DNA from: Natrinema caseinilyticum
Lineage (GTDB): Archaea; Halobacteriota; Halobacteria; Halobacteriales; Natrialbaceae
NCBI RefSeq assembly: GCF_024227435.1
Contig: NZ_CP100445.1
Location: forward strand, 1,423,369-1,487,368
Length of the DNA: 64,000 bases
Direction: 5' to 3'
In this document: piece by piece, positions 1 to 64,000 of the stretch
Numbering within the stretch: position 1 is the first letter of the stretch
Layout of the letters: each line of letters begins with the position of its first letter
The notes under the pieces: model-generated
Seen by the model: the letters and a program-made list of their open reading frames with translations, nothing else
The model's database searches: none
What the model was told of the DNA's origin: nothing
Translations under genes and position numbers: made by a program

Positions 1-481
1 GGTAGACGGCTCGAAGCGCATCGTACATCCGGCGTTCGATCTCGAAGGGGTCCTCGGCCCATGTCGTCCAGGCGAGCAACCGCGTTCCTTCGCCGTACGG
101 GCACTCGAGGGAGTCACCGCTCTTGTAGACCATCTCGCGGAACTGGGGCATGATCTCGACATGCAACGCCAGCGCGGGCTTCCGGAGCTCGCGCTCGCCG
201 TCGTCTGTGTATCCCCACTCGCGGAGCTTCAGGTGTTGCTCGTAGTACGACCGATAATCGTCACCGTGACCGGTCCCGGCCTTCCACCGCGACAATGTGA
301 GCACCAAGGCGTAGTCGCCCGGCGGCAACCAGTCGGCCTCGAAGTCGTCGACGGCGACGTACGGCTCGAGGTCGCGGTCGACGATGTGCTCGCGCCAGTA
401 GGACAGCGACCGATCATACAGCGTCCCACGATCACTGCTCCGATCGGCGTGAGGAACCTGAACATCGGCGAGGTGATTCAT
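1..481 (-). CDS. Unknown accessory protein, C-terminus beyond the left edge
   Basis: An open minus-strand frame runs off the left edge. Translation from the ATG at 481 (a GTG sits one codon earlier; an in-frame TAG lies about 20 codons upstream) gives at least 160 acidic residues rich in Trp and Tyr, beginning MNHLADVQVPHADRS. Segments such as DYALVLTLSRWKAG and LECPYGEGTRLLAWTTWAED read as a folded haloarchaeal protein with GC-rich third positions. It follows four overlapping small genes and is probably the last visible member of that cassette. I recognise no catalytic motif; similar proteins occur in haloarchaeal plasmids and proviruses as far as I recall, so an element-borne role is an inference. 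Confidence 0.6.
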   Translation of the reverse strand, partial: MNHLADVQVPHADRSSDRGTLYDRSLSYWREHIVDRDLEPYVAVDDFEADWLPPGDYALVLTLSRWKAGTGHGDDYRSYYEQHLKLREWGYTDDGERELRKPALALHVEIMPQFREMVYKSGDSLECPYGEGTRLLAWTTWAEDPFEIERRMYDALRAVY

Positions 482-576
482 CACCGCGGCGCCGTGAGCG
501 CGGGGTTCCGGAAAGGTGTCGGACTCAGACCCGGTGACATCGTCAAACTACACCGGATCGTCAGCAGCATCAACGC

Positions 577-696
577 TCACAACAGTCCCTCACGTGCGTC
601 GCGAACGTCGCGCGGACACTCTGCACATAGTCGGCGAAGCCCGTCGACGGCCTCGTCACAGCGCTCACACACGCTGCTCTCGACGAGTCGAGTCAC
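577..696 (-). CDS. 39-residue double-CxxC zinc-knuckle peptide
   Basis: A very short frame starts at a GTG that overlaps the TGA of the upstream HTH gene (GTGA) and ends TTG-TGA. The peptide has a CERC pair near residues 10-13 and a CAEC pair near residues 24-27, with helix-favouring residues between and after them, so it can plausibly bind one zinc as a minimal ribbon. The start-stop overlap and the GC-rich wobble positions support translation, and translational coupling to the gene before it is likely. Function unknown; small zinc proteins of this kind are frequent in haloarchaeal mobile elements, where they are usually assumed to be DNA- or protein-binding regulators. Confidence 0.5.
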   Translation of the reverse strand: MTRLVESSVCERCDEAVDGLRRLCAECPRDVRDAREGLL

Positions 697-890
697 GCTG
701 CCCCCACCTCGAGTTTGGCTTCGGCTCGCGAAAGGAGATTCCCGATCGTCCCCGGCCGGCGATCGGTCCGCCGGGCGAGTTCGCGGACCCCGACGCCGTT
801 CTCTCGACAGGCGACGTAGGCCTCGCGCTCGGCCTCAGTGAGCGCGGAGAGATCCGACCAAAGTCGACCTGTAGCCTGCTCACTCGACAC
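693..890 (-). CDS. Sigma-70 region 4-like helix-turn-helix protein
   Basis: A 65-residue protein starting at GTG 890, overlapping the end of the preceding gene by 11 bases. Residues 17-60 (LTEAEREAYVACRENGVGV followed by RELARRTDRRPGTIGNLLSR) match the shape of the sigma region 4 HTH: a helix ending in a variable turn, then a recognition helix after a glycine-containing turn. Archaea have no sigma factors, so in haloarchaea this fold serves as a stand-alone DNA-binding domain. Given its position in a cassette of small overlapping genes beside a tRNA, it is probably the local transcription regulator of the element. Family assignment rests on pattern only. Confidence 0.65.
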   Translation of the reverse strand: MSSEQATGRLWSDLSALTEAEREAYVACRENGVGVRELARRTDRRPGTIGNLLSRAEAKLEVGAA

Positions 891-1365
891 GCTCGCTCAG
901 CTCCCGTTTAGGGATTGCAACGTGGCGAACGTGCTCATCAGCGAAGCGGATCTCGACGCCGGTCCAACCGTCGACGAACGCGCTCGCGTCCGCATCGCCG
1001 ACCCGCATCGGCAGTACGATCTCGTAGGGATGGCGTTCACACCGCCAGCCGAACGTGACGAGTTCGTCGAATGTGCCGGCGAGGGCGACATGAACGAGGT
1101 CGGGTTTCTCGATCCGCTGCGACCCCTTCGAATTCGCAACGGGATGGCCGCATTCCGGGCAAATTGGGATGTCTTGGCCGTCCCGAGCAGGCTCGCGAAC
1201 GACCGTCGGGGGCATGAAACCGAACCGCTGCCTCACCTCGGTTTTCGAACCTCTGCCGAACGTCCGCGTCGGTCGCTTGATAGGCTGGATGGGCGATGGC
1301 GTCCGACTGTCGGCATCGTATAGCCGACTCGCACGCACGAAGTCGGCCTTACGCATCGGCTTCAC
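880..1365 (-). CDS. Hypothetical protein with one CPxC zinc half-site
   Basis: A 161-residue protein with a basic N-terminal half and an acidic C-terminal half. It contains ICPECGHPVANS near residue 70 and a second region WRCERHPYEIVLP near residue 107, which could together make a treble-clef or ribbon zinc site (CxxC plus C..H). The start at 1365 overlaps the upstream zinc-finger gene by 17 bases and its stop overlaps the HTH gene by 11 bases, so it sits in the middle of a translationally coupled operon. I do not recognise the family. Its role may be in regulation or maintenance of the element, but nothing in the sequence proves this. Confidence 0.55.
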   Translation of the reverse strand: MKPMRKADFVRASRLYDADSRTPSPIQPIKRPTRTFGRGSKTEVRQRFGFMPPTVVREPARDGQDIPICPECGHPVANSKGSQRIEKPDLVHVALAGTFDELVTFGWRCERHPYEIVLPMRVGDADASAFVDGWTGVEIRFADEHVRHVAIPKRELSERVE

Positions 1366-1594
1366 CTCCGTGACGGCCGAGCGACGTTTCTGGATCGAGA
1401 ATCGATACGTCGACGCCAGCCGCGGAGCCGCGGCTCAGTCGCGCGTTGGTATCGCAGTCGCCACAGCGGAGGGCTCGATCGTCGTCGTCACCGAAGACGC
1501 GGCGGAACCGGTCGGTAACGTGGGCTCCGCAGTGACGACACGTCGAATTGTCGACCAACGGCCACGGTGCGACCGTCACGCCGACCACCCCCAC
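1349..1594 (-). CDS. Small zinc-finger protein, DUF7563-like
   Basis: An 81-residue protein read from the GTG at 1594. Residues 18-48 carry CRHCGAHVTDRFRRVFGDDD followed by a second CGDC pair, which closely resembles the haloarchaeal DUF7563 pattern CxxCGxxVTxxxxRVFgdn...CpxC as I remember it. The C-terminal third is low-complexity. It is the first gene of the left-hand cassette; a TATA-like GATATATTT lies about 25 bases upstream, consistent with a leaderless or very short-leader transcript. These proteins are common on haloarchaeal plasmids and proviruses; their molecular function is not known to me. Confidence 0.65.
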   Translation of the reverse strand: MGVVGVTVAPWPLVDNSTCRHCGAHVTDRFRRVFGDDDDRALRCGDCDTNARLSRGSAAGVDVSILDPETSLGRHGGEADA

Positions 1595-1611
1595 ACAGCC
1601 TGTCGGCTATG

Positions 1612-1622
1612 TGGAAATATAT
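1612..1622 (-). promoter_or_regulatory. TATA box of the left accessory cassette
   Basis: Reading the minus strand, TTCGATATATTTCC lies 18-28 bases before the GTG start of the first cassette gene. That spacing fits archaeal TATA-to-start distances in leaderless haloarchaeal mRNAs. No other strong AT-rich hexamer occurs between it and the tRNA-Pro gene. Confidence 0.45.
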
Positions 1623-1697
1623 CGAAGCCGAGAATTGGATTTTCCGCCGTATCAGAGGTATGAGACACTAAGAGTTGAACACGTAGATAATTTCGAG

Positions 1698-1768
1698 TGG
1701 GACCGCCGAGAATTGAACTCGGGTCCTACGGACCCCATCCGCAGAGGATACCACTACCCCACGGTCCC
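1698..1768 (-). tRNA. tRNA-Pro (anticodon GGG)
   Basis: The minus strand folds into a complete cloverleaf of 71 nt. The 7-bp acceptor stem is GGGACCG/CGGTCCC followed by A73. The D arm contains AGTGGTA, the anticodon stem TGCGG/CCGTA closes the loop ATGGGGT (anticodon GGG), and the T arm is CCGAG-TTCAATT-CTCGG. CCA is not encoded and no intron is present. The accessory cassette starts just beyond the 3' end, the usual arrangement when a mobile element has integrated at a tRNA 3' end. Confidence 0.93.
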
Positions 1769-1793
1769 GCACGTGGACCGATGAGCGTCTGCT

Positions 1794-1799
1794 GTTTAA
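1794..1799 (-). promoter_or_regulatory. TATA-like box of tRNA-Pro
   Basis: On the minus strand CCTTAAAC lies about 26-31 bases before the 5' end of the tRNA, the expected position for box A. It is the only AT-rich hexamer in this short intergenic stretch. Confidence 0.4.
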
Positions 1800-1901
1800 G
1801 GATGTCGTTTTCACCCGACGGGTGTCGGCCGGACGGGCCGTGCTGGGACGCGGCGACACCGGTTCGCGCCCCCGCTCGAGGGAATTCGCTCTCCGCTCGG
1901 A

Positions 1902-3266
1902 TCAGTGCCGATATCGCTCGAGTCGATCGCCCACCGCCGTCCCGACGGTGTCGCCGAGTCGATCACGGACCGTGCCGAGCAGCCCGTTGGGGACGAACAG
2001 CACGAACAGCACGAAGACGATGCCGAGATACAGCGGGGCGCGGCCGGCGATGGCCGTGTTGATCACGTCGGCGACGTCGGTCGTCAGGATCCCGTCCGGA
2101 AGCGTCGCCCGGAGATAGGGGGCCAGCCCGCCCTGTTCGGACGAGAGCACGTCCTCGAGCCACTCGTAGGAGACAGTACCGAAGAACGGGCCGGCGAGGG
2201 TGCCGATACCGCCGATGATCGTGACGATCAGGGCGTCGGCAGTCACGAGGAAGTGGAAGGTCTCGTTGGGCGGGGCCGTGCCGACGTAGGCGGCGAACAG
2301 CGCACCGGCGATCGCGGCGAAGAACCCGCTGAAGCCGAACGCGGCCATCTTGTACCAGAAGACGTTGTATCCGATGGCCCGCGCCCGTTCTTCGTTCTCG
2401 CGAATCGCGATCATGACGCGACCGAACGGCGAGTGGATGATCCGCTGCATCGCGAAGTAACTGAGGAGGACGACCAGTCCGATCGCGTAGTAGGTGGTCA
2501 GCGTCGCCGAGATATCGATGCCGAGGCCGAGGACGTTCTCGAAGCTGTCACCGGCGAGCCGTCCGAGCGCGACGGAGAGCGAATCGACGTACGGCACGCC
2601 GATTTCGGGCGTCGGGCCGCCGATCGTCGGGCCGCTCTGTGGATTCACCGCGACGTAATCCCAATTGCGAACGAGTTCGTACACCACCTGCGCGAAGCCG
2701 AGGGTAATCATCGCGAAGTAGACGCCGGTGAGCCGGAAGGAAACGGCGCCGATCGCCAGCGCGAGCGCGAACGCGACCAGGCCGCCGAGGACCATCGTGA
2801 TCATGAACGGCGTTCCCTCGGAAATCCCAGGCACCTTCCCGTTGGCCGCGAGGACGACGACGTACGCGCCGACGCCGAAGAAGGTGGCGTGGCCGAACGA
2901 GAGATAGCCGGTGTAGCCGCTGATGAAGTCGAAGCTCATCGCGAACAGGCCGAGGTAGAGCATCCCGATGAGGAACGTCGTCCCCGGCAGGAACGCGTCG
3001 AACTCGGCACCCAGCGGCGTCCGGAGCAGGATACCGTACAGCGGCGGGTAGAGTACGAAGAGGGCGACCACCGACGCGTGCGCGAGGTGATCACGGAGGT
3101 AGCGACGGATCCAGGTCTCGTCTCGAGCGGTCCCAACTGCGCCGGGCGTCGGTTCACCGGCGTCCGGTTCGGCAGACTCCTCGAAGTCGATATCGGCGTT
3201 CGAACCGCCATCCTCCCGGACGCGGCCGTCGTCCCCGTCCCGGACGTCGTCGCGGGCGGGGCTAAT
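1902..3266 (-). CDS. livM: Branched-chain amino acid-type ABC permease LivM (probable ATT start)
   Basis: This is the inner-membrane permease subunit of a Liv-type importer. The last 389 residues (from a GTG at 3071) hold about nine or ten transmembrane helices and the typical LivM signatures YTGYLSFGHATFFGVGAY and the loop with AIRENEERARAIGYN that contacts the ATPases. The frame stays open with strongly haloarchaeal codon use for another 65 codons upstream (acidic, then WIRRYLRDHLAHAS leading into the first helix), yet contains no ATG, GTG or TTG. At the position where the gene should begin, overlapping the TAG of livH, stands ATT, 7-10 bases after GGAGG. I therefore give the gene as 454 aa from ATT 3266, with 3071 as the conservative start. 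Confidence 0.85.
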   Translation of the reverse strand: MSPARDDVRDGDDGRVREDGGSNADIDFEESAEPDAGEPTPGAVGTARDETWIRRYLRDHLAHASVVALFVLYPPLYGILLRTPLGAEFDAFLPGTTFLIGMLYLGLFAMSFDFISGYTGYLSFGHATFFGVGAYVVVLAANGKVPGISEGTPFMITMVLGGLVAFALALAIGAVSFRLTGVYFAMITLGFAQVVYELVRNWDYVAVNPQSGPTIGGPTPEIGVPYVDSLSVALGRLAGDSFENVLGLGIDISATLTTYYAIGLVVLLSYFAMQRIIHSPFGRVMIAIRENEERARAIGYNVFWYKMAAFGFSGFFAAIAGALFAAYVGTAPPNETFHFLVTADALIVTIIGGIGTLAGPFFGTVSYEWLEDVLSSEQGGLAPYLRATLPDGILTTDVADVINTAIAGRAPLYLGIVFVLFVLFVPNGLLGTVRDRLGDTVGTAVGDRLERYRH

Positions 3267-4299
3267 GGCCGCCCACCTCCTCGACGCCGTACAGTCCCTG
3301 TGGCCGAACGACGAGTGCGATCACCAGCAACAGGAAGATCGTGACCTCCGAGAGTCCCGGGAAGTCGACGAGACCGGTGTTGAACACCCACGTCGTCAGC
3401 GAGTCGGCGCTCCCGACGAGTACCGCCGCGGCGAGCGTGCCCTTGAACGAGCCGAGCCCGCCGATGACGACCACGACGAAGGCGTACAGCAGGACCTCGA
3501 TGTTGAGCAGCACGCTCGGTCCCTGCGTCGGATCCCACATCAGGAAGACGCCGCCGACGGCCGCGAGACCGGTTCCGAGGCCGAAGACGATCGTGAACGC
3601 CTTCCGGACGTCGATGCCGAGGGCCTCGACCATCTCGTCGTCCTCGCTGCCGGCGCGGATGTACAGGCCGTACAGCGTCCGCGTCAGGAACGCCCAGACG
3701 ACAGCCGCGATCAGGATCCCGGCGACGATCGCGAACAGGTAGAACCCGCGAATGTTCGCGCCGAAAATCGAGTAGAACCGCTCCAGCGACGCGGGGATCG
3801 TCGCCGCCGCGCCCGTCCAGGTCGGTTCCGGCTGGATGCCGCGCGCGGAGGTGACGATTCGAGTCAGTTCCTCGAGGATCAGACCGACGCCGAAAGTTAA
3901 CAGGATCTGGTACATCGGCGTCCGGTCGTAGATCGGACGAACAAGCCCGATCTCGAGGACGGAACCGAACGCGGTCAACAGCGCGAAGATGACCGCCGCA
4001 ACGGCGATGAAGAGGGCGAACCTGGCCACCGGTGACGTTCCGCTCGAGATCGTGACGACCATCAGGATGCCGCCCAGATACGCCCACAGCATCGCGAACG
4101 CCCCGTGGGCGAAGTTGAGAACTCCCATGAGGCCGAAGACGATGGTCAGCCCGACGGCGATGATGAAGTAGATCGCCGCTTTGCCGAATCCCTCGATGAT
4201 GATCCGCGCGAGCGTGTCGAACTGGAGCAATCGCCCGATAGCATCGACGGCCAACGGAGTATCCACCAGCGGCGCGAGGCCCGTCGTCGTCCCCATCAT
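3262..4299 (-). CDS. livH: Branched-chain amino acid-type ABC permease LivH
   Basis: The second permease subunit, 345 residues with about eight hydrophobic helices. The region YFIIAVGLTIVFGLMGVLN followed by FAHGAFAMLWAY is the classical LivH N-terminal signature, and the EDDEMVEALGIDVRKAF loop is the ATPase coupling helix. The start ATG at 4299 overlaps the TGA of livF (ATGA); a second ATG follows directly. It dimerises with LivM to form the membrane channel. In haloarchaea the liv paralogues transport amino acids or other small amides, so the substrate cannot be assigned from the permease. Confidence 0.92.
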   Translation of the reverse strand: MMGTTTGLAPLVDTPLAVDAIGRLLQFDTLARIIIEGFGKAAIYFIIAVGLTIVFGLMGVLNFAHGAFAMLWAYLGGILMVVTISSGTSPVARFALFIAVAAVIFALLTAFGSVLEIGLVRPIYDRTPMYQILLTFGVGLILEELTRIVTSARGIQPEPTWTGAAATIPASLERFYSIFGANIRGFYLFAIVAGILIAAVVWAFLTRTLYGLYIRAGSEDDEMVEALGIDVRKAFTIVFGLGTGLAAVGGVFLMWDPTQGPSVLLNIEVLLYAFVVVVIGGLGSFKGTLAAAVLVGSADSLTTWVFNTGLVDFPGLSEVTIFLLLVIALVVRPQGLYGVEEVGGH

Positions 4300-4994
4300 G
4301 CGGAGAGGTACCTCCGGATGGTCTCGTCGTTCGCCGTGACGCCCTCGGTCGAACCGGACTCGACGACCGTTCCGTGATCGAGCAGGTAGAACCGGTCGGC
4401 GAGGTCCATCGCCAGCGGGAAGTTCTGTTCGACGAGGACCATCGTCGTCTCGGCGGACGCCTCCCGGAGCGCCTCGACGACCTGTTCGACGATCTGGGGC
4501 GCCAGCCCCTCGCTGGGTTCGTCGACTAACAGGAGGTCGTTGTCGCCGACCATGCCGCGTGCGATCGCGACCATCTGCTGCTGGCCGCCGCTCAGGTTCC
4601 GCGCTTCCTTCTCCCGGAACCGCTCGAGGTCGGGAAACAGCGAGAACGCGTACTCGCGCATGGCCTCGAAGTCGTCGTCGGGAGCGACCGCGACGCGGAG
4701 GTTCTCCTCGACGGTGAGGTAGCCGAACATCCGCCGTTCTTCCGGGACCCAGCCGATTCCGCCCGCGGCGACGTCGTGGGTCGGCGCCCCGGTGATGTCC
4801 TCGCCCTCGAAGCGGACGATTCCCGTCCGCGGCGGGGTCAGTTGCAAGATCGACCGGAGCGTCGTCGTCTTTCCGACCCCGTTTCGCCCGAGGAGCGCGA
4901 CGATCTCACCGTCTTCGACGGCGAGGTCGACGCCCTGCAGGATGTGGCTCTCGCCGTAGTAGGTGTGAACGCCCTCGAGTTCGAGGAGGGTCAT
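4296..4994 (-). CDS. livF: ABC transporter ATPase LivF
   Basis: A 232-residue ATPase. The start chosen is the ATG at 4994 (MTLLELEGVHTYYG), 19 bases after the end of livG; the longer open frame upstream is Arg/Pro-rich and non-coding in character. It shows Walker A GRNGVGKTT, Q-loop, signature LSGGQQQM, Walker B LLLVDEPSEGL and the H-loop region EQNF. The short form without a C-terminal extension distinguishes LivF from LivG. It pairs with LivG to energise LivHM. Confidence 0.94.
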   Translation of the reverse strand: MTLLELEGVHTYYGESHILQGVDLAVEDGEIVALLGRNGVGKTTTLRSILQLTPPRTGIVRFEGEDITGAPTHDVAAGGIGWVPEERRMFGYLTVEENLRVAVAPDDDFEAMREYAFSLFPDLERFREKEARNLSGGQQQMVAIARGMVGDNDLLLVDEPSEGLAPQIVEQVVEALREASAETTMVLVEQNFPLAMDLADRFYLLDHGTVVESGSTEGVTANDETIRRYLSA

Positions 4995-5013
4995 CGACGG
5001 ATCACCGCCGCGA

Positions 5014-5859
5014 TCATCCGGCGGACACCCCCGGTTCGCCACCGTCGTCAGCGTTCGTTTCGGACCCCGCATCGGCACCGCCGGGATCGTATCCGCCCAG
5101 ATACGCTCGCTGTACGGCTTCGCTCTCGCGTACCGACTCGGGATCGTCCTGTGCGATCAACTCGCCCTGATTCAACACGGCGACGCGGTCGCTGATCCCC
5201 ATCACGACGTCCATGTTGTGCTCGATCAGCATGACCGCGTGATCGGCGGCGATGTCCTCGATGATCGCCGTGACCTGACTCACGTCCTCGCTCGAGACGC
5301 CCGCCGTCGGTTCGTCGAGCAAGAGCAGATCCGGATCGCCGGCGAGGGCGATGCCGATCTCGAGCGTTCGTTTCTCGCCGTGGCTCAGCGTCTCGGCGGC
5401 CCGGTCGGCCGCGGCGGCGAGTCCGATGCGCTGCAGAATTCGTTCGGTCTCCGCGACGTGTTCGTCGAACGCGCCGACGTTCCGCCAGAACTTCCACGAG
5501 TCCCTGCCTCGATGGGCCTGAACGGCGATGCGGACGTTCTCGCGGACCGATACCGTCGGAAAAATATTGGTTATCTGGTACGAACGGTGGAGCCCGAGCA
5601 ACGCCGTCTCGTGGGGGGAGGCGGCAGTAATATCGACGCTGTCGTCGCGGCGGTCGCCCTCGAAATCGGACGGCGCAAACTCGATCGACCCCGCCGTCGG
5701 TTCGAGAACGCCGGTTAGCAGGTTGAAAAGCGTCGTTTTGCCCGCCCCGTTCGGTCCGATGACGGAACAGAGTTCCCCCTCCTCGAGCGTGAAGTCGACG
5801 CCGTCGACTGCGGTGATTCCGCCGAATTCCTTCGTGAGGTCGTGCGTTGAGAGTAACAT
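5014..5859 (-). CDS. livG: ABC transporter ATPase LivG
   Basis: A 281-residue ATPase starting MLLSTHDLTKEFGG. Walker A is GPNGAGKTT (around residue 36), the signature SHGEKR is the usual LivG variant, Walker B is LLLLDEPTAG, and the switch region reads IEHNMDVVMG. The last 30 residues after AYLGG are a Gly/Asp-rich tail that is not needed for the fold and is typical of halophilic versions. It follows the binding-protein gene by 9 bases. Confidence 0.94.
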   Translation of the reverse strand: MLLSTHDLTKEFGGITAVDGVDFTLEEGELCSVIGPNGAGKTTLFNLLTGVLEPTAGSIEFAPSDFEGDRRDDSVDITAASPHETALLGLHRSYQITNIFPTVSVRENVRIAVQAHRGRDSWKFWRNVGAFDEHVAETERILQRIGLAAAADRAAETLSHGEKRTLEIGIALAGDPDLLLLDEPTAGVSSEDVSQVTAIIEDIAADHAVMLIEHNMDVVMGISDRVAVLNQGELIAQDDPESVRESEAVQRAYLGGYDPGGADAGSETNADDGGEPGVSAG

Positions 5860-5868
5860 GAGATCACC

Positions 5869-7217
5869 TCAGCTGAGATCGCAACTGACCTCCTCGGCCG
5901 GGACCGTAACCTCGTCGGCGCCGTACGTCTCGATCGGTTCGCCGGGCATCACCGCGGCGTCCCAGGTCTCCTCGAACTCGGAACCGGTCGGCACCGGCCA
6001 GGCGACGGTCATCTCGGAGGCGGCCTGATTGTTGTGCTCCTGGAAGGTGTAGGCACCCTCGCCCTTCGGCGTGTCTTCGACGGTCATTCCGCGCATCGCG
6101 TCGGCGATGTCGCCTCCGCCGGTCGAGCCGCTCTCCTCGATCGCCTGTGCGAGGGCCGAGCCGCCGACGAACGTACCGGCACTGAACAGGTCCGGCACTT
6201 GCCCGTAGGCGTCGATGTGCATCTCGATGAACTCGTCGTTGATCTCGTTGTCGTACTGGTTCCAGTGGTATCGCGTTGTGAACGGGCCGAGTCCAGCGTT
6301 CTGGATGTCCTCTGCGGTGAAGTCCTCACCGAGCGCTTCCCGGACCGCCTTCCCGGTGATCTGCGTCGTGACGAGTTCCGCGAAACCGCCGAAGACCTGC
6401 ATGTCTTCGTACGCCATCGCCGTCGGGAGAAATTCGGGAAGCGTGATGAACGTGAATCCGCCCACGACACCGTCGGCACCCTGGTCGATAGCGTCGTCGA
6501 ACATCCCCCCGAATTCGCTGTACCCCGGCTCGACGAACCGGGGTTCGAGGACTTCGATGCCCTCCGCCTCGAGTACGTCCCGGTAGTTGGTCGCGACCCC
6601 TCTCCGAACGCCCCCTCGGCGGCGAAGATGGCGACCGTCGACACGTCGCCTTGTTGGGCGACGTGTCGGCCGCCGGCGCGAGCGTCCATCGCCGTGTGTT
6701 CGCTGGCCCGGAAGGCCAGTTCGTGACAGTACTCGCTGGACGCGGTAATGTCCGCATCAGCGGCGGGGCCGATGATGTAGGGGATGTCCGCCTCGTCGAC
6801 GACGTTCGGGATGATCTGTCGCGTCGAGTCCGACGAGGAGGCGCCGAACAGCAGATCGATGTCCTCGTCGACGACGAGGTCCTCGGCGACCCGCTGTGCC
6901 GTCGAGGGATCGAACTCCATGTCCTGGACGATGATCTCGATGGACGGGCCGTCGTCCGGCTCGAGTTCGTACCGCCCCGTCGTCAGTTCCTCGATCGGAT
7001 CGAGATCGAACCTGTAGGCCAGCCCGGAGTAAAACCCCATGAGGCTGATCTGACCGTAGTACTTGAGGTCGCCGGAGACGGGTTGGATCGCACCGATTCG
7101 CAGCCCGTCACCACCGGACACCTGCTCGTCCAGACATCCTGCGATCCCGATCGCACCAGCCGTCGTCAGTGCACCCGACCGCCTCAGTACCGCCCGCCGA
7201 TTGATATTAGCCACCAT
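5869..7217 (-). pseudogene. Liv-type substrate-binding lipoprotein, interrupted by a -1 frameshift
   Basis: The reading frame begins at ATG 7217 (MVANINRRAVLRRSGALTT), a Tat-type twin-arginine signal with lipobox IAGC, so the product would be exported folded and anchored by lipid. The periplasmic-binding-protein type 1 fold follows (RIGAIQPVSGDLKYYG, then GASSSDSTRQIIP). The frame is lost at the GGGG run 6597-6600 after AEGAFGEG. The matching continuation VATNYRDVLEAEGIEVLEP and the whole C-terminal lobe to 5869 lie in another frame. Adding one G restores a 449-residue protein with no other defect. This is either a recent mutation or a homopolymer sequencing error. It heads the livGFHM operon and would deliver the substrate to LivHM. 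Confidence 0.9.
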
Positions 7218-7719
7218 ATCGAACGAAGAATCGGGCAAACGGAACATGACATACAAGGTTGACATGTGAACCCGGCCTGTGCGAACGGCCAGCCGTCTAC
7301 GAAGTCAGCGAACCGGCCGAGCGATCTGAGAGAGGGGTCTAATCCCCCGACAGCGACCGCGAACTCGGTGTGAGTCTCGTTTCCCACGAGCGCATCGCTC
7401 GCACTTTCGCCGTCGTCGAAACCGATCGTCCACCGCCCGTTCCCGTCGAATTTCTCGACCAGCGTCCATTCGTACGCGTTCGGATGATCGCGCAGCGCCG
7501 ACGACTCGAGCCCCGCTCGTCCCGCTTCGTCGACGAGACTCCGCTCTCGAGCCGACGGTGGCGGGGACCGAACCGCCACTGCACAGGGAAACCGAAACGT
7601 CGTGATCCCTCGTCGTATCGACGAACAGACGGTCGTGGTCCTTCGTCGTATCGACGAACGGTCGTCCTCTCCGTGTTCAGGGTACGGTCGAGTATTCCGA
7701 TACGCCGAGTCCTCGCATC
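7218..7719. other. Intergenic region with a possible decayed short gene
   Basis: Between the binding-protein gene and cbf5. From about 7345 to 7580 on the minus strand one frame reads ALRDHPNAYEWTLVEKFDG and NGRWTIGFDDGESASDALVG with haloarchaeal codon use. It lacks a clear start, and at the GGGGG run near 7345 the natural end VAVGD-stop is out of frame by one base. It may be a remnant or a small gene with an indel. Two copies of a 16-bp palindromic repeat lie at 7611-7659. The promoter of the liv operon must also be here. Confidence 0.4.
7611..7659. repeat. Two 16-bp direct repeats, each containing a palindrome
   Basis: CGTCGTATCGACGAAC occurs at 7611-7626 and 7644-7659 (33-base period). 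Each copy contains TCGTCG-TAT-CGACGA, a perfect 6-bp inverted repeat. The pair lies just downstream of cbf5 on the minus strand, so it could be a terminator, a small operator, or a chance duplication. Confidence 0.55.
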
Positions 7720-8628
7720 TCAGACGAGGACGCGCTCGAGATCGACCACGAGTCCGCGCTCCGCGTCCACGCGCCCGGTCAGTTCGCCGAGGCAGACGAC
7801 GGCGCCGTTGGGCGTATAACAGGCCACGAGCTCCCCCTGATCGATCCCGTCGTCGGCCTCGAGTATTCCCGGCGCGTAAACCGGTGCGCCCTCCGACACC
7901 TCCCGAGCCGCGCTGTCCGCGATGACGACGCGTGGAATCCCCTCGAGGATCCGTTCGGCGGGGTCGACGACGTCGTACAGAGGGTCGGGATCGTCGTCTT
8001 CGAGCCAGAACGCCAGGGCGTCGAGGAAGTCGGACGGGCTGTGGAGCGTTCGATCGTCGAACGGGTCCGTGGCCGTCCGACGCAGGTGACCCATGTGGCC
8101 GCCGGTACCGAGGGCGAGTCCCAGGTCGTGACAGAGCTTGCGGACGTACGTCCCGCTCTCGCAGCGAATGCGCAACAGGAGCCGCCGTTTCTCGGCCTCG
8201 AGAACCTCGAGCTCGTAAATGTCCCTGATACGCAGCCGTCGAGAGACGGCGCTCTTGCGCGGGGGCTTCTGGTAGATTGGGCCCTCGAACTCGGCGACGA
8301 TGGACTCGGCATCGACGGGGACCGGCGCGTGACATTCGAGGACGGCGACGTACTCCTTGCCACCCTCGAGAAAGACCGGTGCGAGCCGAGTCGCGTCCCC
8401 GAGCATGACCGGCAGACAGCCGGTCACTTTGGGGTCGAGCGTCCCGGCGTGAGCGGCTCGGTCGATCGTCTCGTCGGCGCCGCGTTCGGCGAGGGTTTCG
8501 TCGACGGCGTCCCGCAACCACCCGCTGATCTGGTGAGAGGAGGGACCCGGCGGCTTGTCGAGGTTGACGACGCCGAAGGCGAGCAACTCGGCGGGCGACC
8601 GATCCGCTGGTGGGCCACGGAGAGCCAT
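7720..8628 (-). CDS. cbf5: tRNA/rRNA pseudouridine synthase Cbf5
   Basis: A 302-residue TruB-family enzyme, catalytic subunit of the archaeal H/ACA ribonucleoprotein; it converts uridine to pseudouridine in rRNA and U55 of tRNA. The start is ATG 8628, overlapping the TGA of cmk. The catalytic loop AHAGTLDPKVTGCLP holds the nucleophilic aspartate near residue 57. The motif YQKPPRKSAVSRRLR and the RIRCESGTYVRKLCHDLG block are family signatures. Residues from about 215 onward form the C-terminal PUA domain (ESGTYVRK precedes, GAPVYAPGI follows). Confidence 0.95.
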   Translation of the reverse strand: MALRGPPADRSPAELLAFGVVNLDKPPGPSSHQISGWLRDAVDETLAERGADETIDRAAHAGTLDPKVTGCLPVMLGDATRLAPVFLEGGKEYVAVLECHAPVPVDAESIVAEFEGPIYQKPPRKSAVSRRLRIRDIYELEVLEAEKRRLLLRIRCESGTYVRKLCHDLGLALGTGGHMGHLRRTATDPFDDRTLHSPSDFLDALAFWLEDDDPDPLYDVVDPAERILEGIPRVVIADSAAREVSEGAPVYAPGILEADDGIDQGELVACYTPNGAVVCLGELTGRVDAERGLVVDLERVLV

Positions 8629-9203
8629 CAGAAATTCGACTCGAGGTCGACGAGTGCTTTTCCTTCGTCGCCGTCGGCGTCGTAGCGTTCGACCGCGGTG
8701 ACGAGCATGTCGAGGACGGCATCGGGCTCCCAGCGGGCCGTGTTCACCGAGAGATCGTAGATGGTCAGATCCTGGATATCGATCCCGTAATACTCCTGAT
8801 ACCGCTGTGCCTCGCTGGCCTCGCGGGCTCTCGTCTCTTCGGTCGCCCTGTCGGGGTCTTTGTCCTCTCGGTCGGCGATGCGCTCCCCGCGAACACGAAC
8901 TGGGGCGTCCAACCAGAATCGAAAGTCGGCTTCGTCGCCCGCCAGCCACCCGGCGAGCCTGGACTCGAGTACCAGTTCGTCACTCTCGACGGCGATTTCG
9001 CGCAACCGTCGGTCGAGGTCGCGGTCGATCTGATCGTTCTCTTCGGCGAGTTTGTTGAACTCGAGGGGGGTGTAGCCTCGTTCGTCGGCGAGCGTCCGAA
9101 AGATGTCCCCGCCGCTGACGTGATCGAAATCGAAGGCCTCGGCGAGTAGCTCTGCGGTGGTACTCTTGCCGCTTCCCGGCGGGCCGGAGACTGTAAGTAA
9201 CAT
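8628..9203 (-). CDS. cmk: Cytidylate kinase, archaeal type
   Basis: A 191-residue nucleoside monophosphate kinase phosphorylating CMP/dCMP. The start is ATG 9203 ([20 protein letters not shown]); upstream codons are not coding-like. P-loop GPPGSGKST at residues 7-15, GGDIFR substrate loop near 32, [11 protein letters not shown] near 80 and [15 protein letters not shown] near 95 are all characteristic of archaeal Cmk. It overlaps cbf5 by the sequence ATGA, so the two are translationally coupled. Confidence 0.95.
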
Positions 9204-9340
9204 AGTTGGTTTGCGAGGGGGCCGGTAAAATGGGTTTTGAATCCGCGTATGCGTTCTTTCACCGCGTCGGTAAGTAGCCGCCATCGTCCGTAAGACACCG
9301 GATTCGACGACGGAGAAAGCCGAGAATCAGCCGTGGTTGG

Positions 9341-10288
9341 TCACGGTGACATATCGATGTTCAGTGACTTGCGAAGCATCTGGGAGAACCCCATGGAACA
9401 CAGGAAGTACCAGACGATCCACGCCGGCATCGGACCGAGGAGTCCCGCTTGCCAGGACGTTTCCCCGACCATCGGCATGACGACGGTGGCCTGTGCGCCG
9501 TGGAGACCGACGCTCTGGATTCGCCAGTACATCCAGAGGAACAGTGGAATGGTCAACAGCATGATCCAGACCATGGGGCGGAGTTGCAGTTTGAACATCC
9601 CGAGATTTTCCGCCATCGCTTCCATTTGTTCCTCGCGGGCGCGCTCTAACTCGTTCTCCAGACGTTCGATTTCGGCGTCGCTCGCGCCGCGTTCTTCGGC
9701 GTCTTTCTTGCGCTGACGGAGGTCCTTTTGTTCCTCCTGGACCGCTTTCATCCGCTCTTGATACTTGCCCATGACCTCGGTATTCATCAGATTCGCCTGC
9801 AGCAACGACGAGTAGAGACCGGTGATGAGTGCGACAATCAAGATTACGGCATAAAACGGTAATACCGCATCGAGGGGGCCGAGCGCGATGTCGACCGTGC
9901 TCCCCACGACGTTCCGAATGGAGTTGAACCAGTACCCGGGCATCAACAGAAGCGCACCGATACCGGCCAGTTTGTCCCACTGCGACCAACTCGACTCGTC
10001 CTCGTCGATATCGACGTCTGCTGCGGCGGTACCGACGCTGTCGCCGTCACCGTCGAGGGCTCGATCGAAGGCATCGCGATCGGCTATCACGAACCCCTCG
10101 TCGCCGTCGACCAGTACGCCCTTCTCGATGAGTCGTCCCCACTGACCGCTCGTCAGCTCGTCGTTGACGTCGGCCCAGTGGACTTCGCCGGCGTCCCTGT
10201 CGGCTTCCTCGCGGATTGACTCGAGGGCGTCCGCCATCGCGGGATCCTCGCGAACGAGGGCGTCGATCTTCTCGGCTGTACGCGTCAT
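9341..10288 (-). CDS. DUF106 (EMC3/TMCO1-like) membrane protein
   Basis: A 315-residue protein of the Oxa1/YidC/EMC3 superfamily, proposed to insert or chaperone membrane proteins. Residues 1-110 are a cytoplasmic acidic domain. Three hydrophobic helices follow (FYAVILIVALITGLYSSLL near 147; MVWIMLLTIPLFLWMYW near 240; AWIVWYFLCSMGFSQMLRK near 285). Between the first two is the family's cytoplasmic coiled coil rich in Glu/Arg/Gln (QERMKAVQEEQKDLRQRKKD). It precedes cmk-cbf5 in the usual haloarchaeal order. Here the gene normally before it, adk, has been separated by two pilin-like genes. Confidence 0.93.
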   Translation of the reverse strand: MTRTAEKIDALVREDPAMADALESIREEADRDAGEVHWADVNDELTSGQWGRLIEKGVLVDGDEGFVIADRDAFDRALDGDGDSVGTAAADVDIDEDESSWSQWDKLAGIGALLLMPGYWFNSIRNVVGSTVDIALGPLDAVLPFYAVILIVALITGLYSSLLQANLMNTEVMGKYQERMKAVQEEQKDLRQRKKDAEERGASDAEIERLENELERAREEQMEAMAENLGMFKLQLRPMVWIMLLTIPLFLWMYWRIQSVGLHGAQATVVMPMVGETSWQAGLLGPMPAWIVWYFLCSMGFSQMLRKSLNIDMSP

Positions 10289-10508
10289 CTGGTTGTGCTA
10301 GGCATCGTCCGGTATACAAGTGTTTTTCTTCGGTCGGCAGTTGGTGACGGTGTCAGCGCGAAACCAATAGTCTATTTCGGGCGTGAGTTGGTCGATTTGT
10401 ATCCTCACCGCCCTCGGCAGTCGTCGCACTCGACGGATCAGACCGTTTATTATTGTTTCCTCCGCGAGAATAATAGGCCAAGAAACGTTCGACAGTTTAT
10501 TACCGCCC

Positions 10509-10525
10509 ATAAATATAAGATTCAT
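10509..10525 (+). promoter_or_regulatory. AT-rich promoter of the first pilin-like gene
   Basis: ATAAATATAAGATTCATAT lies 30-45 bases before the GTG at 10552 and contains a good box A (AAATATAAG). A second candidate, TTTTTATAAG at 10537-10546, is too close for that start. The stretch 10289-10508 also has to hold the divergent DUF106 promoter but no clear box stands out there. Confidence 0.45.
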
Positions 10526-10551
10526 ATACCCATCGGTTTTTTATAAGTTGG

Positions 10552-11936
10552 GTGGAAAAGGCTAGTCCAACCAATGGGGAGAAAGGGGCCGAAACTACTG
10601 ACGGGGGAGTCACGGGAACGGGGAGCCAGTCCGCAGTTAGCGACGTGTTGCTGATCGGGCTGGTGATCGTGAGCGCCGCCCTCGTCATCGCCGTGGGAAT
10701 GGGGCTCTCGACGCGATTCAGATGCAAGCGACGGGCGAGCGCGGGGAGCAGGTCATGCGGCAGTTCGACAACGATCTTCAGACGGCGATGCTGGACAACA
10801 CTACCAGCGGTTCCGTCTATCTCGACGAAAACGGGAAGTACGACGTCGTCACCGACGGACGCATAAAAGTCACTGCCGTCAACGACTACGCGGAAACGAG
10901 CACCGAAATATCGTTGGGGACGCTCCGATACGAGGACGAGACGGGGAACAAATTTGCGCATCAGGCGGGCGGGGTCTGGAAGGGGGAGGGCGAAGACTCG
11001 ACGGTCGTGTCCAAGCCGGCGATACGGTACTACGAACACGGAAGCAAAGGGCGAGTGGAACTTTCCATCACGAACCTGAGTGGGAGCATCGACACCGGGC
11101 ACAATCGAGTAGTCAGACGGCCGGCGGCGGGGAAAACCAGCGATTTGACGAGCGACCTCGGCTTCGTCAACTACGTCGAGATAACGGTGTCGGACACCTC
11201 CTACCAAAACGCCTGGGTCGAATCCTTCACCGACGAATTCGGCGCCTCGAGTCGGAACGATCTGAGCGACTGTGACGTCGGCGGCAACGTGAGCGAGGCG
11301 ACGGTCTGTCACGAAGGGGAGACGGTCACCGTCGTCGCACCGATCGAGGGTGAGAATCCGTTCGCGAGTCACGTCGGCATCAACCCGACGATATACGGCG
11401 GTCTCTACGTCGACGATGACGATCTGACCGTCGATGACCCGGTGTTGGTAGACAGGTACAACGGCAGCGTCGGCTGGGTCGACGACGGAAACGTCACGGA
11501 GGATCTGCTCGTCGCCGACGCCGGCTTCGACCTGGGATCGAGCGGGAATATCACCGGCGTGCCCGTGGTAAACGGGCAACTCACGGGATCGGCCGGTGCA
11601 ACGACCTCGAGTATCGCCTTCGCGACTGCCCCGGACGGGGATACAATCGACGTCGTCGACGGGACCGAAGTGTACAACGTGACCGGCACCGATCCGCCGG
11701 ACGTCTTCGGAGCGAAAATGGCGCGACCGTTCGAGGGAATCGACGCCATCGACGAGCAGACCGGTCGCGCGATCAATTCTACTCGGCGTCTCTCGGAACT
11801 GCGTACTGCGCAGCGACACTGCTCGAGAGACCGACGACGACCCCCTCGAGTTCGTATCCCTGTCCTGATGGTTTCCGACACAGCCACAGAGACGACGTCG
11901 GCCGTCCGAGCCGCGAACCTGTTCGCTTTCTGGTGA
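10552..11936 (+). pseudogene. DUF7289-like type IV pilin-like protein, frameshifted near the N-terminus
   Basis: The N-terminus from GTG 10552 has a 25-residue hydrophilic leader and the hydrophobic helix SAVSDVLLIGLVIVSAALVI typical of PibD-processed pilin-like proteins. The frame fails at the GGGG run 10701-10704: with one more G it continues GALDAIQMQATGERGEQVMR and stays open to the stop at 11936 (about 460 aa). The ectodomain resembles the downstream gene (HQAGGVWK versus YQAGGVWR; both with Trp/Tyr-rich strand blocks), so the two are paralogues. The last 50 residues after about 11785 are Arg-rich and may mark a second frame problem. It would act outside the membrane as a pilus-like or surface protein. 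Confidence 0.75.
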
Positions 11937-12023
11937 AAACGTCACCGATGAACGGAAATAAACGATTCTGAACGGACGTGATCGAACGAGCGTATTATCA
12001 ACGAAAGTGAAAATATTCTGTGT

Positions 12024-13496
12024 ATGGATTTTCCCCAGAAAGAAAGGGGTGTAAGGATTCGAGGGCAGTCCTCCATACTGGCCGTCGTTTTGCTGATCGG
12101 AATGGTGGCGACGATCAGCGTCGGTATCTTTCTCGTCGGCGCCGAAATGATGGCGAACGCGGAGCACCAGTCCGAGCAGGAGAAGATCGAACAGTCGTTC
12201 GTTAAATTGAGCCGGCAGATGTCGTCGGCCGCGATCAACGACGACGTTACGCACTCGATGACGTTCGAATCCGGCCAGTCAGGTGCGATCACCAAGACTA
12301 ACGCGGGTTCGATAGAAATTCAATCGAGTGACTTCAGTAAGACGATCCAGCTCGGCGCGATCGAATACAGAGGCGACGACGGGAGCATCGTCGCCTACCA
12401 GGCCGGCGGCGTCTGGCGGGAACGCGGGAACAAAACGCGGATGCTTTCCGCACCGCCGATCAATTACGACGCCGCGAAGGAAACGCTGTGGCTCTCCGTC
12501 TCGGACATCAGCGAAGAGCAGGAACTATCGTCGGGTGAGGTAACGATGGTTCATCAAGAGACGGTCCCGTTACAGGACTTCGTCCAGAACGAGAAGGTCA
12601 CGATGACCATCACGAGCGACTACTACCGCGGCTGGGAGTCGTATTTCAGACACCAAGCGGGCGACGCCGTGGTCCGGAACGTCGATCACTCGAACCGAAC
12701 GGTGACGGTAGAACTCGGATACCTGGAAGCGGACTCGGCGTTCGATTCAGGCGTGACCTATTCTGACGACTACACTGTTGACAAGAACGCGGACGTCGAC
12801 GGGCCGACCAGTCAGGGGAACTTGCCGCCGCTCGATACCGTCATCAGTGACATGATCAACGACACGGAAACGGGCGAAATGACCGTCGACGAGGATCTCG
12901 GGACGGTCGACACGACTCTCACGAAGGGGGACGGGACGTACGTCGCCGACAGTATCGAAGAGGCGGGACACCTCCGATTCAATCTCACGGAGGGCAACGC
13001 CACGCTCATCGTCGACGGCGACATCAACGCGGGCGGGTCGACGATTACGGTCACCGACTGGGACGGAACTCACTCACTAAAGGTATACACGACGGGTGAT
13101 TTAGACGCCAGCAATTCTGGGGACATCTGCGTCGATCCCTGCGACACGGACGTCAGCGCGGAACTGATCCAGGTGTTCGGGACGTCCGAAATGCAAGTCG
13201 ACTTCGGGCCGGGTGGCAACTCCCGCTTCGAAGGTGTCCTCTACGCTGCGAGCAACGAGGACGATTGGCCGGAACGAAACGGCTGTGAAAGCCAGGTCTG
13301 TATCCATTCGAACCCCGACGTGTACGGCTCGATCGTCGCGTCGTCGGTGAAAATTCACGCCGCGAGCGCGGAACTGTCATACGATTCGAGTCTCGATACA
13401 GCCGATATTCCGTTGCATCCGGAATCGTACACGTTACCGCCTCGGATCACGTACCTGAACATCGCCCACCACAAAATCGACGTGGCGAACGGGTAG
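12024..13496 (+). CDS. DUF7289-like type IV pilin-like surface protein
   Basis: A 490-residue protein with an N-terminal segment KERGVRIRG-QSSILAVVLLIGMV, the arrangement of an archaeal class III signal (cleavage before a long hydrophobic helix that also drives assembly). The ectodomain is rich in Thr/Ser/Asn, with many N-glycosylation sequons (NLT, NAT, NRT). Its C-terminal third (VDGDINAGGSTITVTDWDG, then FEGVLYAASN and DVYGSIVASSVKIHAASAEL) looks like the beta-helical DUF7305-type domain often found at the end of DUF7289 proteins. It follows a paralogue by 87 bases. Both lie opposite to and between adk and DUF106. Adhesion or pilus function is inferred, not shown. Confidence 0.8.
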   Translation: MDFPQKERGVRIRGQSSILAVVLLIGMVATISVGIFLVGAEMMANAEHQSEQEKIEQSFVKLSRQMSSAAINDDVTHSMTFESGQSGAITKTNAGSIEIQSSDFSKTIQLGAIEYRGDDGSIVAYQAGGVWRERGNKTRMLSAPPINYDAAKETLWLSVSDISEEQELSSGEVTMVHQETVPLQDFVQNEKVTMTITSDYYRGWESYFRHQAGDAVVRNVDHSNRTVTVELGYLEADSAFDSGVTYSDDYTVDKNADVDGPTSQGNLPPLDTVISDMINDTETGEMTVDEDLGTVDTTLTKGDGTYVADSIEEAGHLRFNLTEGNATLIVDGDINAGGSTITVTDWDGTHSLKVYTTGDLDASNSGDICVDPCDTDVSAELIQVFGTSEMQVDFGPGGNSRFEGVLYAASNEDDWPERNGCESQVCIHSNPDVYGSIVASSVKIHAASAELSYDSSLDTADIPLHPESYTLPPRITYLNIAHHKIDVANG

Positions 13497-13505
13497 TCCG
13501 GGTTC

Positions 13506-14141
13506 TTACGCGCTGCTCGCGATAGTATCCTTCACGTCCTCCCAGACGCCGTCGGGTGCCTGATCACCGTCGACGCGCTCGAGGACTCCCTGTTCGTCGT
13601 AGTACTCGATGACGGGTTCGGTGTTCTCGTGGAAAACCGACAGTCGCTCTTTGACCGTCTCCTCGGTGTCGTCGTCGCGCTGGACGAGTCGCTCTTCGAC
13701 CGCCGGGTCTTCGGGCGGGTTGTACTCGACGTGGTAGATGTCGCCGGTCTCGGGGTCGAGTCGCCGGCCGGTCAGCCGGTGGACGAGTTCCTCCTCGCCG
13801 ACCTCGAGATAGAGGACGACGTCGAGTTCGGACATGTCCTCGAGTTCCTCAGCCTGCTCCAGGTTTCGAGGGTAGCCGTCGAGGACGAAGCCGTCGGCCT
13901 GGTTGAGTGCCTCGTCGACGATGGCGTTGACGACGTCGTCGGGGACGAGTTCGCCCCGATCCATGTACTCGGCCGGCGTGTCGTACTCGGTGTCCATGTC
14001 GGAGATGTCCATCTCCTTGTTCGCTCGCAGCGCATCCCCGGTGGTGATGTGGTCGACGTCGAACTCCTCGGTGATCTTTGCACTCTGGGTTCCTTTGCCG
14101 GCCCCGGGCGCCCCCAGGATCAGGATTCGTGGCTGAGCCAT
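13506..14141 (-). CDS. adk: Adenylate kinase
   Basis: A 211-residue bacterial-type adenylate kinase (AMP + ATP to 2 ADP), start ATG 14141 ([19 protein letters not shown]). P-loop [20 protein letters not shown] site, [12 protein letters not shown] (usually DGFPR) and the [18 protein letters not shown] are present. The LID has no zinc cysteines, which is normal for many family members. The upstream extension of the frame is not coding-like. The gene ends 9 bases from the convergent pilin-like gene. Confidence 0.95.
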
Positions 14142-14199
14142 ATCGGATCGTTCAGGGGCGGTACATAAAGGCTTAAAGAATCGGGCCCGTCCGTTCGAT

Positions 14200-14661
14200 A
14201 TGACTCGCTTCGACGCCGCCGAACCCACCGAGCGACGGAAACTGTACGTCGATGCCATTACCGCTCACCGGCAACGCGAAAGCGGATTTCTGACGCTCGA
14301 GGCCGACGGTGCCGTCGTGGATGCGGCGGCGAGCGATGCCGACGAGACGGTCGATGGACCAGACGCCGGAAGCGACGCAGACGACCAGAGCGCCGAACTC
14401 GGCGCTCCCTGGGTCCAGTTCGGAGACGGCACGGTCAACCTGGACTGCACCGAGTCGGAACTCGACGCACTGAAATCCCTCCTCGAAGAGTTTCCGGCGT
14501 TCAAGATCGACGACCTGATCCGACCCGAAGACGCCGACGGGATCAACGTCCGGATCAGCGCGAAAGCGGATCCGAACCGGATCGCCCAGTTCGTCGATGC
14601 GGTCTTCCTCGAGGTTTACGAACTGCCGGCGACGAGTCGCGTGTGGGTGGCCGAAGTATAG
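14200..14661 (+). CDS. Conserved haloarchaeal protein of unknown function
   Basis: A 153-residue acidic protein, divergent from adk with a 58-base gap that must contain both promoters. The N-terminal helix region [20 protein letters not shown] is followed by an Asp/Ala-rich linker (residues 45-70), then a compact alpha/beta part ([55 protein letters not shown]). No catalytic motif is visible. Codon use is typical, so I consider it a real gene. It may belong to a haloarchaeal-only family commonly found near adk, which is a recollection rather than something I can test here. Confidence 0.75.
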
Positions 14662-14958
14662 CAGTGGCTACATCTAACCGAGGTGGGACCGGGAACGAAA
14701 GAACGGATGAGCCGGCTGCTGACGGATGGAACGGCTGCCAGCGGGTCGTTCGGCTCCCAGATGCCGACGGCGAACAGTATCGAGAAGCTATAATACGATG
14801 AGTAGTAAGTACCGGTATGGATATATCCCGAAGTGACGACCAACTTGTTCGCGGTACGGGACAGGTCATGAGACAATCACGAGCGTCGAGAGCCCGGTGC
14901 TGGGGGCCGCCACGGGCGATCGTTCGACGATCAGTAATCGGCGTTCAATCCGCTTCCG

Positions 14959-17199
14959 ATGAGTGACGAAGAATTAGCGAAGGACCTCGGACCGTTGGCC
15001 GCGCTGACAATCGGCGTCGGGACGATGATCGGGGCCGGTATCTTCGTGTTGCCCGGCGAGGCCGTCGCGGCGGCGGGGCCGCTGGCTGCAATCGCGTTCG
15101 TCCTCGGCGGCGGAATCGCCCTGCTGACGGCGTTTTCGGCGAGCGAACTCGGGACGGCCATGCCGAAATCGGGCGGTGCGTACTTCTACGTCAACCGGGC
15201 GCTCGGTCCCCTGTTCGGATCGATCGCGGGCTGGGGGAACTGGATCGGCCTCGCGTTCGCATCGGCGTTTTACGTCTACGGATTCGGCGAGTACATCGTT
15301 CGCATGGCCGGCATCTCGTTCGGACCGGTCGAACTGTACGTTCTCTCGTTGTCCGCCGCACAGTTGATCGGGCTCGGGGCGGCGTTTCTCTTTATCACCG
15401 TCAACTACGTCGGCGCGAAGGAAACCGGTACCCTCCAGAACGTCATCGTCATCACGCTCGTCGCCATTTTGACGGTCTTTACCGCGTTCGGAGTCCTGAA
15501 CGCCGACCTCCAGACACTTCGGCCGATCGTCCCACCGGACGAGGGGTTTACCCCCCTCCTCCCGGTGACCGGACTGATCTTCGTCTCGTATCTCGGCTTC
15601 GTCCAGATCACGTCCGTCGCCGAAGAGATCAAGGATCCCGGTCGAAACCTCCCTCGAGCGGTCATCGGCAGCGTCGTCCTCGTGACGGCCATCTACGCCC
15701 TGGTCCTGCTCGCCGTACTCGCCGCCGTCGAGACCTCCCTCGTCGCCAACAACGATACGGCGGTCGTCGACGTCGCGAGCCGGCTCATCGGACCGATCGG
15801 TGCCGCAGCACTCCTGCTCGGAGGCCTGCTAGCGACGGCATCCTCCGCGAACGCGTCCATCCTCGCATCGTCACGGATCAACTTCGCGATGGGACGGAAC
15901 AAGCTCGTCAGTCCGGAACTGAACGAGATCCACCCCCGGTACGGGACTCCCTACCGGTCGATCGCGGTCACGGGCGGCTTCATCGTTCTGTTCCTGTTGA
16001 TCGGAGATATCCGAACGCTCTCGACGGCCGGCAGCGTTCTCCACCTCGTCATCTACGGGCTGTTGAACGTCGCGTTGATCGTGATGCGCGAAGTCGGACC
16101 GGAGGAGTACGATCCGGACTACCGCGTTCCGTTCTACCCGGTGACGCCGATTCTCGGTGCGGTGTTGTCGGTCGCCCTGATCGCGTTCATCGATCCGCGC
16201 GTGATCGGCCTCTGTGCCGCGTTCGTGGTCGTCGCGGCGCTGTGGTATCTCGTCTACGCCCGGGACAAGACCGAAGACCAGGGCGTCCTCGGCGAGTTTA
16301 TCCTCCACCGGGCCGACGAAATGCCCGAACCAGCGGTCACCGCGGCCACGACCGTCAAACCCGACGGCGGCGCCTACCGCGTGATGGTTCCGCTCGCCAA
16401 CCCTGATCACGAAACGGATCTGATCACGCTCGCGAGTGCGATCGCGAACCAGCGCGACGGCACGGTCGTCGCGACCCACATCGTCCAGGTTCCCGATCAG
16501 ACGCCGCTCGAGAAGGGTGCCGATCGCGTCGACCAGCTCGACGCCGAATCCGAGCAGTTGCTCGATCGCGCCCGTCGAGACGCCGAGACGTTCGGTGTCG
16601 ACGTCGAGACGAAAACGATCCTCTCACACCGTACGTTCGAAGAAGTCTTCGACGCCGCACGGACGAACGAGGCGGACCTCGTCGTGATGGGATGGGGCCC
16701 GCACGCACACGGGCGGGCCGAACAACGGATAGACGAACTCACCGGCGGCCTCCCCTGTGACTTCCTCGTTCTCAAGGACCGAGGATTCGACGCCTCGCGA
16801 ATCCTCGTTCCGACGGCCGGCGGGCCCGACTCGGAACTCGGCGCCAGCGTCGCCCGGCTGCTCGCGGCCGAGTACGACGGAGACGTATCGCTGTTGTACG
16901 TTCGCGACGACGACGAATCGATGGCCGAGGCCGAATCGTTCCTCGAGGAGTGGGCGATCGACAACGATCTCGAGTCCGCGAACAGAGTGGTCGAGAGCGG
17001 CGATCCCCGGAGCGCGATCGAACGAGCGGCCGACGACCACACGATGCTGGTGATCGGCGCGACCGAACGAGGGCTCCTCTCGCGCCTCGTGAGCCATTCG
17101 ATAATCAGCGACGTCACCGAAGCCGTCGACTGTTCGGTTCTGCTCGCCGAGAAACGACACGACCGATCGCTTCGCGAACGGTTGTTCGGCTGGCGATAG
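14959..17199 (+). CDS. APC-family amino acid permease fused to two universal-stress domains
   Basis: A 746-residue fusion. Residues 10-435 form twelve hydrophobic helices with the APC signature LTIGVGTMIGAGIFVLPGE in helix 1 and SYLGFVQITSVAEEIKDPGR after helix 6. Residues 460-600 and 610-735 are two UspA-like domains (RVMVPLANPDHETDLITLA; RILVPTAGGPDSELGASVA), the second ending in the nucleotide-loop pattern MLVIGATERGLLSRLVSHS. Membrane permease with cytoplasmic USP domains suggests transport gated by nucleotide binding; this architecture is known in haloarchaea. No operon partner. The 297 bases upstream hold no other gene. Confidence 0.93.
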   Translation: MSDEELAKDLGPLAALTIGVGTMIGAGIFVLPGEAVAAAGPLAAIAFVLGGGIALLTAFSASELGTAMPKSGGAYFYVNRALGPLFGSIAGWGNWIGLAFASAFYVYGFGEYIVRMAGISFGPVELYVLSLSAAQLIGLGAAFLFITVNYVGAKETGTLQNVIVITLVAILTVFTAFGVLNADLQTLRPIVPPDEGFTPLLPVTGLIFVSYLGFVQITSVAEEIKDPGRNLPRAVIGSVVLVTAIYALVLLAVLAAVETSLVANNDTAVVDVASRLIGPIGAAALLLGGLLATASSANASILASSRINFAMGRNKLVSPELNEIHPRYGTPYRSIAVTGGFIVLFLLIGDIRTLSTAGSVLHLVIYGLLNVALIVMREVGPEEYDPDYRVPFYPVTPILGAVLSVALIAFIDPRVIGLCAAFVVVAALWYLVYARDKTEDQGVLGEFILHRADEMPEPAVTAATTVKPDGGAYRVMVPLANPDHETDLITLASAIANQRDGTVVATHIVQVPDQTPLEKGADRVDQLDAESEQLLDRARRDAETFGVDVETKTILSHRTFEEVFDAARTNEADLVVMGWGPHAHGRAEQRIDELTGGLPCDFLVLKDRGFDASRILVPTAGGPDSELGASVARLLAAEYDGDVSLLYVRDDDESMAEAESFLEEWAIDNDLESANRVVESGDPRSAIERAADDHTMLVIGATERGLLSRLVSHSIISDVTEAVDCSVLLAEKRHDRSLRERLFGWR

Positions 17200-17533
17200 T
17201 AATCGACCCGGACTGGGTGGGACCCGACGATCGAGCGCCCCTCGCACTCGAAACGGGTTCCGTTCCCAGACGGAACGTTCGACCGCGCGGAACGAAAACG
17301 GAAACGGAAACGGAGACCGACTGGAAACGCTGCCCGAGAGACAGCGACAGACAGAAGGGGATCGGCTCCAACGAGGGAGTGATGGAGCAGGAACGTCCGA
17401 CAGTATTCAGTCCAGGAAGTGACAGCGCGTTTTATCGTATCGGCGGCCGGCAGACGGCAGCAGCAGGGCGGTTTCCAAATAGATAAGTGGCCCCGGCAAT
17501 CATCGTCCGACATATAAGCGACCTTCAAAAGAG
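17200..17533. other. Intergenic region upstream of coxB
   Basis: No gene seen. It contains a short run of GGAAAC units (17292-17312) and, near its end, CATATAAG at 17511-17518, a plausible box A for the cox operon, with GAGGTG overlapping the GTG start. Confidence 0.5.
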
Positions 17534-18532
17534 GTGAATACAATCTACAGCGCACTTACGACCCCGCTGCAGCAGGCTCGCACTCGAGTTGACGTGTTCC
17601 AGGAGATCTTTCTGGTCTTCCTCGCACTCGGGACGCTCGTCGGCATCGTCGTCGTCGCGTATACATTGTACAACGCGTACAAGTATCGCGATACCGGCGA
17701 GAGCGACACCGACGAGAACCTGCCATCGGTCGGGGAGTTACCGACAGGCGGAAAGGGCGGCAAGAAACTGTTTCTCTCGTTCGGCATCAGCGCGATCATC
17801 GTCATTTCGCTGGTCGTCTGGACGTACAGCATGCTGTTGTACGTCGAAGATCCCGGTCAGCAGGAGGAGAAATTCAACGTCGAAGTCACCGGAGACGGCT
17901 TCGCGTGGTTCTTCGAGTACGAAAACGGAATCCAGACGACGAGTACGCTCCGCGTTCCAGCCGACGAACGAATCTGGGTGAACGTGACGTCAGGTGACGT
18001 CTGGCACGCGTTCGGTATACCCGATCAACGGGTGAAAGCCGACGCGATTCCGGGCGAGTACGACACCACCTGGTTCGAAGCGGAAGATGCTGGCGAAACC
18101 CACGAGATCAAGTGCTACGAGCTCTGTGGCGAGTTCCACACGTCGATGACCGGTGAGGTTCGGGTCATGGAACCCGACGCGTTCGACGAGTGGATGAACA
18201 GTCAGCTGACGATGTCCTACACGGTCGAGGACGCGAACGAGACACCCGTGACGGAGGGGTACGAGCTGACCGTCGAACATCAGGAGCGTGGCTTCGAGCA
18301 GACGTACTCGGCCGACCAGTTCGAGAACGGGACGATCGAGATCACCGAAATCGAGTACGGAGGTCGCTACAACGCGACGCTCACGTCGACCGACGGCCAG
18401 TTCGAACCGATCACGAAAGAGATCGATATGACCGGCCCGGTCAGCGAAACCTTCACGCTCGAGGGAATGAATACGACTGACAGTAACACGAATGGAAACG
18501 AAACGCAATCGAATGACGGAGGTGGGAACTGA
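17534..18532 (+). CDS. coxB: Cytochrome c oxidase-type subunit II
   Basis: A 332-residue subunit II of a heme-copper oxidase. Two transmembrane helices (about 25-47 and 78-101) precede an extracytoplasmic cupredoxin domain. The CuA site is complete: His158 (VWHAFG) and Cys194, Cys198, His202, Met205 in CYELCGEFHTSM. It therefore accepts electrons from a small redox protein, probably a halocyanin, rather than being a quinol oxidase subunit. The C-terminal 110 residues form an added Thr/Asn-rich domain. Start GTG 17534; the stop overlaps coxA (ATGA). Confidence 0.95.
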   Translation: MNTIYSALTTPLQQARTRVDVFQEIFLVFLALGTLVGIVVVAYTLYNAYKYRDTGESDTDENLPSVGELPTGGKGGKKLFLSFGISAIIVISLVVWTYSMLLYVEDPGQQEEKFNVEVTGDGFAWFFEYENGIQTTSTLRVPADERIWVNVTSGDVWHAFGIPDQRVKADAIPGEYDTTWFEAEDAGETHEIKCYELCGEFHTSMTGEVRVMEPDAFDEWMNSQLTMSYTVEDANETPVTEGYELTVEHQERGFEQTYSADQFENGTIEITEIEYGGRYNATLTSTDGQFEPITKEIDMTGPVSETFTLEGMNTTDSNTNGNETQSNDGGGN

Positions 18533-21018
18533 TGAGTGACCTTCCGCCGAAGCGATCGATCAAGCGGTGGCTGGTTACGACGAATCACAAGGACGTGGGA
18601 ATCCTGTACCTGGGGACGGCCATGTTCTTCCTGTTGTTCGGCGGCGTTCTCGCGCTGCTGTTTCGCGCACACCTGTGGGTGCCCGGCGGGACGGGGCTGC
18701 TCTCGAACGACCAGTACTACCAGGCGGTGACCGGTCACGGTCTGTTGATGGTCTTCTGGTTCCTCTCGCCGATCGCGTCCGGCTTTGCGAACTACTTCAT
18801 CCCGCTGCAGATCGGGGCGAAGGACCTCGCGTTCCCCCGCCTGAACGCCCTGAGTTACTGGTTCTACCTGTTCTCGGGCGTCCTCATGGGAATCTCGTTC
18901 TTCCAGGGTGGATCGTTCTCCGGCGGCTGGACGATGTACTCACCGCTGAACGTTCCCATGTACAACTCCGTGATGGAGGTGACGGCGGGCAGTAACGGAA
19001 CCATCCTCGCGTTGACCCTGTTCGTCATCTCGATTACGATGGGGACGGTCAACTTCCTGACGACGATGCATCGGTCCCGCGCCGAGGGCCTCGGCCTGTG
19101 GAACATGCCGATGTTCTCCTGGTCGTGGCTGCTGACGATCTGGATGATGCTGTTCGCCTTCGCGGCGCTGCTGGCGGCGGTTCTGCTGCTGTCGATCGAC
19201 CGCCTGTTCCTCACGCAGTACTTCGCGACGAACGAGGGCTCGAGCCTGATGTGGGCGCACGTGTTCTGGTTCTTCGGCCACCCGGAGGTGTACATCGTCT
19301 TCTTCCCCGCGCTCGGGATCATGTTCGAGACGTTCCAGACGTTCACCGGTCGGCGACTCGTCGGCCGCAAGTGGGTCATCATCGCGATGGTTCTCGTCGC
19401 GGTCCAGTCGTTCCTCGTCTGGATGCACCACATGTTCCTGTCGACGATCAACCTCCCGATCAAGACGCTGTTCATGGCGACGACGATCGGGATCTCGCTG
19501 CCGTTCGACCTGATGGTCTTCGCGATGATCTACACGATGGTCAAGGGGCGCGTCCGATTTACGACGCCGTTCCTGTTCTCGCTCGGTGCGCTCTTGCTGT
19601 TCATCCTGGGCGGGATTACGGGCGTCTTCCTGGGTGCCGTCGTCCTCGACTACGAGTTCCGGGGCACCTACTGGGTCGTCGCCCACTTCCACTACGTGAT
19701 GGTCTCGGGCGTCACGGCGCTGGTCGGCGGCCTCTACTACTGGTGGCCCAAGATGACCGGCAAGATGTACTCCGAGACGCTCGGGAAACTCAGCTTCGCC
19801 GTCTACTTCGTCGGGTTCAACCTGCTTTACTTCCCGATGTTCCTCGCCTGGGAGACGCCGCGGCGGGTCTTCCACTACCCCGAGGGAACGCAGTTGTTCC
19901 ACCAGCTAGCGACGGTCGGGTCGTTCGTCCTCGGCGCAGCGTTCCTCCTCGTGTTCATCACGCTCGGAAAGAGCCTCGTGGACGGCCCCGACGCGCCCGA
20001 CAACCCGTGGACGTACTCCCGAACGGCCGAGTGGGCGATTCCCTCGCCACCGCCGCTCGAGAACTGGCCTGACCGGCCCAGCTACGCCAGCGGATCGCTC
20101 GAGTTCGTCGACGACGCGGCGACTGCGACCGACGGCGGCGTCGCGCACGGAAAAGAAGCGGCCGGAGCGGTGACGGTCAGCCACGAGGAAGAACACGCCG
20201 ATCACGCGAGTATCTGGCCGTTCGGCATCGGGGTCGCCACCGCGACGTTCTTCCTCGGCTTGAGCGGGATGACGCCGTACATCTACTCGTTCGTCAGCGA
20301 GCACATGCACGCCGGCGATTTCGTGACGCTGTCGGACTCGGCACCGGCAAAGAGCATCGTCTACCCGGCGCTGACCGCGATCGGGATCGGCCTCCTCGGG
20401 GTCACGCTGTTCCAGTTCGGACGCGAGCAGTTCGACGCTCCGGAGATGGGGGTCGCCGAGCGATGGCCGTTCGGCGGCATCAACAACGGGAAGCTCGGCG
20501 TCTGGTTCTTCCTGGCGTCGGACGTCGTGGTCTTCGGTGCCGCGATCGGTGCGTTCATCTTCATGCGCATCCACGGCGGCTGGGGTAACTGGCATCTCGA
20601 GTCGATCACCATGGCCGGCCTGTTCAACACGTACGTCCTGTTGACCTCGAGTTTCGCGGTCGTCCTGGCGCACGTGATGGCCGAACGCGGAAACAAGAAG
20701 GGACTGCTCGCATCGCTCAGTGTCACGGTCCTCCTCGGACTCGTGTTCATGAGCGTCAAGGCCTTCGAGTACAGCAGCAAGTTCGCAGACGGTCACTACT
20801 GGTTCAGCGGGATCGAGTACTCGCTGTACTTCGTGACGACCGGCCTGCACGCGCTGCACGTCATCCTCGGGCTGTTGATCGCCCTGTTCATGATCTATCG
20901 CGTCGTCTCGATCGACGCCTACCTCGAGGATCACATGCCGGTCGAGTACTTCGGGCTCTACTGGCACTTCGTGGACATCGTCTGGGTGTTCCTCTTCCCG
21001 CTGTTCTACCTGATGTAG
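18532..21018 (+). CDS. coxA: Cytochrome c oxidase subunit I-III fusion
   Basis: An 828-residue fusion of oxidase subunits I and III. Residues 1-500 are subunit I: GHGLLMVFWF (low-spin heme histidine), FGHPEVYIVFFPALG (CuB ligand and cross-linked Tyr), MHHMF (two CuB histidines) and AHFHYVM (both heme ligands). A hydrophilic linker of about 85 residues with TDGGVAHGKE leads to a seven-helix subunit III-like part (LGVWFFLASDVVVFGAAIGA; TGLHALHVILGLLIALFM; YWHFVDIVWVFLFPLFYL). This fusion is known for haloarchaeal aa3 oxidases. It reduces O2 to water and pumps protons across the membrane. Confidence 0.96.
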   Translation: MSDLPPKRSIKRWLVTTNHKDVGILYLGTAMFFLLFGGVLALLFRAHLWVPGGTGLLSNDQYYQAVTGHGLLMVFWFLSPIASGFANYFIPLQIGAKDLAFPRLNALSYWFYLFSGVLMGISFFQGGSFSGGWTMYSPLNVPMYNSVMEVTAGSNGTILALTLFVISITMGTVNFLTTMHRSRAEGLGLWNMPMFSWSWLLTIWMMLFAFAALLAAVLLLSIDRLFLTQYFATNEGSSLMWAHVFWFFGHPEVYIVFFPALGIMFETFQTFTGRRLVGRKWVIIAMVLVAVQSFLVWMHHMFLSTINLPIKTLFMATTIGISLPFDLMVFAMIYTMVKGRVRFTTPFLFSLGALLLFILGGITGVFLGAVVLDYEFRGTYWVVAHFHYVMVSGVTALVGGLYYWWPKMTGKMYSETLGKLSFAVYFVGFNLLYFPMFLAWETPRRVFHYPEGTQLFHQLATVGSFVLGAAFLLVFITLGKSLVDGPDAPDNPWTYSRTAEWAIPSPPPLENWPDRPSYASGSLEFVDDAATATDGGVAHGKEAAGAVTVSHEEEHADHASIWPFGIGVATATFFLGLSGMTPYIYSFVSEHMHAGDFVTLSDSAPAKSIVYPALTAIGIGLLGVTLFQFGREQFDAPEMGVAERWPFGGINNGKLGVWFFLASDVVVFGAAIGAFIFMRIHGGWGNWHLESITMAGLFNTYVLLTSSFAVVLAHVMAERGNKKGLLASLSVTVLLGLVFMSVKAFEYSSKFADGHYWFSGIEYSLYFVTTGLHALHVILGLLIALFMIYRVVSIDAYLEDHMPVEYFGLYWHFVDIVWVFLFPLFYLM

Positions 21019-21032
21019 CGCCTCGGCGCTAC
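21015..21032 (+). terminator. Hairpin at the coxA stop codon
   Basis: GTAGCGCC-TC-GGCGCTAC is a perfect inverted repeat that includes the TAG stop of coxA. Its location at the end of the coxBA transcription unit suggests a terminator or mRNA 3'-end stabiliser. There is no T-run after it. Confidence 0.45.
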
Positions 21033-21429
21033 ACCGGGTTCCGGTCGTGCGAATTCGTGAAGACCGCTCGATTCTGCCGTCGCAATTCCGTTCGTTTCTC
21101 CGTCGTTCGTCTCTCCGTCGTTTCAGAGCGCCTCGGTAACCGTCGGATCGTCCATCTCGATCGGGCTCCACTCGAGGAGTCGACAGACGGACGGTGGCGA
21201 GTCACCGTCGGTTGTGCGTGCGCCGCGTGTGATTCGAAAACCAGACAAATAACGGCACTCGAGACGCTGTCACGGAACGGTACTCGAGAACGGTCGCTCT
21301 CGGCAGGGACGTCGCAAAATCGCGTGCCCGGCGGCCGGAACGGGAGCGACGACGGACGGCTGCACTGGAGGCCGAGGGCCGCTCGAGTCCCGGTTTCTCA
21401 CTCTGCCGGTCTCTTTCCAGCCGGTACTC
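21033..21429. other. Intergenic stretch, nothing recognised
   Basis: About 400 bases between the convergent coxA and the zinc-finger membrane protein. All six frames are short or non-coding in character; the only visible structure is the coxA hairpin at its left end and simple CGTTCGTTTCTCCGTCGTT-type repeats near 21085-21125. Confidence 0.5.
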
Positions 21430-21729
21430 TTACCCCGCCCAGACGAGGGCATAGACGAACGTAAACAGGAAGTAGACCAGAAAGACGGAGATGGCCGCCT
21501 TGAAGTGGAACGTAAACAGTTCGTATTCCTCGTCGTCCCGTTCGTCGTCGAACGCCTCACGTTCGTCTGGGGAGCAAACGTCGGCGTGTTCGACACCGAT
21601 GTGAAACGTCACGTATCGCTCGGATCGAAACGGCCGACTGCAGTACGGACAGGTCGCGCCGGGCGTTTCGTCCGCGGGGACGTCGTACTCTCGCTCGAGC
21701 GTTCCGTCGATCGCCATTCGGTCGACCAT
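21430..21729 (-). CDS. C2H2-type zinc finger protein with one membrane helix
   Basis: A 99-residue protein (or 95 from the second ATG at 21717). A C2H2 finger CPYCSRPFRSERYVTFHIGV-EH lies near residues 27-48, followed by an acidic linker and a single C-terminal helix AAISVFLVYFLFTFVYALVW. Similar proteins (DUF7410-like, from memory) are found beside haloarchaeal cytochrome oxidase genes, so it may aid assembly of the oxidase or copper handling. It lies 42 bases downstream of the polytopic membrane protein gene and is probably cotranscribed with it. Confidence 0.8.
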   Translation of the reverse strand: MVDRMAIDGTLEREYDVPADETPGATCPYCSRPFRSERYVTFHIGVEHADVCSPDEREAFDDERDDEEYELFTFHFKAAISVFLVYFLFTFVYALVWAG

Positions 21730-21771
21730 TGCGGCGGTGCGAGGAAGTGTTTGCCGGTTCGACGTGGGAGT

Positions 21772-23172
21772 TCAGCTCGGGACGTACGGCGGACTCATCG
21801 AACCCTGGGAGACGAGATAGAGGCTCACCATCGTGAAAAAGACCATGACGACGATGAGCGGAAACTGGCTCCTGATCGCCTGCAGTTTGCCGGGGAACAG
21901 TTCGAAGGAGACGGTGTGTGCGATCCACACCGCGAGGATGTGTCCGACGAGGATGCCGGCGATCTCGACGTAGCCGAACCAGCCCGGCAGCGCGTACTGG
22001 GTCGGGTTCGGCGGCGGGGAAAGCGGCATCGCCAGGGCATCGAGCAGCGACGGCCACAGCGAGAGCCCGAAGCCGACGTAGTGGGCGAGATGGTAGCCGG
22101 CTGCGATCGCCAGCAGCGGCGCGGCAAATCGGAGCCCGAGGTAGTGTCGTGAGAGGTACGTCTCGGCTCGCTCGCGGGTTCGGTCGATGGCGAGCCAGTA
22201 CACCTTCCAGAACAGACCGAAGCCGCCGACGAGCAAGCCCAGATAGACGAGGACCGGCGGTATTCCGAGTCCGACCAGTGCTTCGATAGTCCCGACGCCG
22301 AGTGGCGTGACGATGAACCCGCTGAAGGTCAGTTCCCAGACCAGCGCGAGGACGAACGCGACGAGCGAACTGTCGGTGATGAGGTCGTCGTCGCTCAGCG
22401 CCGATCCCGGGTATCGCAGTTTCAACCCGTCGTCCGTGCGCTGGATCGGTGCGACCGCGCCGTAGCAGCGAAACCACAGCGAGAGCGGATCGCCGCGGCG
22501 AAACCACGTTTCTGGCGAGTAGATGACCGCACTCGAGATCGTAAACAGCGAGTAGACGGCGAGAATCGCGAGAAGCACGTCCGGGGACGTCGTCAGCGGC
22601 GCGACGATCTCGAGCCAGACGAACGTCAACAGGGCCACGACGGCGGGCCAGGAGCGGTACGAGTCGGGATACGATTCGTAGCCGTTCGGCAGCGCCGCCG
22701 CGATCCGGCGCCAGGGGTTCAGCGCCGGCCACGGGTTCCCGACCGTGTAGGTCACGATCGTCAGCAGCGCGCGCCCGCCGACGAACGTCACCAGGACGGT
22801 CGCACTGACCAGCCCGATGTTCGGCCCGGCGATCCCGGCGGCGGCGATGACCGCGAGTCCGAGGAGACCGACCGCGCCGAGAAGAACCGACCCTGCGGCC
22901 GCCAGTCGTCGTACCGGCGCCTCGAGCGCGCGGTCGTGGTAGGTCCCGATCACGTCGCGGTCGGTGACGAGCATCGTCAGCAGCGCCGAGGCGCCGACGG
23001 TGCCGCCGCCAGTCGCGAGATACAGCCACGTCGGCACCGACACGTCGGTCGACCCGGTGAGACCCGCGGCGACGTTGCTCGCGGCGACGACGCCGATCCC
23101 CCCCGGAAGGGCCGCAAGCGCGAGTGCCAGTACGATGCCGGTCCGGCGAACGAGAGCCGAACGTTCACTCAT
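21772..23172 (-). CDS. Polytopic membrane protein near the oxidase genes
   Basis: A 466-residue protein with about eleven or twelve hydrophobic segments. Motifs include TYTVGNPWPALNPWRRIAAALP, IYSPETWFRRGDPLSLWF and HLAHYVGFGLSLWP, the last with paired histidines in a helix. I know of similar haloarchaeal proteins beside terminal oxidase genes but not of a proven function; assembly, heme handling or a membrane carrier are possibilities. No cofactor motif is definite. Start ATG 23172. Confidence 0.8.
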   Translation of the reverse strand: MSERSALVRRTGIVLALALAALPGGIGVVAASNVAAGLTGSTDVSVPTWLYLATGGGTVGASALLTMLVTDRDVIGTYHDRALEAPVRRLAAAGSVLLGAVGLLGLAVIAAAGIAGPNIGLVSATVLVTFVGGRALLTIVTYTVGNPWPALNPWRRIAAALPNGYESYPDSYRSWPAVVALLTFVWLEIVAPLTTSPDVLLAILAVYSLFTISSAVIYSPETWFRRGDPLSLWFRCYGAVAPIQRTDDGLKLRYPGSALSDDDLITDSSLVAFVLALVWELTFSGFIVTPLGVGTIEALVGLGIPPVLVYLGLLVGGFGLFWKVYWLAIDRTRERAETYLSRHYLGLRFAAPLLAIAAGYHLAHYVGFGLSLWPSLLDALAMPLSPPPNPTQYALPGWFGYVEIAGILVGHILAVWIAHTVSFELFPGKLQAIRSQFPLIVVMVFFTMVSLYLVSQGSMSPPYVPS

Positions 23173-23305
23173 TGCGAGCTAGTTACGCTGGCGACCCATC
23201 TACGTGTCGCTTCGCGATTTTCGACCGATCGATTCAGGTCGGGTGTCGCGGTCCGTTCGATCGCATGAGGAAGGTATAAGTAGCCATCACCCACATTCCC
23301 CACCA

Positions 23306-23572
23306 ATGACGAGCGTTCGGACCTACGCCCTGGTCTACGTGGCACTGATGCTGTTAGCGACGGGGAAATTCGTCTTCTTCCACTTCGAGGGGATCTTCAC
23401 CTACGGGATGGCGGTCACCGGAACGTTGATCTTGGCTGCCACCAAGACGTCGCTGATCGCGGGCTATTTCCAGCACCTGAAAGACGAACCGCGCTCGATC
23501 ACCTACCTGATGCTCACGGCGCTGTTCATGGTGCTCCTGTTGACCCTCGCCGCAGGGTACTCGATCCAGTAA
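23306..23572 (+). CDS. Cytochrome c oxidase subunit IV-like small membrane protein
   Basis: An 88-residue protein with three transmembrane helices, beginning MTSVRTYALVYVALMLLATG and containing TKTSLIAGYFQHLKDEPRS, the pattern of prokaryotic COX4/CyoD-like subunits (K-x-x-L-I-x-x-Y-F-M-H). The ATG at 23306 was chosen because the upstream frame is non-coding. It is divergent from the polytopic membrane gene. It probably stabilises the CoxAC-CoxB complex. Confidence 0.88.
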   Translation: MTSVRTYALVYVALMLLATGKFVFFHFEGIFTYGMAVTGTLILAATKTSLIAGYFQHLKDEPRSITYLMLTALFMVLLLTLAAGYSIQ

Positions 23573-23836
23573 AGGGTGGTTCCGATCTCCTCGGGCTGTC
23601 AGGCGCTACTCGATTCTTGGCCGTTCCGCTGTCGTATTTTGTCCGCGTGCTCGACCCGTACGACGGTATCGAACCGACCGCCATTTTGTCGTACGCGTCG
23701 GTACTGGACCGGTCGCGTTTTCGACGACCGAAGATATCGTCGCCGTCCCGGGTTCCGTCCTCGATCGCGGCATTCGCGTCTCGAGTGTCCTGCGGTGTCC
23801 GAATCCGTGATGGACGGCGGCTCCGGTCCGCTCGCC

Positions 23837-25750
23837 TCACCGCTGACCGGGATCGCGGGGGGCGTCGAAGTCGGTGGACGGGTCCTGTGGGTGCTGTCCG
23901 ACCGGTGTCTCGGGATCGAGTGGGGGTGATTCGACCGTCGGCGAGAGACGGCCACCGGCACTGGCCGCTCTCGCGTCGCCGAGCCGGCGCCGTATCTCGT
24001 CGAACCCGTCGTAGAGGACGGAGAGCCGGTCGACTTTTTCGCGGGGGTTCGCGTGGAAGCGCCAGGGGCTTCCCGTCTCGAAGTGGACGTCGATCTGTCT
24101 CACGAGCGAGTGGCCGAGGTACGTGGCGAACGTCCGCGGTCGGATGCCGATCGCATCGCAGTACGCGACGATGGATTCGGCGACGCGGACCGAATACGGC
24201 GTGTCCTCGAGCAGGGTCGCTCGAACGCCGGTCTCGAAGCCCCCGAACGCGAACGCGGCGAGTTTCAGCGTGAAGAAGCCCGGATCGGCGGCGGGATTCG
24301 ACTCGAGGGCGCTGTACTCCCAGTCGATGACGCGCTCGATCGAGCCGTCGTCGGCGACGAGCACGTTTCCCGGGTGATAATCCCCGTGGGCGGGAACCGC
24401 GGGGAACTCGAGCGGGTCGGAGACGGTCGGCGGCGCGACGTCGAATCGGTCCGGCGCGAGTTCCCGACGTGCGGCGCCCGGCGACCGCCTCCGGCGCGGG
24501 CCCGCGTGGGCCAGTTGTAGCGTTCGGATCCAGCCCAGTCCCGTCTCGAGGACGCGGACGAACGCGTCCGGATCCGGAGGGGTCGGCCATCGAGTGACGA
24601 CGTCCATGAGCGGCGTTCCAGAAGCGGGAGATTCAGACAGCACTGGGCCGAGCGCCGACTCCTCGAGTGCCACGTCGGGGAGCGTTCCCGCGATCGGTTC
24701 GCCCGAGGCAGTGAGTTCCGAGAGAGTCGATGCCGCCCGTTCGTTGTATCGGCTGTGTGTCGGGGTGTTGGGCACTTTTCGGACGGTCTCGACGTCGCCG
24801 TCCGAGAGTTCGAAGACGATCGATCTGTTCGCACCCCGACGCAGTACCCGCGTCGTGTCGGGTTCGTCGGCCGACGGCGCATCGGATTCCGCCGACGAAT
24901 CCGTTCGACAGACCGCGACGTAGCTCGGATAGGACTGTGCGACGAGTCCGAGTTCGGTGGCCAGGGTCGCACCGCGGCGAACCAACCCGGAGCCGGTCGA
25001 ATCCGTCTCGATCGAATCGAGCACCCACTCGATCGCGTCGGGATCGTCCGCCGGAACCGCCCACCGGTACCGTGATCCGCCGGGAAGCAATCCGAAGAGG
25101 TCGACGTCGTCGAATCCGCGGGTCTCGAGTGCAGCGACGAACCGCGAGGGAATCGATCGCCAGACGGCAGTCGGCGAGAGACCGGTGTCACGTTCGGATT
25201 CCGACTCGAGGCCGACGAGATCGGTCACGCCGCTCGTCCGAGGCCACCCGTCGATCTCGGTCACGAGCGTTCCGCCGTCGGCGAGCGACGCGGCGAGTCG
25301 ATCGACGTGGTCGAAGAACTCGCGGTCCGGTGGCCGCGGTCCCGTCGCGACGACCGTGTCGAACGAGCGACCGTCGATGGCCGACGCAATATCGTCGCCG
25401 ACGATCGAAACGACGTCGGCGCCGTCGAGTTCCGGTCTGGACTCGAGGAGCCGACGGCCCGTATCCGTGGGCTGGTAGCTGGAGACCCTATCGGCGAGTG
25501 ACAGGAGAAGCGGCGTCGTCCGTCCCCAGCCGGGCGTGCAGTCGAGGCAGTGGCCGGAGATGTCGTCCGCGACGAGCGCGTACCAGCTGTCGTATCCGAC
25601 GCCGAAGAGGGACGTCAGTACCGAACGGGGCTCCGAGGCCGCCTCGAGCAGCGAATCGACCGCAGCGTTGGGTTCGTCCCGTGCGAACCGGTCGACGAAC
25701 GACCGAACGGCCGGCGCATCGGTATCGGAGTGGACGGGGTTCGAGTGCAC
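23837..25750 (-). CDS. Methyltransferase-like / aminoglycoside-phosphotransferase-type kinase fusion
   Basis: A 637-residue protein from GTG 25750. Residues 55-260 resemble a degenerate Rossmann methyltransferase (HCLDCTPGWGRTTPLLLSLAD; DGADVVSIVGDD; FDTVVATGPRPPDREFFDHV). Residues 290-590 are a protein kinase-like APH domain: nucleotide lobe with ANRSIVFELSDGD, catalytic loop HGDYHPGNVLV (His, Asp, Asn at the expected spacing) and metal-binding VIDWEYS. The C-terminal tail is Pro/Asp-rich. Fused methyltransferase and kinase domains are found in some glycan-terminating enzymes, and the neighbouring flippase supports a glycan role. The N-terminal domain has an unusual glycine motif (TPGWGR), so methyl transfer is uncertain. 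Confidence 0.8.
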   Translation of the reverse strand: MHSNPVHSDTDAPAVRSFVDRFARDEPNAAVDSLLEAASEPRSVLTSLFGVGYDSWYALVADDISGHCLDCTPGWGRTTPLLLSLADRVSSYQPTDTGRRLLESRPELDGADVVSIVGDDIASAIDGRSFDTVVATGPRPPDREFFDHVDRLAASLADGGTLVTEIDGWPRTSGVTDLVGLESESERDTGLSPTAVWRSIPSRFVAALETRGFDDVDLFGLLPGGSRYRWAVPADDPDAIEWVLDSIETDSTGSGLVRRGATLATELGLVAQSYPSYVAVCRTDSSAESDAPSADEPDTTRVLRRGANRSIVFELSDGDVETVRKVPNTPTHSRYNERAASTLSELTASGEPIAGTLPDVALEESALGPVLSESPASGTPLMDVVTRWPTPPDPDAFVRVLETGLGWIRTLQLAHAGPRRRRSPGAARRELAPDRFDVAPPTVSDPLEFPAVPAHGDYHPGNVLVADDGSIERVIDWEYSALESNPAADPGFFTLKLAAFAFGGFETGVRATLLEDTPYSVRVAESIVAYCDAIGIRPRTFATYLGHSLVRQIDVHFETGSPWRFHANPREKVDRLSVLYDGFDEIRRRLGDARAASAGGRLSPTVESPPLDPETPVGQHPQDPSTDFDAPRDPGQR

Positions 25751-25770
25751 ATTCCCGCTACTGACTGTAT

Positions 25771-25779
25771 CGTATATTG
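25771..25779 (-). promoter_or_regulatory. TATA box of the fusion kinase gene
   Basis: On the minus strand CAATATACG lies 21-29 bases before the GTG start, a spacing that predicts a leaderless or nearly leaderless mRNA. Confidence 0.5.
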
Positions 25780-25934
25780 ATATGACCGTATTACCGGTAT
25801 ATAGTGCTCAATAATGGTATTGTTACCCGCCGCTGACGACGGCGAAAGACGGGAGAACGGGCGTCGGTGGCGCGGCTCGTGGTACTCGACGGTGGTGGGA
25901 ACGAGGTCGATCGCTCGAACACGGTGGCGACCGA

Positions 25935-27401
25935 TCAGGTGAGCAAGGCGAGCGTTTTCCGCGGGTCGACCAGTCCGCTCAGCGTCACGAGAACGCCCCA
26001 GATGAGGACGCCGAGACCGATGACGCCGGCGAGGGCGACGATGTTCGACACGTGCGGGACGAAAAACAGCACCGCGAGGCCCATACTCGCGGAAATAACG
26101 GAAATGAGCGCGACGGAGCGGGCGACCCGAGCGTAATCGAACTCGATCTCCCGATACATCACGGCGACGTTGACCGTCGTATAAATGCCGTAGGTGACCA
26201 CGGTCGCGAACGCGGCGCCCGGAACACCGAAACGCGGGATCAGAACCACGTTGAGACAGGCATTAGCGGCGGACGTCACCCCCTTCGCGACCGCACGGTC
26301 GGACGCCCGTCCCAGGTAGTCCAGGGCGTTGGTCGTCACGTTGGTGATCGCCTGAAAGACGACGTAGACCGCCATCAGCTGGAGGACGGGGGCGGCCCCG
26401 GCGTAGTCGGCACCGAACACCAGTCGGACGGCGGGATCGGCGACGAGGATCAACCCGACGGCCGCGGGAACGTAGAGGAGGAGGACGTACTGCAGCGTCG
26501 ACTCGTAGATCCGGGCCGACTCCTCGAGCGCGTCGGTCGCTTTCTGCTCGCCGTAGGTAGGCGAGACAGAGAAACCGAGCGAACCGGCGGGGACGAGGAC
26601 GAACTGGGAAATTTGCTTGCTGAGAACGTAGTAACTCACCGCGAGCGGAGTGAGGAAGAATCCGACGAGGATCGTGTCGATTCGGTTGTCGAGGATACTC
26701 GCGCTGGTCGACGCGGTCAGCGGGATGCTGTACCTGAACATCCGGTTACGAAGGGATTTCTCCCCACCGTCGTCGTCGTAGGCCGTGTAGAATCGGCGGT
26801 AGAGAGCGACCAGTGTGACGATCGCCGCGAGAGCCGCGCCGACCACGTACCCGAGCATCGCACCGACCACGCCCAGTCCGAAGACGGTCAGTGCGATGAC
26901 GAAAGCGACCCGCGTGACGTTGTTGACGACGCTGACGAGCGCGCTGAGTTCGACCCGATTGAACCCCTGAAAGAGCGTCTGGCCGTAGGAGTTCAGCGAC
27001 TGAAAGACGAGGTAGACGCCGCCGACCGCCAACAGCGTCGCTGCCTCCGGCGTGTTGAGGAGGCCCGCGAGACGCTCGTGGCCGACGACCATCGTACTGG
27101 TGACGATGGCGATCAACACCAGGCGATATCCCAGCGACGTCCGGAGGATGTACGGAATTTTCCCGTCGTCGGTCTCCTTGTACTCGGAGATATAGCGCGC
27201 AGCCGAGCGAGCGCTTCCGAGGTCGGTCACCATGCCCGCGACGCCCAGGACCGCGACGACGAAGAAAAACAGCCCGTACTCGTCGGGGGTGAGCAGGAAC
27301 CGTGCGAGCAACAACATCAACGCCCCGTTGGCGACGTTCGTGACGAGGCGAGCCCCGAGCGTCGCCTTGAAGCCGTCGACGATTCGCTCAGTGACCGACA
27401 T
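25935..27401 (-). CDS. Oligosaccharide flippase, Wzx/RfbX type
   Basis: A 488-residue MATE/MOP-superfamily protein with about fourteen hydrophobic helices. Signature stretches are LARFLLTPDEYGLFFFVVAV, RNRMFRYSIPLTASTSASIL, LVGFFLTPLAVSYYVLSKQI and NVVLIPRFGVPGAAFATVVT. Such proteins flip lipid-linked saccharides across the cytoplasmic membrane during exopolysaccharide or glycoprotein biosynthesis. No glycosyltransferase is adjacent in this window, only the kinase fusion downstream on the same strand (185 bases away). Confidence 0.92.
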   Translation of the reverse strand: MSVTERIVDGFKATLGARLVTNVANGALMLLLARFLLTPDEYGLFFFVVAVLGVAGMVTDLGSARSAARYISEYKETDDGKIPYILRTSLGYRLVLIAIVTSTMVVGHERLAGLLNTPEAATLLAVGGVYLVFQSLNSYGQTLFQGFNRVELSALVSVVNNVTRVAFVIALTVFGLGVVGAMLGYVVGAALAAIVTLVALYRRFYTAYDDDGGEKSLRNRMFRYSIPLTASTSASILDNRIDTILVGFFLTPLAVSYYVLSKQISQFVLVPAGSLGFSVSPTYGEQKATDALEESARIYESTLQYVLLLYVPAAVGLILVADPAVRLVFGADYAGAAPVLQLMAVYVVFQAITNVTTNALDYLGRASDRAVAKGVTSAANACLNVVLIPRFGVPGAAFATVVTYGIYTTVNVAVMYREIEFDYARVARSVALISVISASMGLAVLFFVPHVSNIVALAGVIGLGVLIWGVLVTLSGLVDPRKTLALLT

Positions 27402-27772
27402 CGGTCGATGAAATCGTCAGATCGGTCACGTGACGACGATGGGTCGGTGTCGTCGGTCTCGCCCTCACGAACCGAGCGCGGACTGATTGACTGTCCCGTC
27501 GGTATCGACGTGCGAAGACGTTCCTGATCACTGCCCGGACGGTCACTGACCGACGACATTGTTATCGCCATCCTACCGCAAATCGCGGTCGGTGGGCACG
27601 ACGAAGGAGACTCGTAACCGGCACGTCGACCCTCGAGTCCCGATATCTCCCCCCCGAGTCGGCCGACCGTCTCAGGTCGAACTCGAGGCGGTGAAATCGG
27701 GCCGCGGACGGTGATCGACGATCGATGGACGACGATCCGACCGACTGCCCCGCTCACGGCGGCTCGAGCCCG
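27402..27772. other. Intergenic region, nothing recognised
   Basis: About 370 bases between the flippase start and the UDG stop. Frames here are Ser/Arg/Pro-rich and non-coding in character. It must carry the flippase promoter, but no strong TATA hexamer at the correct distance is evident. Confidence 0.45.
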
Positions 27773-28378
27773 TCAAACCGCTTCGAGAGCCGTCGCGAGA
27801 TCCGATTCGAGCGCGTTGACCTTACTGCGGTCGTACAGCGCAGCTGCGGGGTGGAACGCCGGAACGACGATCCGCTCTTCGCGCCCTCGCGACCCTCCTC
27901 CGCTCGAGGACGCCGACGACCGGGGCATCTCCCGCTCGAACACCCGACCGTGGAGATCCGTGATCGTCTCGTCGGTGTCGAGGAGTTCGTCCGTCGCGAA
28001 GCTCCCCAGCGGGACGAGAACGCTCGGATCGACGCGCTCGATCTCGGCTTCGAGGACCGGCCACCAGGCCTCGATCTCGGCGACGTACGGATCGCGGTTC
28101 TCGGGCGGACGAACCTTGACGAGGTTCGTGACGTACAGCTTCGAACGGTCGTGCCCGATCTCCTCGAGCGCCCGATCGAGTTGCGTCCCCGCCCGGCCGA
28201 CGAACGGCTCGCCTCGCTTCACCTCTTGCTCGCCCGGAGCTTCGCCGACGAGCATCACGTCCGCGGACAGCGGCCCGACGCCGGGAACGAACCGGGTCCG
28301 ATCGTCGTGCTCGTCTGGCACCGACTCGAGCGCGTCCGCGAACTCCGTCTCGAACACCCACTCGGTCTGGTCGATCAT
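27773..28378 (-). CDS. Uracil-DNA glycosylase superfamily protein lacking Fe-S cysteines
   Basis: A 201-residue protein of the family 4/5-like UDG group. Motif 1 is VGEAPGEQEVKRGEPFVG, the following AGTQLDRALEEIG and VTNLVKVRPPENRDP blocks match family 4, and motif 2 is VPAFHPAAAL. In the well-known family 4 enzymes four cysteines ligate a 4Fe-4S cluster. Here the positions read FVPGVG, VKVRPP and AWWPVL, and the whole protein contains no cysteine. It would remove uracil, or another damaged base, from DNA. A Ser/Gly-rich loop (SSASSSGGGSRG) precedes motif 2. Single gene. Confidence 0.88.
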   Translation of the reverse strand: MIDQTEWVFETEFADALESVPDEHDDRTRFVPGVGPLSADVMLVGEAPGEQEVKRGEPFVGRAGTQLDRALEEIGHDRSKLYVTNLVKVRPPENRDPYVAEIEAWWPVLEAEIERVDPSVLVPLGSFATDELLDTDETITDLHGRVFEREMPRSSASSSGGGSRGREERIVVPAFHPAAALYDRSKVNALESDLATALEAV

Positions 28379-28666
28379 CGCGCGGGGCTACACCGGTGCC
28401 AGCAAACACCTTTTGCCAACGATTACCCGACACTCTCTCGAGTTGAACCGTCTCACCCATCTCGTCACGGTCCAGGGCGCCGGCCGCGGTGAGTCCCCGC
28501 CTGTGAAACGCGGACGGCACGAGCGTCCACGTGTTCCGGGCCGGACAGGGACAGGATCGAGGCCGGCCGACGACCGGCGTGCGACGATATCGCACCCCGC
28601 CAGGTGACGGCCGGGTTCGATTCCGGTTCAGCGGCTGGCGGCCGCTGTGAAGCCGTCGTGAAACCG
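28379..28666. other. Intergenic region, nothing recognised
   Basis: Nearly 290 bases between the UDG start and the end of the isomerase-like gene; only the UDG promoter is expected here, and no gene-like frame is seen. Confidence 0.4.
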
Positions 28667-29404
28667 TCAGTCGCGCACCGCCGCGAGCGCTCGCGCTCCG
28701 TGTTCGAGCGACGCGGCGGGGTCCGTCGGATCGTCGTGCTCGTAGATCAGCCACTCCGTTCCCGCGTCGCGAGCGGCGGCGATACAGGCCTCGAGATCGA
28801 CCGCTCCGTCGCCGAGTTCGACCGGCCTGCCGTCGGCGACGTCCTTTAGGTGGACCAGCGGCGCGCGTCCCGCGAGTCTGCCGAGTAGGTCGACGGGGTC
28901 GCGGCCCGCCGCGGCCGTCCACCCGACGTCGAGTTCGATCGCCAGGTCGTCGTCCGTCTCGTCGATCAAGAGATCGAACCCGCTCCGGTCGTCACCGGCG
29001 AGGGTGGTGAATTCGTGATCGTGATTGTGGTAGCCGAGTGTCAGACCGCGCTCGCCGAGGCGATCGGCGAGCGCCGAGAGCCGGTTTGCCGTCTCTCTGA
29101 CCGTCACCGCGCTCTCGAAGTGGGCTTCGGCCAGGTACGGAACGACGACGTAGTCGCACCCGAGGGACGTACAGCGTTCGCAGACGGCGTCGAAATCGGC
29201 CTCGAGCGCGTCGATCCCGACGTGCGCTCCCGCGGCCGACAGCCCGATCTCGTCGAGTACGGTGGCGGTCGCCTGCGGCGACGTCTCGCCGAATCCGGCA
29301 AACTCCACGCCCTCGAACGCCGTCTCACCGACGCGCCGAAGCTGCGTCGAGAACTCGTCCTCGAGGCCCCGGAGCGTGTACAACTGGATGGCGATTCGCA
29401 CCAT
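28667..29404 (-). CDS. Sugar phosphate isomerase/epimerase-like TIM-barrel protein
   Basis: A 245-residue AP-endonuclease-2/xylose-isomerase-like TIM barrel. It starts MVRIAIQLYTLRGLEDEF and shows the family features FEGVEFAGF, GAHVG, LGYHNHDHEF (metal-binding histidines), AIELDVGWTAAAGRDPVD and PLVHLKDVADG, ending with WLIYEHDDP, where a glutamate ligand is expected. Members interconvert sugars or inositol derivatives. The specific substrate cannot be read from the sequence and no sugar-pathway neighbours are present. Confidence 0.88.
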   Translation of the reverse strand: MVRIAIQLYTLRGLEDEFSTQLRRVGETAFEGVEFAGFGETSPQATATVLDEIGLSAAGAHVGIDALEADFDAVCERCTSLGCDYVVVPYLAEAHFESAVTVRETANRLSALADRLGERGLTLGYHNHDHEFTTLAGDDRSGFDLLIDETDDDLAIELDVGWTAAAGRDPVDLLGRLAGRAPLVHLKDVADGRPVELGDGAVDLEACIAAARDAGTEWLIYEHDDPTDPAASLEHGARALAAVRD

Positions 29405-29543
29405 GTCGTCGGTGATCGGACGCGGCGGCGATAAATCGTCCCGTCTCCGTCTCGCTGCGTGATCGCTCGCCGCGTATGCCCGTCACCGCACCGTCGCGTA
29501 CCGTGTCCCCGAGCGTCGTGTCTCGAGCGTCACCGCGTGCCGT

Positions 29544-29924
29544 TTACTCACCGTCGTCGACCGTGTACGCTGGAATCCATGGCGACATCGACCGGTCCGT
29601 CGACCAGCTGAACAGGTGTCGCTTCTCGTTCGCGTAGTAGTACCGGTAGGCGTCGACGTAGTCATCCGCCCGCCACTCCCCCGTGAACTGGGGCGGATCG
29701 TCGCGACCTTCGGTCGGCCACTCGAGGGCGAGGACGGCCGTCCCATCCAGAGAGCGGACACCGTCCCAGCAGCCGTGGTGCGCTGTCGAGTCGTGATCCC
29801 AGCGATAGCGCCACTCCTCGTGGGCCGCCTCAGTGTCGTCCCGTAGGGACCGCCAGTTGGCGGCCGACCGCGTCGCCCAGCGGGTCAGCGGATGATCCTG
29901 ATGAGGAAATACGGCGCGTCGGAT
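29544..29924 (-). pseudogene. C-terminal remnant of a T4 endonuclease V-like pyrimidine-dimer glycosylase family protein
   Basis: An open frame of 127 codons without any ATG, GTG or TTG near its beginning; an in-frame TGA lies directly upstream at 29925. It reads HPLTRWATRSAANWRSLRDD, EEWRYRWDH, then PQFTGEWRADDYVDAYRYYY and ANEKRHLFSWSTDRSMSPWI, ending DDGE-stop. This matches the C-terminal two thirds of the pyrimidine dimer glycosylase-like family (HP-x-x-x-W...N...; YR-x-Y-Y-x-NEK-x-x-x-x-W). The missing part is the N-terminal segment, which carries the catalytic residues in T4 endonuclease V. I infer a gene remnant whose 5' end was lost. Codon use is still intact, so the loss is probably recent, or a short upstream frameshift hides the start. 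Confidence 0.6.
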
Positions 29925-30058
29925 TCAGAGTGAACGTAGCGCGAGCGCGAACGCGGGAGGAGTGCGAACGCAGGCCGAATTCCTATTCCGCCGCTCGCAG
30001 AAAGTCGACCACCCGAAGTCGGAACGGGTTCGTTCACGGTCGGAGCCGGAATCGCACC

Positions 30059-30736
30059 ATGCGAGACCTGAACATCGCGCTCCTGACGATCGGCAGCCTG
30101 ACCCTCGTCTTGAGCCTCGTCTCCGGATTGCTACAGGACAGGGCCTACCTGCCCTCGGAGCCGATGGCCGCGGCGGCCCTGGGCGTCGTCCTCGGCGGCG
30201 TCAAACTGCTCGGGAGCGACGGCATTCTCGCGGTATTCGTCGCCGGACTCCTCTTTAACCGGTTCGCCGAGGCGACCGACGAAGTCGACGAACAGAAGGT
30301 CCAGGAGACGGTGCTTCGCCTGTTTACGGTCCCGATCTTCGTCCTCTTCGGCCTGGTGATGCCGTGGAACCAGTGGCTCGCCCTCGGCTGGTCGGGCGTC
30401 GCGCTCGCGGGTTGTATCCTCCTGTTCCGGCGCGTGCCCACGATGGTCGTGTTCGACCGCACCGTCGATCCGATCGGTACTCGCGGCGCGCTCTTTGCCG
30501 GCTGGTTCGGGCCGATCGGTATCGCGGCGATCTTCTATGCGACCGTCGCCCACCGATTCCTGGGCGCCGAGATCGTCTGGGCGGTGACCAGCCTCGTCGT
30601 CGCGAGTTCGATATTCGTCCACGGGATTACGGCCACGCCGCTGACGAAATTGTATGGCCGCTCGAGCGGACACGCCCAGCGACAATCGGAGGATCGAGAC
30701 GAAACCGACTCGTCGTCGACGTTCGCCAACGTCTGA
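30059..30736 (+). pseudogene. CPA1-type Na+/H+ antiporter with a large internal deletion
   Basis: A 225-residue product from ATG 30059. The N-terminal helices ALLTIGSLTLVLSLVSGLLQ and LPSEPMAAAALGVVLG match helices 1-2 of NhaP-type antiporters. The next residues GVKLLGSDGILAVFVAGLLF correspond to a helix in the second half (the usual D/G-D-G-L-LAVFVAG motif), and the rest follows to the normal C-terminus. About 170 residues, including the ion-binding ATDP and ND motifs of the middle helices, are absent; family members are usually about 400 aa. The junction lies near 30195-30212 and is in frame. It is unlikely to transport ions, though a partner role cannot be excluded. Confidence 0.75.
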
Positions 30737-30819
30737 GATCGGCGACGCGGATGCGGGTCCGGGGCGAGCCGACGCGTTTCGGACCCGTAAACACACGGAA
30801 CTGGAAGCTCCCAGAAACG

Positions 30820-31905
30820 ATGGAACGGACGGTCGTCCTCGGGTGCGGCGAAGCGGGATTGATCGCGGCGGCGACCCTCGAACGGGCCGACGAGACGGAC
30901 GTGGTCGTCGTCTCCGAGCGGGATTTCCACGTGTTCTCGTTTCTCCTTTACGACGTGCTCGAGGGGAAGCCGTTCGCCGACGCGTGCCTCGACCTCCGGA
31001 GCGTGTTTCGCGAGACGGACGTCACCTTCGTCCAGGGTGTCGCCGACGGGGTGGACGTATCGAACCACACCGTAGAACTCCGGAGCGGGGCGCTGAGTTT
31101 CGATACGCTCCTGATTGCGGTCGGCGGCGTGACGGCGTACTCGATCGACGATCGGAGACACGTCTCCGATATCCGGACCGACGCACGCGAGATACGTGAC
31201 GGAGTGAGGACGCCAGACGTTCGCGACGTCGTCATCGTCGGCGGGGGACCCGTCGGTGTCGAGACGGCCGCGACGCTCTCGGCCATCTCCGAACCCGTCG
31301 ACGCGACGCTCTCGGCCATCTCCGAACCCGTCGACGCGACGCTCCTCACGTCGAGTCACCGTTTGCTCCCGGACTTTCCGCCGCGGGCGAGTCGACTCGC
31401 CGAACGACACCTCCGCCGACGGTCGGTCGACGTTCGATCGGGCGCTCGAGTCAACGACGTAACGGAGAACCGCGTCGTACTCGACGGCGGCCGCGCCGAG
31501 CGAAGCGACCTGACCATCTGGGCGGGGGGCGTCCGACCGAATCCGGTGATCCAACGGTTCGGCCTCCCAGTGACCGACCGCGGCCTGCGAGTCGATCCAT
31601 TCCTCCGCTGCGATGGGGCCGACGACGTGTACGCAGCCGGCGACGTGATCGATTATCCTGGAAAAGTAAACGACGGCTACTCGGCGGGACTGGAAGCCAG
31701 AACCGCTGCAAAGAACGTCGTTCGTGGCGTTCGAGGACGTCGGCCGAGAGAACACGACGTCCGATGGCATCCGAGAATCGTACACCTCGGTGGCAACGCC
31801 GCGATCATCGCGATCGACGGGATCGTTCACGCCGGTCGGGGCCCGGCACTCCTTCGAACCGTCGCGGTCGAGAGCTACCCGTTCCTCTGGAAGGCCCTCT
31901 ACTGA
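30820..31905 (+). CDS. NDH-2-like FAD-dependent NAD(P)H dehydrogenase
   Basis: A 361-residue two-dinucleotide-fold flavoprotein, start ATG 30820. FAD site VVLGCGEAGLIAAATL at the N-terminus (the usual GGGxxG is GCGEAG), NADH site VVIVGGGPVGVETAATL near residue 142, and the FAD-contact DDVYAAGDVIDYPG near 270. This is the type II NADH:quinone oxidoreductase/sulfide:quinone-reductase-like family; no redox-active cysteine pair is present, so an SQR is unlikely. A 33-bp tandem duplication at 31270 inserts ATLSAISEPVD a second time directly after the NADH-binding helix. The enzyme would feed electrons from NADH to membrane quinone. Confidence 0.85.
   Translation: MERTVVLGCGEAGLIAAATLERADETDVVVVSERDFHVFSFLLYDVLEGKPFADACLDLRSVFRETDVTFVQGVADGVDVSNHTVELRSGALSFDTLLIAVGGVTAYSIDDRRHVSDIRTDAREIRDGVRTPDVRDVVIVGGGPVGVETAATLSAISEPVDATLSAISEPVDATLLTSSHRLLPDFPPRASRLAERHLRRRSVDVRSGARVNDVTENRVVLDGGRAERSDLTIWAGGVRPNPVIQRFGLPVTDRGLRVDPFLRCDGADDVYAAGDVIDYPGKVNDGYSAGLEARTAAKNVVRGVRGRRPREHDVRWHPRIVHLGGNAAIIAIDGIVHAGRGPALLRTVAVESYPFLWKALY
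31270..31344 (+). repeat. In-frame 33-bp tandem duplication
   Basis: Two identical 33-base units (31270-31302 and 31303-31335), encoding ATLSAISEPVD twice, followed by 9 bases of a third unit (31336-31344). The identity of the copies shows that the duplication is recent or is an assembly artefact. Confidence 0.95.
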
Positions 31906-32189
31906 CGACGACGACGACGTTCGTCACCGGATACGTCGCCGTCCGTCTACTCGACGGCGCCGGGGTCGGCGACGGTGCCTGGGACGGAAGGGACGTATAC
32001 GTCTCCGTGATTTAACCGTCGGACGGACCGTTCGTCGCGGCTGGCGGGCCACTCGGGCACCGTCTGCAAGACGTCCCGTTCGGGAGGTGCGATGTCGATA
32101 CGATCGCAGCATCCGTCGAACGCGACGAACCAGCCGCCGGCCGACGAAACTGCTGCGGTCCGGACGAAAAGCCGACTCGAGCGTACTCG

Positions 32190-33653
32190 CTACTCGTTAC
32201 CGAACATCTGGCGCATCATCGGATGCATTTCCATCATCTGCTCCTCGGCGATTTCCTCGTAGAGCTTGTACGTGATGGAGACGGCAAGTAGCAATCCGGT
32301 TCCGCTCACACCACCGATGGTACCGAGCATGTTCGCCCAGACGGCCAACAGCCCGACCAGTGCGCCGCCGATAACGGTCACTTGCGGAATGTACCGCTCC
32401 ATGACTTTTTCGATGACGCCGACGTTCTGTCGGAAACCGGGGATCTGCATCCCGGAGTTCTGGATCTGCTTCGCCGTCGATTCGGGGCCCATGTCCGTGG
32501 TTTCGACCCAGAAGATGGCGAAGATCGCACCACCGACGACCATGAACGTGACGTCGATGCCGATGCGGATCATCACCTGCCACCACTCCTGGGTGATGTT
32601 CGCAGAGACCCATAGCCAGTCGTCGGGCGAGTAGATCGGGGCCACGTAGTAGAAGAACCCGCCGGTGGGTTGACCCTGCGACGAATAGGTGCCGAGCCAA
32701 CCGGGCATGTTACCCCACTGACGGTTCAGAATCTGGCCCAGAAACTGGACGTTCGCTTGCACCGCGCGAACGAGGATCATCGGCAGAACGCTCGCGTAGA
32801 TCAGCTTCACCGGGAAGCGTCCGCGCGCACCCTTGACTCGAGCGTGGCTCAGCGGAATCTCGACGCGGACGGATTCGGCGTAGACGACGATCCCGAAGAT
32901 CAGAAGGGTCGTCACCAGGGCGATGATGTGTCCGTCGTTCATCAACAGCGTCTGCAGTCCCTCACCGGAGATGATCGATCCGATCTCGACCTTGCCGGTC
33001 AGAATTCGGTACCAATCGAAGAAGAACCCGCCCGTGGCGGGCTGGACGAATCCGGTAACCAGTCGCTGGCTCACCCCGGCGATGATGAACAGGCCGATCC
33101 CGCTGCCGACGCCCCACTTGCTGACGACCTCGTCCATGTAGAGGATGAGAATACCGCCAACGAAGATCTGGGCGAACATCAGCAACTGGACCTGCGTCTG
33201 ATCGAGTGTGAGCCCGCCGAGCTGGAGCGACGGTTGGGCTGGCAGGAAGCCGCCGGCGAACACCATCGGCAGCCCGGTCAGGATCACCATCAGAACGACC
33301 AGCACCTTCTGGAGGCCCTGGTAGAGGACCTGATCCCGCGGATCGTCCGTGTCGAGGCCGAGCAAGTTCGCCCCCCCGAGTAACTGGAGGACGATGCTCG
33401 CGGTGACGATCGGTCCGATACCGACCTGCAACACCGACCCCTGTGATCCGGCCAGAATCGCACGGAACTGGCCGAAGAGATCGCCCGACCCGCCGGTCTG
33501 ATATCCGAGCAGCGTGACGTTCGTCAGGAAGAAGTACAGCATGAGGATACCGGCCGTCCACATCAGCTTCCGCTTGAAGGGGACGTGCCCCTCCGGACGG
33601 CGCACTGCTGGCATCCGCGTTAAGACCGGTTCAGCGGCTTCCTTCCATCCCAT
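32190..33653 (-). CDS. secY: Protein translocase subunit SecY
   Basis: A 487-residue SecY/Sec61-alpha protein, the channel of the general secretion pathway. Ten transmembrane helices are visible. The plug region lies after the first helix (YQTGGSGDLFGQFRAILAGS), and the cytosolic loops with HARVKGARGRFPVKLIYASV and WVETTDMGPESTAKQIQNSG correspond to the ribosome- and SecA-binding loops. The start ATG lies 3 bases after the stop of the L15 gene, so it is the last gene of the spc operon here. Confidence 0.97.
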   Translation of the reverse strand: MGWKEAAEPVLTRMPAVRRPEGHVPFKRKLMWTAGILMLYFFLTNVTLLGYQTGGSGDLFGQFRAILAGSQGSVLQVGIGPIVTASIVLQLLGGANLLGLDTDDPRDQVLYQGLQKVLVVLMVILTGLPMVFAGGFLPAQPSLQLGGLTLDQTQVQLLMFAQIFVGGILILYMDEVVSKWGVGSGIGLFIIAGVSQRLVTGFVQPATGGFFFDWYRILTGKVEIGSIISGEGLQTLLMNDGHIIALVTTLLIFGIVVYAESVRVEIPLSHARVKGARGRFPVKLIYASVLPMILVRAVQANVQFLGQILNRQWGNMPGWLGTYSSQGQPTGGFFYYVAPIYSPDDWLWVSANITQEWWQVMIRIGIDVTFMVVGGAIFAIFWVETTDMGPESTAKQIQNSGMQIPGFRQNVGVIEKVMERYIPQVTVIGGALVGLLAVWANMLGTIGGVSGTGLLLAVSITYKLYEEIAEEQMMEMHPMMRQMFGNE

Positions 33654-33656
33654 ATG

Positions 33657-34151
33657 TTATTCCTCGCTCTGTTCGGCGTCGGCTTCCGCCTCGGCTTCGG
33701 CGGCCTCCTGTGCACGCTCCGAGAGGACGGCCTCGCCGCCGGCGTCCTCGAGTTTCTCGCGTGCCGCATCCGAGAAGGCGTCCGCGGTGACCGAAAGCTG
33801 GTTGCGGACCTGTCCCGACCCGAGGACCTTGACGACGTCGGCCTCGTGGCCGTCCTCGACGATGTCTCGAGCGTCGAGTTCGTAGCCGTCGTCGGTCTCC
33901 TCGGCGAGGTCGTCCGCGACGTAGAGGATCGCGTCCTCGTCGAGTTTCTGGACGTCGATCTCCGCGACTTCCTCGCGGATGTCGTGCGGTCGCTTGAAGC
34001 CGTGTTTGCCTTTCGGTTCGTAGTTGTGGAACTCGTGTTTGCTGCGTCCGGCGCGGCCGCGGCCACCGCGGTGGCCCGCACCGCGTCGGTTCTTGTGAGA
34101 GCCGCCGCTGTGGGTTCGCGATCCGCGCTGGCGTCGTTTTTTGCTCGTCAT
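33657..34151 (-). CDS. rpl15: 50S ribosomal protein uL15
   Basis: A 164-residue large-subunit protein with the Arg/Gly-rich N-terminus (MTSKKRRQRGSRTHSGGSHK and RGAGHRGGRGRAGR) that reaches into 23S rRNA, and an acidic Glu/Ala C-terminal tail (EAAEAEAEADAEQSEE) typical of halophiles. It follows rpl30 with a 2-base gap. Order uL30-uL15-SecY is the universal spc order. Confidence 0.97.
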   Translation of the reverse strand: MTSKKRRQRGSRTHSGGSHKNRRGAGHRGGRGRAGRSKHEFHNYEPKGKHGFKRPHDIREEVAEIDVQKLDEDAILYVADDLAEETDDGYELDARDIVEDGHEADVVKVLGSGQVRNQLSVTADAFSDAAREKLEDAGGEAVLSERAQEAAEAEAEADAEQSEE

Positions 34152-34153
34152 GG

Positions 34154-34621
34154 TTATCGCATCGATTCTAGGAGGTTGTTAATCTCCCCCGTTGTATGTT
34201 TTCCGAGTTGGCCGCCCTCGACGGTCGGTTTTTTGATACCGTCGTGACCGCCCCGCGGGGGGTGCAGTCGAAGCGTCGGTGACAGTCCCTCGTCACGAAG
34301 CGTCGTCTCCTCGTCGACCAACGCGTCGGCCAGTTCGCCGAAGTCGTCGTACTCGGTGTTCGCCGCCAGCCACTCCTCGTCGACGTCGGACTGCTTGCCC
34401 TCGAGGGGCTCCGCGCGCTTTGCGAGGAGCGTCTCGAGGACGTCCGCGCTCGGCTCGCCGTGGGCGACGTAGTCGTTGACCTTCGCGATCATCCCCTCGT
34501 ACGCGTCGGTTTCGGGGACGAGCGTGCAGTGGTTGACGCTGTGGACGTTGAGCATCGACAGGGTGTCTTCGACGTCTTCCTGTCGGTTGACTTCGCCACG
34601 AACCTGGACGATGGCCTTCAT
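34154..34621 (-). CDS. rpl30: 50S ribosomal protein uL30
   Basis: A 155-residue archaeal-type L30, longer than the bacterial 60 residues. The conserved core [20 protein letters not shown]...[20 protein letters not shown] precedes the archaeal extension ending [20 protein letters not shown]. The ATG overlaps the TGA of rps5. Confidence 0.97.
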
Positions 34622-35280
34622 TGATCTGCCACCTCGGGTTCCTCTCGACTGCCCCGGTTCCGTCGCGGCATGCGCGACTGAGAGGCGTTCTCGAGCGCGT
34701 TGAACGTCGCTTTCGCGAGGTTAACCGTCGTTCGAGTGTTGCCGTGGCTCTTGGTCCAGGCGTTTTCGATGCCGGCCAGTTCGAGGACGGCGCGGACGGT
34801 GTCGCTCGCGGCCAGCCCGAGCCCTTCGGGGGCCGGGATGACCTCGACTTCCACGGAGCCGGCTTTGCCGGTCGTCCGTCGGGTCAGCGAGTGAGGCCGG
34901 TCCGAGCGGTCCTCCCAGGAGCCCGATCCGCGGGGCACCTGAATCATGTTCAGCTTCGCGATACCGATCGCCTTCTGGATGGCAGACCCGACCTGGTCGT
35001 CTCGCCCTTCGGCGTAGCCGACGAATCCGTCGCGGTTGCCGACGGCGACGACGCAGCGGAACTTCACGCGTCGTCCGGAGTCGGTCATCCGCTGGACCAT
35101 GTTGATGTCCAGGACTTCGTCTTCCAGCCCCGGAAGGAGCTGGTCGACGAGTTCGGGTTCCTTCAGCGGGAGGCCCGAGTTCAGGGCGGTCTCCATGTCG
35201 TCGATCTCGCCCTCCTGGACCTGCCGGCCGAGACGGGTGACGGGCTGCCAGCCGTCGTCGTTGTAGTCGTTTGCGCTCAT
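34618..35280 (-). CDS. rps5: 30S ribosomal protein uS5
   Basis: A 220-residue small-subunit protein. The double-stranded-RNA-binding fold [22 protein letters not shown] and the second domain with [21 protein letters not shown] are present; the archaeal N-terminal extension (residues 1-60) contains the [16 protein letters not shown] motif. It contributes to decoding accuracy. It overlaps rpl18 by 4 bases. Confidence 0.97.
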
Positions 35281-35825
35281 TCGAGAATCGCCTCTCGTAC
35301 CTCGTCGAAGTGTTCTGGCAGTTCTGTTGCGTCGAAGTCGCCGCTGTAGAGCGGCTCGTCGAGCTGTTCGGCGTACTCGGCGATGTGTTCGCCGCGCGTG
35401 CGCGACCAGTCAGCGAGCACGCTGTCGTTGTGCGGGATCTCGAGGCCGGCGTCGATCGCCCCTTCCTGCACCGCGAACACCTTGTTCCCGGGCGTGGCCT
35501 TGTTGAGGCCGATGTCGAGAACCGCTTCCTCGAGACCGGCGTCGACCGCCCGCGCACCGGCCAGGAGGCCGGTCAGGTATGCCGCGGAGATGTTGCTCGT
35601 GGGGGCGTCCCAGCCGTACTCTTCGAGATCGCTCGAGTGTGCGCTCGCAAGCGTCTCGTCTCCCTGAGGTCCGGGAGTGATCAGCTGCGCCGTAGTGTGC
35701 TTGTTGCTCTTGCGAGCAACGAGGCGGGGCTTGCCCGATTTCAGCAGGCGCAACCTCTGGTGGTAGTCCGTCCGGACCTCACGGCGACGGCGCATCGGTA
35801 CTTTGTATCGTGGTCCTGTCGCCAT
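35277..35825 (-). CDS. rpl18: 50S ribosomal protein uL18
   Basis: A 182-residue archaeal L18 with [20 protein letters not shown] at the N-terminus and the 5S rRNA-binding core ([37 protein letters not shown]). The gene overlaps the eL19 stop by one base and rps5 by 4. Confidence 0.97.
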
Positions 35826-36274
35826 TATTGGTCACCGTAGTTGTCGTCGATGTAGTTCAACAGGTACCGGACGCTTCGGAACTCCCCGCCGCCAGCCTTC
35901 TTGTAGAGCTCGCGGTACTGCGTGGGCGTCAGCTCACCCTTGTCGCGGAGTTCGCGCAGCTTCCGGCGCTGTGCGCGAATCTTGTTCTGCCACTCGTCTT
36001 TCTCGTTCTGGCGGGCGCCTTTCTTGCCGCGGCGCTTGCCCTGGCCGTTCTGGTGGCCGTAGGCCCGCTTCGCATTGCGCTCGCGTGCGCGGCCCCGAGA
36101 ATTACCGGTCGCATCGTCGGCTCGAATGCGCCCCTCGTCGACGAGTTCGCGGATCTCGTCTCGAGTGATCGCTTCGGCGATGTCGGCCTGCGCGTCGGGA
36201 TCGAGCCAGACGCGATTTTTGCCGACGTCCAAGACGTCGGCGGCCAGTCGCTTCTGTGCGGAGAGATCAGTCAT
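35825..36274 (-). CDS. rpl19e: 50S ribosomal protein eL19
   Basis: A 149-residue archaeal/eukaryal L19 with [20 protein letters not shown] at the N-terminus and the basic [20 protein letters not shown] linker. It has no bacterial homologue. It overlaps eL32 by 8 bases. Confidence 0.96.
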
Positions 36275-37010
36275 GTGATTCCACCTCGACTTCTTCGTAG
36301 GTCGGGTTCAGGACGCGGACGCCCTGCTCCTCGGCTTCCTCTTCGATTCGTTCGCGCTTTCGCGCGCCGACCGCGGAGGCGATCCGGACCGCCTCGCGGG
36401 AGCCGTCGACGCCCTCGAGGTCGGCCACGTTCTCGACGTAGACTTCCTCGAAGCCGCTGGGGTGTTTCCCTCGGACGGACTCCGGAGTGCGGTAGCCGGC
36501 CTGAACCGTCGGGCCTTTGCCCTTGACGCCGCGGCGCTGCTTCGAGAGGCCGCCGCGCGGTCGACGCCAGGATTCCGGCGTCCGCTTTTTCTTGTGGTAG
36601 TCCTGTCGATTGAATTGCGGTTTGCCCTCGCTCTGCCGACGGGCGAGCAGTCGCTGCTCGTTCTCGGAGAGATCGGGCGTCTTCTCGGTCAGCCCGCGGG
36701 GCTGCAGTTCAGTCTCCACCTCTTCGGCGGGTGCTTCTTCTTCCTCGACGCCTTCCTCTTCGATCTCGGCTTCGGTCGTCTCGGTGACCTCGAGGTCGCC
36801 GACGTCGGCCTTGATACGCGCTGCGAGCGCGTTCCCGACGCCTTCGGCATCGGCCAGGTCGGACTGATCGGCTTCCTTGACGTCTTCGATGGACTCGAAT
36901 CCGGCCTCGCGGAGCGCTTCCGCCTTGCTCTCGCCGACACCGCTGATTTCGTCGAGTTCCTGCGGTCCGTCCGCGGCCGTCTCGTCGTTCGATTGCTCGT
37001 CGTCTGCCAT
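36267..37010 (-). CDS. rpl32e: 50S ribosomal protein eL32 with N-terminal helix-hairpin-helix extension
   Basis: A 247-residue protein. The C-terminal part (from about 118) is L32e ([52 protein letters not shown]). Residues 18-70 add [20 protein letters not shown] and [19 protein letters not shown], a helix-hairpin-helix unit, joined by a very acidic linker. The HhH extension is known from haloarchaeal L32e. It may contact rRNA expansion or simply aid solubility. Confidence 0.95.
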
Positions 37011-37013
37011 CTA

Positions 37014-37547
37014 TCAGACACCCCCTTTGGCGGGTTTGTTGGTGATGTAGACCCCGTCCTGGAAGATACGGGTGTCCTTTCCGCTGACCTTCGTCAACTG
37101 CTCGATGTCGGCCGCCGTCTGTCCGACGTGTTCCTTGTCGGGACCGGACAGGACGAGTTGCTCGTCGTCGACGGCAACGTCGGTCTCACCGTGGATAGTC
37201 GTTCGTCGCGCTGCCTTTTCGCCGAGGAAGTTCTCGATGACGACCTCGTCGCCCTCCACGCGGACCTGCATCGGGAAGTGAGAGTAGAAGACTTCCATCT
37301 CGTACTCCCAGCCCTCGGTCACGCCGTGGATGGCGTTCCGGATGTGGCTCTCGAAGGTGCCGACGGTCGCGTTCGTTTTCGCGTCCTCGGACTCGCTTTC
37401 GATGACCACCTGATCGTCGTCGACGTCGACGGTCACGTCGGGGTACCAGAGGCGGCGGGTTACGCTGCCTTCCGGTCCCTCGACGGTCACGTCGAACCGA
37501 TCGACCTCGACTGTTACGTCGTCGGGTATTTCCAGTTCGACTCGCAT
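37014..37547 (-). CDS. rpl6: 50S ribosomal protein uL6
   Basis: A 177-residue protein starting MRVELEIPDDVTVEVDRFDV at ATG 37547; the upstream extension of the frame overlaps rps8 and is not coding. Two L6 repeats are seen (VTVEGPEGSVTRRLWYPDV; VVIENFLGEKAARRTTIHGE). It sits near the factor-binding site on the large subunit. Confidence 0.96.
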   Translation of the reverse strand: MRVELEIPDDVTVEVDRFDVTVEGPEGSVTRRLWYPDVTVDVDDDQVVIESESEDAKTNATVGTFESHIRNAIHGVTEGWEYEMEVFYSHFPMQVRVEGDEVVIENFLGEKAARRTTIHGETDVAVDDEQLVLSGPDKEHVGQTAADIEQLTKVSGKDTRIFQDGVYITNKPAKGGV

Positions 37548-37549
37548 TG

Positions 37550-37942
37550 TTAGTAGACGTACGCGATCACCTGCCCACCGATACCCTGTTCGCGCGCTTC
37601 GTAGTGGCTCATGATACCACTGCTCGTCGTGACGACGAGGGCGCCGAAGTCTCGAGCGGGGAGATACCGTTTCTCCCACTTCTCGAAGTCCTCGGAGCCA
37701 ACGGCGTAGCGGGGCTTGATGGGGCCGCATTCGTTGATCGCTCCTTTCAATTCGACCTCGAACTGACCGGCTTTCCCGTCGTCGACGTACTCGAAGCCGT
37801 CGATGTACCCGCGGTCGTAGAAGACCTCGAGTACGCTGCCGATTTCGTTCGAGGCGGGCGTTACCTCGTGGGTGAGATGACCCACGCTCTCGGCGTTATC
37901 GAGGCCCGAGAGCGCGTTACTGAGTGGATCGTTTCCGGTCAT
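37550..37942 (-). CDS. rps8: 30S ribosomal protein uS8
   Basis: A 130-residue S8 beginning [20 protein letters not shown] with the start at ATG 37942. The C-terminal RNA-binding signature [20 protein letters not shown] is present. In many archaea and bacteria S8 is the autogenous regulator of its operon; nothing in the window shows whether that holds here. Confidence 0.96.
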
Positions 37943-37943
37943 G

Positions 37944-38132
37944 TTATCGATACTTCTTGAATCCCATGTCGCGGGCGATCTCGCGGAAGCACTGCCGGCA
38001 GAGGTTGATGTCGTACTTGCCGACAAGCCCCTGCTCGCGGCCGCAGCGCTGGCAGGACTCGATCTGTCCCGTTCGCTTCGCCGCGTGCTCGCCCGTGCGG
38101 TCGTTTTCTGGTTCTGTTTCGCTCTCACTCAT
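37944..38132 (-). CDS. rps14: 30S ribosomal protein uS14, zinc type
   Basis: A 62-residue protein. Cys27, Cys30 (CQRC) and Cys45, Cys48 (CRQC) form the zinc site, followed by [14 protein letters not shown], the invariant C-terminus. The N-terminal 20 residues are an acidic halophilic addition. It overlaps the stop of rpl5 by 8 bases. Confidence 0.97.
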
Positions 38133-38670
38133 CGTCTGCGCCCTCCACGCTGACGTCGAAATTCGCCTCGAGGAACGCGATGGCGTCCTCGGGGGTCAGT
38201 CGGTGGTTCGACGGGATCGATCGGGTGGCCTTGTCGCGCTTGGCGATGCGGTAGCCCGGACGCACCAGGTTGACGGTGACGTCCAGCCCGTAGATCCCGA
38301 CGTTCGGATCGTACTCCTGGCTGGGGAAATCGGTGTGTTCCTCGACACCGAAGCTGAAGTTCCCCGTGTCGTCGAACTGCGCCGACGAAATCGAAGCAAG
38401 CGGCAGCGCCGTCTCGAGGAACTCGTGAGCGTCGTCGCCACGAAGGGTGACCTTCGTGCCGATCGGGTCTCCCTGGCGGATGCCGAAGTCGGGTTCGGTC
38501 CGCTTGGCCTGGGTCCGGACGCTCTGTTGTGCCGTGACCTCCTCGATGATGTCCTCGGCCTTGCCGAGTTCGCGGCCACCCTGGCCGACGCCCATGTGGA
38601 CGACGACCTTCTCGACGCGCGGTTCGCGCATTTCGTGGAACTGGCCGTCGGAATCGGCGTCGCTACTCAT
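38125..38670 (-). CDS. rpl5: 50S ribosomal protein uL5
   Basis: A 181-residue L5, start ATG 38670 in the overlap with eS4; a longer in-frame start is not needed. The sequence [20 protein letters not shown] is the family signature. L5 binds 5S rRNA and contacts the P-site tRNA. Confidence 0.96.
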
Positions 38671-39361
38671 CGTCATCACCCACGAAGTTCTCGTCGATGA
38701 CCACGACGTACTCTTCGACGGTTTCGAAACCGCCATCGTCCGTCGAGACGCCGACGGTGTTCGAGCCGCTCCCGGGCGTGACGTCGATCGTGTCGATCTC
38801 GCCGATCTTTCCGCCGTGGTTTCCACGAACGGCCGTGACGAGCGCGCCCTCTTCGTACGGGAAGTGAGCGACGACGGACTTGTCGTCGTTGTCGATGACG
38901 ATCGAATCCTTCGTGTTGTAGTCGTCGTCGGTGATGACGGTCGTTCCGTCGTGCAGCGTTAGCTGCGTGTCGCCACCCGGCACTTGCTGTTTCCCCTCGA
39001 TCTTGCCGAGGCGGCTCTCCGCGGCGTCCTCGTCGATCTCGGTCAGCGCGAGCCGACCGCCCTCGTCGGGGAAGACGCGGTAGTACTCCTCGCGACCCGG
39101 GAAGGCGACGATATCGAACATGCCGATCGGGCGCTGTTCGTCGTTGATCGCGTCCCCGTTGACGAGGATCGCATCCTCCGACAGGGCGTATCGCGCTTCC
39201 TTTCTGGAGTCCACGTAGCCGAGGACGTCCCGCAAGAGGACGACGAGCGGCACGCCGTCTTCGCCGTGCGGGCCGGCATCGGCTTTGACCGTGAAGGTCT
39301 CGGTCTTTCGCTCGACCGGCCAGGACTTCGGTACCGACAGTCGTTTCTGGTGTTTCGTCAT
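38663..39361 (-). CDS. rps4e: 30S ribosomal protein eS4
   Basis: A 232-residue archaeal/eukaryal S4e. [20 protein letters not shown] marks the N-terminus, the S4-like RNA-binding region includes [20 protein letters not shown], and a KOW segment ([20 protein letters not shown]) lies near residue 170. It overlaps rpl24 by 4 bases (ATGA). Confidence 0.96.
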
Positions 39362-39714
39362 TCGCTATCACCTTCGAGACGCGCCTCGCGACGCTCGTCC
39401 TCGAGGTCGAGTTCCGTGATCCGGACGTTCGACGGGTCGAGCGGCCGCGGCACCTCCTCGCCGTCGGCCGTCTCGATGGTGACGTCTTCGACGTGGACCG
39501 TCCCGTCCTCGAGGATCGCACGGAGGACCTCGGCCTCTTCGCCGGCGTGGTCACCGCGCAGGACCTCGACCGTGTCGCCCGCGTTGACGCGGGTGCGTCG
39601 AGTGTCGTACTCCTCGCGGAGCTCGTCGGACAGCGTCGCGTGCAGTTGCTTCTGACGCTCGTGAAGCGGGGCACGTTCCGTCTGCGTTCGCTGTTTGTGT
39701 GGTTGCTTGCTCAT
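39358..39714 (-). CDS. rpl24: 50S ribosomal protein uL24
   Basis: A 118-residue L24 with the N-terminal archaeal extension [20 protein letters not shown] and the KOW motif [20 protein letters not shown] near residue 40. It follows rpl14 by 2 bases. Confidence 0.96.
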
Positions 39715-39716
39715 AT

Positions 39717-40115
39717 CTATACGATCATCGTCGCCGTGCTGGCGATTGCTCCGAAGCGCTCTGCGACTTCGCGGGCGATCGGCCCCTTGATCTCCGTGCC
39801 GCGGGGTTCTTCGTTCTCGTCGATGATGACCGCCGCGTTGTCCTCGAACTTCAGACGCGTCCCGTCCGGCCGACGGATCGATTTCCGCTGCCGGACGACG
39901 ACGGCCTCGAGGACCTGACGGCGCATCTCGGGGGTCCCTTTGGTGACCGAAACGGTCACTTTGTCGCCGATTCCCGCCTTCGGCTGGCGGTTCTTGGTGC
40001 CGTGGTAGCCCGCGACGCTGATGATTTTCAGTTCACGCGCGCCGGTGTTGTCGGCACACGTGACCAGCGACCCCTTCTTGAGGCCCTGCGTGACGTCGGC
40101 TTTCAGTGCCTCCAT
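39717..40115 (-). CDS. rpl14: 50S ribosomal protein uL14
   Basis: A 132-residue L14 ([20 protein letters not shown]). The ATG at 40115, overlapping the S17 stop, is preferred to the adjacent ATG at 40118, although either works. The conserved block [20 protein letters not shown] is intact. L14 contributes to intersubunit bridges. Confidence 0.96.
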
Positions 40116-40552
40116 CACTCCTCACCCTCGTCTTCGGTTGCGGCGAAGTCCTCGTCCGAGAGCTCCGGCTCAGGCTCGGCCTGGCTCGTCAGCTCGGCGA
40201 TGTCTGCCGCAGTCGCTTCTTCGGTTACTTCGACGACCACGTGCGATTTCGTCTTCGACAGTGGTCGGGTCTCTGCGATCTTGACCGTGTCACCGACCGA
40301 GAGCGGTTCGAGCACGCCCGGTACGTGTGCCGGGATGCGCGAGCGACGTTTCATCTGACGGTCGTATTTCGGAACCGTCACGTCGTACTCTCGCTCGACG
40401 ACTACGGTCTTGTCCATGTCCGTCGATACGACGGACCCCTCGAGGACCTGGCCTCGAACGGAGAGGTCGCCGTAGAACGGACACGTCTCGTAGTCGTATT
40501 CCTCCGGGTTTTCGGGTTCCGGAGGGGTTTCAACGTCTAGTCCTATTGCCAT
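40115..40552 (-). CDS. rps17: 30S ribosomal protein uS17
   Basis: A 145-residue S17 with a haloarchaeal N-terminal addition ([20 protein letters not shown]) and an acidic C-terminal tail. The OB-fold core is seen in [20 protein letters not shown] and [20 protein letters not shown]. It overlaps the end of the RNase P gene by 10 bases. Confidence 0.95.
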
Positions 40553-41007
40553 GGTGAATCACCACTTGTTTCCGTGCGTCGGGCGGGTCGTGAGAGCAGT
40601 CGCGATCCATCGACCGTAACGTAGGCTACGTCCTCGCCGGCGGCGTGGCGGTGATTCCGTCCGGAATCATCGCCACGATGGCCGGCGGCATCGCCGCCGG
40701 CCCGGTCCGCGGTTTCCGATCGCTCGAAACCCCCGGGTTGAGTGTCGGCCAGTTTGGACGCAGTCCCCGACTCCTTGGCGGAGTCGGCGGCTTCATCTGT
40801 GATCGCGAACTCGAACGTCGAGCCCGATTTCGGCACCATAACGACCCGAGACTCGCCGTTCTCTCGAATTTCTATCGAAAGGGTCTTCGTCGTCTCGATG
40901 ACGACGCGGCCCGTAAGGCCCACCCGCGAGGAGTCGTCGCTCTCGACGATCCGGACGGGCAGTCCGTTGAGTTCGTGTCGCGGCAAGGTTTCGGGTGTCA
41001 GTGCCAT
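40543..41007 (-). CDS. rnp1: Ribonuclease P protein component 1 (Rpp29/Pop4)
   Basis: A 154-residue protein subunit of RNase P, which matures tRNA 5' ends. The start is ATG 41007 (MALTPETLPRHELNGLPVRI); the Sm-like barrel core is visible in VGLTGRVVIETTKTLSIEIR and PKSGSTFEFAI. Between residue 95 and the conserved C-terminus (VAYVTVDGSRLLSRPARRTE) there is a variable Gly/Asp/His-rich insert, longer than in non-halophilic archaea. Its location between uL29 and uS17 is the usual archaeal one. Confidence 0.93.
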   Translation of the reverse strand: MALTPETLPRHELNGLPVRIVESDDSSRVGLTGRVVIETTKTLSIEIRENGESRVVMVPKSGSTFEFAITDEAADSAKESGTASKLADTQPGGFERSETADRAGGDAAGHRGDDSGRNHRHAAGEDVAYVTVDGSRLLSRPARRTETSGDSPWQ

Positions 41008-41026
41008 TGGTACGTTATTCTTCGTC

Positions 41027-41278
41027 TCAGGCGGCTTCGCCGCCTTCGTTTCGAGACGTCTCCGACGTCTCGCTTTCGAGATCCCCTTCTTCACGCTGAA
41101 TCGTCTTGATCCGCGCGATGGTACGACCCAGCTCGCCGATGCGGCCCGGGTTCTCCGGGGCCCCACCCGCGGCGAGGACGGACTTCTGGTTCAGCAGTTC
41201 CGTCTCGAGTTCCTCGAGTTCTTCCTGCCGTTCGGCGGGCGTCATGTCGCGGATCTCTTCGACGTGGAGGATCGCCAT
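41027..41278 (-). CDS. rpl29: 50S ribosomal protein uL29
   Basis: An 83-residue two-helix protein near the peptide exit tunnel: [20 protein letters not shown] and the second helix [19 protein letters not shown]. Its C-terminus has an acidic 18-residue halophilic tail. The start overlaps the S3 stop (TGATG). Confidence 0.96.
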
Positions 41279-42228
41279 CAGGCGTCACCTCCCTCGTCCG
41301 AATCGTCCGCCTCTTCTTCGGCGTCTTCCATCTCCGCGACGAGCTCTTCGGCTTCCGCTTCGACGTCCTCTTCGAGTTCGTCGAGTTCCTCCTCGACGTC
41401 CTCGTCACCGCCGGGGACTTCGACGTCGTCGAATTCCTCGCCGGTGTCGGCCTCGATCTCCTCCTCGATGACCTCCTCGACGTCCTCCTCGACGGTCTCG
41501 ACGGCCTCGTCGGCCGCGGCCTCGGCACCGCCCTCGGCGGCCTCGGCCGCTTCGGGTTCGCCCTCGAGGAGCTCTTCGACGCCCTCGGCCTCGTTGGCCT
41601 CGACGGCCTCCGGGACGAGTTCTTCCGGATCCAGATCCTCGCTAATCTGGAAGTCGTCGGGCAACTCGGCGCCCGGCGGGATGATCTTGACGTCGACGCC
41701 GATCGTGCCGAGTTTCATGACCGCGACGCCCTGGCCGTGATCGACGACCTCCTCTGCGGGCTCGCCGTTGTGCTTGATGTAGCCGCGGTTGAACTTCTCG
41801 ACGCGCGACCGGGCGCCCGTGACCTTCCCCGAGAGGACGATCTCCGCGCCGAGTGCGCCGGCTTCCATGATCCGGTCGATCGTCGTGTGACCGGCCTTCC
41901 GGAAGTACCAGCCGCGCTCCAGGGCGTTGGCCAGTCGGTCCGCGACGATCCGCGCGTTGAGATCGGGTTCGTCGACCTCCTGGACGTCGATCTGGGGGTC
42001 CTCGAGGTTGAACTTCTCTTCTAGGGCCGTCGTGACCTTCCGGATGTTCTCGCCGCCTTTGCCGATGACCATCCCGGGCTTTTCGGCCTTGAGGACGATC
42101 TGCGTTCCCATCGGCGTCTTGGCGACGTCCATACCACCGTAGCCCGCGCGGCCGAGTTCTTCCTGGAAGAACTCGTCGATCTGGGACCGCTGCAGGCCGT
42201 TCTCGATGAATTGGTGTTCGTCAGCCAT
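41278..42228 (-). CDS. rps3: 30S ribosomal protein uS3 with long acidic C-terminal tail
   Basis: A 316-residue S3. The KH domain ([20 protein letters not shown]) lies near residue 52-71 and the S3 C-terminal domain ends around residue 205. The last 110 residues are almost wholly Glu/Asp/Ala (about half acidic). Haloarchaeal S3 proteins have such tails, but this one is at the long end as far as I can judge. The tail has no visible motif beyond charge. Confidence 0.96.
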
Positions 42229-42710
42229 TAGCTATCGTCCTCCTCGTCGGTTTCGGTCCGTTCTTCGACCACGATCTCGACGTCGACCTGCGGCGTGTTC
42301 CACGACGACGCACGCCCCATCGCACGGGGTTTGCGGCCGACGGACTCGCCGACTTTGTGGGCCGCGACGTGAACGATCTCCATCGATTCGCCGTCGAATC
42401 CCTGATGGTCCGCGTTGGCCTCGACGTTCTCGAGCAGGTCGAGGAACTCCCCCGAGACCTTTTCGGGGTACTTGCCGGCATCCCAGCCGTCGACGTCGGA
42501 ACGGTGCCCGGCGCCGGTGTTGTGGGACTTGAACGGCACCGACTGCGTCTCGTCGATGACGTCCTGAAGGTACGCCCGGGCGTCGCCGACGGTTCGGCCC
42601 TTGAGTTCGCGGGCGACCTCCTTGCTGTGCTTGTGGCTCATATGACGCTCCCGGAGCATCGCTTTCGCCGTAGCGTCCGGGTCCGCGTCGACTGAGTAGT
42701 TGATTCCCAT
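42228..42710 (-). CDS. rpl22: 50S ribosomal protein uL22
   Basis: A 160-residue L22 lining the exit tunnel ([60 protein letters not shown]). It is archaeal in length and overlaps S3 by one base. Confidence 0.96.
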
Positions 42711-42717
42711 GCGTGGA

Positions 42718-43140
42718 TCACTTCAGTGGGACGAATTTCGAGGATCGGGTCGCGCCGATACCGGCCTGCCCGTGCTCGACGGAGGTCCGGGTCAGCTGGA
42801 ACTCGCCGAGGTAGTGGCCGATCATTTCCGGTTCGACGCGCACGCGCTCGAACGACTGTCCGTTGTAGACCTCGAAGGTCAGCCCGACGAACTCCGGCAG
42901 GATCGGCATGTCCCGCAGGTGCGTTCGAAGCGGCGCGTTCGCCGTCTCCTCTTCTTCCGCCTCGCGGGCCTCCTCGAGAAGCTTCTCTTTCTCGACGGAG
43001 AGGCCGCGTTCGATACTTCGCCGCTGTCGCGCGGGTAGCAGTTCCACGACGTCGTCGAGCTCCATCTCCTGCAGCTCCTCGAGCGTGTGGCCGCGGTAGG
43101 TAAACTCACCTTCGCGGCCGGTTCGGTACTCCTGACTCAT
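42718..43140 (-). CDS. rps19: 30S ribosomal protein uS19
   Basis: A 140-residue S19. The conserved C-terminal block ([44 protein letters not shown]) is complete. An archaeal N-terminal extension (residues 1-65) contains a Glu/Arg-rich coiled segment. Overlaps uL2 by 4 bases. Confidence 0.96.
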
Positions 43141-43859
43141 TTGTTTCCACCTCGACCGGTGCGCCGGGACGAGATGTCACCGACCTTCCGTCCCGGCGGG
43201 GCGTCCCGCGAGACGGACTTGGGTTTGCCGGGGTGCTGGCGGCCGCCGCCACCGAACGGGTGGTCGACGGCGTTCATCGCGACACCGCGGACGCGGGGCC
43301 ACTTCGTGCCCCGGGCTTTCATCTTGTGATACTTGTTGCCGGCCTTGACCATCGGCTTCTCCGTGCGGCCGCCACCGGCGACGACGCCGATGGTGGCGCG
43401 GCACTGCGGATCGAGGCGCTTGACCTCGCCGCTTGGAAGCTGGACGACCGCGGCGTTGCGGTCGTGCGTGATCAGGTCGGCGTTGGTTCCCGAGGCGCGG
43501 GCGAACCGACCGCCGTCGCCCGGGTTCGCCTCGATGTTACAGACCGGAACGCCTTCGGGAATCTCCGCGAGCGGGAGCGTGTTGCCGGGCTTGATCTCCG
43601 CGCTCACGCCGACCTGCAACTCCTCGCCGACGGTGACGCCTTCGGGCGCGAGGATCAGCCGCTGATCGCCGTCTTCGAATTCGACGGCGGCGACCGGTGC
43701 GGATCGGGCCGGGTCGTGTTCGATGTCCACGACCGTTCCGCGCACGACGTCGTCGTCCGCTTCCTTCTTGTGGTCGAGCTTCGCCTTGTATCGGTGCGAC
43801 GGGGCGCGGAAGGTGGAACTCCCGCGGCCGCGTCGTTGTCCTTGAATGCGACGTCCCAT
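43137..43859 (-). CDS. rpl2: 50S ribosomal protein uL2
   Basis: A 240-residue L2 with the highly conserved histidine-containing C-terminus ([20 protein letters not shown]) close to the peptidyl transferase centre. The N-terminus is [20 protein letters not shown]. It follows uL23 by 2 bases. Confidence 0.97.
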
Positions 43860-43861
43860 TC

Positions 43862-44116
43862 TCAGAACACCCCGATTCGCGAAGCGACTTCCTGTGCGTC
43901 GTCGTCCTCCGAGAGACGAACGATCGCTTTCTTCTTCCCGTTCATCGTTACTTGCGTGTTGATCTTCTGCACCGAGATCTCGAATCGCTCCTCGACCTCG
44001 TCGCGGATCTCCGGCTTGGTCGCGTCCGGATTGACGACGAACTGGAGCTTGTTCTCGAAGTCCATGTCGTTCATCGCCTTCTCGGTCACGAGGGGGTGTT
44101 CGATGACCGAACTCAT
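43862..44116 (-). CDS. rpl23: 50S ribosomal protein uL23
   Basis: An 84-residue L23, start at ATG 44116 overlapping the L4 stop. The block HPLVTEKAMNDMDFENKLQF and VQKINTQVTMNGKKKAIVRL is diagnostic. It forms part of the exit-tunnel docking site for SRP. Confidence 0.96.
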   Translation of the reverse strand: MSSVIEHPLVTEKAMNDMDFENKLQFVVNPDATKPEIRDEVEERFEISVQKINTQVTMNGKKKAIVRLSEDDDAQEVASRIGVF

Positions 44117-44865
44117 CGGTCGGCCACCTCCTCGAGTGCGCTCTCGGTCCAGACGGTCAGCCGTCCGGGCTGTGCGCCGGGCGCGAGATCCTCCGCGTTG
44201 ACCTCTGCGGCGGTCGTCACGTCTGCACCGGCGAGATTCCGGGCCGCACGCGACGGGCCCGCCTCGCTCGAGGTGACGAAGAGGATCGACTTGGGCTGTT
44301 TGTACTTGCGACCGCGGGTCTTCCCGCGACCCGAGCGGATGCTGCGGCCCTCGTCGGCGCGTTCGACGTCGTCCGCGAGACCCGCCGCCTCGAGGAAGGA
44401 GACGACTTCTTTCGTTTTCTCCAGGTCCTCGAATTCGTCGTCGACGACGACCGGAATATCGATGTCGCCGTCGAACTGGTGGCCGCGCTCGGCGACGAGT
44501 TCGGCGTCGGTCGTCGCGGCGATCGCGCTTCGGACGGCCAGTTTCTTTTCTTTCGTGTTGATCGATTCGGTCCAGTCCTTCTCGGCTTTCGGCGGGTGGG
44601 CCTTGCGCCCTTTGATCGTCTGGGGAACGCGCCGACCGCGTCCCTCCTGTCGTGGCACGTGAGCCATCCCGCGACCGCTTCCGAACGATTCGGCCGGCGT
44701 TCGCATGCCGGCGAACTCGTCGGCGCCGTAGTCCTGTTTTCGGTTTGCCTGGGCGGCGCGAACGGCGCGGCCGATCAGGTCCGGGCGGTACTGAGTCTCG
44801 AAGACCGCCGGGAGCTCGACCGAGCCCGCGTCGTCGCCGTCCAGGTCGCGTACTGTTGCGTCCAT
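44113..44865 (-). CDS. rpl4: 50S ribosomal protein uL4
   Basis: A 250-residue archaeal L4 (MDATVRDLDGDDAGSVELPA; RAVRAAQANRKQDYGADEFA; GRGMAHVPRQEGRGRRVPQT, the tunnel loop). The C-terminal portion carries RNLAGADVTTAAEVNAEDLA. Confidence 0.96.
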   Translation of the reverse strand: MDATVRDLDGDDAGSVELPAVFETQYRPDLIGRAVRAAQANRKQDYGADEFAGMRTPAESFGSGRGMAHVPRQEGRGRRVPQTIKGRKAHPPKAEKDWTESINTKEKKLAVRSAIAATTDAELVAERGHQFDGDIDIPVVVDDEFEDLEKTKEVVSFLEAAGLADDVERADEGRSIRSGRGKTRGRKYKQPKSILFVTSSEAGPSRAARNLAGADVTTAAEVNAEDLAPGAQPGRLTVWTESALEEVADR

Positions 44866-44868
44866 GTG

Positions 44869-45888
44869 TTATCCCTGGTTGGATGCGGTGGAGACGTAGC
44901 GCACCTCGGGGTCGAGGCGCGGCTGTCCTCCGGGTCGGATCGCCGGGCGGAAGCGCACGAGGCGCTTTTCCGGCCCGGGAAGCGAGCCCTTGATCAGCGC
45001 GTGCGGCCCGTCGACTTCGCCGTAGTTGACGAAGCCGCCGTCGACCGTCGCGTCGGCGCCGTCGCCGATGTCGACGAGGCGCTTGTTCAGTTCCGTCCGC
45101 TGGTGGTAGCCGGTCTGGCCCTGCTGTGGGACCGTCGAGCGAACGCGGCTCGGGTTCCAGGGGCCGAGGTTGCCGATGCGGCGACGCCAGCCCTGCCGGG
45201 CGTGTTTGCCCTTGCGTTTCTGGACGCCCCACCGCTTGACCGGACCCTGGGTCCCTTTCCCCTTCGTGACGCCGCTTGCGTCGACGTACTCGCCGGCGCG
45301 GAACACGTCGTTCATCACGTGCTCGCCACCGTCCTCGAGCGTCTCGAGGGCGAAGTCGACGCGTTCGTCGACGGAACCGCCGCCGACGCGCGTCTCCATC
45401 ACGTCGGGTTTCTTCTTGGGTACCGAGGGAACGTCTCCTGGCACCGTGTGGGTGATGACGCGTACGTCGTCGACGCGGTCCTCCTCGTGGAGGCCACGGA
45501 GTTCGTCCGCGGCGGCGTCGGCGTCGTAGTCGTCACCGGGAAGGTCGAGGACGCGATCGAGTTCGGGAACGAACTCGTCGGTCCAGACCTCGGTTATCGG
45601 CTTCATACCGTACGGCGTGTCTTCGTACGCTCGCAGTGCGACGGCGCGCATCGGCGGCGTCTCCACGATCGTGACGGGAACGGTCTGTTCCATCCCCTCG
45701 GTCGGCGAGTTCGCTTGATCGTCGACCATCACGACGTGGGTCATGCCGGCCTTGTAGCCCGCGAAGCCCTGCAGCGTCGGCTGTCCGTCGTCGTCCGGCC
45801 ACGAATTGAAGCGCGGAATCTCCGAGGAGGCGCGCTTCCGTGGGCCGAACCCGAGTGAGCCTTTGCGTGGTCTATTTGCTTGTGGCAT
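44869..45888 (-). CDS. rpl3: 50S ribosomal protein uL3
   Basis: A 339-residue L3 with PRKGSLGFGPRKRASSEIPR at the N-terminus, GYKAGMTHVVMVDDQANSPT and the central loop GKGTQGPVKRWGVQKRKGKH that approaches the peptidyl transferase centre. It starts 4 bases after the methyltransferase gene. Confidence 0.97.
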   Translation of the reverse strand: MPQANRPRKGSLGFGPRKRASSEIPRFNSWPDDDGQPTLQGFAGYKAGMTHVVMVDDQANSPTEGMEQTVPVTIVETPPMRAVALRAYEDTPYGMKPITEVWTDEFVPELDRVLDLPGDDYDADAAADELRGLHEEDRVDDVRVITHTVPGDVPSVPKKKPDVMETRVGGGSVDERVDFALETLEDGGEHVMNDVFRAGEYVDASGVTKGKGTQGPVKRWGVQKRKGKHARQGWRRRIGNLGPWNPSRVRSTVPQQGQTGYHQRTELNKRLVDIGDGADATVDGGFVNYGEVDGPHALIKGSLPGPEKRLVRFRPAIRPGGQPRLDPEVRYVSTASNQG

Positions 45889-45892
45889 TCTA

Positions 45893-46768
45893 TCACTCTC
45901 TCAGTGAGAGGGGAGCGAGGGTCGCGAACAGAGCCTCCTCCGTCCGCACGACCTCGCTTCCCTGATCCGGAACCGTGTTCAGCCAGAGGTCGAACCCCGG
46001 ATCGGCTGTGGGTTCGACTCCGTCATCCCCGTCGTCGGCTGCGTCCTGTGCAGCGCCGACGGCGGATGCCTCGATTCCGAGGATATCCGGCAGCCCTCTC
46101 TCGGGCGCACCGAACGCGACGGTCATCCCGTCGCCCTCGATGCGACCGGCCAGCGTCTCGAGCCGCCCGACGGTGAGTTCTTCACCGAATCGGGAGGCCG
46201 CGATGCGGACGCCGGCGTCCTCACGGCCGAGTGCTGCCCGTAGGTCCGTCTGCTCGATTGTGAGCCCCGGAAGGGGGATAGCCTCGAGCTTCGCCCGGAC
46301 CGGTCGTCGCGAAGAGATCCTGACGGTCACGCGCTCCCCCTCGTCGACCGCCATTTTCGGCGGTACGTTGAGGGAGATCGGGTGTTGCAAGCCGCAATTG
46401 ACCCGGACGCGCCCTTCAGGTCCGACCTCGGTCACGATCCCTTGTCTTAACGACCCCGAACCGTTCGATTCGGAGCCGGTCTGTGTCACCGCGCGGAGCG
46501 GCGGCAAGACGCCCGCGTACTCCAGCTCGTCCCGCATCCCCCAGACCTCGTTGCGGAGGTATGGCGGCGTTGCGGCGTACCGTAAGACGGTGTTTACGAA
46601 CCCGCCGTCGAATCGCCCCGTCTCGCCGTCCCGGTCGGGATAGACGAGCAGGCGATCGGCCCGAAAGATCGTCGCCGCGCGGGCGACGTATCCGAGTTTG
46701 CGAGTCGCCTCGCGTTTGTCCTCGGCTTCTCGGGTGAGCGACGACGGCACGAGTACGCTGACGGTCAT
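45893..46768 (-). CDS. SPOUT-class RNA methyltransferase (Methyltrn_RNA_3/SPOUT1 family)
   Basis: A 291-residue protein, first gene of the ribosomal super-operon. It has VSVLVPSSLTREAEDKREAT and a mid-protein OB-like segment (GIVTEVGPEGRVRVNCGLQH). The C-terminal knotted region contains VAFGAPERGLPDILG and FDLWLNTVPDQGSEVVRTEE, the SAM-binding trefoil-knot pattern. This family is predicted to make N3-methyluridine on rRNA. Position upstream of uL3 is conserved in haloarchaea. A perfect hairpin lies directly before the ATG. Confidence 0.88.
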   Translation of the reverse strand: MTVSVLVPSSLTREAEDKREATRKLGYVARAATIFRADRLLVYPDRDGETGRFDGGFVNTVLRYAATPPYLRNEVWGMRDELEYAGVLPPLRAVTQTGSESNGSGSLRQGIVTEVGPEGRVRVNCGLQHPISLNVPPKMAVDEGERVTVRISSRRPVRAKLEAIPLPGLTIEQTDLRAALGREDAGVRIAASRFGEELTVGRLETLAGRIEGDGMTVAFGAPERGLPDILGIEASAVGAAQDAADDGDDGVEPTADPGFDLWLNTVPDQGSEVVRTEEALFATLAPLSLRE

Positions 46769-46784
46769 GCCGAAACGCTTCGGC
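46769..46784 (-). promoter_or_regulatory. Hairpin abutting the start codon of the ribosomal super-operon
   Basis: On the minus strand GCCGAAGCGTTTCGGC (6-bp stem, 4-nt loop) ends exactly at the ATG of the SPOUT methyltransferase gene. An mRNA structure there would hinder or regulate initiation. The next palindrome CGGCGCCG (46781-46788) overlaps it. Confidence 0.5.
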
Positions 46785-46824
46785 GCCGCGTCACTAGACT
46801 GTAGCGATCTATTACGGAGAGGCT

Positions 46825-46831
46825 CTTAAAA
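46825..46831 (-). promoter_or_regulatory. TATA box of the ribosomal super-operon
   Basis: The minus strand reads CTTTTAAGAG about 57 bases before the first ATG, predicting a leader of roughly 30 nt that would contain the start-adjacent hairpin. Confidence 0.45.
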
Positions 46832-47150
46832 GAATAGCGGATTCGATCCCGGCTGTGAACGCCTCACACTCGCGAATTCGTGCCGAACAGACACACACTC
46901 GCGTTCGGATACCCATCGGGTATCTGATACTGGCGTGTGCCGAATTCGGTCGGCGAACCGTCACCACCGACTCGTGACCGCCGGGAGAACCCGCCGACTG
47001 CGATCAGCGAAGACGGTCGAAGTGTAGCGCCGCGTTCGTACTCGAGTCGTCGGTCGAATGTCTCCGGAACCGCCGTGCGCTAGCGTGCCGAGGCGGGGTT
47101 GATTCGCAACTCTTATACATCCTTCCCGGAGTAGGTATGAGTGCAGCAGG
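46832..47150. other. Intergenic region between the ribosomal operon and tRNA-Gly
   Basis: About 320 bases with no gene-like frame. It contains a perfect short hairpin GATACCC-ATC-GGGTATC (46908-46924), an imperfect direct repeat of CACACTCGCG on either side of 46890, and, near its right end, the tRNA-Gly promoter. Confidence 0.5.
47112..47119 (+). promoter_or_regulatory. TATA box of tRNA-Gly
   Basis: CTTATACA lies 32-39 bases before the mature 5' end of the tRNA, giving a short 5' leader for RNase P. Confidence 0.55.
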
Positions 47151-47221
47151 GCGCTGGTAGTGTAGTGGTATCACGTGACCTTGCCATGGTCACAACCTGG
47201 GTTCAAATCCCAGCCAGCGCA
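47151..47221 (+). tRNA. tRNA-Gly (anticodon GCC)
   Basis: A 71-nt cloverleaf. Acceptor GCGCTGG/CCAGCGC plus A73, D arm GTGTAGTGGTATCAC, anticodon arm TGACC-TTGCCAT-GGTCA (anticodon GCC), and T arm TGGGT-TCAAATC-CCA with the usual pairing. CCA is not encoded, and there is no intron. Its last 22 nt recur twice downstream at 47344 and 47481. Confidence 0.95.
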
Positions 47222-47502
47222 TTTCTCCGAACACAACGATCACGAGCGTCGCGGAGCAACGCGAGTATATCGTGTTCGAGGAAATGGTTTTGATTTGAAA
47301 CATACCGGGGTTCTACGAGTGAAGCGAGCAGGTTCCCGGGAGCGGTTCAAATCCCAGCCAGCGCATTTTCCGCCGTCCACGGTCGACGAGTAAAGCGAGG
47401 AGACCGGACGGCGGAAATCGCTCTGGATTCGAATCAGACCAGTCGCAGCGCCGAGCGAAGCGAGGTGTTCGTCTGGGCGTGGGTCAAATCCCAGCCAGCG
47501 CA
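47200..47502 (+). repeat. Three direct copies of the tRNA-Gly 3' end with intervening stem-loops
   Basis: GGTTCAAATCCCAGCCAGCG plus CA is found in the tRNA (47200-47221), again at 47344-47365 (identical), and at 47481-47502 (one T changed to G). Spacings are 144 and 137 bases. Each copy is followed by ATTTCTCC or ATTTTCCG. Between copies lie two stem-loops per interval, whose arms differ but whose loops share CGAGYRAAGCGAG (47316-47328, 47386-47398, 47452-47464) or the variant near 47243-47265. The best stem pairs 47367-47378 with 47406-47417 perfectly (12 bp), continued by GGTC/GACC. The fragments lack the 5' tRNA halves. They are most likely serial attachment-site scars or a tRNA-linked repeat family. 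Confidence 0.85.
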
Positions 47503-47653
47503 TTTCTCCACCCGGGGTACTAGTCTAATCGATAGAAAAACACCAGCAACAATTCCATAGTATAGTGGACTTTTGCAGTCTAAAACAGGGTATTAGATTA
47601 ACATCTGGATATATATCCGAGCATTTATTGCCCAATATAATCTCTGCCCGAGT
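47503..47653. promoter_or_regulatory. AT-rich promoter region of the ATP-grasp gene
   Basis: The base composition falls sharply after the last tRNA fragment. GATATATATCC at 47609-47619 is a likely box A for the gene starting at 47654; a second AT-rich motif, CCAATATAATC, lies closer. The low G+C (unusual in this chromosome) suggests a boundary of imported DNA. Confidence 0.5.
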
Positions 47654-48970
47654 ATGAAACCGAGGGATCGGAAAAGCGTCGTCGTCCCAGCTGTGGCTCC
47701 GAGTTCCGCCGCGTGCATCCGGTCGCTCGGATCACGGGGCATACGAACGATCGCCGTCTCCGAAACCGAAGCCGCCCCCGAATTTCACTCGAGACACTGC
47801 GACGAGACGCTCGTCGTTCCGGATCCCGAGACGGATTTCCTCGGGTACAAAGACGCGCTTCTCGGACTCGCGAAACGGCCGTCCGTTCAGACGATTACCC
47901 CGCTTCGAGAGGAGGACGTCTGGGCGCTCGCGAAGTACAGGTCGGAGTTTGCGACGCACATCACGCCGCTCTGGCCGACCGTCGAGTCGCTCCGGACGGT
48001 GTACGACAGGGTGGAGCTGATGAACGCCGCCAGCGAAGCGGGAGTGGCGGTACCGGAGACGAGCACGTTCGACGAGGTCGACGACTGGGGTCACGAACAG
48101 ATCGCGAAACCCCGGTACGCGATCCTCACGGACGAGTACGTCGCCTCCATGTCGTCGACCGAAGTCGTTCACCCTGGTTCGGTGTCGTTTCTCCAACCCG
48201 GCCACAGACCGGACCGCGAAGAACTGGTCTCGGAGATGGGACACGTTCCGATCGTCCAGGAGTACGTACCGGGTCCCGAATACGCGCTTTGGGCGCTCTA
48301 CGACCGGGGTGACGTCGTCGCGACCTGCCAGAAACACCAGCTTCGAGGGTACTCCTACGCCGGAAACACGAGCGTGGCACGACAAACCACGTCGATTCCG
48401 GACCTCGAGACGGCGGGACGACGGTTGCTCGAGGCGCTCGACTGGCACGGCCCCGTCTCGGTTCAGTTCGTGAGAAACGAAGCGACGGGCGAGTTCACGC
48501 TCCTCGAGATCAATCCGCGGTTCTGGGTGTCGTTGGAGTGTCCCCTTCAGGCCGGGGTCGATTTCGCGTACTACTACTGGTGTCTCGCGTGCGATTTACC
48601 CGTCCGAGCCGAATCGGACTACGAACCGGGCGTCGCGACACACCTCTTGCGCGGCGAACTGTTACACATTCTCAGTATTCTGCGAGAAGAGAATCCGTTG
48701 GTCGAACCGCCATCGCTGCCGGGCACGGTATGGGACGTCGCATCGTCGATCCGTCGCCAACCGCACTTCGACTATCTCAGCGTAACCGATCCCGGCCCCT
48801 TCGTCCGCGACGTCCTCAACACGGGATACGAACTGTTCGGAACCGCTCCTGATGCGTCCAGTTCACCGTCCGGGGAACGGGCCACCGACTCGTCCGACGC
48901 GTCCAGTGCCGCGTCGAAGCCGCCGACCGACGCCTCGGCAGGGGCGATCCACAATCCCGATCGGCGCTGA
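47654..48970 (+). CDS. ATP-grasp carboxylate-amine ligase-like protein
   Basis: A 438-residue ATP-grasp enzyme. The N-terminal pre-ATP domain is VVVPAVAPSSAACIRSLGSR, the central lobe includes VPIVQEYVPGPEYALWALYD, and the C-terminal metal site is FTLLEINPRFWVSLECPLQA (Glu, Asn at the expected positions). A Ser/Ala/Asp-rich tail of 45 residues follows. Members ligate carboxylates to amines in cell-wall, polyglutamate or small-molecule synthesis; nothing nearby gives the substrate. The gene lies directly after the tRNA-Gly repeat array with its own AT-rich promoter and may have come with the integrated DNA. Confidence 0.8.
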   Translation: MKPRDRKSVVVPAVAPSSAACIRSLGSRGIRTIAVSETEAAPEFHSRHCDETLVVPDPETDFLGYKDALLGLAKRPSVQTITPLREEDVWALAKYRSEFATHITPLWPTVESLRTVYDRVELMNAASEAGVAVPETSTFDEVDDWGHEQIAKPRYAILTDEYVASMSSTEVVHPGSVSFLQPGHRPDREELVSEMGHVPIVQEYVPGPEYALWALYDRGDVVATCQKHQLRGYSYAGNTSVARQTTSIPDLETAGRRLLEALDWHGPVSVQFVRNEATGEFTLLEINPRFWVSLECPLQAGVDFAYYYWCLACDLPVRAESDYEPGVATHLLRGELLHILSILREENPLVEPPSLPGTVWDVASSIRRQPHFDYLSVTDPGPFVRDVLNTGYELFGTAPDASSSPSGERATDSSDASSAASKPPTDASAGAIHNPDRR

Positions 48971-49152
48971 TTCCAGGAGAGATGTCGACCGAGGACGGCC
49001 CGGGACCCCTTCCAACGGACCGATCGAACGGCTCCGGCGAGCGAGGCCGTCAGCGAGGGGGATCGAGCGCGCGGTGAGAAATTACGCGCCGCTCGCGGCT
49101 GCCCGCCGCCCGGCTCGGACCCGTCACCGCAAGCAACGCACCGGAACGGGCG

Positions 49153-50037
49153 TTACTCCGTGATTGACTCGTCCCGAACCGTCAGCACCGGAATCAGTGA
49201 CGTCCGAACGAGGTGTTCGGTGACGCTTCCGAGGAGATACCGGTCGAAACCCGTCCGACCGTGCGTGCCGACGACGACGAGGTCGACGTCGTTGTCCTCG
49301 ACGAACGAGCGGACCGTCTGGTGAATCGAAGTTCCGTATTCGACTGTCTCAGCGACCGACTCGACGCCAGCATCCGTCGCGTAGTCGGAGGCGTCCTCGA
49401 GAATTTCGTTCGCGCTTTCCTCCAGCAACGAGATCTGAATGTCGGTCCTGACGTCGACGCCGAGAGTCCTCGTATCGATAACGGAGAGGAGGTGCAGCGC
49501 CGCGCCCTCGGCGTTCGCGACGTCGGTTCCGATCGCGAGCGCCGCCGTCGCACAATCGCTCCCGTCGGTCGGGACCAGAACGGTACGATACGGATACGTC
49601 GGCGTTTCGCCGTCGCTGTCCGGTCGTATCGTCAGCACCGGGACGGGTGATGTCCTGACGACGCGTTCCGTCGTGCTCCCGAGCATGAAACGCTCGAGGC
49701 CAGTCCGTCCGTGGGTCGGCATCGCGACGAGATCGACGTCGTTCGACTCCGCGTACTCGATGATCGAGCTGTACGGGTCCCCGTCGTAAACCGCCGTGAC
49801 GACGTCGATCCCGCGTTCCCGTGCACAGTCGGCGTCGTCGCGAACGTGCCGTTCGCCCTCCCGCTCGAGGACGTCGAGAACCTCACCACCCATCCGAAGA
49901 ACGGCGTCTTTCCTCGTGTTTGCTACGTTGAGGATGTGAACCGTCGACTCGTGGGCGGCCGCGATATCGAGGACGTGGTCGAACGCGACCGACGCCCCCT
50001 GGCTACCATCGGTGGGAAAGAGGATGCTGGTGAACAT
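49153..50037 (-). CDS. Universal stress protein with two USP domains
   Basis: A 294-residue tandem UspA protein. Domain 1 (1-140) begins MFTSILFPTDGSQGASVAFD and ends MPTHGRTGLERFMLGSTTER. Domain 2 (150-294) begins TVLVPTDGSDCATAALAIGT and ends VGTHGRTGFDRYLLGSVTEH, both with the G-x2-G-x9-G(S/T) ATP-loop pattern. Cytoplasmic nucleotide-binding stress factor. Single gene; no TATA box is obvious. Confidence 0.94.
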   Translation of the reverse strand: MFTSILFPTDGSQGASVAFDHVLDIAAAHESTVHILNVANTRKDAVLRMGGEVLDVLEREGERHVRDDADCARERGIDVVTAVYDGDPYSSIIEYAESNDVDLVAMPTHGRTGLERFMLGSTTERVVRTSPVPVLTIRPDSDGETPTYPYRTVLVPTDGSDCATAALAIGTDVANAEGAALHLLSVIDTRTLGVDVRTDIQISLLEESANEILEDASDYATDAGVESVAETVEYGTSIHQTVRSFVEDNDVDLVVVGTHGRTGFDRYLLGSVTEHLVRTSLIPVLTVRDESITE

Positions 50038-50058
50038 GGTGTCGCTCTCGAACCCGGA

Positions 50059-50337
50059 TCACTCCCGAACGTCGAGTGCCCCTTCCTCGGCGGTCTCAGC
50101 CGCCCGCCACCAGACGAGCTCGAATTCGATGCTCTGTTTCGCCTCCGTGTCCCCGTCGGACCAGTCCGATTCTCCCTCGAGTTTGAACGTAACCGGTTCC
50201 GTCGGATCCAGTCGCACCGTCTGCCCCTCGAGTTCGAGCGTCACGTCGCCGTCGCCCTCGAGTTGGTCGGCCAGTTCGCGGAAATAGTCGGCGATTTCCG
50301 ATCGCGACCGTCGCGCCTCCGTTTCGAGTTCTCCCAT
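50059..50337 (-). CDS. Amphi-Trp domain protein
   Basis: A 92-residue protein, start ATG 50337 (MGELETEARRSRSEIADYFR). It has the amphi-Trp features: an N-terminal helix with ELADQLEGDG, beta strands VTLELEGQTVRLDPTEPVTF and the strand SIEFELVWWRA near residue 70. The domain is widespread in haloarchaea without a proven role. It lies 21 bases upstream of the USP gene on the same strand and is probably cotranscribed with it. Confidence 0.88.
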   Translation of the reverse strand: MGELETEARRSRSEIADYFRELADQLEGDGDVTLELEGQTVRLDPTEPVTFKLEGESDWSDGDTEAKQSIEFELVWWRAAETAEEGALDVRE

Positions 50338-50507
50338 ACGAATCGGCACACCGAAAGCGGGTATAAACGTGGAGGACACTCCTCAACCGAGTTGACTACC
50401 GGTTCGAAAGACAGGTAGCGGGGGAGTCGGCGGTTCGTCGGTCGATCGGTCCCGTTCCACGGCCGGGCGTCGAGCCGATCCGAGTCGTGACCGGGGGAGA
50501 GGCCGTC

Positions 50508-50909
50508 TTATTCCGAGAGATCCTGCAGCGCCAGGCTGAGGTTCCGCGTGTTGGCCTTCCAGAACGCGTCGAAGATGACACCGAGAACCGGGACGGACCC
50601 GCCGACGGCGTCGACGGCGACGACCGCGAGCATGCGGAGCAGCGTCGACCGAGAGACGCCCATCCGGGCGGATTCGGCGACGATATACAGCGAGACGACC
50701 GCGGCCGCGGAGTCGCCGGCACCCGGGAGGATCCCGGCGATCGGGTCCAGCCCGAATCGAAACTCCGTTCCCGGGACTCGGATCCCCTTGTCGAGAGCGT
50801 GAGCAACCGTCTGCATTCGGTCGAGCGCTGCCCTGTCGATGGATTCGGGGAGGTCCCCATCGAACTTCTCGAGGGTCGATCGGACTCCGTCCGTCGCGTC
50901 AGTTTCCAT
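50508..50909 (-). CDS. DUF4112 small membrane protein
   Basis: A 133-residue protein (start ATG 50909). A hydrophilic N-terminus is followed by ALDKGIRVPGTEFRFGLDPI and GILPGAGDSAAAVVSLYIVA, the diagnostic DUF4112 pattern with G-D-P-x-x-G-x-x-P-G-x-G-D. Two membrane helices follow, and the C-terminal PVLGVIFDAFWKANTRNLSL is also typical. Function unknown. A TATA-like GTTTATCC lies about 25 bases before the start. Confidence 0.88.
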   Translation of the reverse strand: METDATDGVRSTLEKFDGDLPESIDRAALDRMQTVAHALDKGIRVPGTEFRFGLDPIAGILPGAGDSAAAVVSLYIVAESARMGVSRSTLLRMLAVVAVDAVGGSVPVLGVIFDAFWKANTRNLSLALQDLSE

Positions 50910-51488
50910 GACCGTTGTTCGAAGCGGACGAGGATAAACGCGACGGCGGCCGTTGCAAGCGATATGGGCCAGAGGTGCGGGAACTGGTACCGGTCCGAAT
51001 CGAGCGCGACTGTCGTCCGTCGGTCTGCCGGTTGCGATCCGTCGGCCGATCGGCCGTGATACCGTCGCTCGGTGACGTGGTGTCGCTGCCGGAGACGAAC
51101 CACCGTGGAACGCGGTCTCTCGCCAGTGCGAGCGAAACCAACAGACGCGAACAATGAAACGCGAACAACGAGACACGAAGAACACCACTGACACACGGCT
51201 GGCGGTCGTCGCGTGGGGCGGCGTTGGCGGCCCCCGAAGAAAACGACAGAGCGGAAGCGGACGGCAACCACGTATTTCCGGTGGAAAAGCCGATATTTCC
51301 GCCCGGGTACTGACGCATCGTCGACTCGGTACCGACAGTTCACACTAAATCGTCACTGAAGCCGTCGTTTAACGGACGCTATTCACGATCCCTTTACTTT
51401 CACAGATCGGGACTATTATTAGCGACGAGTGGCTTTTATACTATGAGTAACTACAGTCTAATACACGATTGAACGATCAGATCTAGCA
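50910..51488. other. Long intergenic region, nothing recognised
   Basis: About 580 bases. Frames in it are Arg/Ser/Pro-rich and do not look translated. A degenerate run of ACGAAC/ACAACG units (51150-51180) is visible. The final 60 bases hold GGCTTTTATACTATG (TATA at 51431-51440), the promoter of the HalOD1 gene. Confidence 0.5.
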
Positions 51489-51842
51489 ATGCAGACGGAA
51501 CTATCACCCGCAGACGGTACGGCCGACCTCCAGTACGACCAGCCCAACGACCGCTACGTCTTCCACCACGACAGCGACAGCACCGCGACGATCACCACGA
51601 CCATCGTCCACGCGCTCGCATCAATCGCCGACACGGACGTCTCACAGGGAGAATTCTCCCTGTACGACAGCGTCGATCCGGACGCCTTGGACCGGATCTT
51701 CAGCTCCAAAGCGGACGGCACCGAGCGGACTGGTGGCCACATCGCGTTCACCGCACTGGAACACGAAGTGTACGTCTACGCGAACGGAGACGTCATCATT
51801 TACCCGCCGGCGGAGACGCCGCGGCCGACACCGTCGAACTGA
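51489..51842 (+). CDS. HalOD1 output-domain protein
   Basis: A 117-residue HalOD1 protein (SATITTTIVHALASIADTDV as ...TATITTTIVHALASIADTDV, then FSLYDSVDPDALDRIFSS and HIAFTALEHEVYVYANGDVI). The domain is a haloarchaeal output module found either alone or on response regulators. Standing alone here, it may bind a partner in signalling. A TATA box lies about 50 bases before the ATG. Confidence 0.9.
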   Translation: MQTELSPADGTADLQYDQPNDRYVFHHDSDSTATITTTIVHALASIADTDVSQGEFSLYDSVDPDALDRIFSSKADGTERTGGHIAFTALEHEVYVYANGDVIIYPPAETPRPTPSN

Positions 51843-52041
51843 ATTCGGCGCCCCGGCCCCGTCACCCTGATCGTTTTTCGGAACGCGCCCGGCGACGCGC
51901 TGAGCGTCGCGGCCGAGCGGAGCGGGCCCGTCGAAAGCTTGCCGTTCGACGCGCGAACCGTCGTCGGCCGCACGGAGTCGTCGACCGCACGGAGTCGTCG
52001 ACCGTACGGGTTTAGGGTCGTACGCGGCGAACGAACCGAAC

Positions 52042-52356
52042 ATGACGGTAGTCGCACTACTGAGCGTCGCACCGGTGATCGAGACGAGCATGGCGAGTGA
52101 AGTCGCGAAGGCGGTCGACGCGCTCGAGGAGTACGACGTCCGGTACGAGACGAACCCGATGGGGACGGTAATCGAAGCCGAAACGACGGACGAACTCTTC
52201 GCGGCCGCACAGGCCGCCCACGACGCCGTCGACGGCGACCGGGTGAGCACCGTCCTGAAGATCGACGACAAACGGGCCCGAACCGGCCGAGCATCGGAGA
52301 AGGTGTCGGCCGTCGAAGCGGAACTCGGTCGACCGGCTCGAAGCACCGAGGAGTGA
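52042..52356 (+). CDS. MTH1187-family thiamine-binding protein
   Basis: A 104-residue ferredoxin-like fold protein (MTVVALLSVAPVIETSMASE; RYETNPMGTVIEAETTDELF; VSTVLKIDDKRARTGRASEK). The family (YqgV/DUF77) forms tetramers, and some members bind thiamine or are linked to HMP uptake. No thiamine genes are adjacent, so the role remains general. Confidence 0.9.
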   Translation: MTVVALLSVAPVIETSMASEVAKAVDALEEYDVRYETNPMGTVIEAETTDELFAAAQAAHDAVDGDRVSTVLKIDDKRARTGRASEKVSAVEAELGRPARSTEE

Positions 52357-52556
52357 CCGCGCTGGATTCCGCCGCCTCGAGTTTCTCGGCACGAGCGCGT
52401 CTCGTCGCGACGGCCGCGGTGGAGCGGCCCGGGGAAAGTGGCGAACGCGCCGGATCCGTCGGGGAGTGTCGACCCCCGAGTGTCGGTGCGGACCCGTCGA
52501 CGGCGGTCGGTCGCGAACGGACAAACGGTTTTACCACGGAGACTGAATCCAGTCGC

Positions 52557-53489
52557 ATGGAAAGTCTCAATCGGATGGCGATCGAGCTGGTCGACGAAGC
52601 CCTCGATTACGCCGAGGAGCTGAACATCGGGGGATACGACCTCGAGAACGAATCGACGGTGCTGGACTTCGGACTCGAGTTCGAGGGCGGGATCGAGGCC
52701 GGGCTGTTGCTCACCGAGATTCAGACGGCCGGAATGGCGACGCCGAGCTACGAACTGAGCGAACTCGGTGACGCGACGATTCCCGTCGTCGAGCTATCGA
52801 CGGATCAACCGGCGCTCTCGCTGCTGTGTTCGCAGAAGGCCGGCTGGGAACTGACGACGGACGATTTCGAAGGGCTCGGAAGCGGCCCGGCCAGGGCGCT
52901 CGTGGCCGAAGAAGAGGAATTCCGTCGCGTTGGATACACCGACGCGTTCGACCTGACCGCGCTGGCGGTCGAGACGGACGAGGAACCGACCGAAGCCGCG
53001 GCCCAGCAGGTCGCCGACCTCGCCGAGGTCGAATCGAGCAGCGTCTTCCTGCTCGCGTATCGGACCGCGAGCATCGTCGGCAGCATCACGAACGCCGCTC
53101 GAGCGGCCGAGCTCGCGACGTTCCGGCTCGCCGAACTGGGATACGACCCGATCGACATCGTCTCGGCGACCGGACGCGCACCGGTCGCGCCCGTCGCGGG
53201 CGACGAGCGAACCGCCATCGCGCGAACGACCGACGCGGTCGCCTACGGCGGTCGAGCGCATCTCACCGTCCGGGAAGACGCCGACGTCTTCGATTCGGTG
53301 CCGTCGACGGCCGCCGAGGATCACGGCCGCCCGTTCGGTGACGTCTTCGATGACCTCGAGTGGGAGTTCGAGGACGTGCCGTCGGATCTCTTCGCACCCG
53401 CGACGGTGACGATCGACGTGATCGGCGGGCCGACGCACGTCTACGGCGAAACCGACGAGGACGTGCTCGTCGACTCGTTCGGGCTGTAG
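52557..53489 (+). CDS. mch: Methenyltetrahydromethanopterin cyclohydrolase
   Basis: A 310-residue Mch starting MESLNRMAIELVDEALDYAE. The conserved segments VAPVAGDERTAIARTTDAVA and SLLCSQKAGWEL/ACDFDDLE-equivalent EEEFRRVGYTDAFDLTALAV are present. It interconverts methenyl- and formyl-tetrahydropterin. Haloarchaea do not make methane, so it serves a C1-transfer pathway that may use folate or a pterin analogue. A TATA-like GGTTTTACC at 52527 would make a leaderless mRNA. Confidence 0.94.
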   Translation: MESLNRMAIELVDEALDYAEELNIGGYDLENESTVLDFGLEFEGGIEAGLLLTEIQTAGMATPSYELSELGDATIPVVELSTDQPALSLLCSQKAGWELTTDDFEGLGSGPARALVAEEEEFRRVGYTDAFDLTALAVETDEEPTEAAAQQVADLAEVESSSVFLLAYRTASIVGSITNAARAAELATFRLAELGYDPIDIVSATGRAPVAPVAGDERTAIARTTDAVAYGGRAHLTVREDADVFDSVPSTAAEDHGRPFGDVFDDLEWEFEDVPSDLFAPATVTIDVIGGPTHVYGETDEDVLVDSFGL

Positions 53490-53523
53490 AGCGGAGACGG
53501 CGGAGAAACGAGAAGAGCGGGCG

Positions 53524-54861
53524 CTAGTCGTCCGAGAGGTGACCGGGCGTCCACTCGCCGTCGAACGCCTGGTGTGTGAACGGTTTCGCGTCGTCGCCCG
53601 CGTAGGTGGCGACGAGGTGGCCGTCGCCTTCGAGGTGGTACTTGTAGGTCGTCAGCCCCTCGAGACCGACGGGACCGCGGGCGTGGATTTTGCCCGTGCT
53701 GATGCCGACCTCGGCGCCGAGCCCGAATCGGTAGCCGTCGGCGAATCGGGTCGAGGCGTTGTGGAAGACGCTGGCCGAGTCGAGGCTCCGCATGAAGGTG
53801 CTCGCGCGCTCGGCGTCCTCGGTCACGATCGAGTCGGTGTGCTTCGAGCCGTGGGTGGTGACGTGATCGATCGCCGTCTCGAGCGAGTCGACGACCCTGA
53901 TCGAGACGATCAGATCGCCGTACTCGGTGTCCCAGTCGGCGTCGGTCGCCGCCTTCACGTCGACGATTTCGCGGGAGGCCCCGTCGCCGCGCATCTCGAC
54001 GCCGGCGGTCTCGTACCGGTCCGCGATCGCCGGCAGGAACTCGTCGGCGACCGCCTCGTGGACGAGCAGCGTCTCGACGGCGTTGCAAACCGCGGGGTAC
54101 TGGACCTTGGCGTCGTAGGCGATCTCCTCGGCCATCGAGAGATCGGCCTCGTCGTCGACGTAGACGTGACAGATCCCTTCCGTGTGTCCGAGGACGGGAA
54201 TGCTCGTGTTGTCCTGGATGTAGGCGACGAACTCGGAGCTTCCCCGCGGCATGAGGAGATCGATCGACTCGTCCATCTCGAGCAGCGCGTCGACGTCCTC
54301 GCGGGCTTCGATGTGCTGTGCCCAGCCGTCCGGAATCCCGGCGTCGGCCGCGGCGTCCGTGATGATCTCGAACAGGGTCCGATTGGAGTGAAGCGCCTCG
54401 CTGCCGCCTTTCAGGATCACCGCGTTCCCGGATTTGAGGCCGAGTGCGGCGATCTGAACCAGCGCATCGGGTCGGGACTCGAAGACCGTCCCGACGACGC
54501 CGATCGGGGCGGCGACCTTGTAGAGTTCGAGGTCCTCGTCGAGTTTCCGCGCCGAGAGCGTCTTCCCGAGCGGATCGGTCTGTTCCGCGACGCTGCGGAC
54601 CATCTCGGCGATGCTCTCGATCTTCGACTCGGAGAGCTTCAGCCTGTCGACCAGCGCCTGCGTGTACTCACCGTCTTCGAGCATCCGTTCGCCCTCGGCG
54701 ACGTCCGTCTCGTTGGCGTCCAGGATCTCGTCGGGTCGCGCTTCGATCGCGTCGGCGATCTCGTGTAGCGCACCGCTCCGGGCCTCGTCGGACAGTTTCG
54801 CGAGCTCCAGGGCCGCGTTCTGTGCCTCCTCGACGTCTCGTTCGATGTCAGTCTCAGTCAT
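53524..54861 (-). CDS. proA: Glutamate-5-semialdehyde dehydrogenase
   Basis: A 445-residue ProA of the aldehyde dehydrogenase superfamily; second step of proline synthesis. [59 protein letters not shown] (catalytic Cys) and [19 protein letters not shown] mark the family. Overlaps proB by 8 bases. Confidence 0.97.
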
Positions 54862-55687
54862 CGCTCACACCGTTTATGGGGACGAATATGGTGCCCACCG
54901 GTTTGGCAGTAGCGATCTTCTCCAGGACGTCGGCTTCGGTCGACTTCGCGATGACGGCCGGAATGCCGTGTTCGCTGACGTCGCGTGCGCCCTCGACTTT
55001 CGTCTGGATGCCGCCGAACCCGTCGGACGTGCTCTCGGTGACGATTTCCTGGACCGTATCGTAGTTGGTCCCGACCGCCTCGATGCGCTCCGCGTCCGCG
55101 TCCTCCTTCGGGTTCCCGGTGTAGACGCCGCCGACGTCGGTCAGCGTGACCAGCAGGTCGGCGTCGACGCCCATCGTCGCCGCGGCCGAGAGCATGTCGT
55201 TGTCGCCGATCCGAATCTCCTCGGTCGCGACCGCGTCGTTCTCGTTGATTATCGGGACGACGCCCCAGTCCAGCAGCGTCTCGACGGTGTTCCGGAAATT
55301 CGTAAAGCGCTCGGGGTTCTCGAGATCGTGCTGGGTCAACAGAAGCTGAGCGACCTTCCGATCGTACCGCCCGAAGCTTTCGGTGTAGCGGTGCATGAGG
55401 TGGCTCTGACCGACGGTCGACAGGGCCTGTGACTCCTCGACGGTCCCCGTCGACGCCGCGATCCGACCCGTGCCGGCCCCGATCGCGCCCGACGAAACGA
55501 GGATGACCTCCTTGTTCCGAGTCAGGAGGGCTTCGATATCGTCGACCAGCTTGTCGAGCTTCTCGTCGTCGAGGTTCGACGCCGAGTCCGTCAGGGAGTT
55601 CGTCCCGGCCTTGACGACGACCCGCTCCGCGTCGGCCGCCACCCGTCGCGCCTTCGCGACGGTCGCGTCCTCGAGTCCCTTAGACAT
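54854..55687 (-). CDS. proB: Glutamate 5-kinase
   Basis: A 277-residue ProB without PUA domain (start [23 protein letters not shown] 55687). [45 protein letters not shown] and [20 protein letters not shown] are the amino acid kinase motifs. First step of proline synthesis from glutamate. Overlaps proC by 8 bases. Confidence 0.97.
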
Positions 55688-56465
55688 CGTCCTCACTGCC
55701 GAACTCGGCCGCGAGTTCCGCGGAGCGCTCTTCGGCCGCCGTCACCGCCGCGGTGACGTCCGCCCGAACGTCACTGTTCCAGAGGACTTCCATTCCCTCG
55801 ATGGTCGTCCCGTTCGGCGAACAGACGGCGTCGATCAGATCGTCTACGTCCTCGTCCGACCGGAGGACGGTTTCGGCCGCCCCTTTGAACGTCTGTGCGG
55901 CCAGCGTCTCAGCGTCGTCCGCCTCGAGCCCGCCGTCGACGCCCGCCTCGGTCATCGCCTGGATGAGATAGAAGACGAACGCGGGGCCGCTGCCGTTGAC
56001 GGCCGTCGCGATGTCCATCTGCGCCTCGTCGATCTCGGCGTACTCGCCGACGTCGTCGAGCAGCGCCCGTACCTCGTCGGTGACGTTCTCCCCGGCAACG
56101 GCCGCGGCCATGTCCCCCGTCTCGGCCGCGAGGTTCGGCATGAGACGGACCACGTTCGCGTCGGTTCGCGTTTCGACGTAGTCGGTCGAGACACCGGCAG
56201 CGATAGAGAGAAGCGTCTGCTCCGGAGAGAGCTCGAGATCCTCGAGGACCGCGCCGACGATATCCGGCTTCACGGCGACGACGACCACGTCGGCGTCGGC
56301 CGCCTCCGAGACGTCCGACGTGGTTCGCTCGCAGTAGTCGGCGACCGACTCGAGTGCATCGGGATCGAGGTCACACGCGGTCACCGTGTGATTCCCGCCC
56401 CGCCAGAGGCCCTTTATCAGGGCGCTCCCCATGTTTCCGCAACCGATAACGCTCGTCTGTACCAT
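55680..56465 (-). CDS. proC: Pyrroline-5-carboxylate reductase
   Basis: A 261-residue ProC ([20 protein letters not shown], Rossmann GCGNMG). The conserved C-terminal block [20 protein letters not shown] and [14 protein letters not shown] are complete. Last step of proline synthesis. It heads a proC-proB-proA operon, a compact order in which all three genes overlap. Confidence 0.97.
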
Positions 56466-56636
56466 CTTGTTCTAGCCGATGAGCCGAACCGGACATACCA
56501 ACTTTGGTTTCGATCGGCCGTCAGACTCGAGCGATCGATCCAGTCACGGCCAGTGTCCGCGGACCGGCTACTGCGAGAGCGAAAATAATTGGTCGACCGA
56601 ACGGCGGCCAGTCATACGGACTACTGTACGTCACTG

Positions 56637-56671
56637 CCGGTGCAACCGCGACCGTCCTGCGGTTGCACCGG
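56637..56671. terminator. Perfect 13-bp stem-loop
   Basis: CCGGTGCAACCGC and GCGGTTGCACCGG pair completely around a 9-nt loop (56650-56658). It lies 22 bases downstream of the AhpD-like gene stop on the minus strand and about 170 bases before proC. It may be a terminator of the former or a regulatory element for the latter. Confidence 0.6.
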
Positions 56672-56693
56672 TACATCGTTACAGCAGACCGTA

Positions 56694-57098
56694 TCAGTCG
56701 TCGCCGTGGGCCGCCGCCTGCTGTTCGCGGACGTGTTCGACGATGTGTGCCGTCTCGGACACGAACTCTTCGTGATCCACCTCCGCCCCGTGGAGGATCG
56801 TCGAGAAGTGCCGGACGTTGCCCGCGACGGCGATCGCCTCCTCCAGTTCGGCGTCCGTCACGCCCTCGAGTTTCGCTTCCTCCTTGTGGAAGTGCGTACA
56901 GTACGGACACTGGATTGCCGCTGCCGCACTGAGGGCGACGAGCGCCTTCTCTCGTCGTGCGAGGTCCGTTTCCTCGAGCTCGAGATCCCGAACGATCTCC
57001 CAGCAGTGGTCCGCGCTCGACTCCGGGAGCGCGTCGATCCAGCTCGGGACTCGGCCGAGGTACGTTTCTATCTCCGTCTCCGTCTCGTTGGATACCAT
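56694..57098 (-). CDS. AhpD-like carboxymuconolactone decarboxylase family protein
   Basis: A 134-residue protein, start ATG 57098 (MVSNETETEIETYLGRVPSW). The family fold is seen in LARREKALVALSAAAAIQCP and the motif CPYCTHFHKEEAKLEGV provides the C-x2-C-x3-H active site typical of AhpD-type disulfide reductases. It probably acts in peroxide or thiol defence. No AhpC partner is nearby. Confidence 0.9.
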   Translation of the reverse strand: MVSNETETEIETYLGRVPSWIDALPESSADHCWEIVRDLELEETDLARREKALVALSAAAAIQCPYCTHFHKEEAKLEGVTDAELEEAIAVAGNVRHFSTILHGAEVDHEEFVSETAHIVEHVREQQAAAHGDD

Positions 57099-57374
57099 TC
57101 CTCTCCCCTCTGGATTTCGTATTCGTCGACAGGCGCGGAGTTGCCGGAGTCGACGGTGGAAACCCGATCGTGAGTACGATTCCCCGAGAAATGAACGTGA
57201 CACACTAGTATTTGATACCGCGTACACTGGATTTGACACCATTCGTCCCAATCACAGGGACGTCGGTTTCACCACGAACCCCATCGCACGGACGGACGGC
57301 CCGTCGCCGGTCACGGGGAACAATTACTCCGCGTGCGGAAAGCCGCTCCGGACGAGGCGATCCGGCCGAACGGA

Positions 57375-58976
57375 TCAGTCGACGGGGTGAACGTCGGTCA
57401 CGGTGCCGACGCCTTTGCTCCGACCCTCGCGGAAGACGAATTTCTGGCCTTCTTCGACGAGGTACGGGCGGAATTTGAACCTGACCGTGGTCTCGCCCGT
57501 ATCACCGGGGAGGAGCCGTCCGTCTTCGGGATAGAAGGCAGCGGCCTCGCCGATCGTCTCGAGGTGGACGACGGGTTCGTAGCCGTCACCGATCCGGGTG
57601 GGATGGTTGAGAACCATGACTTCGGCCTCGAACTCCCGGACAGGATCGGGATTGGCGTCGCGGGGAAGCAAGACCATGCCGCGTTCGATCGCGCTCTCCT
57701 TGATCCCCTTCAGCGCGATGCCGACGATCCGGCCCGCCTGGGCCTTGTCGACCCGGTGGTAGTGCATCTCGATCGAACGGACCTCGACCTCCTGGAAGCG
57801 GCCGTCGTTCATCGGACCGATCAGGAGTTCGTCGCCGGCTTCGACCTCGCCAGCCATCACCGTCCCCGAGGCGACAGCGCCGACGCCCGTGACCGAATAG
57901 CTGCGGTCGACGTACATCCGAAACTCGCCGGTGTCGCTGGACGTCTTCGGGAGCCGGTCGAACAGTTCGTCCAGCGTTTCGAGACCGTCCATCGTGATGG
58001 CGCTGGTTTCGACGATCGGAACGACTCGTTCGCTTATCTCCTCGACGGCGGCATCGGTGCCGTGACGGGAGACCCGGAGCGGCGATTTGTCGACCTCCCG
58101 GAGGAGCCGTTCGACTTCGCGTTCGACCTCCTCGATGCGCTCTCGATCGACGGTATCCGCCTTCGTGATGGCGACGATGGTCGGGAGGTCGGTCGCGAGC
58201 AGGACCCCGAGGTGTTCTCGAGTCGTCCGCGTCGGGCCGTCGTCCGCCGCGACGACCAACAGGCCGTAGTCGAGTTTCTGGCCGACGAGACCGCGGATCG
58301 TCGTTCGAAGCCACGGCTCGTGGCCGACGGTGTCGACGAACGAGACGAGCCGATCGGCCTCCTGGACGACGTCGGCACGGTCGGCCTTGCGGTTCGGGTT
58401 CCTGACTCGGACCGGCCCCTCGTCGTCGAAGCCGTAGACCGCGTAGGACAGATCGGCGGAGAGGCCGCGTTCGACCTCGTGGGGCTGGACGTCGAGGAAC
58501 GCGCGAGTCGCGCCGTCCCCGTCGTCGGGCTTGCCGGTCACCAGCGAGCCGACGAGCGTGCTCTTGCCGTGGTCGACGTGGCCCGCCGTTCCCACGACGA
58601 CGTGTTCGTCGTCCGTCTCGAGGACGCCGCCTTCGCGGATCTGAGCGACGCCGACGAGTCCCTCGTTTATCCCCCAGGTCTGGACGTCTTCGATGTGCGC
58701 ATCGGCCTCCTCCGCGAGGAGGGAGAGGACGTCCATCGTCTCCGAGAACGTGTCAGGATCGATGCCGGCGAGACCGCCGTCGTCCGTGACGCCGACCACG
58801 TACGTCGCTTCGCCGTCGCCGGAAAGGAGTCGATGTCGGAGTTGCGCAGCGAGGCTCTCCCGCCGTCCACCCTCGAGGTGGACGTCTCGTGACAGTCGTT
58901 CCTTGAACTCGACGTTGCCACCGTCCTGTTCGCCACGGTCCAGGGCTCGCTCGAGGAGAGCCCGGTCACGGCTCAT
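57375..58976 (-). CDS. GTPBP1-family translational-type GTPase
   Basis: A 533-residue GTPase. The N-terminal 115 residues (NVEFKERLSRDVHLEGGRRE, ATYVVGVTDDGGLAGI) are the domain found in GTPBP1/2-type proteins. The GTPase domain has G1 GTAGHVDHGKST, G3 DTVGHEP and G4 TKAD. Beta-barrel domains 2 and 3 follow (YSVTGVGAVASGTVMAGEVE; FRPYLVEEGQKFVFREGRSK). Eukaryotic GTPBP1 is linked to translation and mRNA turnover; the archaeal protein is presumed to act on ribosomes. Start ATG 58976 rather than 59003. Confidence 0.93.
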   Translation of the reverse strand: MSRDRALLERALDRGEQDGGNVEFKERLSRDVHLEGGRRESLAAQLRHRLLSGDGEATYVVGVTDDGGLAGIDPDTFSETMDVLSLLAEEADAHIEDVQTWGINEGLVGVAQIREGGVLETDDEHVVVGTAGHVDHGKSTLVGSLVTGKPDDGDGATRAFLDVQPHEVERGLSADLSYAVYGFDDEGPVRVRNPNRKADRADVVQEADRLVSFVDTVGHEPWLRTTIRGLVGQKLDYGLLVVAADDGPTRTTREHLGVLLATDLPTIVAITKADTVDRERIEEVEREVERLLREVDKSPLRVSRHGTDAAVEEISERVVPIVETSAITMDGLETLDELFDRLPKTSSDTGEFRMYVDRSYSVTGVGAVASGTVMAGEVEAGDELLIGPMNDGRFQEVEVRSIEMHYHRVDKAQAGRIVGIALKGIKESAIERGMVLLPRDANPDPVREFEAEVMVLNHPTRIGDGYEPVVHLETIGEAAAFYPEDGRLLPGDTGETTVRFKFRPYLVEEGQKFVFREGRSKGVGTVTDVHPVD

Positions 58977-59237
58977 ATCCCCTGTTAGTTGGTCACATGG
59001 CAAAAGCCTTCCCGTACATTGACACTGTATGTCACGGTGTGGCTGTAGAGTCGGACGAAACGGTCTCGTCGGTGAGTCGGGTCGCGCGCTGACGGAGAGA
59101 CGCCGCGCGCTCTATCGCGATCCGAGATGTTGCAATCGATAGAAGACGACGAAACGCGTCGTCGGCACGGTGCGGTCGGGTCGGGAACCGAACGTGCCGG
59201 GCTCGCTTTCAAGCCCCTCGAGGTCGTATTGCCGGTC

Positions 59238-59414
59238 ATGAGCGTCAGCGGCCTCTGTCAAATCTGCGAGTCGCGCCCCGCTCAGCACCAGTGTCCCAAC
59301 TGCGGGACGTTCGTGTGCGATCTCCACTACGATAACGAGTTGGGGCTGTGTGCCGACTGCGCCGCACAGGCCAGGCCGGGGCGGCCCGAGGACGTGGACG
59401 TCAATCGATTCTAG
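59238..59414 (+). CDS. Small HIT/B-box-like zinc-finger protein
   Basis: A 58-residue protein from ATG 59238 (MSVSGLCQICESRPAQHQCP). It holds eight potential zinc ligands: CxxC, CxxC, C..H and CxxC (CQIC, CPNC, CDLHY, CADC), forming a cross-brace like a zf-HIT or B-box. The C-terminus is RPGRPEDVDVNRF. A common haloarchaeal small zinc protein, probably for protein-protein contact. Function unknown. Confidence 0.8.
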   Translation: MSVSGLCQICESRPAQHQCPNCGTFVCDLHYDNELGLCADCAAQARPGRPEDVDVNRF

Positions 59415-59545
59415 GCGGCTCACCATCGCCCCAGCGCCGTGACGGCCACCGATGGCTCGGTCACCGAGTCGTCCGATCGGTCGGCGGACGGATCGAGAGA
59501 AGGGAGGTCCCGCCGGACGAACCGCACCGACGACGGGACGGACCG

Positions 59546-60349
59546 CTACTTCCCCCGGTATCGGTTGAGCCGTTTTTTGAGCCGCTTTGCGGCCTGGCCG
59601 CTGGCCTTCGCGAACTCCTCGCCGTCTTCCTCCCCAGCGAAGATGATCCCGCGCGAGGAGTTGATCAGCCCGACCCCGTCGGCCAGACCGAACTCGACGG
59701 CCGCCTCGGCGTCGCCACCCTGCGCCCCGATGCCGGGGACGAGGAAGGGAATGTCGGGGACCTGTTCGCGCAGTTCCTCGAGTTCGGCGGGCTGGGTCGC
59801 GCCGACCACGAGCCCGACGTTGTCGTTTTCGTTCCAGAGATCCGCCAGGGCCGCGACCCGCTCGTAGACCGGTTCGCCGGTCTCGAGTTCGAGGTCCTGA
59901 ATGTCGGCCCCGCCCGGGTTCGAGGTCCGACAGAGTACGAAGACGCCGGCTTCCTCGTCCGCCAGGAACGGTTGCAGGGAGTCTCGCCCCATGTAGGGAT
60001 TGACGGTGATCGCGTCGACGGTCTCGAGCATCCGTGCGTACTGCCGGGTCGTGTTCCCGATGTCGGCGCGCTTGGCGTCGAGCAAGACGGGCACGTCCTT
60101 GCCGTGAGCGTAGGCGATCGTTTCCTCGAGGGCGCGCCACCCGTCGGGATCCTCGTAGAAGGCTGCGTTCGGCTTGAAGACGGCCGCGTGTTCGTGCGTT
60201 GCGTCGATGATGCGCCGGTTGAACGCCCACCGCGGCAGGTCGTACTCCCGGAGGTGGTCGGGGATTCGGGACGGATCGGGATCGAGGCCGACGGAGACGA
60301 CGCTGTCGACCGTCCGAATGCGGTCGTGCAAGCGGTCGAAGAAGTTCAT
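59546..60349 (-). CDS. pyrF: Orotidine 5'-phosphate decarboxylase
   Basis: A 267-residue type 2 OMP decarboxylase (start ATG 60349, MNFFDRLHDRIRTVDSVVSV). The catalytic motif LLDAKRADIGNTTRQYA is intact (Lys-Asp-Asp), the phosphate loop includes FLVPGIGAQGGDAEAAVEFG, and the C-terminus reads INSSRGIIFAGEEDG. Last step of UMP synthesis. Confidence 0.96.
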   Translation of the reverse strand: MNFFDRLHDRIRTVDSVVSVGLDPDPSRIPDHLREYDLPRWAFNRRIIDATHEHAAVFKPNAAFYEDPDGWRALEETIAYAHGKDVPVLLDAKRADIGNTTRQYARMLETVDAITVNPYMGRDSLQPFLADEEAGVFVLCRTSNPGGADIQDLELETGEPVYERVAALADLWNENDNVGLVVGATQPAELEELREQVPDIPFLVPGIGAQGGDAEAAVEFGLADGVGLINSSRGIIFAGEEDGEEFAKASGQAAKRLKKRLNRYRGK

Positions 60350-60508
60350 GCCGGACGTGGCCCCGCAACCGTCGAAAAGGTTGCTATACTGGTGGACGGC
60401 GGTCGCCGAGCGCTCATCGCGACCGCGTGTCGTCTCGAGCGACCGGGACGGTCGGGACGACGCCGACGGTGGACGCCGACCGTGAGACTTGTGCTCACTA
60501 ACCGTTCC

Positions 60509-60518
60509 AAATATTTTA
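60509..60518 (+). promoter_or_regulatory. TATA box of the small zinc-ribbon gene
   Basis: CAAATATTTTAG lies about 40 bases before the ATG at 60552, predicting a short leader. It is the clearest box A in this stretch. Confidence 0.5.
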
Positions 60519-60551
60519 GACGTCACTTACTTCGTTCGGATAGTGGATAGT

Positions 60552-60827
60552 ATGGACATGAGAATTCGAGAGACCGAGACGTCGTTCTCGACGCGCCTTC
60601 GAGAACGGGTTCGATTGACGCTGCTGGGAGCGAGCGGAGACGAGGAACCCAGCGACGATCGTCCGACGCCGGACACCGTCTCGGACAGAGTCACGGATTC
60701 GCTCGGAAATCTCTTTCAGTGCTCCCGATGCAGCGTCGTGTACATCGCCGTCGACAAACACACCTGTTCGGAGTGCGATCAGGAAGTCGAACAGGTTCGG
60801 TCGACGTTGGCCTGTCAGCGCCGCTAG
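60552..60827 (+). CDS. Small zinc-ribbon protein
   Basis: A 91-residue protein (ATG 60552, or 60558). The N-terminal half is basic/acidic and disordered-looking (MDMRIRETETSFSTRLRERV). A ribbon FQCSRCSVVYIAVDKHTCSE followed by C gives two CxxC pairs near residues 57-76, with a lone Cys near the C-terminus. Function unknown; typical of haloarchaeal small zinc proteins. Confidence 0.72.
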   Translation: MDMRIRETETSFSTRLRERVRLTLLGASGDEEPSDDRPTPDTVSDRVTDSLGNLFQCSRCSVVYIAVDKHTCSECDQEVEQVRSTLACQRR

Positions 60828-60876
60828 CTCGCCGGGAGCCGTCGTCCGGTCGGCCCGGCGGTCGTGCGGCGCTCGT

Positions 60877-60986
60877 ATAGTGGTCGTTGAAAGTCAGTGC
60901 ACACCCCGCTCGCGAAGTCGCGGCCAGCGAGTCTTCGCTGGCCGCTTTACTGCGAGCGGTGAGTAAATCGTTTCAACGACTACTAT
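60877..60986. mobile_element. MITE-like palindromic element, about 110 bp
   Basis: Termini ATAGTGGTCGTTGAAA (60877-60892) and TTTCAACGACTACTAT (60971-60986) are inverted repeats with one mismatch. Inside, CCGCTCGC pairs with GCGAGCGG, and the centre GCGGCCAGCGA-GTCT-TCGCTGGCCGC is a perfect 11-bp stem. The whole element is a nearly complete palindrome without coding capacity, the structure of a non-autonomous miniature inverted-repeat element. No flanking target duplication is clear. Its right terminus supplies the stop codon and last residues of the VOC protein gene. Confidence 0.8.
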
Positions 60987-61404
60987 CGGTCTCGAGTACC
61001 TCGATCAGGTTCCCCTCGGGGTCGCGAAGGAACAGGATTCGGGTGCCGCTCTCGGTCGTTCGGGGGTCGCTGATCGTCGGTACGTCCTCGGGCAGAGACG
61101 CGTAGAACGCGTCGAGGTCCTCGACGGAGAGGCCGACGTGTGCCGCTCCGGGCTGGTTCAGTCCCGTCGCCGGAGCGGCTCGCGCTGCGGGGTCGTACTC
61201 GACGAGTTCGATCCGAATGCCGTCCGCCTCGAGGTGAGCGAAGTCGGCGCGTGCCCCCTCAACGCCGACGGCGTCGGCGAAGGCCTCGCCGCCGACGCTG
61301 AATCGATCGGCGATCGAAAGGTCGAGGACGTCCCGATAGAACGCGAGCGTTGCCTCGAGATCGGCGACGGTAAGCCCGACGTGGTGTGCGCTGAGCGCTT
61401 TCAT
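60973..61404 (-). CDS. VOC/glyoxalase-like metalloprotein
   Basis: A 143-residue protein, start ATG 61404 (MKALSAHHVGLTVADLEATL). It shows the paired beta-alpha-beta-beta-beta units of the VOC superfamily: HHVGLTVADLEATLAFYRDV with the first His ligand, AAHVGLSVEDLDAFYASLPE with the second, and ILFLRDPEGNLIEVLET with the Glu. The last codons (DSSR-TGA) lie in the terminal repeat of a MITE-like element. Possible lyase, dioxygenase or resistance function; substrate unknown. Confidence 0.85.
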   Translation of the reverse strand: MKALSAHHVGLTVADLEATLAFYRDVLDLSIADRFSVGGEAFADAVGVEGARADFAHLEADGIRIELVEYDPAARAAPATGLNQPGAAHVGLSVEDLDAFYASLPEDVPTISDPRTTESGTRILFLRDPEGNLIEVLETDSSR

Positions 61405-61689
61405 CCACTGGGCATCGAGGCCGCACGGACGAAAAACGTTCGTCCGCGTCCCGCTTCGCCCGACGACCAATCTGGCGGCCAGCGGTAAGCGGGCAGCGGC
61501 CAGCGGCCCCGATCCCGTCCGCGTTCGATCGCTGTCCGGAGGTTCCACCACGAGCGATGGCGAAGATCGCGAGGCGAAACGGCCACGGTCTCGAGGCGGA
61601 ACGGGCGGGAAACGGGCGACGATCTGGGGCAGTGGCCGTCGTCTGCGCGCACCGGCGCTTTTTGACCTGCGTGGTGTACGAACGGTGCC
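61405..61689. other. Divergent promoter region, nothing else seen
   Basis: About 285 bases between the VOC gene and the divergent reductase-like gene; frames are Arg/Pro-rich. A repeated AGCGGCCAGCGG-type stretch occurs near 61490-61505. Confidence 0.4.
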
Positions 61690-62712
61690 ATGACCGACGA
61701 CGAGACCGTTCGACAGGAGTACGAGGTCGTCGTGATCGGGGGCGGCCCGGCCGGACAGACGGCCGGACTGTACACCACGCGACTCGGGCACGCGACGGCC
61801 GTCGTCGAACGCGGCGGCGGCCGCGCGGCGATGATGCAGGACGTCCACAACCTCCTCGGCGTCACGGAGGAGACGAGCGGTGCCGAGTTCCTCGAGACTG
61901 GCCGCGAGCAACTCGAGTCCTACGGCTGTGACGTCGTCCGCGATTTCGTCTCGTCCGTTTCGAAGACGGACGACGGACGGTACCGCGTTTGTGCCAGCGA
62001 CGCGGACTACGTCGCGGAGTCGGTCGTCCTCGCGACGGGCTTCGACGACGTTCGCCCCCAGCCGCCGCTCCCGCGAACCGGACGCGGACTCCACTACTGC
62101 CTCCACTGTGACGCGTACATGTTCGTCGACCAACCGGTCTACGTGATGGGCCACGGCGACAGCGCGGCCACCGTCGCGGCGATCATGCTGAACTTCACCG
62201 ACGAGGTGGATCTGCTGACGCGCGGCGACGAGCCGACGTGGAGCGACGACACCGCGGCGATGCTCGAGGGCCACCCGATCGACGTGATCCGCCAGGACGT
62301 CGCGGGCGTCCGAAACGGCGAGGACGGCTGGCTCGAGGCCCTGGAGTTCGCCGACGGGAGCGTTCGCGAGTACCGCGGCGGGTTCGCGATGTACGGCTCC
62401 GAGTACAACAACGGGCTGGCCGCCGACCTGGGCTGTGACGTAAACGACGACGGGACGGTCGCCGTCGACGACCACGGGCGGACGAGCGTCGAGAACGTCT
62501 ACGCGGTCGGCGATCTCACGCCGGGGCACAACCAGGTCCCGGTCGCGCTCGGCGAGGGCGCGAAAGCCGGTATCTCGATCCACTGGTCCCTGCGGGAGTT
62601 CCCGCGCGAACTCGAGGAGACCGAGACGACCGCGGCCGTCCGCGACGAGGAAGTGCCCGGGATTCCGGACGAATTGCTCGAGCAGGCCGTCTCCTTTCAC
62701 ACCTACGACTAG
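61690..62712 (+). CDS. Thioredoxin reductase-like NAD(P)/FAD oxidoreductase
   Basis: A 340-residue flavoprotein. FAD site VVVIGGGPAGQTAGLYTTRL, redox pair CLHCDAY near residue 137 (CxxC as in thioredoxin reductase), NAD(P) region VYVMGHGDSAATVAAIMLNF (with a His in the nucleotide loop) and VYAVGDLTPGHNQVPVALGE near the end. It probably reduces a thioredoxin- or glutaredoxin-like partner; the wide spacing and MGHGDSA loop suggest a low-identity member of the family, not a standard TrxB. Confidence 0.88.
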   Translation: MTDDETVRQEYEVVVIGGGPAGQTAGLYTTRLGHATAVVERGGGRAAMMQDVHNLLGVTEETSGAEFLETGREQLESYGCDVVRDFVSSVSKTDDGRYRVCASDADYVAESVVLATGFDDVRPQPPLPRTGRGLHYCLHCDAYMFVDQPVYVMGHGDSAATVAAIMLNFTDEVDLLTRGDEPTWSDDTAAMLEGHPIDVIRQDVAGVRNGEDGWLEALEFADGSVREYRGGFAMYGSEYNNGLAADLGCDVNDDGTVAVDDHGRTSVENVYAVGDLTPGHNQVPVALGEGAKAGISIHWSLREFPRELEETETTAAVRDEEVPGIPDELLEQAVSFHTYD

Positions 62713-62782
62713 GCGGACCCGAGACGAGCCGTGCGAGCCGCACCGATCGACGTGTCGTGGGACGTGCCGGGCGATCCGGCGA

Positions 62783-63880
62783 TCAGCCGTCGAGCAGATC
62801 GCTCGCGAGGTCGGGAAAGACGTCGTGGGCGAAGTGGACCGCGAGGACGACGACGATCGGCCCGAGGAACAGTCCGTACCAGCCGAACGCGAGGGTGCCG
62901 AGGAAATAGCCGAGGAGGACCAGCCCCATGTGGACGCCGCTGCGCGCGGACAGGAACGATCGCGCGAAGAAGTCGGGAATCGTATCGACGACCACGAACG
63001 TGAGGACGAGAAACGCGATCGGATGCCAGAACGGCGTCGGCGTCGCCACCGCGAGTCCGAACAGAATCAGCCCGTAGGGGACGTACACGATCTTCATCCC
63101 GACGGCCGGTATGAGCGTCCCGATGCCGATGAGCAGCGAGAGCAACACCGGCGTTCCGACGACGGGGCCGCTCGAGGCCAGCACGTTGAGGCCGTAGTAC
63201 GTGACGGCCGCGACGGTGGCTGCGACCAGAATAACCGCGAGGTTGCTAACGAAGACGGTCTCGAGGTCGTCGTCGACGGCGGTCGCGTACTCGACGATCC
63301 CCTGTCGGTCGTCGATACTGTCGTCGAACCACCGACGGAGCTTGTGGTCGTCTCGCAGGAGATAAAAGAGCATCGTGAGCATGAGGAAGAATCGAGCGAG
63401 GACCGAGAAGACGAAGCCGGCGGCAGCGGTCACCTGCTGGAGGGTGCTCGGGAGGCCCTGACGGACGACCGTCGCGACCGAGCCGCCGGAGCTGGATCGC
63501 AGCGATTCGATCAATCGACCCACATTTCCTTGGCGGGCCAGTCGCAGGTAGGGCTGGAAGAACGACCGATACGCGTGGAGGTCGCTCGCGGCGAGGAACT
63601 GATTGAGTTCCTGGAGGGCGACGAAGCCGGCGTACGCGACGACGGCGACCATGGGAAGAACGGCGAACAGAATCGTGGCCGTCGCCGTCACGTTCGGATA
63701 CTCGATGTACTGATCGAGCCAGCGGTACAGCGGCCGCGTCGCGTAGTAGACGAAGATCGCAAAGAGGAGCGTTCCCACGTACCTGAAGAGCGCAAGTGCG
63801 ATCAGCGCCGTAATGAGAACCCCGAGTGCGATCCAGACGAGGCGCACACCGTCGCGCCCACGGAAATCGCCCATACTCAC
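62783..63880 (-). CDS. AI-2E (PerM) family membrane protein
   Basis: A 365-residue protein with about eight hydrophobic helices from GTG 63880 (or ATG 63874). AIFVYYATRPLYRWLDQYIE, SLLIGIGTLIPAVGMKIVYV and VVDTIPDFFARSFLSARSGV (last part with PxxxxP-like spacing) are the family motifs. Members are putative exporters or permeases, some linked to Na+/H+ exchange. The start overlaps the stop of the gene upstream (GTGA), so the two are coupled. Confidence 0.9.
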   Translation of the reverse strand: MSMGDFRGRDGVRLVWIALGVLITALIALALFRYVGTLLFAIFVYYATRPLYRWLDQYIEYPNVTATATILFAVLPMVAVVAYAGFVALQELNQFLAASDLHAYRSFFQPYLRLARQGNVGRLIESLRSSSGGSVATVVRQGLPSTLQQVTAAAGFVFSVLARFFLMLTMLFYLLRDDHKLRRWFDDSIDDRQGIVEYATAVDDDLETVFVSNLAVILVAATVAAVTYYGLNVLASSGPVVGTPVLLSLLIGIGTLIPAVGMKIVYVPYGLILFGLAVATPTPFWHPIAFLVLTFVVVDTIPDFFARSFLSARSGVHMGLVLLGYFLGTLAFGWYGLFLGPIVVVLAVHFAHDVFPDLASDLLDG

Positions 63881-64000
63881 TTCGATGGGTCTGAGGGGGA
63901 AAAGTGCCCGTCTTGAGAACTAATGCGCCGGTCGACAGTGACGACGAAATCGGCGTCGGCGAGGGACGTCGCAACCTCGAGCGTGGTCGCGGCCCGCCAG
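63877..64000 (-). CDS. 3' end of an unidentified gene, beyond the right edge
   Basis: The frame ending at the TGA 63879-63877 reads WRAATTLEVATSLADADFVV, TVDRRISSQDGHFSPSDPSK with good codon use and continues past the window edge. Only 40 residues are visible, too few to identify. Its stop overlaps the start of the AI-2E family gene, which suggests cotranscription. Confidence 0.55.
   Translation of the reverse strand, partial: WRAATTLEVATSLADADFVVTVDRRISSQDGHFSPSDPSK

Follow-up and report, generated by a model that had tools for sequence, protein, structure and literature searches.

Phosphorylation and methylation of the glycan end are known for bacterial O antigens exported by ABC transporters. 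WbdD of E. coli O9/O9a joins a methyltransferase and then a kinase in one chain and is encoded in a glycan-assembly gene neighbourhood. As described in the cited account, its kinase is eukaryotic-protein-kinase-like and is followed by about 250 residues, and the protein forms a trimer with a long coiled-coil and works with Wzm/Wzt ABC export (PMC3482155). In the description available for Klebsiella pneumoniae O7 ORF6, the N-terminal terminator comprises a class I methyltransferase and then an aminoglycoside-kinase-like domain, with the amicoumacin kinase AmiN as its nearest fold, and it phosphorylates, then partly methylates, the glycan end; ORF6 is set apart by its own CBM-like domain, coiled-coil, GT2 modules and ABC exporter (PMC11231755). 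The chain terminators described in these two sources serve ABC-exporter pathways (PMC3482155, PMC11231755). Among haloarchaea, AglP of Haloferax represents methylation in a lipid-linked glycan pathway (PMC5867893), and methylation of the DolP-glycan is reported for Halobacterium (PMC8674786). In these systems methylation falls on the lipid-linked glycan, or on a sugar of it, ahead of export or at about that stage; the cited passages name no kinase (PMC5867893, PMC8674786), and the Halobacterium paper does not name the methyltransferase (PMC8674786). Our search of the open-licence literature found no description of an archaeal kinase-methyltransferase beside a flippase.

The window, which is the whole stretch of 64,000 nucleotides of Natrinema caseinilyticum DNA analysed here, encodes a methyltransferase-like/APH-kinase fusion and a flippase with the following features.

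23837..25750, minus strand: methyltransferase-like/APH-kinase fusion gene, 637 aa, GTG start (ORF list, Pfam, orthologue comparison)
23981..24844, minus strand: C-terminal APH-family kinase domain, residues ~303-590 (PF01636, E 2.2e-7; macrolide 2'-phosphotransferase profile match, E 2.4e-4)
24317..24325, minus strand: metal-binding DWE (D476, E478), within IDWEYS at residues 475-480; invariant in 37/37 copies
24365..24388, minus strand: catalytic loop HGDYHPGN (H455, D457, N462), residues 455-462; invariant in 37/37 copies
24896..25648, minus strand: N-terminal class I SAM-methyltransferase-like domain, residues ~35-285, by homology to four relatives (L021, L022, L023, L025); SAM motifs partly eroded
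25472..25474, minus strand: Gln93, replacing the strand-2-end Asp/Glu (ribose-binding acid of canonical relatives); Gln in 5/5 locus orthologues
25520..25552, minus strand: motif I HCLDCTPGWGR, residues 67-77; D70, G74 and G76 retained, first Gly replaced by Thr72
25791..25827, minus strand: promoter-like block (GGTAACAATACC ... CTATATACCGGTAA) immediately 5' to the fusion gene, conserved in 5/5 orthologues of the locus
25935..27401, minus strand: MOP-superfamily (Wzx/PST-type) flippase, 488 aa (PF01943, E 6.5e-28; NCBIfam HfsF, 2.2e-24; MOP flippase PRK10459, 4.7e-23)

The initial annotation described a 637-residue two-part protein with an intact HGDYHPGN...IDWEYS kinase site, near a Wzx flippase on the same strand, and these statements were confirmed. 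The reading frame yields 637 residues from its GTG, a start kept in five of five same-locus orthologues (window copy counted). All catalytic residues are present, and the APH match exceeds its curated cut-off (31.3 bits against 23.2). The flippase gene lies upstream of the fusion gene, 184 nt apart. Its product scores 98.4 bits with PF01943 against a cut-off of 28.2, and a simple count from hydropathy gives it about 10 hydrophobic segments.

Full-length copies of the fusion were defined by a profile score above 200 bits, which gave 37 copies from 33 genomes, close relatives among them not being independent; two L024 fragments, an L093 fragment and the split forms L091 and L092 were left out of this count. 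Across all 37, the kinase residues K325, H455, D457, N462, D476 and E478 show no variation. The kinase half shares the HGDxxxxN and IDWE-type catalytic motifs of the APH family (PF01636), for example of the macrolide 2'-phosphotransferases, its likeness to the latter being limited to about 45 residues. APH resistance enzymes are not known to have a methyltransferase half or a flippase partner.

Homology, not a solved or predicted fold, shows that the N-terminal half descends from methyltransferases. The Pfam search gave no methyltransferase match for the window protein, and the sole direct match of this half is a weak one to PADLOC mad2 (residues 67-173, E 1.8e-4). Relatives that are 28-32% identical to the window protein score above Pfam methyltransferase cut-offs, L022 for PF13649 and PF08241, and L021 and L025 for PF08241; the four relatives listed above match Methyltransf_11/25. 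Four genomes encode the two halves as separate, adjacent genes for a methyltransferase and a kinase, and the methyltransferase of the split form matches PF08241 with E 5.8e-14. The initial annotation had allowed that this half might fold as something else; the relatives and the split form place it with the methyltransferases. Single-sequence AlphaFold gave unusable models of the two window halves (mean pLDDT 38.3 and 33.2). The earlier wording "degenerate SAM domain" suits the changes at T72 and Q93 but needs shading, since D70, G74 and G76 are kept.

By the rule set in this analysis, the SAM-binding motifs are intact in 18 of the 37 full-length copies and eroded in the clade of the window. 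Parsimony places eight changes at the SAM site, at least three of them forced by starred branches, on a rough, quick tree with several long branches. Because the kinase residues are constant in 37/37 copies and the SAM motifs intact in only 18/37, the kinase appears to be the constant part and methylation the optional one; the eroded motif in the window clade also speaks against methylation as the conserved output. The lineage of the window has probably lost methyl transfer or keeps it only weakly, yet it retains the domain, perhaps for substrate binding. The view of the methyltransferase half as dead weight was rejected, as purifying selection is alike on both halves in six pairs (omega 0.20-0.43 and 0.22-0.42).

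In 22 of the 37 copies, the fusion gene has a same-subfamily flippase (above 500 bits) within 400 nt, and 20 of these 22 flippases stand immediately upstream in the same orientation. Gaps of 3-6 nt or 4-nt overlaps occur in several pairs. Of the remaining 15 copies, two have a flippase at 544 and 637 nt; in four others the sole flippase match is weak and 2-6 kb off; and for nine, one of which lies at a contig edge, the fetched region contains no flippase. The pair occurs in unrelated neighbourhoods, namely a cytochrome-oxidase locus, a TFB/DUF7344 locus, an Hsp70 locus and others. In 14 genomes, the distances between fusions correlated with those between the paired flippases (rho 0.92; 0/1000 permutations as high), against a rho of 0.43 when a second flippase from these genomes, one not paired with the fusion, was compared; inside one genus, the values were 0.92 and 0.18, respectively. 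The adjacency, the unrelated neighbourhoods, the overlapping genes and this co-divergence together argue that the pairing is not accidental, and the co-occurrence with flippases in other genomes, to which the initial annotation had pointed, was found strongly. The flippase family is present in 114 of 125 family genomes against 29 of 125 for the fusion, and all 20 flippase loci examined without the fusion have neither half nearby; thus, the flippase functions without it.

Both genes could instead be passengers of fast-exchanging surface-glycan islands, travelling together without a joint function. The patchy presence of the fusion (30 of 391 class genomes), its 15 copies lacking a flippase within 400 nt, its decay to fragments beside an intact flippase (L024) and its absence beside a retained one (L095) are consistent with this explanation. 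However, strand-aware adjacency with overlapping genes recurs across unrelated contexts, co-divergence holds inside one genus, and the cox-locus copies keep the pair although they lie outside any evident glycan island, so that we judge mere co-travel improbable. Two further readings were rejected: viral cargo, as the search of viral contigs found no relative, and a defence system, as PADLOC matched only the mad2 methyltransferase stretch and, more weakly still, Cas8, and gave the flippase no match. The scan of named genomes for relatives returned a single weak match, in a Clostridiales MAG (residues 445-513).

The genes recurring near fusion copies encode GT4/GT2 glycosyltransferases, a Bac_transf sugar transferase, an epimerase, an FkbM methyltransferase and GNAT proteins; at the window locus, no glycosyltransferase lies close to the fusion gene. 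A fused ABC transporter (cluster c28) was observed some kb away at L074, L082 and L084.

The APH fold covers sugar and small-molecule kinases, which is compatible with a precursor kinase making a sugar phosphate (e.g. an anomeric 1-phosphate) for nucleotide-sugar synthesis of the same glycan, the methyltransferase half methylating the sugar. Some copies have nucleotidyltransferase, DegT and epimerase genes close by, as would suit this role, but the tight partner is the flippase and not a nucleotidyltransferase, and a precursor kinase should have different adjacent-gene partners for different sugars; we regard this role as unlikely. The kinase might also inactivate an antibiotic-like compound that the MOP-family protein exports. 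The macrolide 2'-phosphotransferase resemblance of the kinase half points that way, as do the membership of MATE exporters in the MOP superfamily and a weak MatE match of the window flippase; nevertheless, the polysaccharide-flippase match is far better (6.5e-28 against 1.5e-5) and glycan genes recur around the fusion family, which makes modification coupled to efflux very improbable.

The initial annotation had compared the fusion with a WbdD-like chain-terminating cap, a reading that is only in part supported. A terminator of the WbdD or O7 ORF6 kind would set the polymer length by adding a (methyl)phosphate cap at the non-reducing end. The part of this parallel that stands is the order methyltransferase-then-kinase; the kinase halves of WbdD and the fusion both match PF01636, and glycan genes are among the neighbours. 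The O7 kinase, in its published description, is also closest to the aminoglycoside kinase AmiN (PMC11231755), and O7 ORF6 is, as an analogy, closer to the fusion than WbdD is, although the haloarchaeal fusions stop at the kinase and have a flippase as partner. Other hallmarks of a WbdD-type terminator failed. Only 0-47 residues follow the kinase in 37/37 copies, a tail length from which we infer that the C-terminal coiled-coil ruler is absent. The adjoining transporter, where the pair is kept, is the Wzx-type flippase, which alone adjoins the fusion in the window, whereas the terminators described in the cited sources use ABC-exporter pathways (PMC3482155, PMC11231755). The comparison with WbdD (E. 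coli HS, L094:7967-10093) gave an hhalign probability of 1.6%, and WbdD was absent from the 30 matches (E up to 1) of the fusion profile against solved structures; descent from WbdD was rejected on these two results. Methyl transfer, moreover, is probably impaired in the window clade, judging from its SAM motifs. Chain termination therefore seems an unlikely function.

Our tentative reading, which may quite possibly be correct, is that the gene pair forms a glycan export module in which the fusion phosphorylates a lipid-linked glycan before it is flipped. The fusion would be a soluble cytoplasmic enzyme with a constant APH-type kinase activity, acting on a hydroxyl of the lipid-linked oligosaccharide or of the outermost sugar on it. 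Methylation of that phosphate, or of a sugar position close by, would follow through the fused methyltransferase, a second step that would be ancestral and would persist in roughly half the relatives. The neighbouring flippase would turn the phosphorylated lipid-linked oligosaccharide to the outer face, and the phosphate modification may aid recognition or export of the glycan. We infer the flipped glycan as the substrate, the order of the steps and the benefit to recognition or export. The observations in favour are the two domains, the invariant kinase site, the recurrent SAM-site erosion, the close linkage and co-divergence with the flippase, the glycan genes nearby, the similar selection on both halves, the split form and the O7 precedent. 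Weighing against the reading are the 15 copies lacking a flippase within 400 nt, the far wider occurrence of the flippase family, the decayed or missing fusion in L024 and L095, and the window locus with no glycosyltransferase close by. It is more doubtful, though conceivable, that the phosphate or methyl-phosphate tag from an APH-type kinase-methyltransferase acts as a licence for its cognate Wzx-type flippase, the methyl-loss lineages keeping the phosphate step.

If the licence reading is true, the flippase-linked archaeal version would be a system assembled separately from the tags of bacterial ABC exporters. A flippase-linked counterpart in Archaea would also supply a candidate enzyme family for haloarchaeal glycan phosphorylation, a step so far unassigned there, and a way into the question of how lipid-linked glycans are selected for flipping. 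That the methyltransferase site has been lost repeatedly while the kinase stayed invariant offers a natural experiment on which of the two steps matters.

The fusion gene starts with GTG, and this start is kept in all five orthologues at the window locus, the window copy included. The features considered here are as follows.

23837-25750, minus strand: methyltransferase-like/APH-kinase fusion gene, 637 aa, GTG start
25791-25827: promoter-like block preceding the fusion gene, conserved in 5/5 orthologues, with a TATA-like stretch right ahead of the GTG
25935-27401, minus strand: flippase gene (PF01943, E 6.5e-28), 184 nt upstream of the fusion gene on the same strand
L091:9480-11497 (locus in another genome; also L092, L136, L137): split form, methyltransferase gene adjoining kinase gene

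The C-terminal half was assigned to the APH-family kinases (PF01636, 31.3 bits; cut-off 23.2). The N-terminal half of the window copy had no Pfam match of its own, its only direct match being a weak one to a methyltransferase stretch of PADLOC mad2 (E 1.8e-4). This half aligns end to end with relatives at loci L021, L022, L023, and L025, the overall identity being 28-32% (alignment A1). The N-terminal half of L022 exceeded the cut-offs of both Methyltransf_11 and Methyltransf_25, those of L021 and L025 exceeded the PF08241 cut-off, and L023 scored under the Methyltransf_11 and Methyltransf_25 cut-offs. Because the window half lacks its own Pfam match and the halves of its relatives match, it is a methyltransferase by homology, single-sequence AlphaFold models being too poor to help. 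The two-domain protein and the nearby same-strand flippase described in the initial annotation were both recovered. Four genomes of another family carry the two halves as separate genes side by side, an APH-like kinase overlapping the methyltransferase, near beta-helix, polysaccharide lyase 14, and GNAT genes (typed in L091).

Relatives were searched with a profile built from ten copies, which matched 29 of 125 family genomes and 30 of 391 class genomes; in a draw of 294 genomes from the phylum it matched 7, each of them from the same order. The pairing was counted over 37 full-length copies from 33 genomes, which are mutually related and not independent trials. The co-occurrence with flippases extended to other genomes, as 22 of the 37 copies had a flippase scoring above 500 bits no more than 400 nt away (upstream and on the same strand in 20, convergent in 2). 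Two further copies had one at 544 and 637 nt, four had a weak flippase 2-6 kb off, and nine, one of which lies at a contig edge, had none across the fetched region. The Natrinema caseinilyticum genome has six PF01943 matches in 4.77 Mb; thus, by a rough estimate, about one gene in 1000 would lie this near a flippase by chance.

Fusion distances followed those of the paired flippase (rho 0.92 in 14 genomes and 0.72 when all 24 pairs are included) much more closely than those of a second flippase of the same genomes (rho 0.43); within one genus, the values were 0.92 and 0.18, respectively. The pair sits at a cytochrome-oxidase locus in the window and its orthologues, and elsewhere at different loci, among them a TFB/DUF7344 locus and an Hsp70 locus. 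The TFB/DUF7344 locus recurs (L020, L021, L025, L065-L067, L097, L101, L102), with the flippase, GT4, and fusion genes variably present. It also carries secreted beta-helix-like proteins without a Pfam match and, in most cases, a protein of about 600 aa, for which a hydropathy count gave 12 hydrophobic segments in the L020 copy. At L019:11156-14403, the flippase is tandemly duplicated ahead of the fusion, the copies sharing 78% and 65% identity with that of the window.

Members of the flippase subfamily are more widespread than the fusion, occurring in 114 of 125 family genomes (E up to 1e-150). A reverse sample comprised 20 flippase loci, 18 high-scoring ones without an adjoining fusion, picked from these matches, and two lower-scoring second copies; neither fusion half was nearby in any of them. 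Among relatives with the window locus, L024 retains an intact flippase next to a fusion gene that has decayed, and L095 lacks the fusion gene. Such fragmented remnants of the fusion gene adjoin intact flippases at L024:9899-10694 and L093:9803-10291. From the loci without a fusion, the decay in L024, and the absence in L095, it follows that the flippase does not require the enzyme, which looks like an accessory to it.

The flippase-fusion gap is 158-364 nt as called in the window and four orthologues, and at other loci flippase and fusion gene often adjoin directly or overlap. The GGTAACAATACC part of the conserved block, searched as the pattern GGTAACARTACC, occurs once in its own genome. Given the TATA-like block in the gap and the abutting or overlapping genes elsewhere, the fusion gene at the window locus probably has its own promoter. 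Elsewhere in the window, a perfect 33-bp tandem repeat (2.3 copies, 31269-31344) makes an in-frame duplication of 11 residues within the ORF of a pyridine-nucleotide oxidoreductase (30364-31905).

The kinase site was intact, as initially annotated: in window numbering, Lys325, His455, Asp457, Asn462, Asp476, and Glu478 are invariant in 37/37 copies. A simple SAM-site rule (an acid at positions 70 and 93, Gly at 74 and 76) was satisfied by 18 copies, partly by 17, and not by 2, the label changing at least three times by starred branches and eight times by parsimony on a quick tree. The SAM domain had been called degenerate, which held in part; the window-locus clade has Thr or Ser72 and Gln93 and retains D70, G74, and G76. 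Omega was alike for the two halves (0.20-0.43 and 0.22-0.42, six pairs) and 0.085-0.21 for the flippase in the same comparison. The methyltransferase half has thus been kept even in copies with an altered cofactor site.

The initial annotation had suggested chain termination on a bacterial parallel, of which WbdD is the classical case (PMC3482155). The nearest published precedent is the Klebsiella O7 terminator (PMC11231755), which combines a methyltransferase with an aminoglycoside-kinase-like domain and adds phosphate and, in part, methyl to a glycan end. The kinase-methyltransferase pairing agrees with this reading; however, both terminators work with ABC exporters and have a coiled-coil, whereas the haloarchaeal fusion is partnered by a flippase, has no room for a coiled-coil after the kinase in 37/37 copies (0-47 residues), and showed no special tie to WbdD in sequence comparison. 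For these reasons, chain termination is treated as a competing explanation, not as the favoured one. The open-licence literature searched yielded nothing on an archaeal kinase-methyltransferase beside a flippase, which does not prove its absence from print. Halobacterium methylates its lipid-linked N-glycan, and the relevant passages of PMC8674786 do not identify the enzyme. Most likely, the fusion is a cytoplasmic kinase, ancestrally a kinase-methyltransferase; with acceptor, order, and purpose as we infer them, it would act on the lipid-linked glycan exported by the adjacent flippase.
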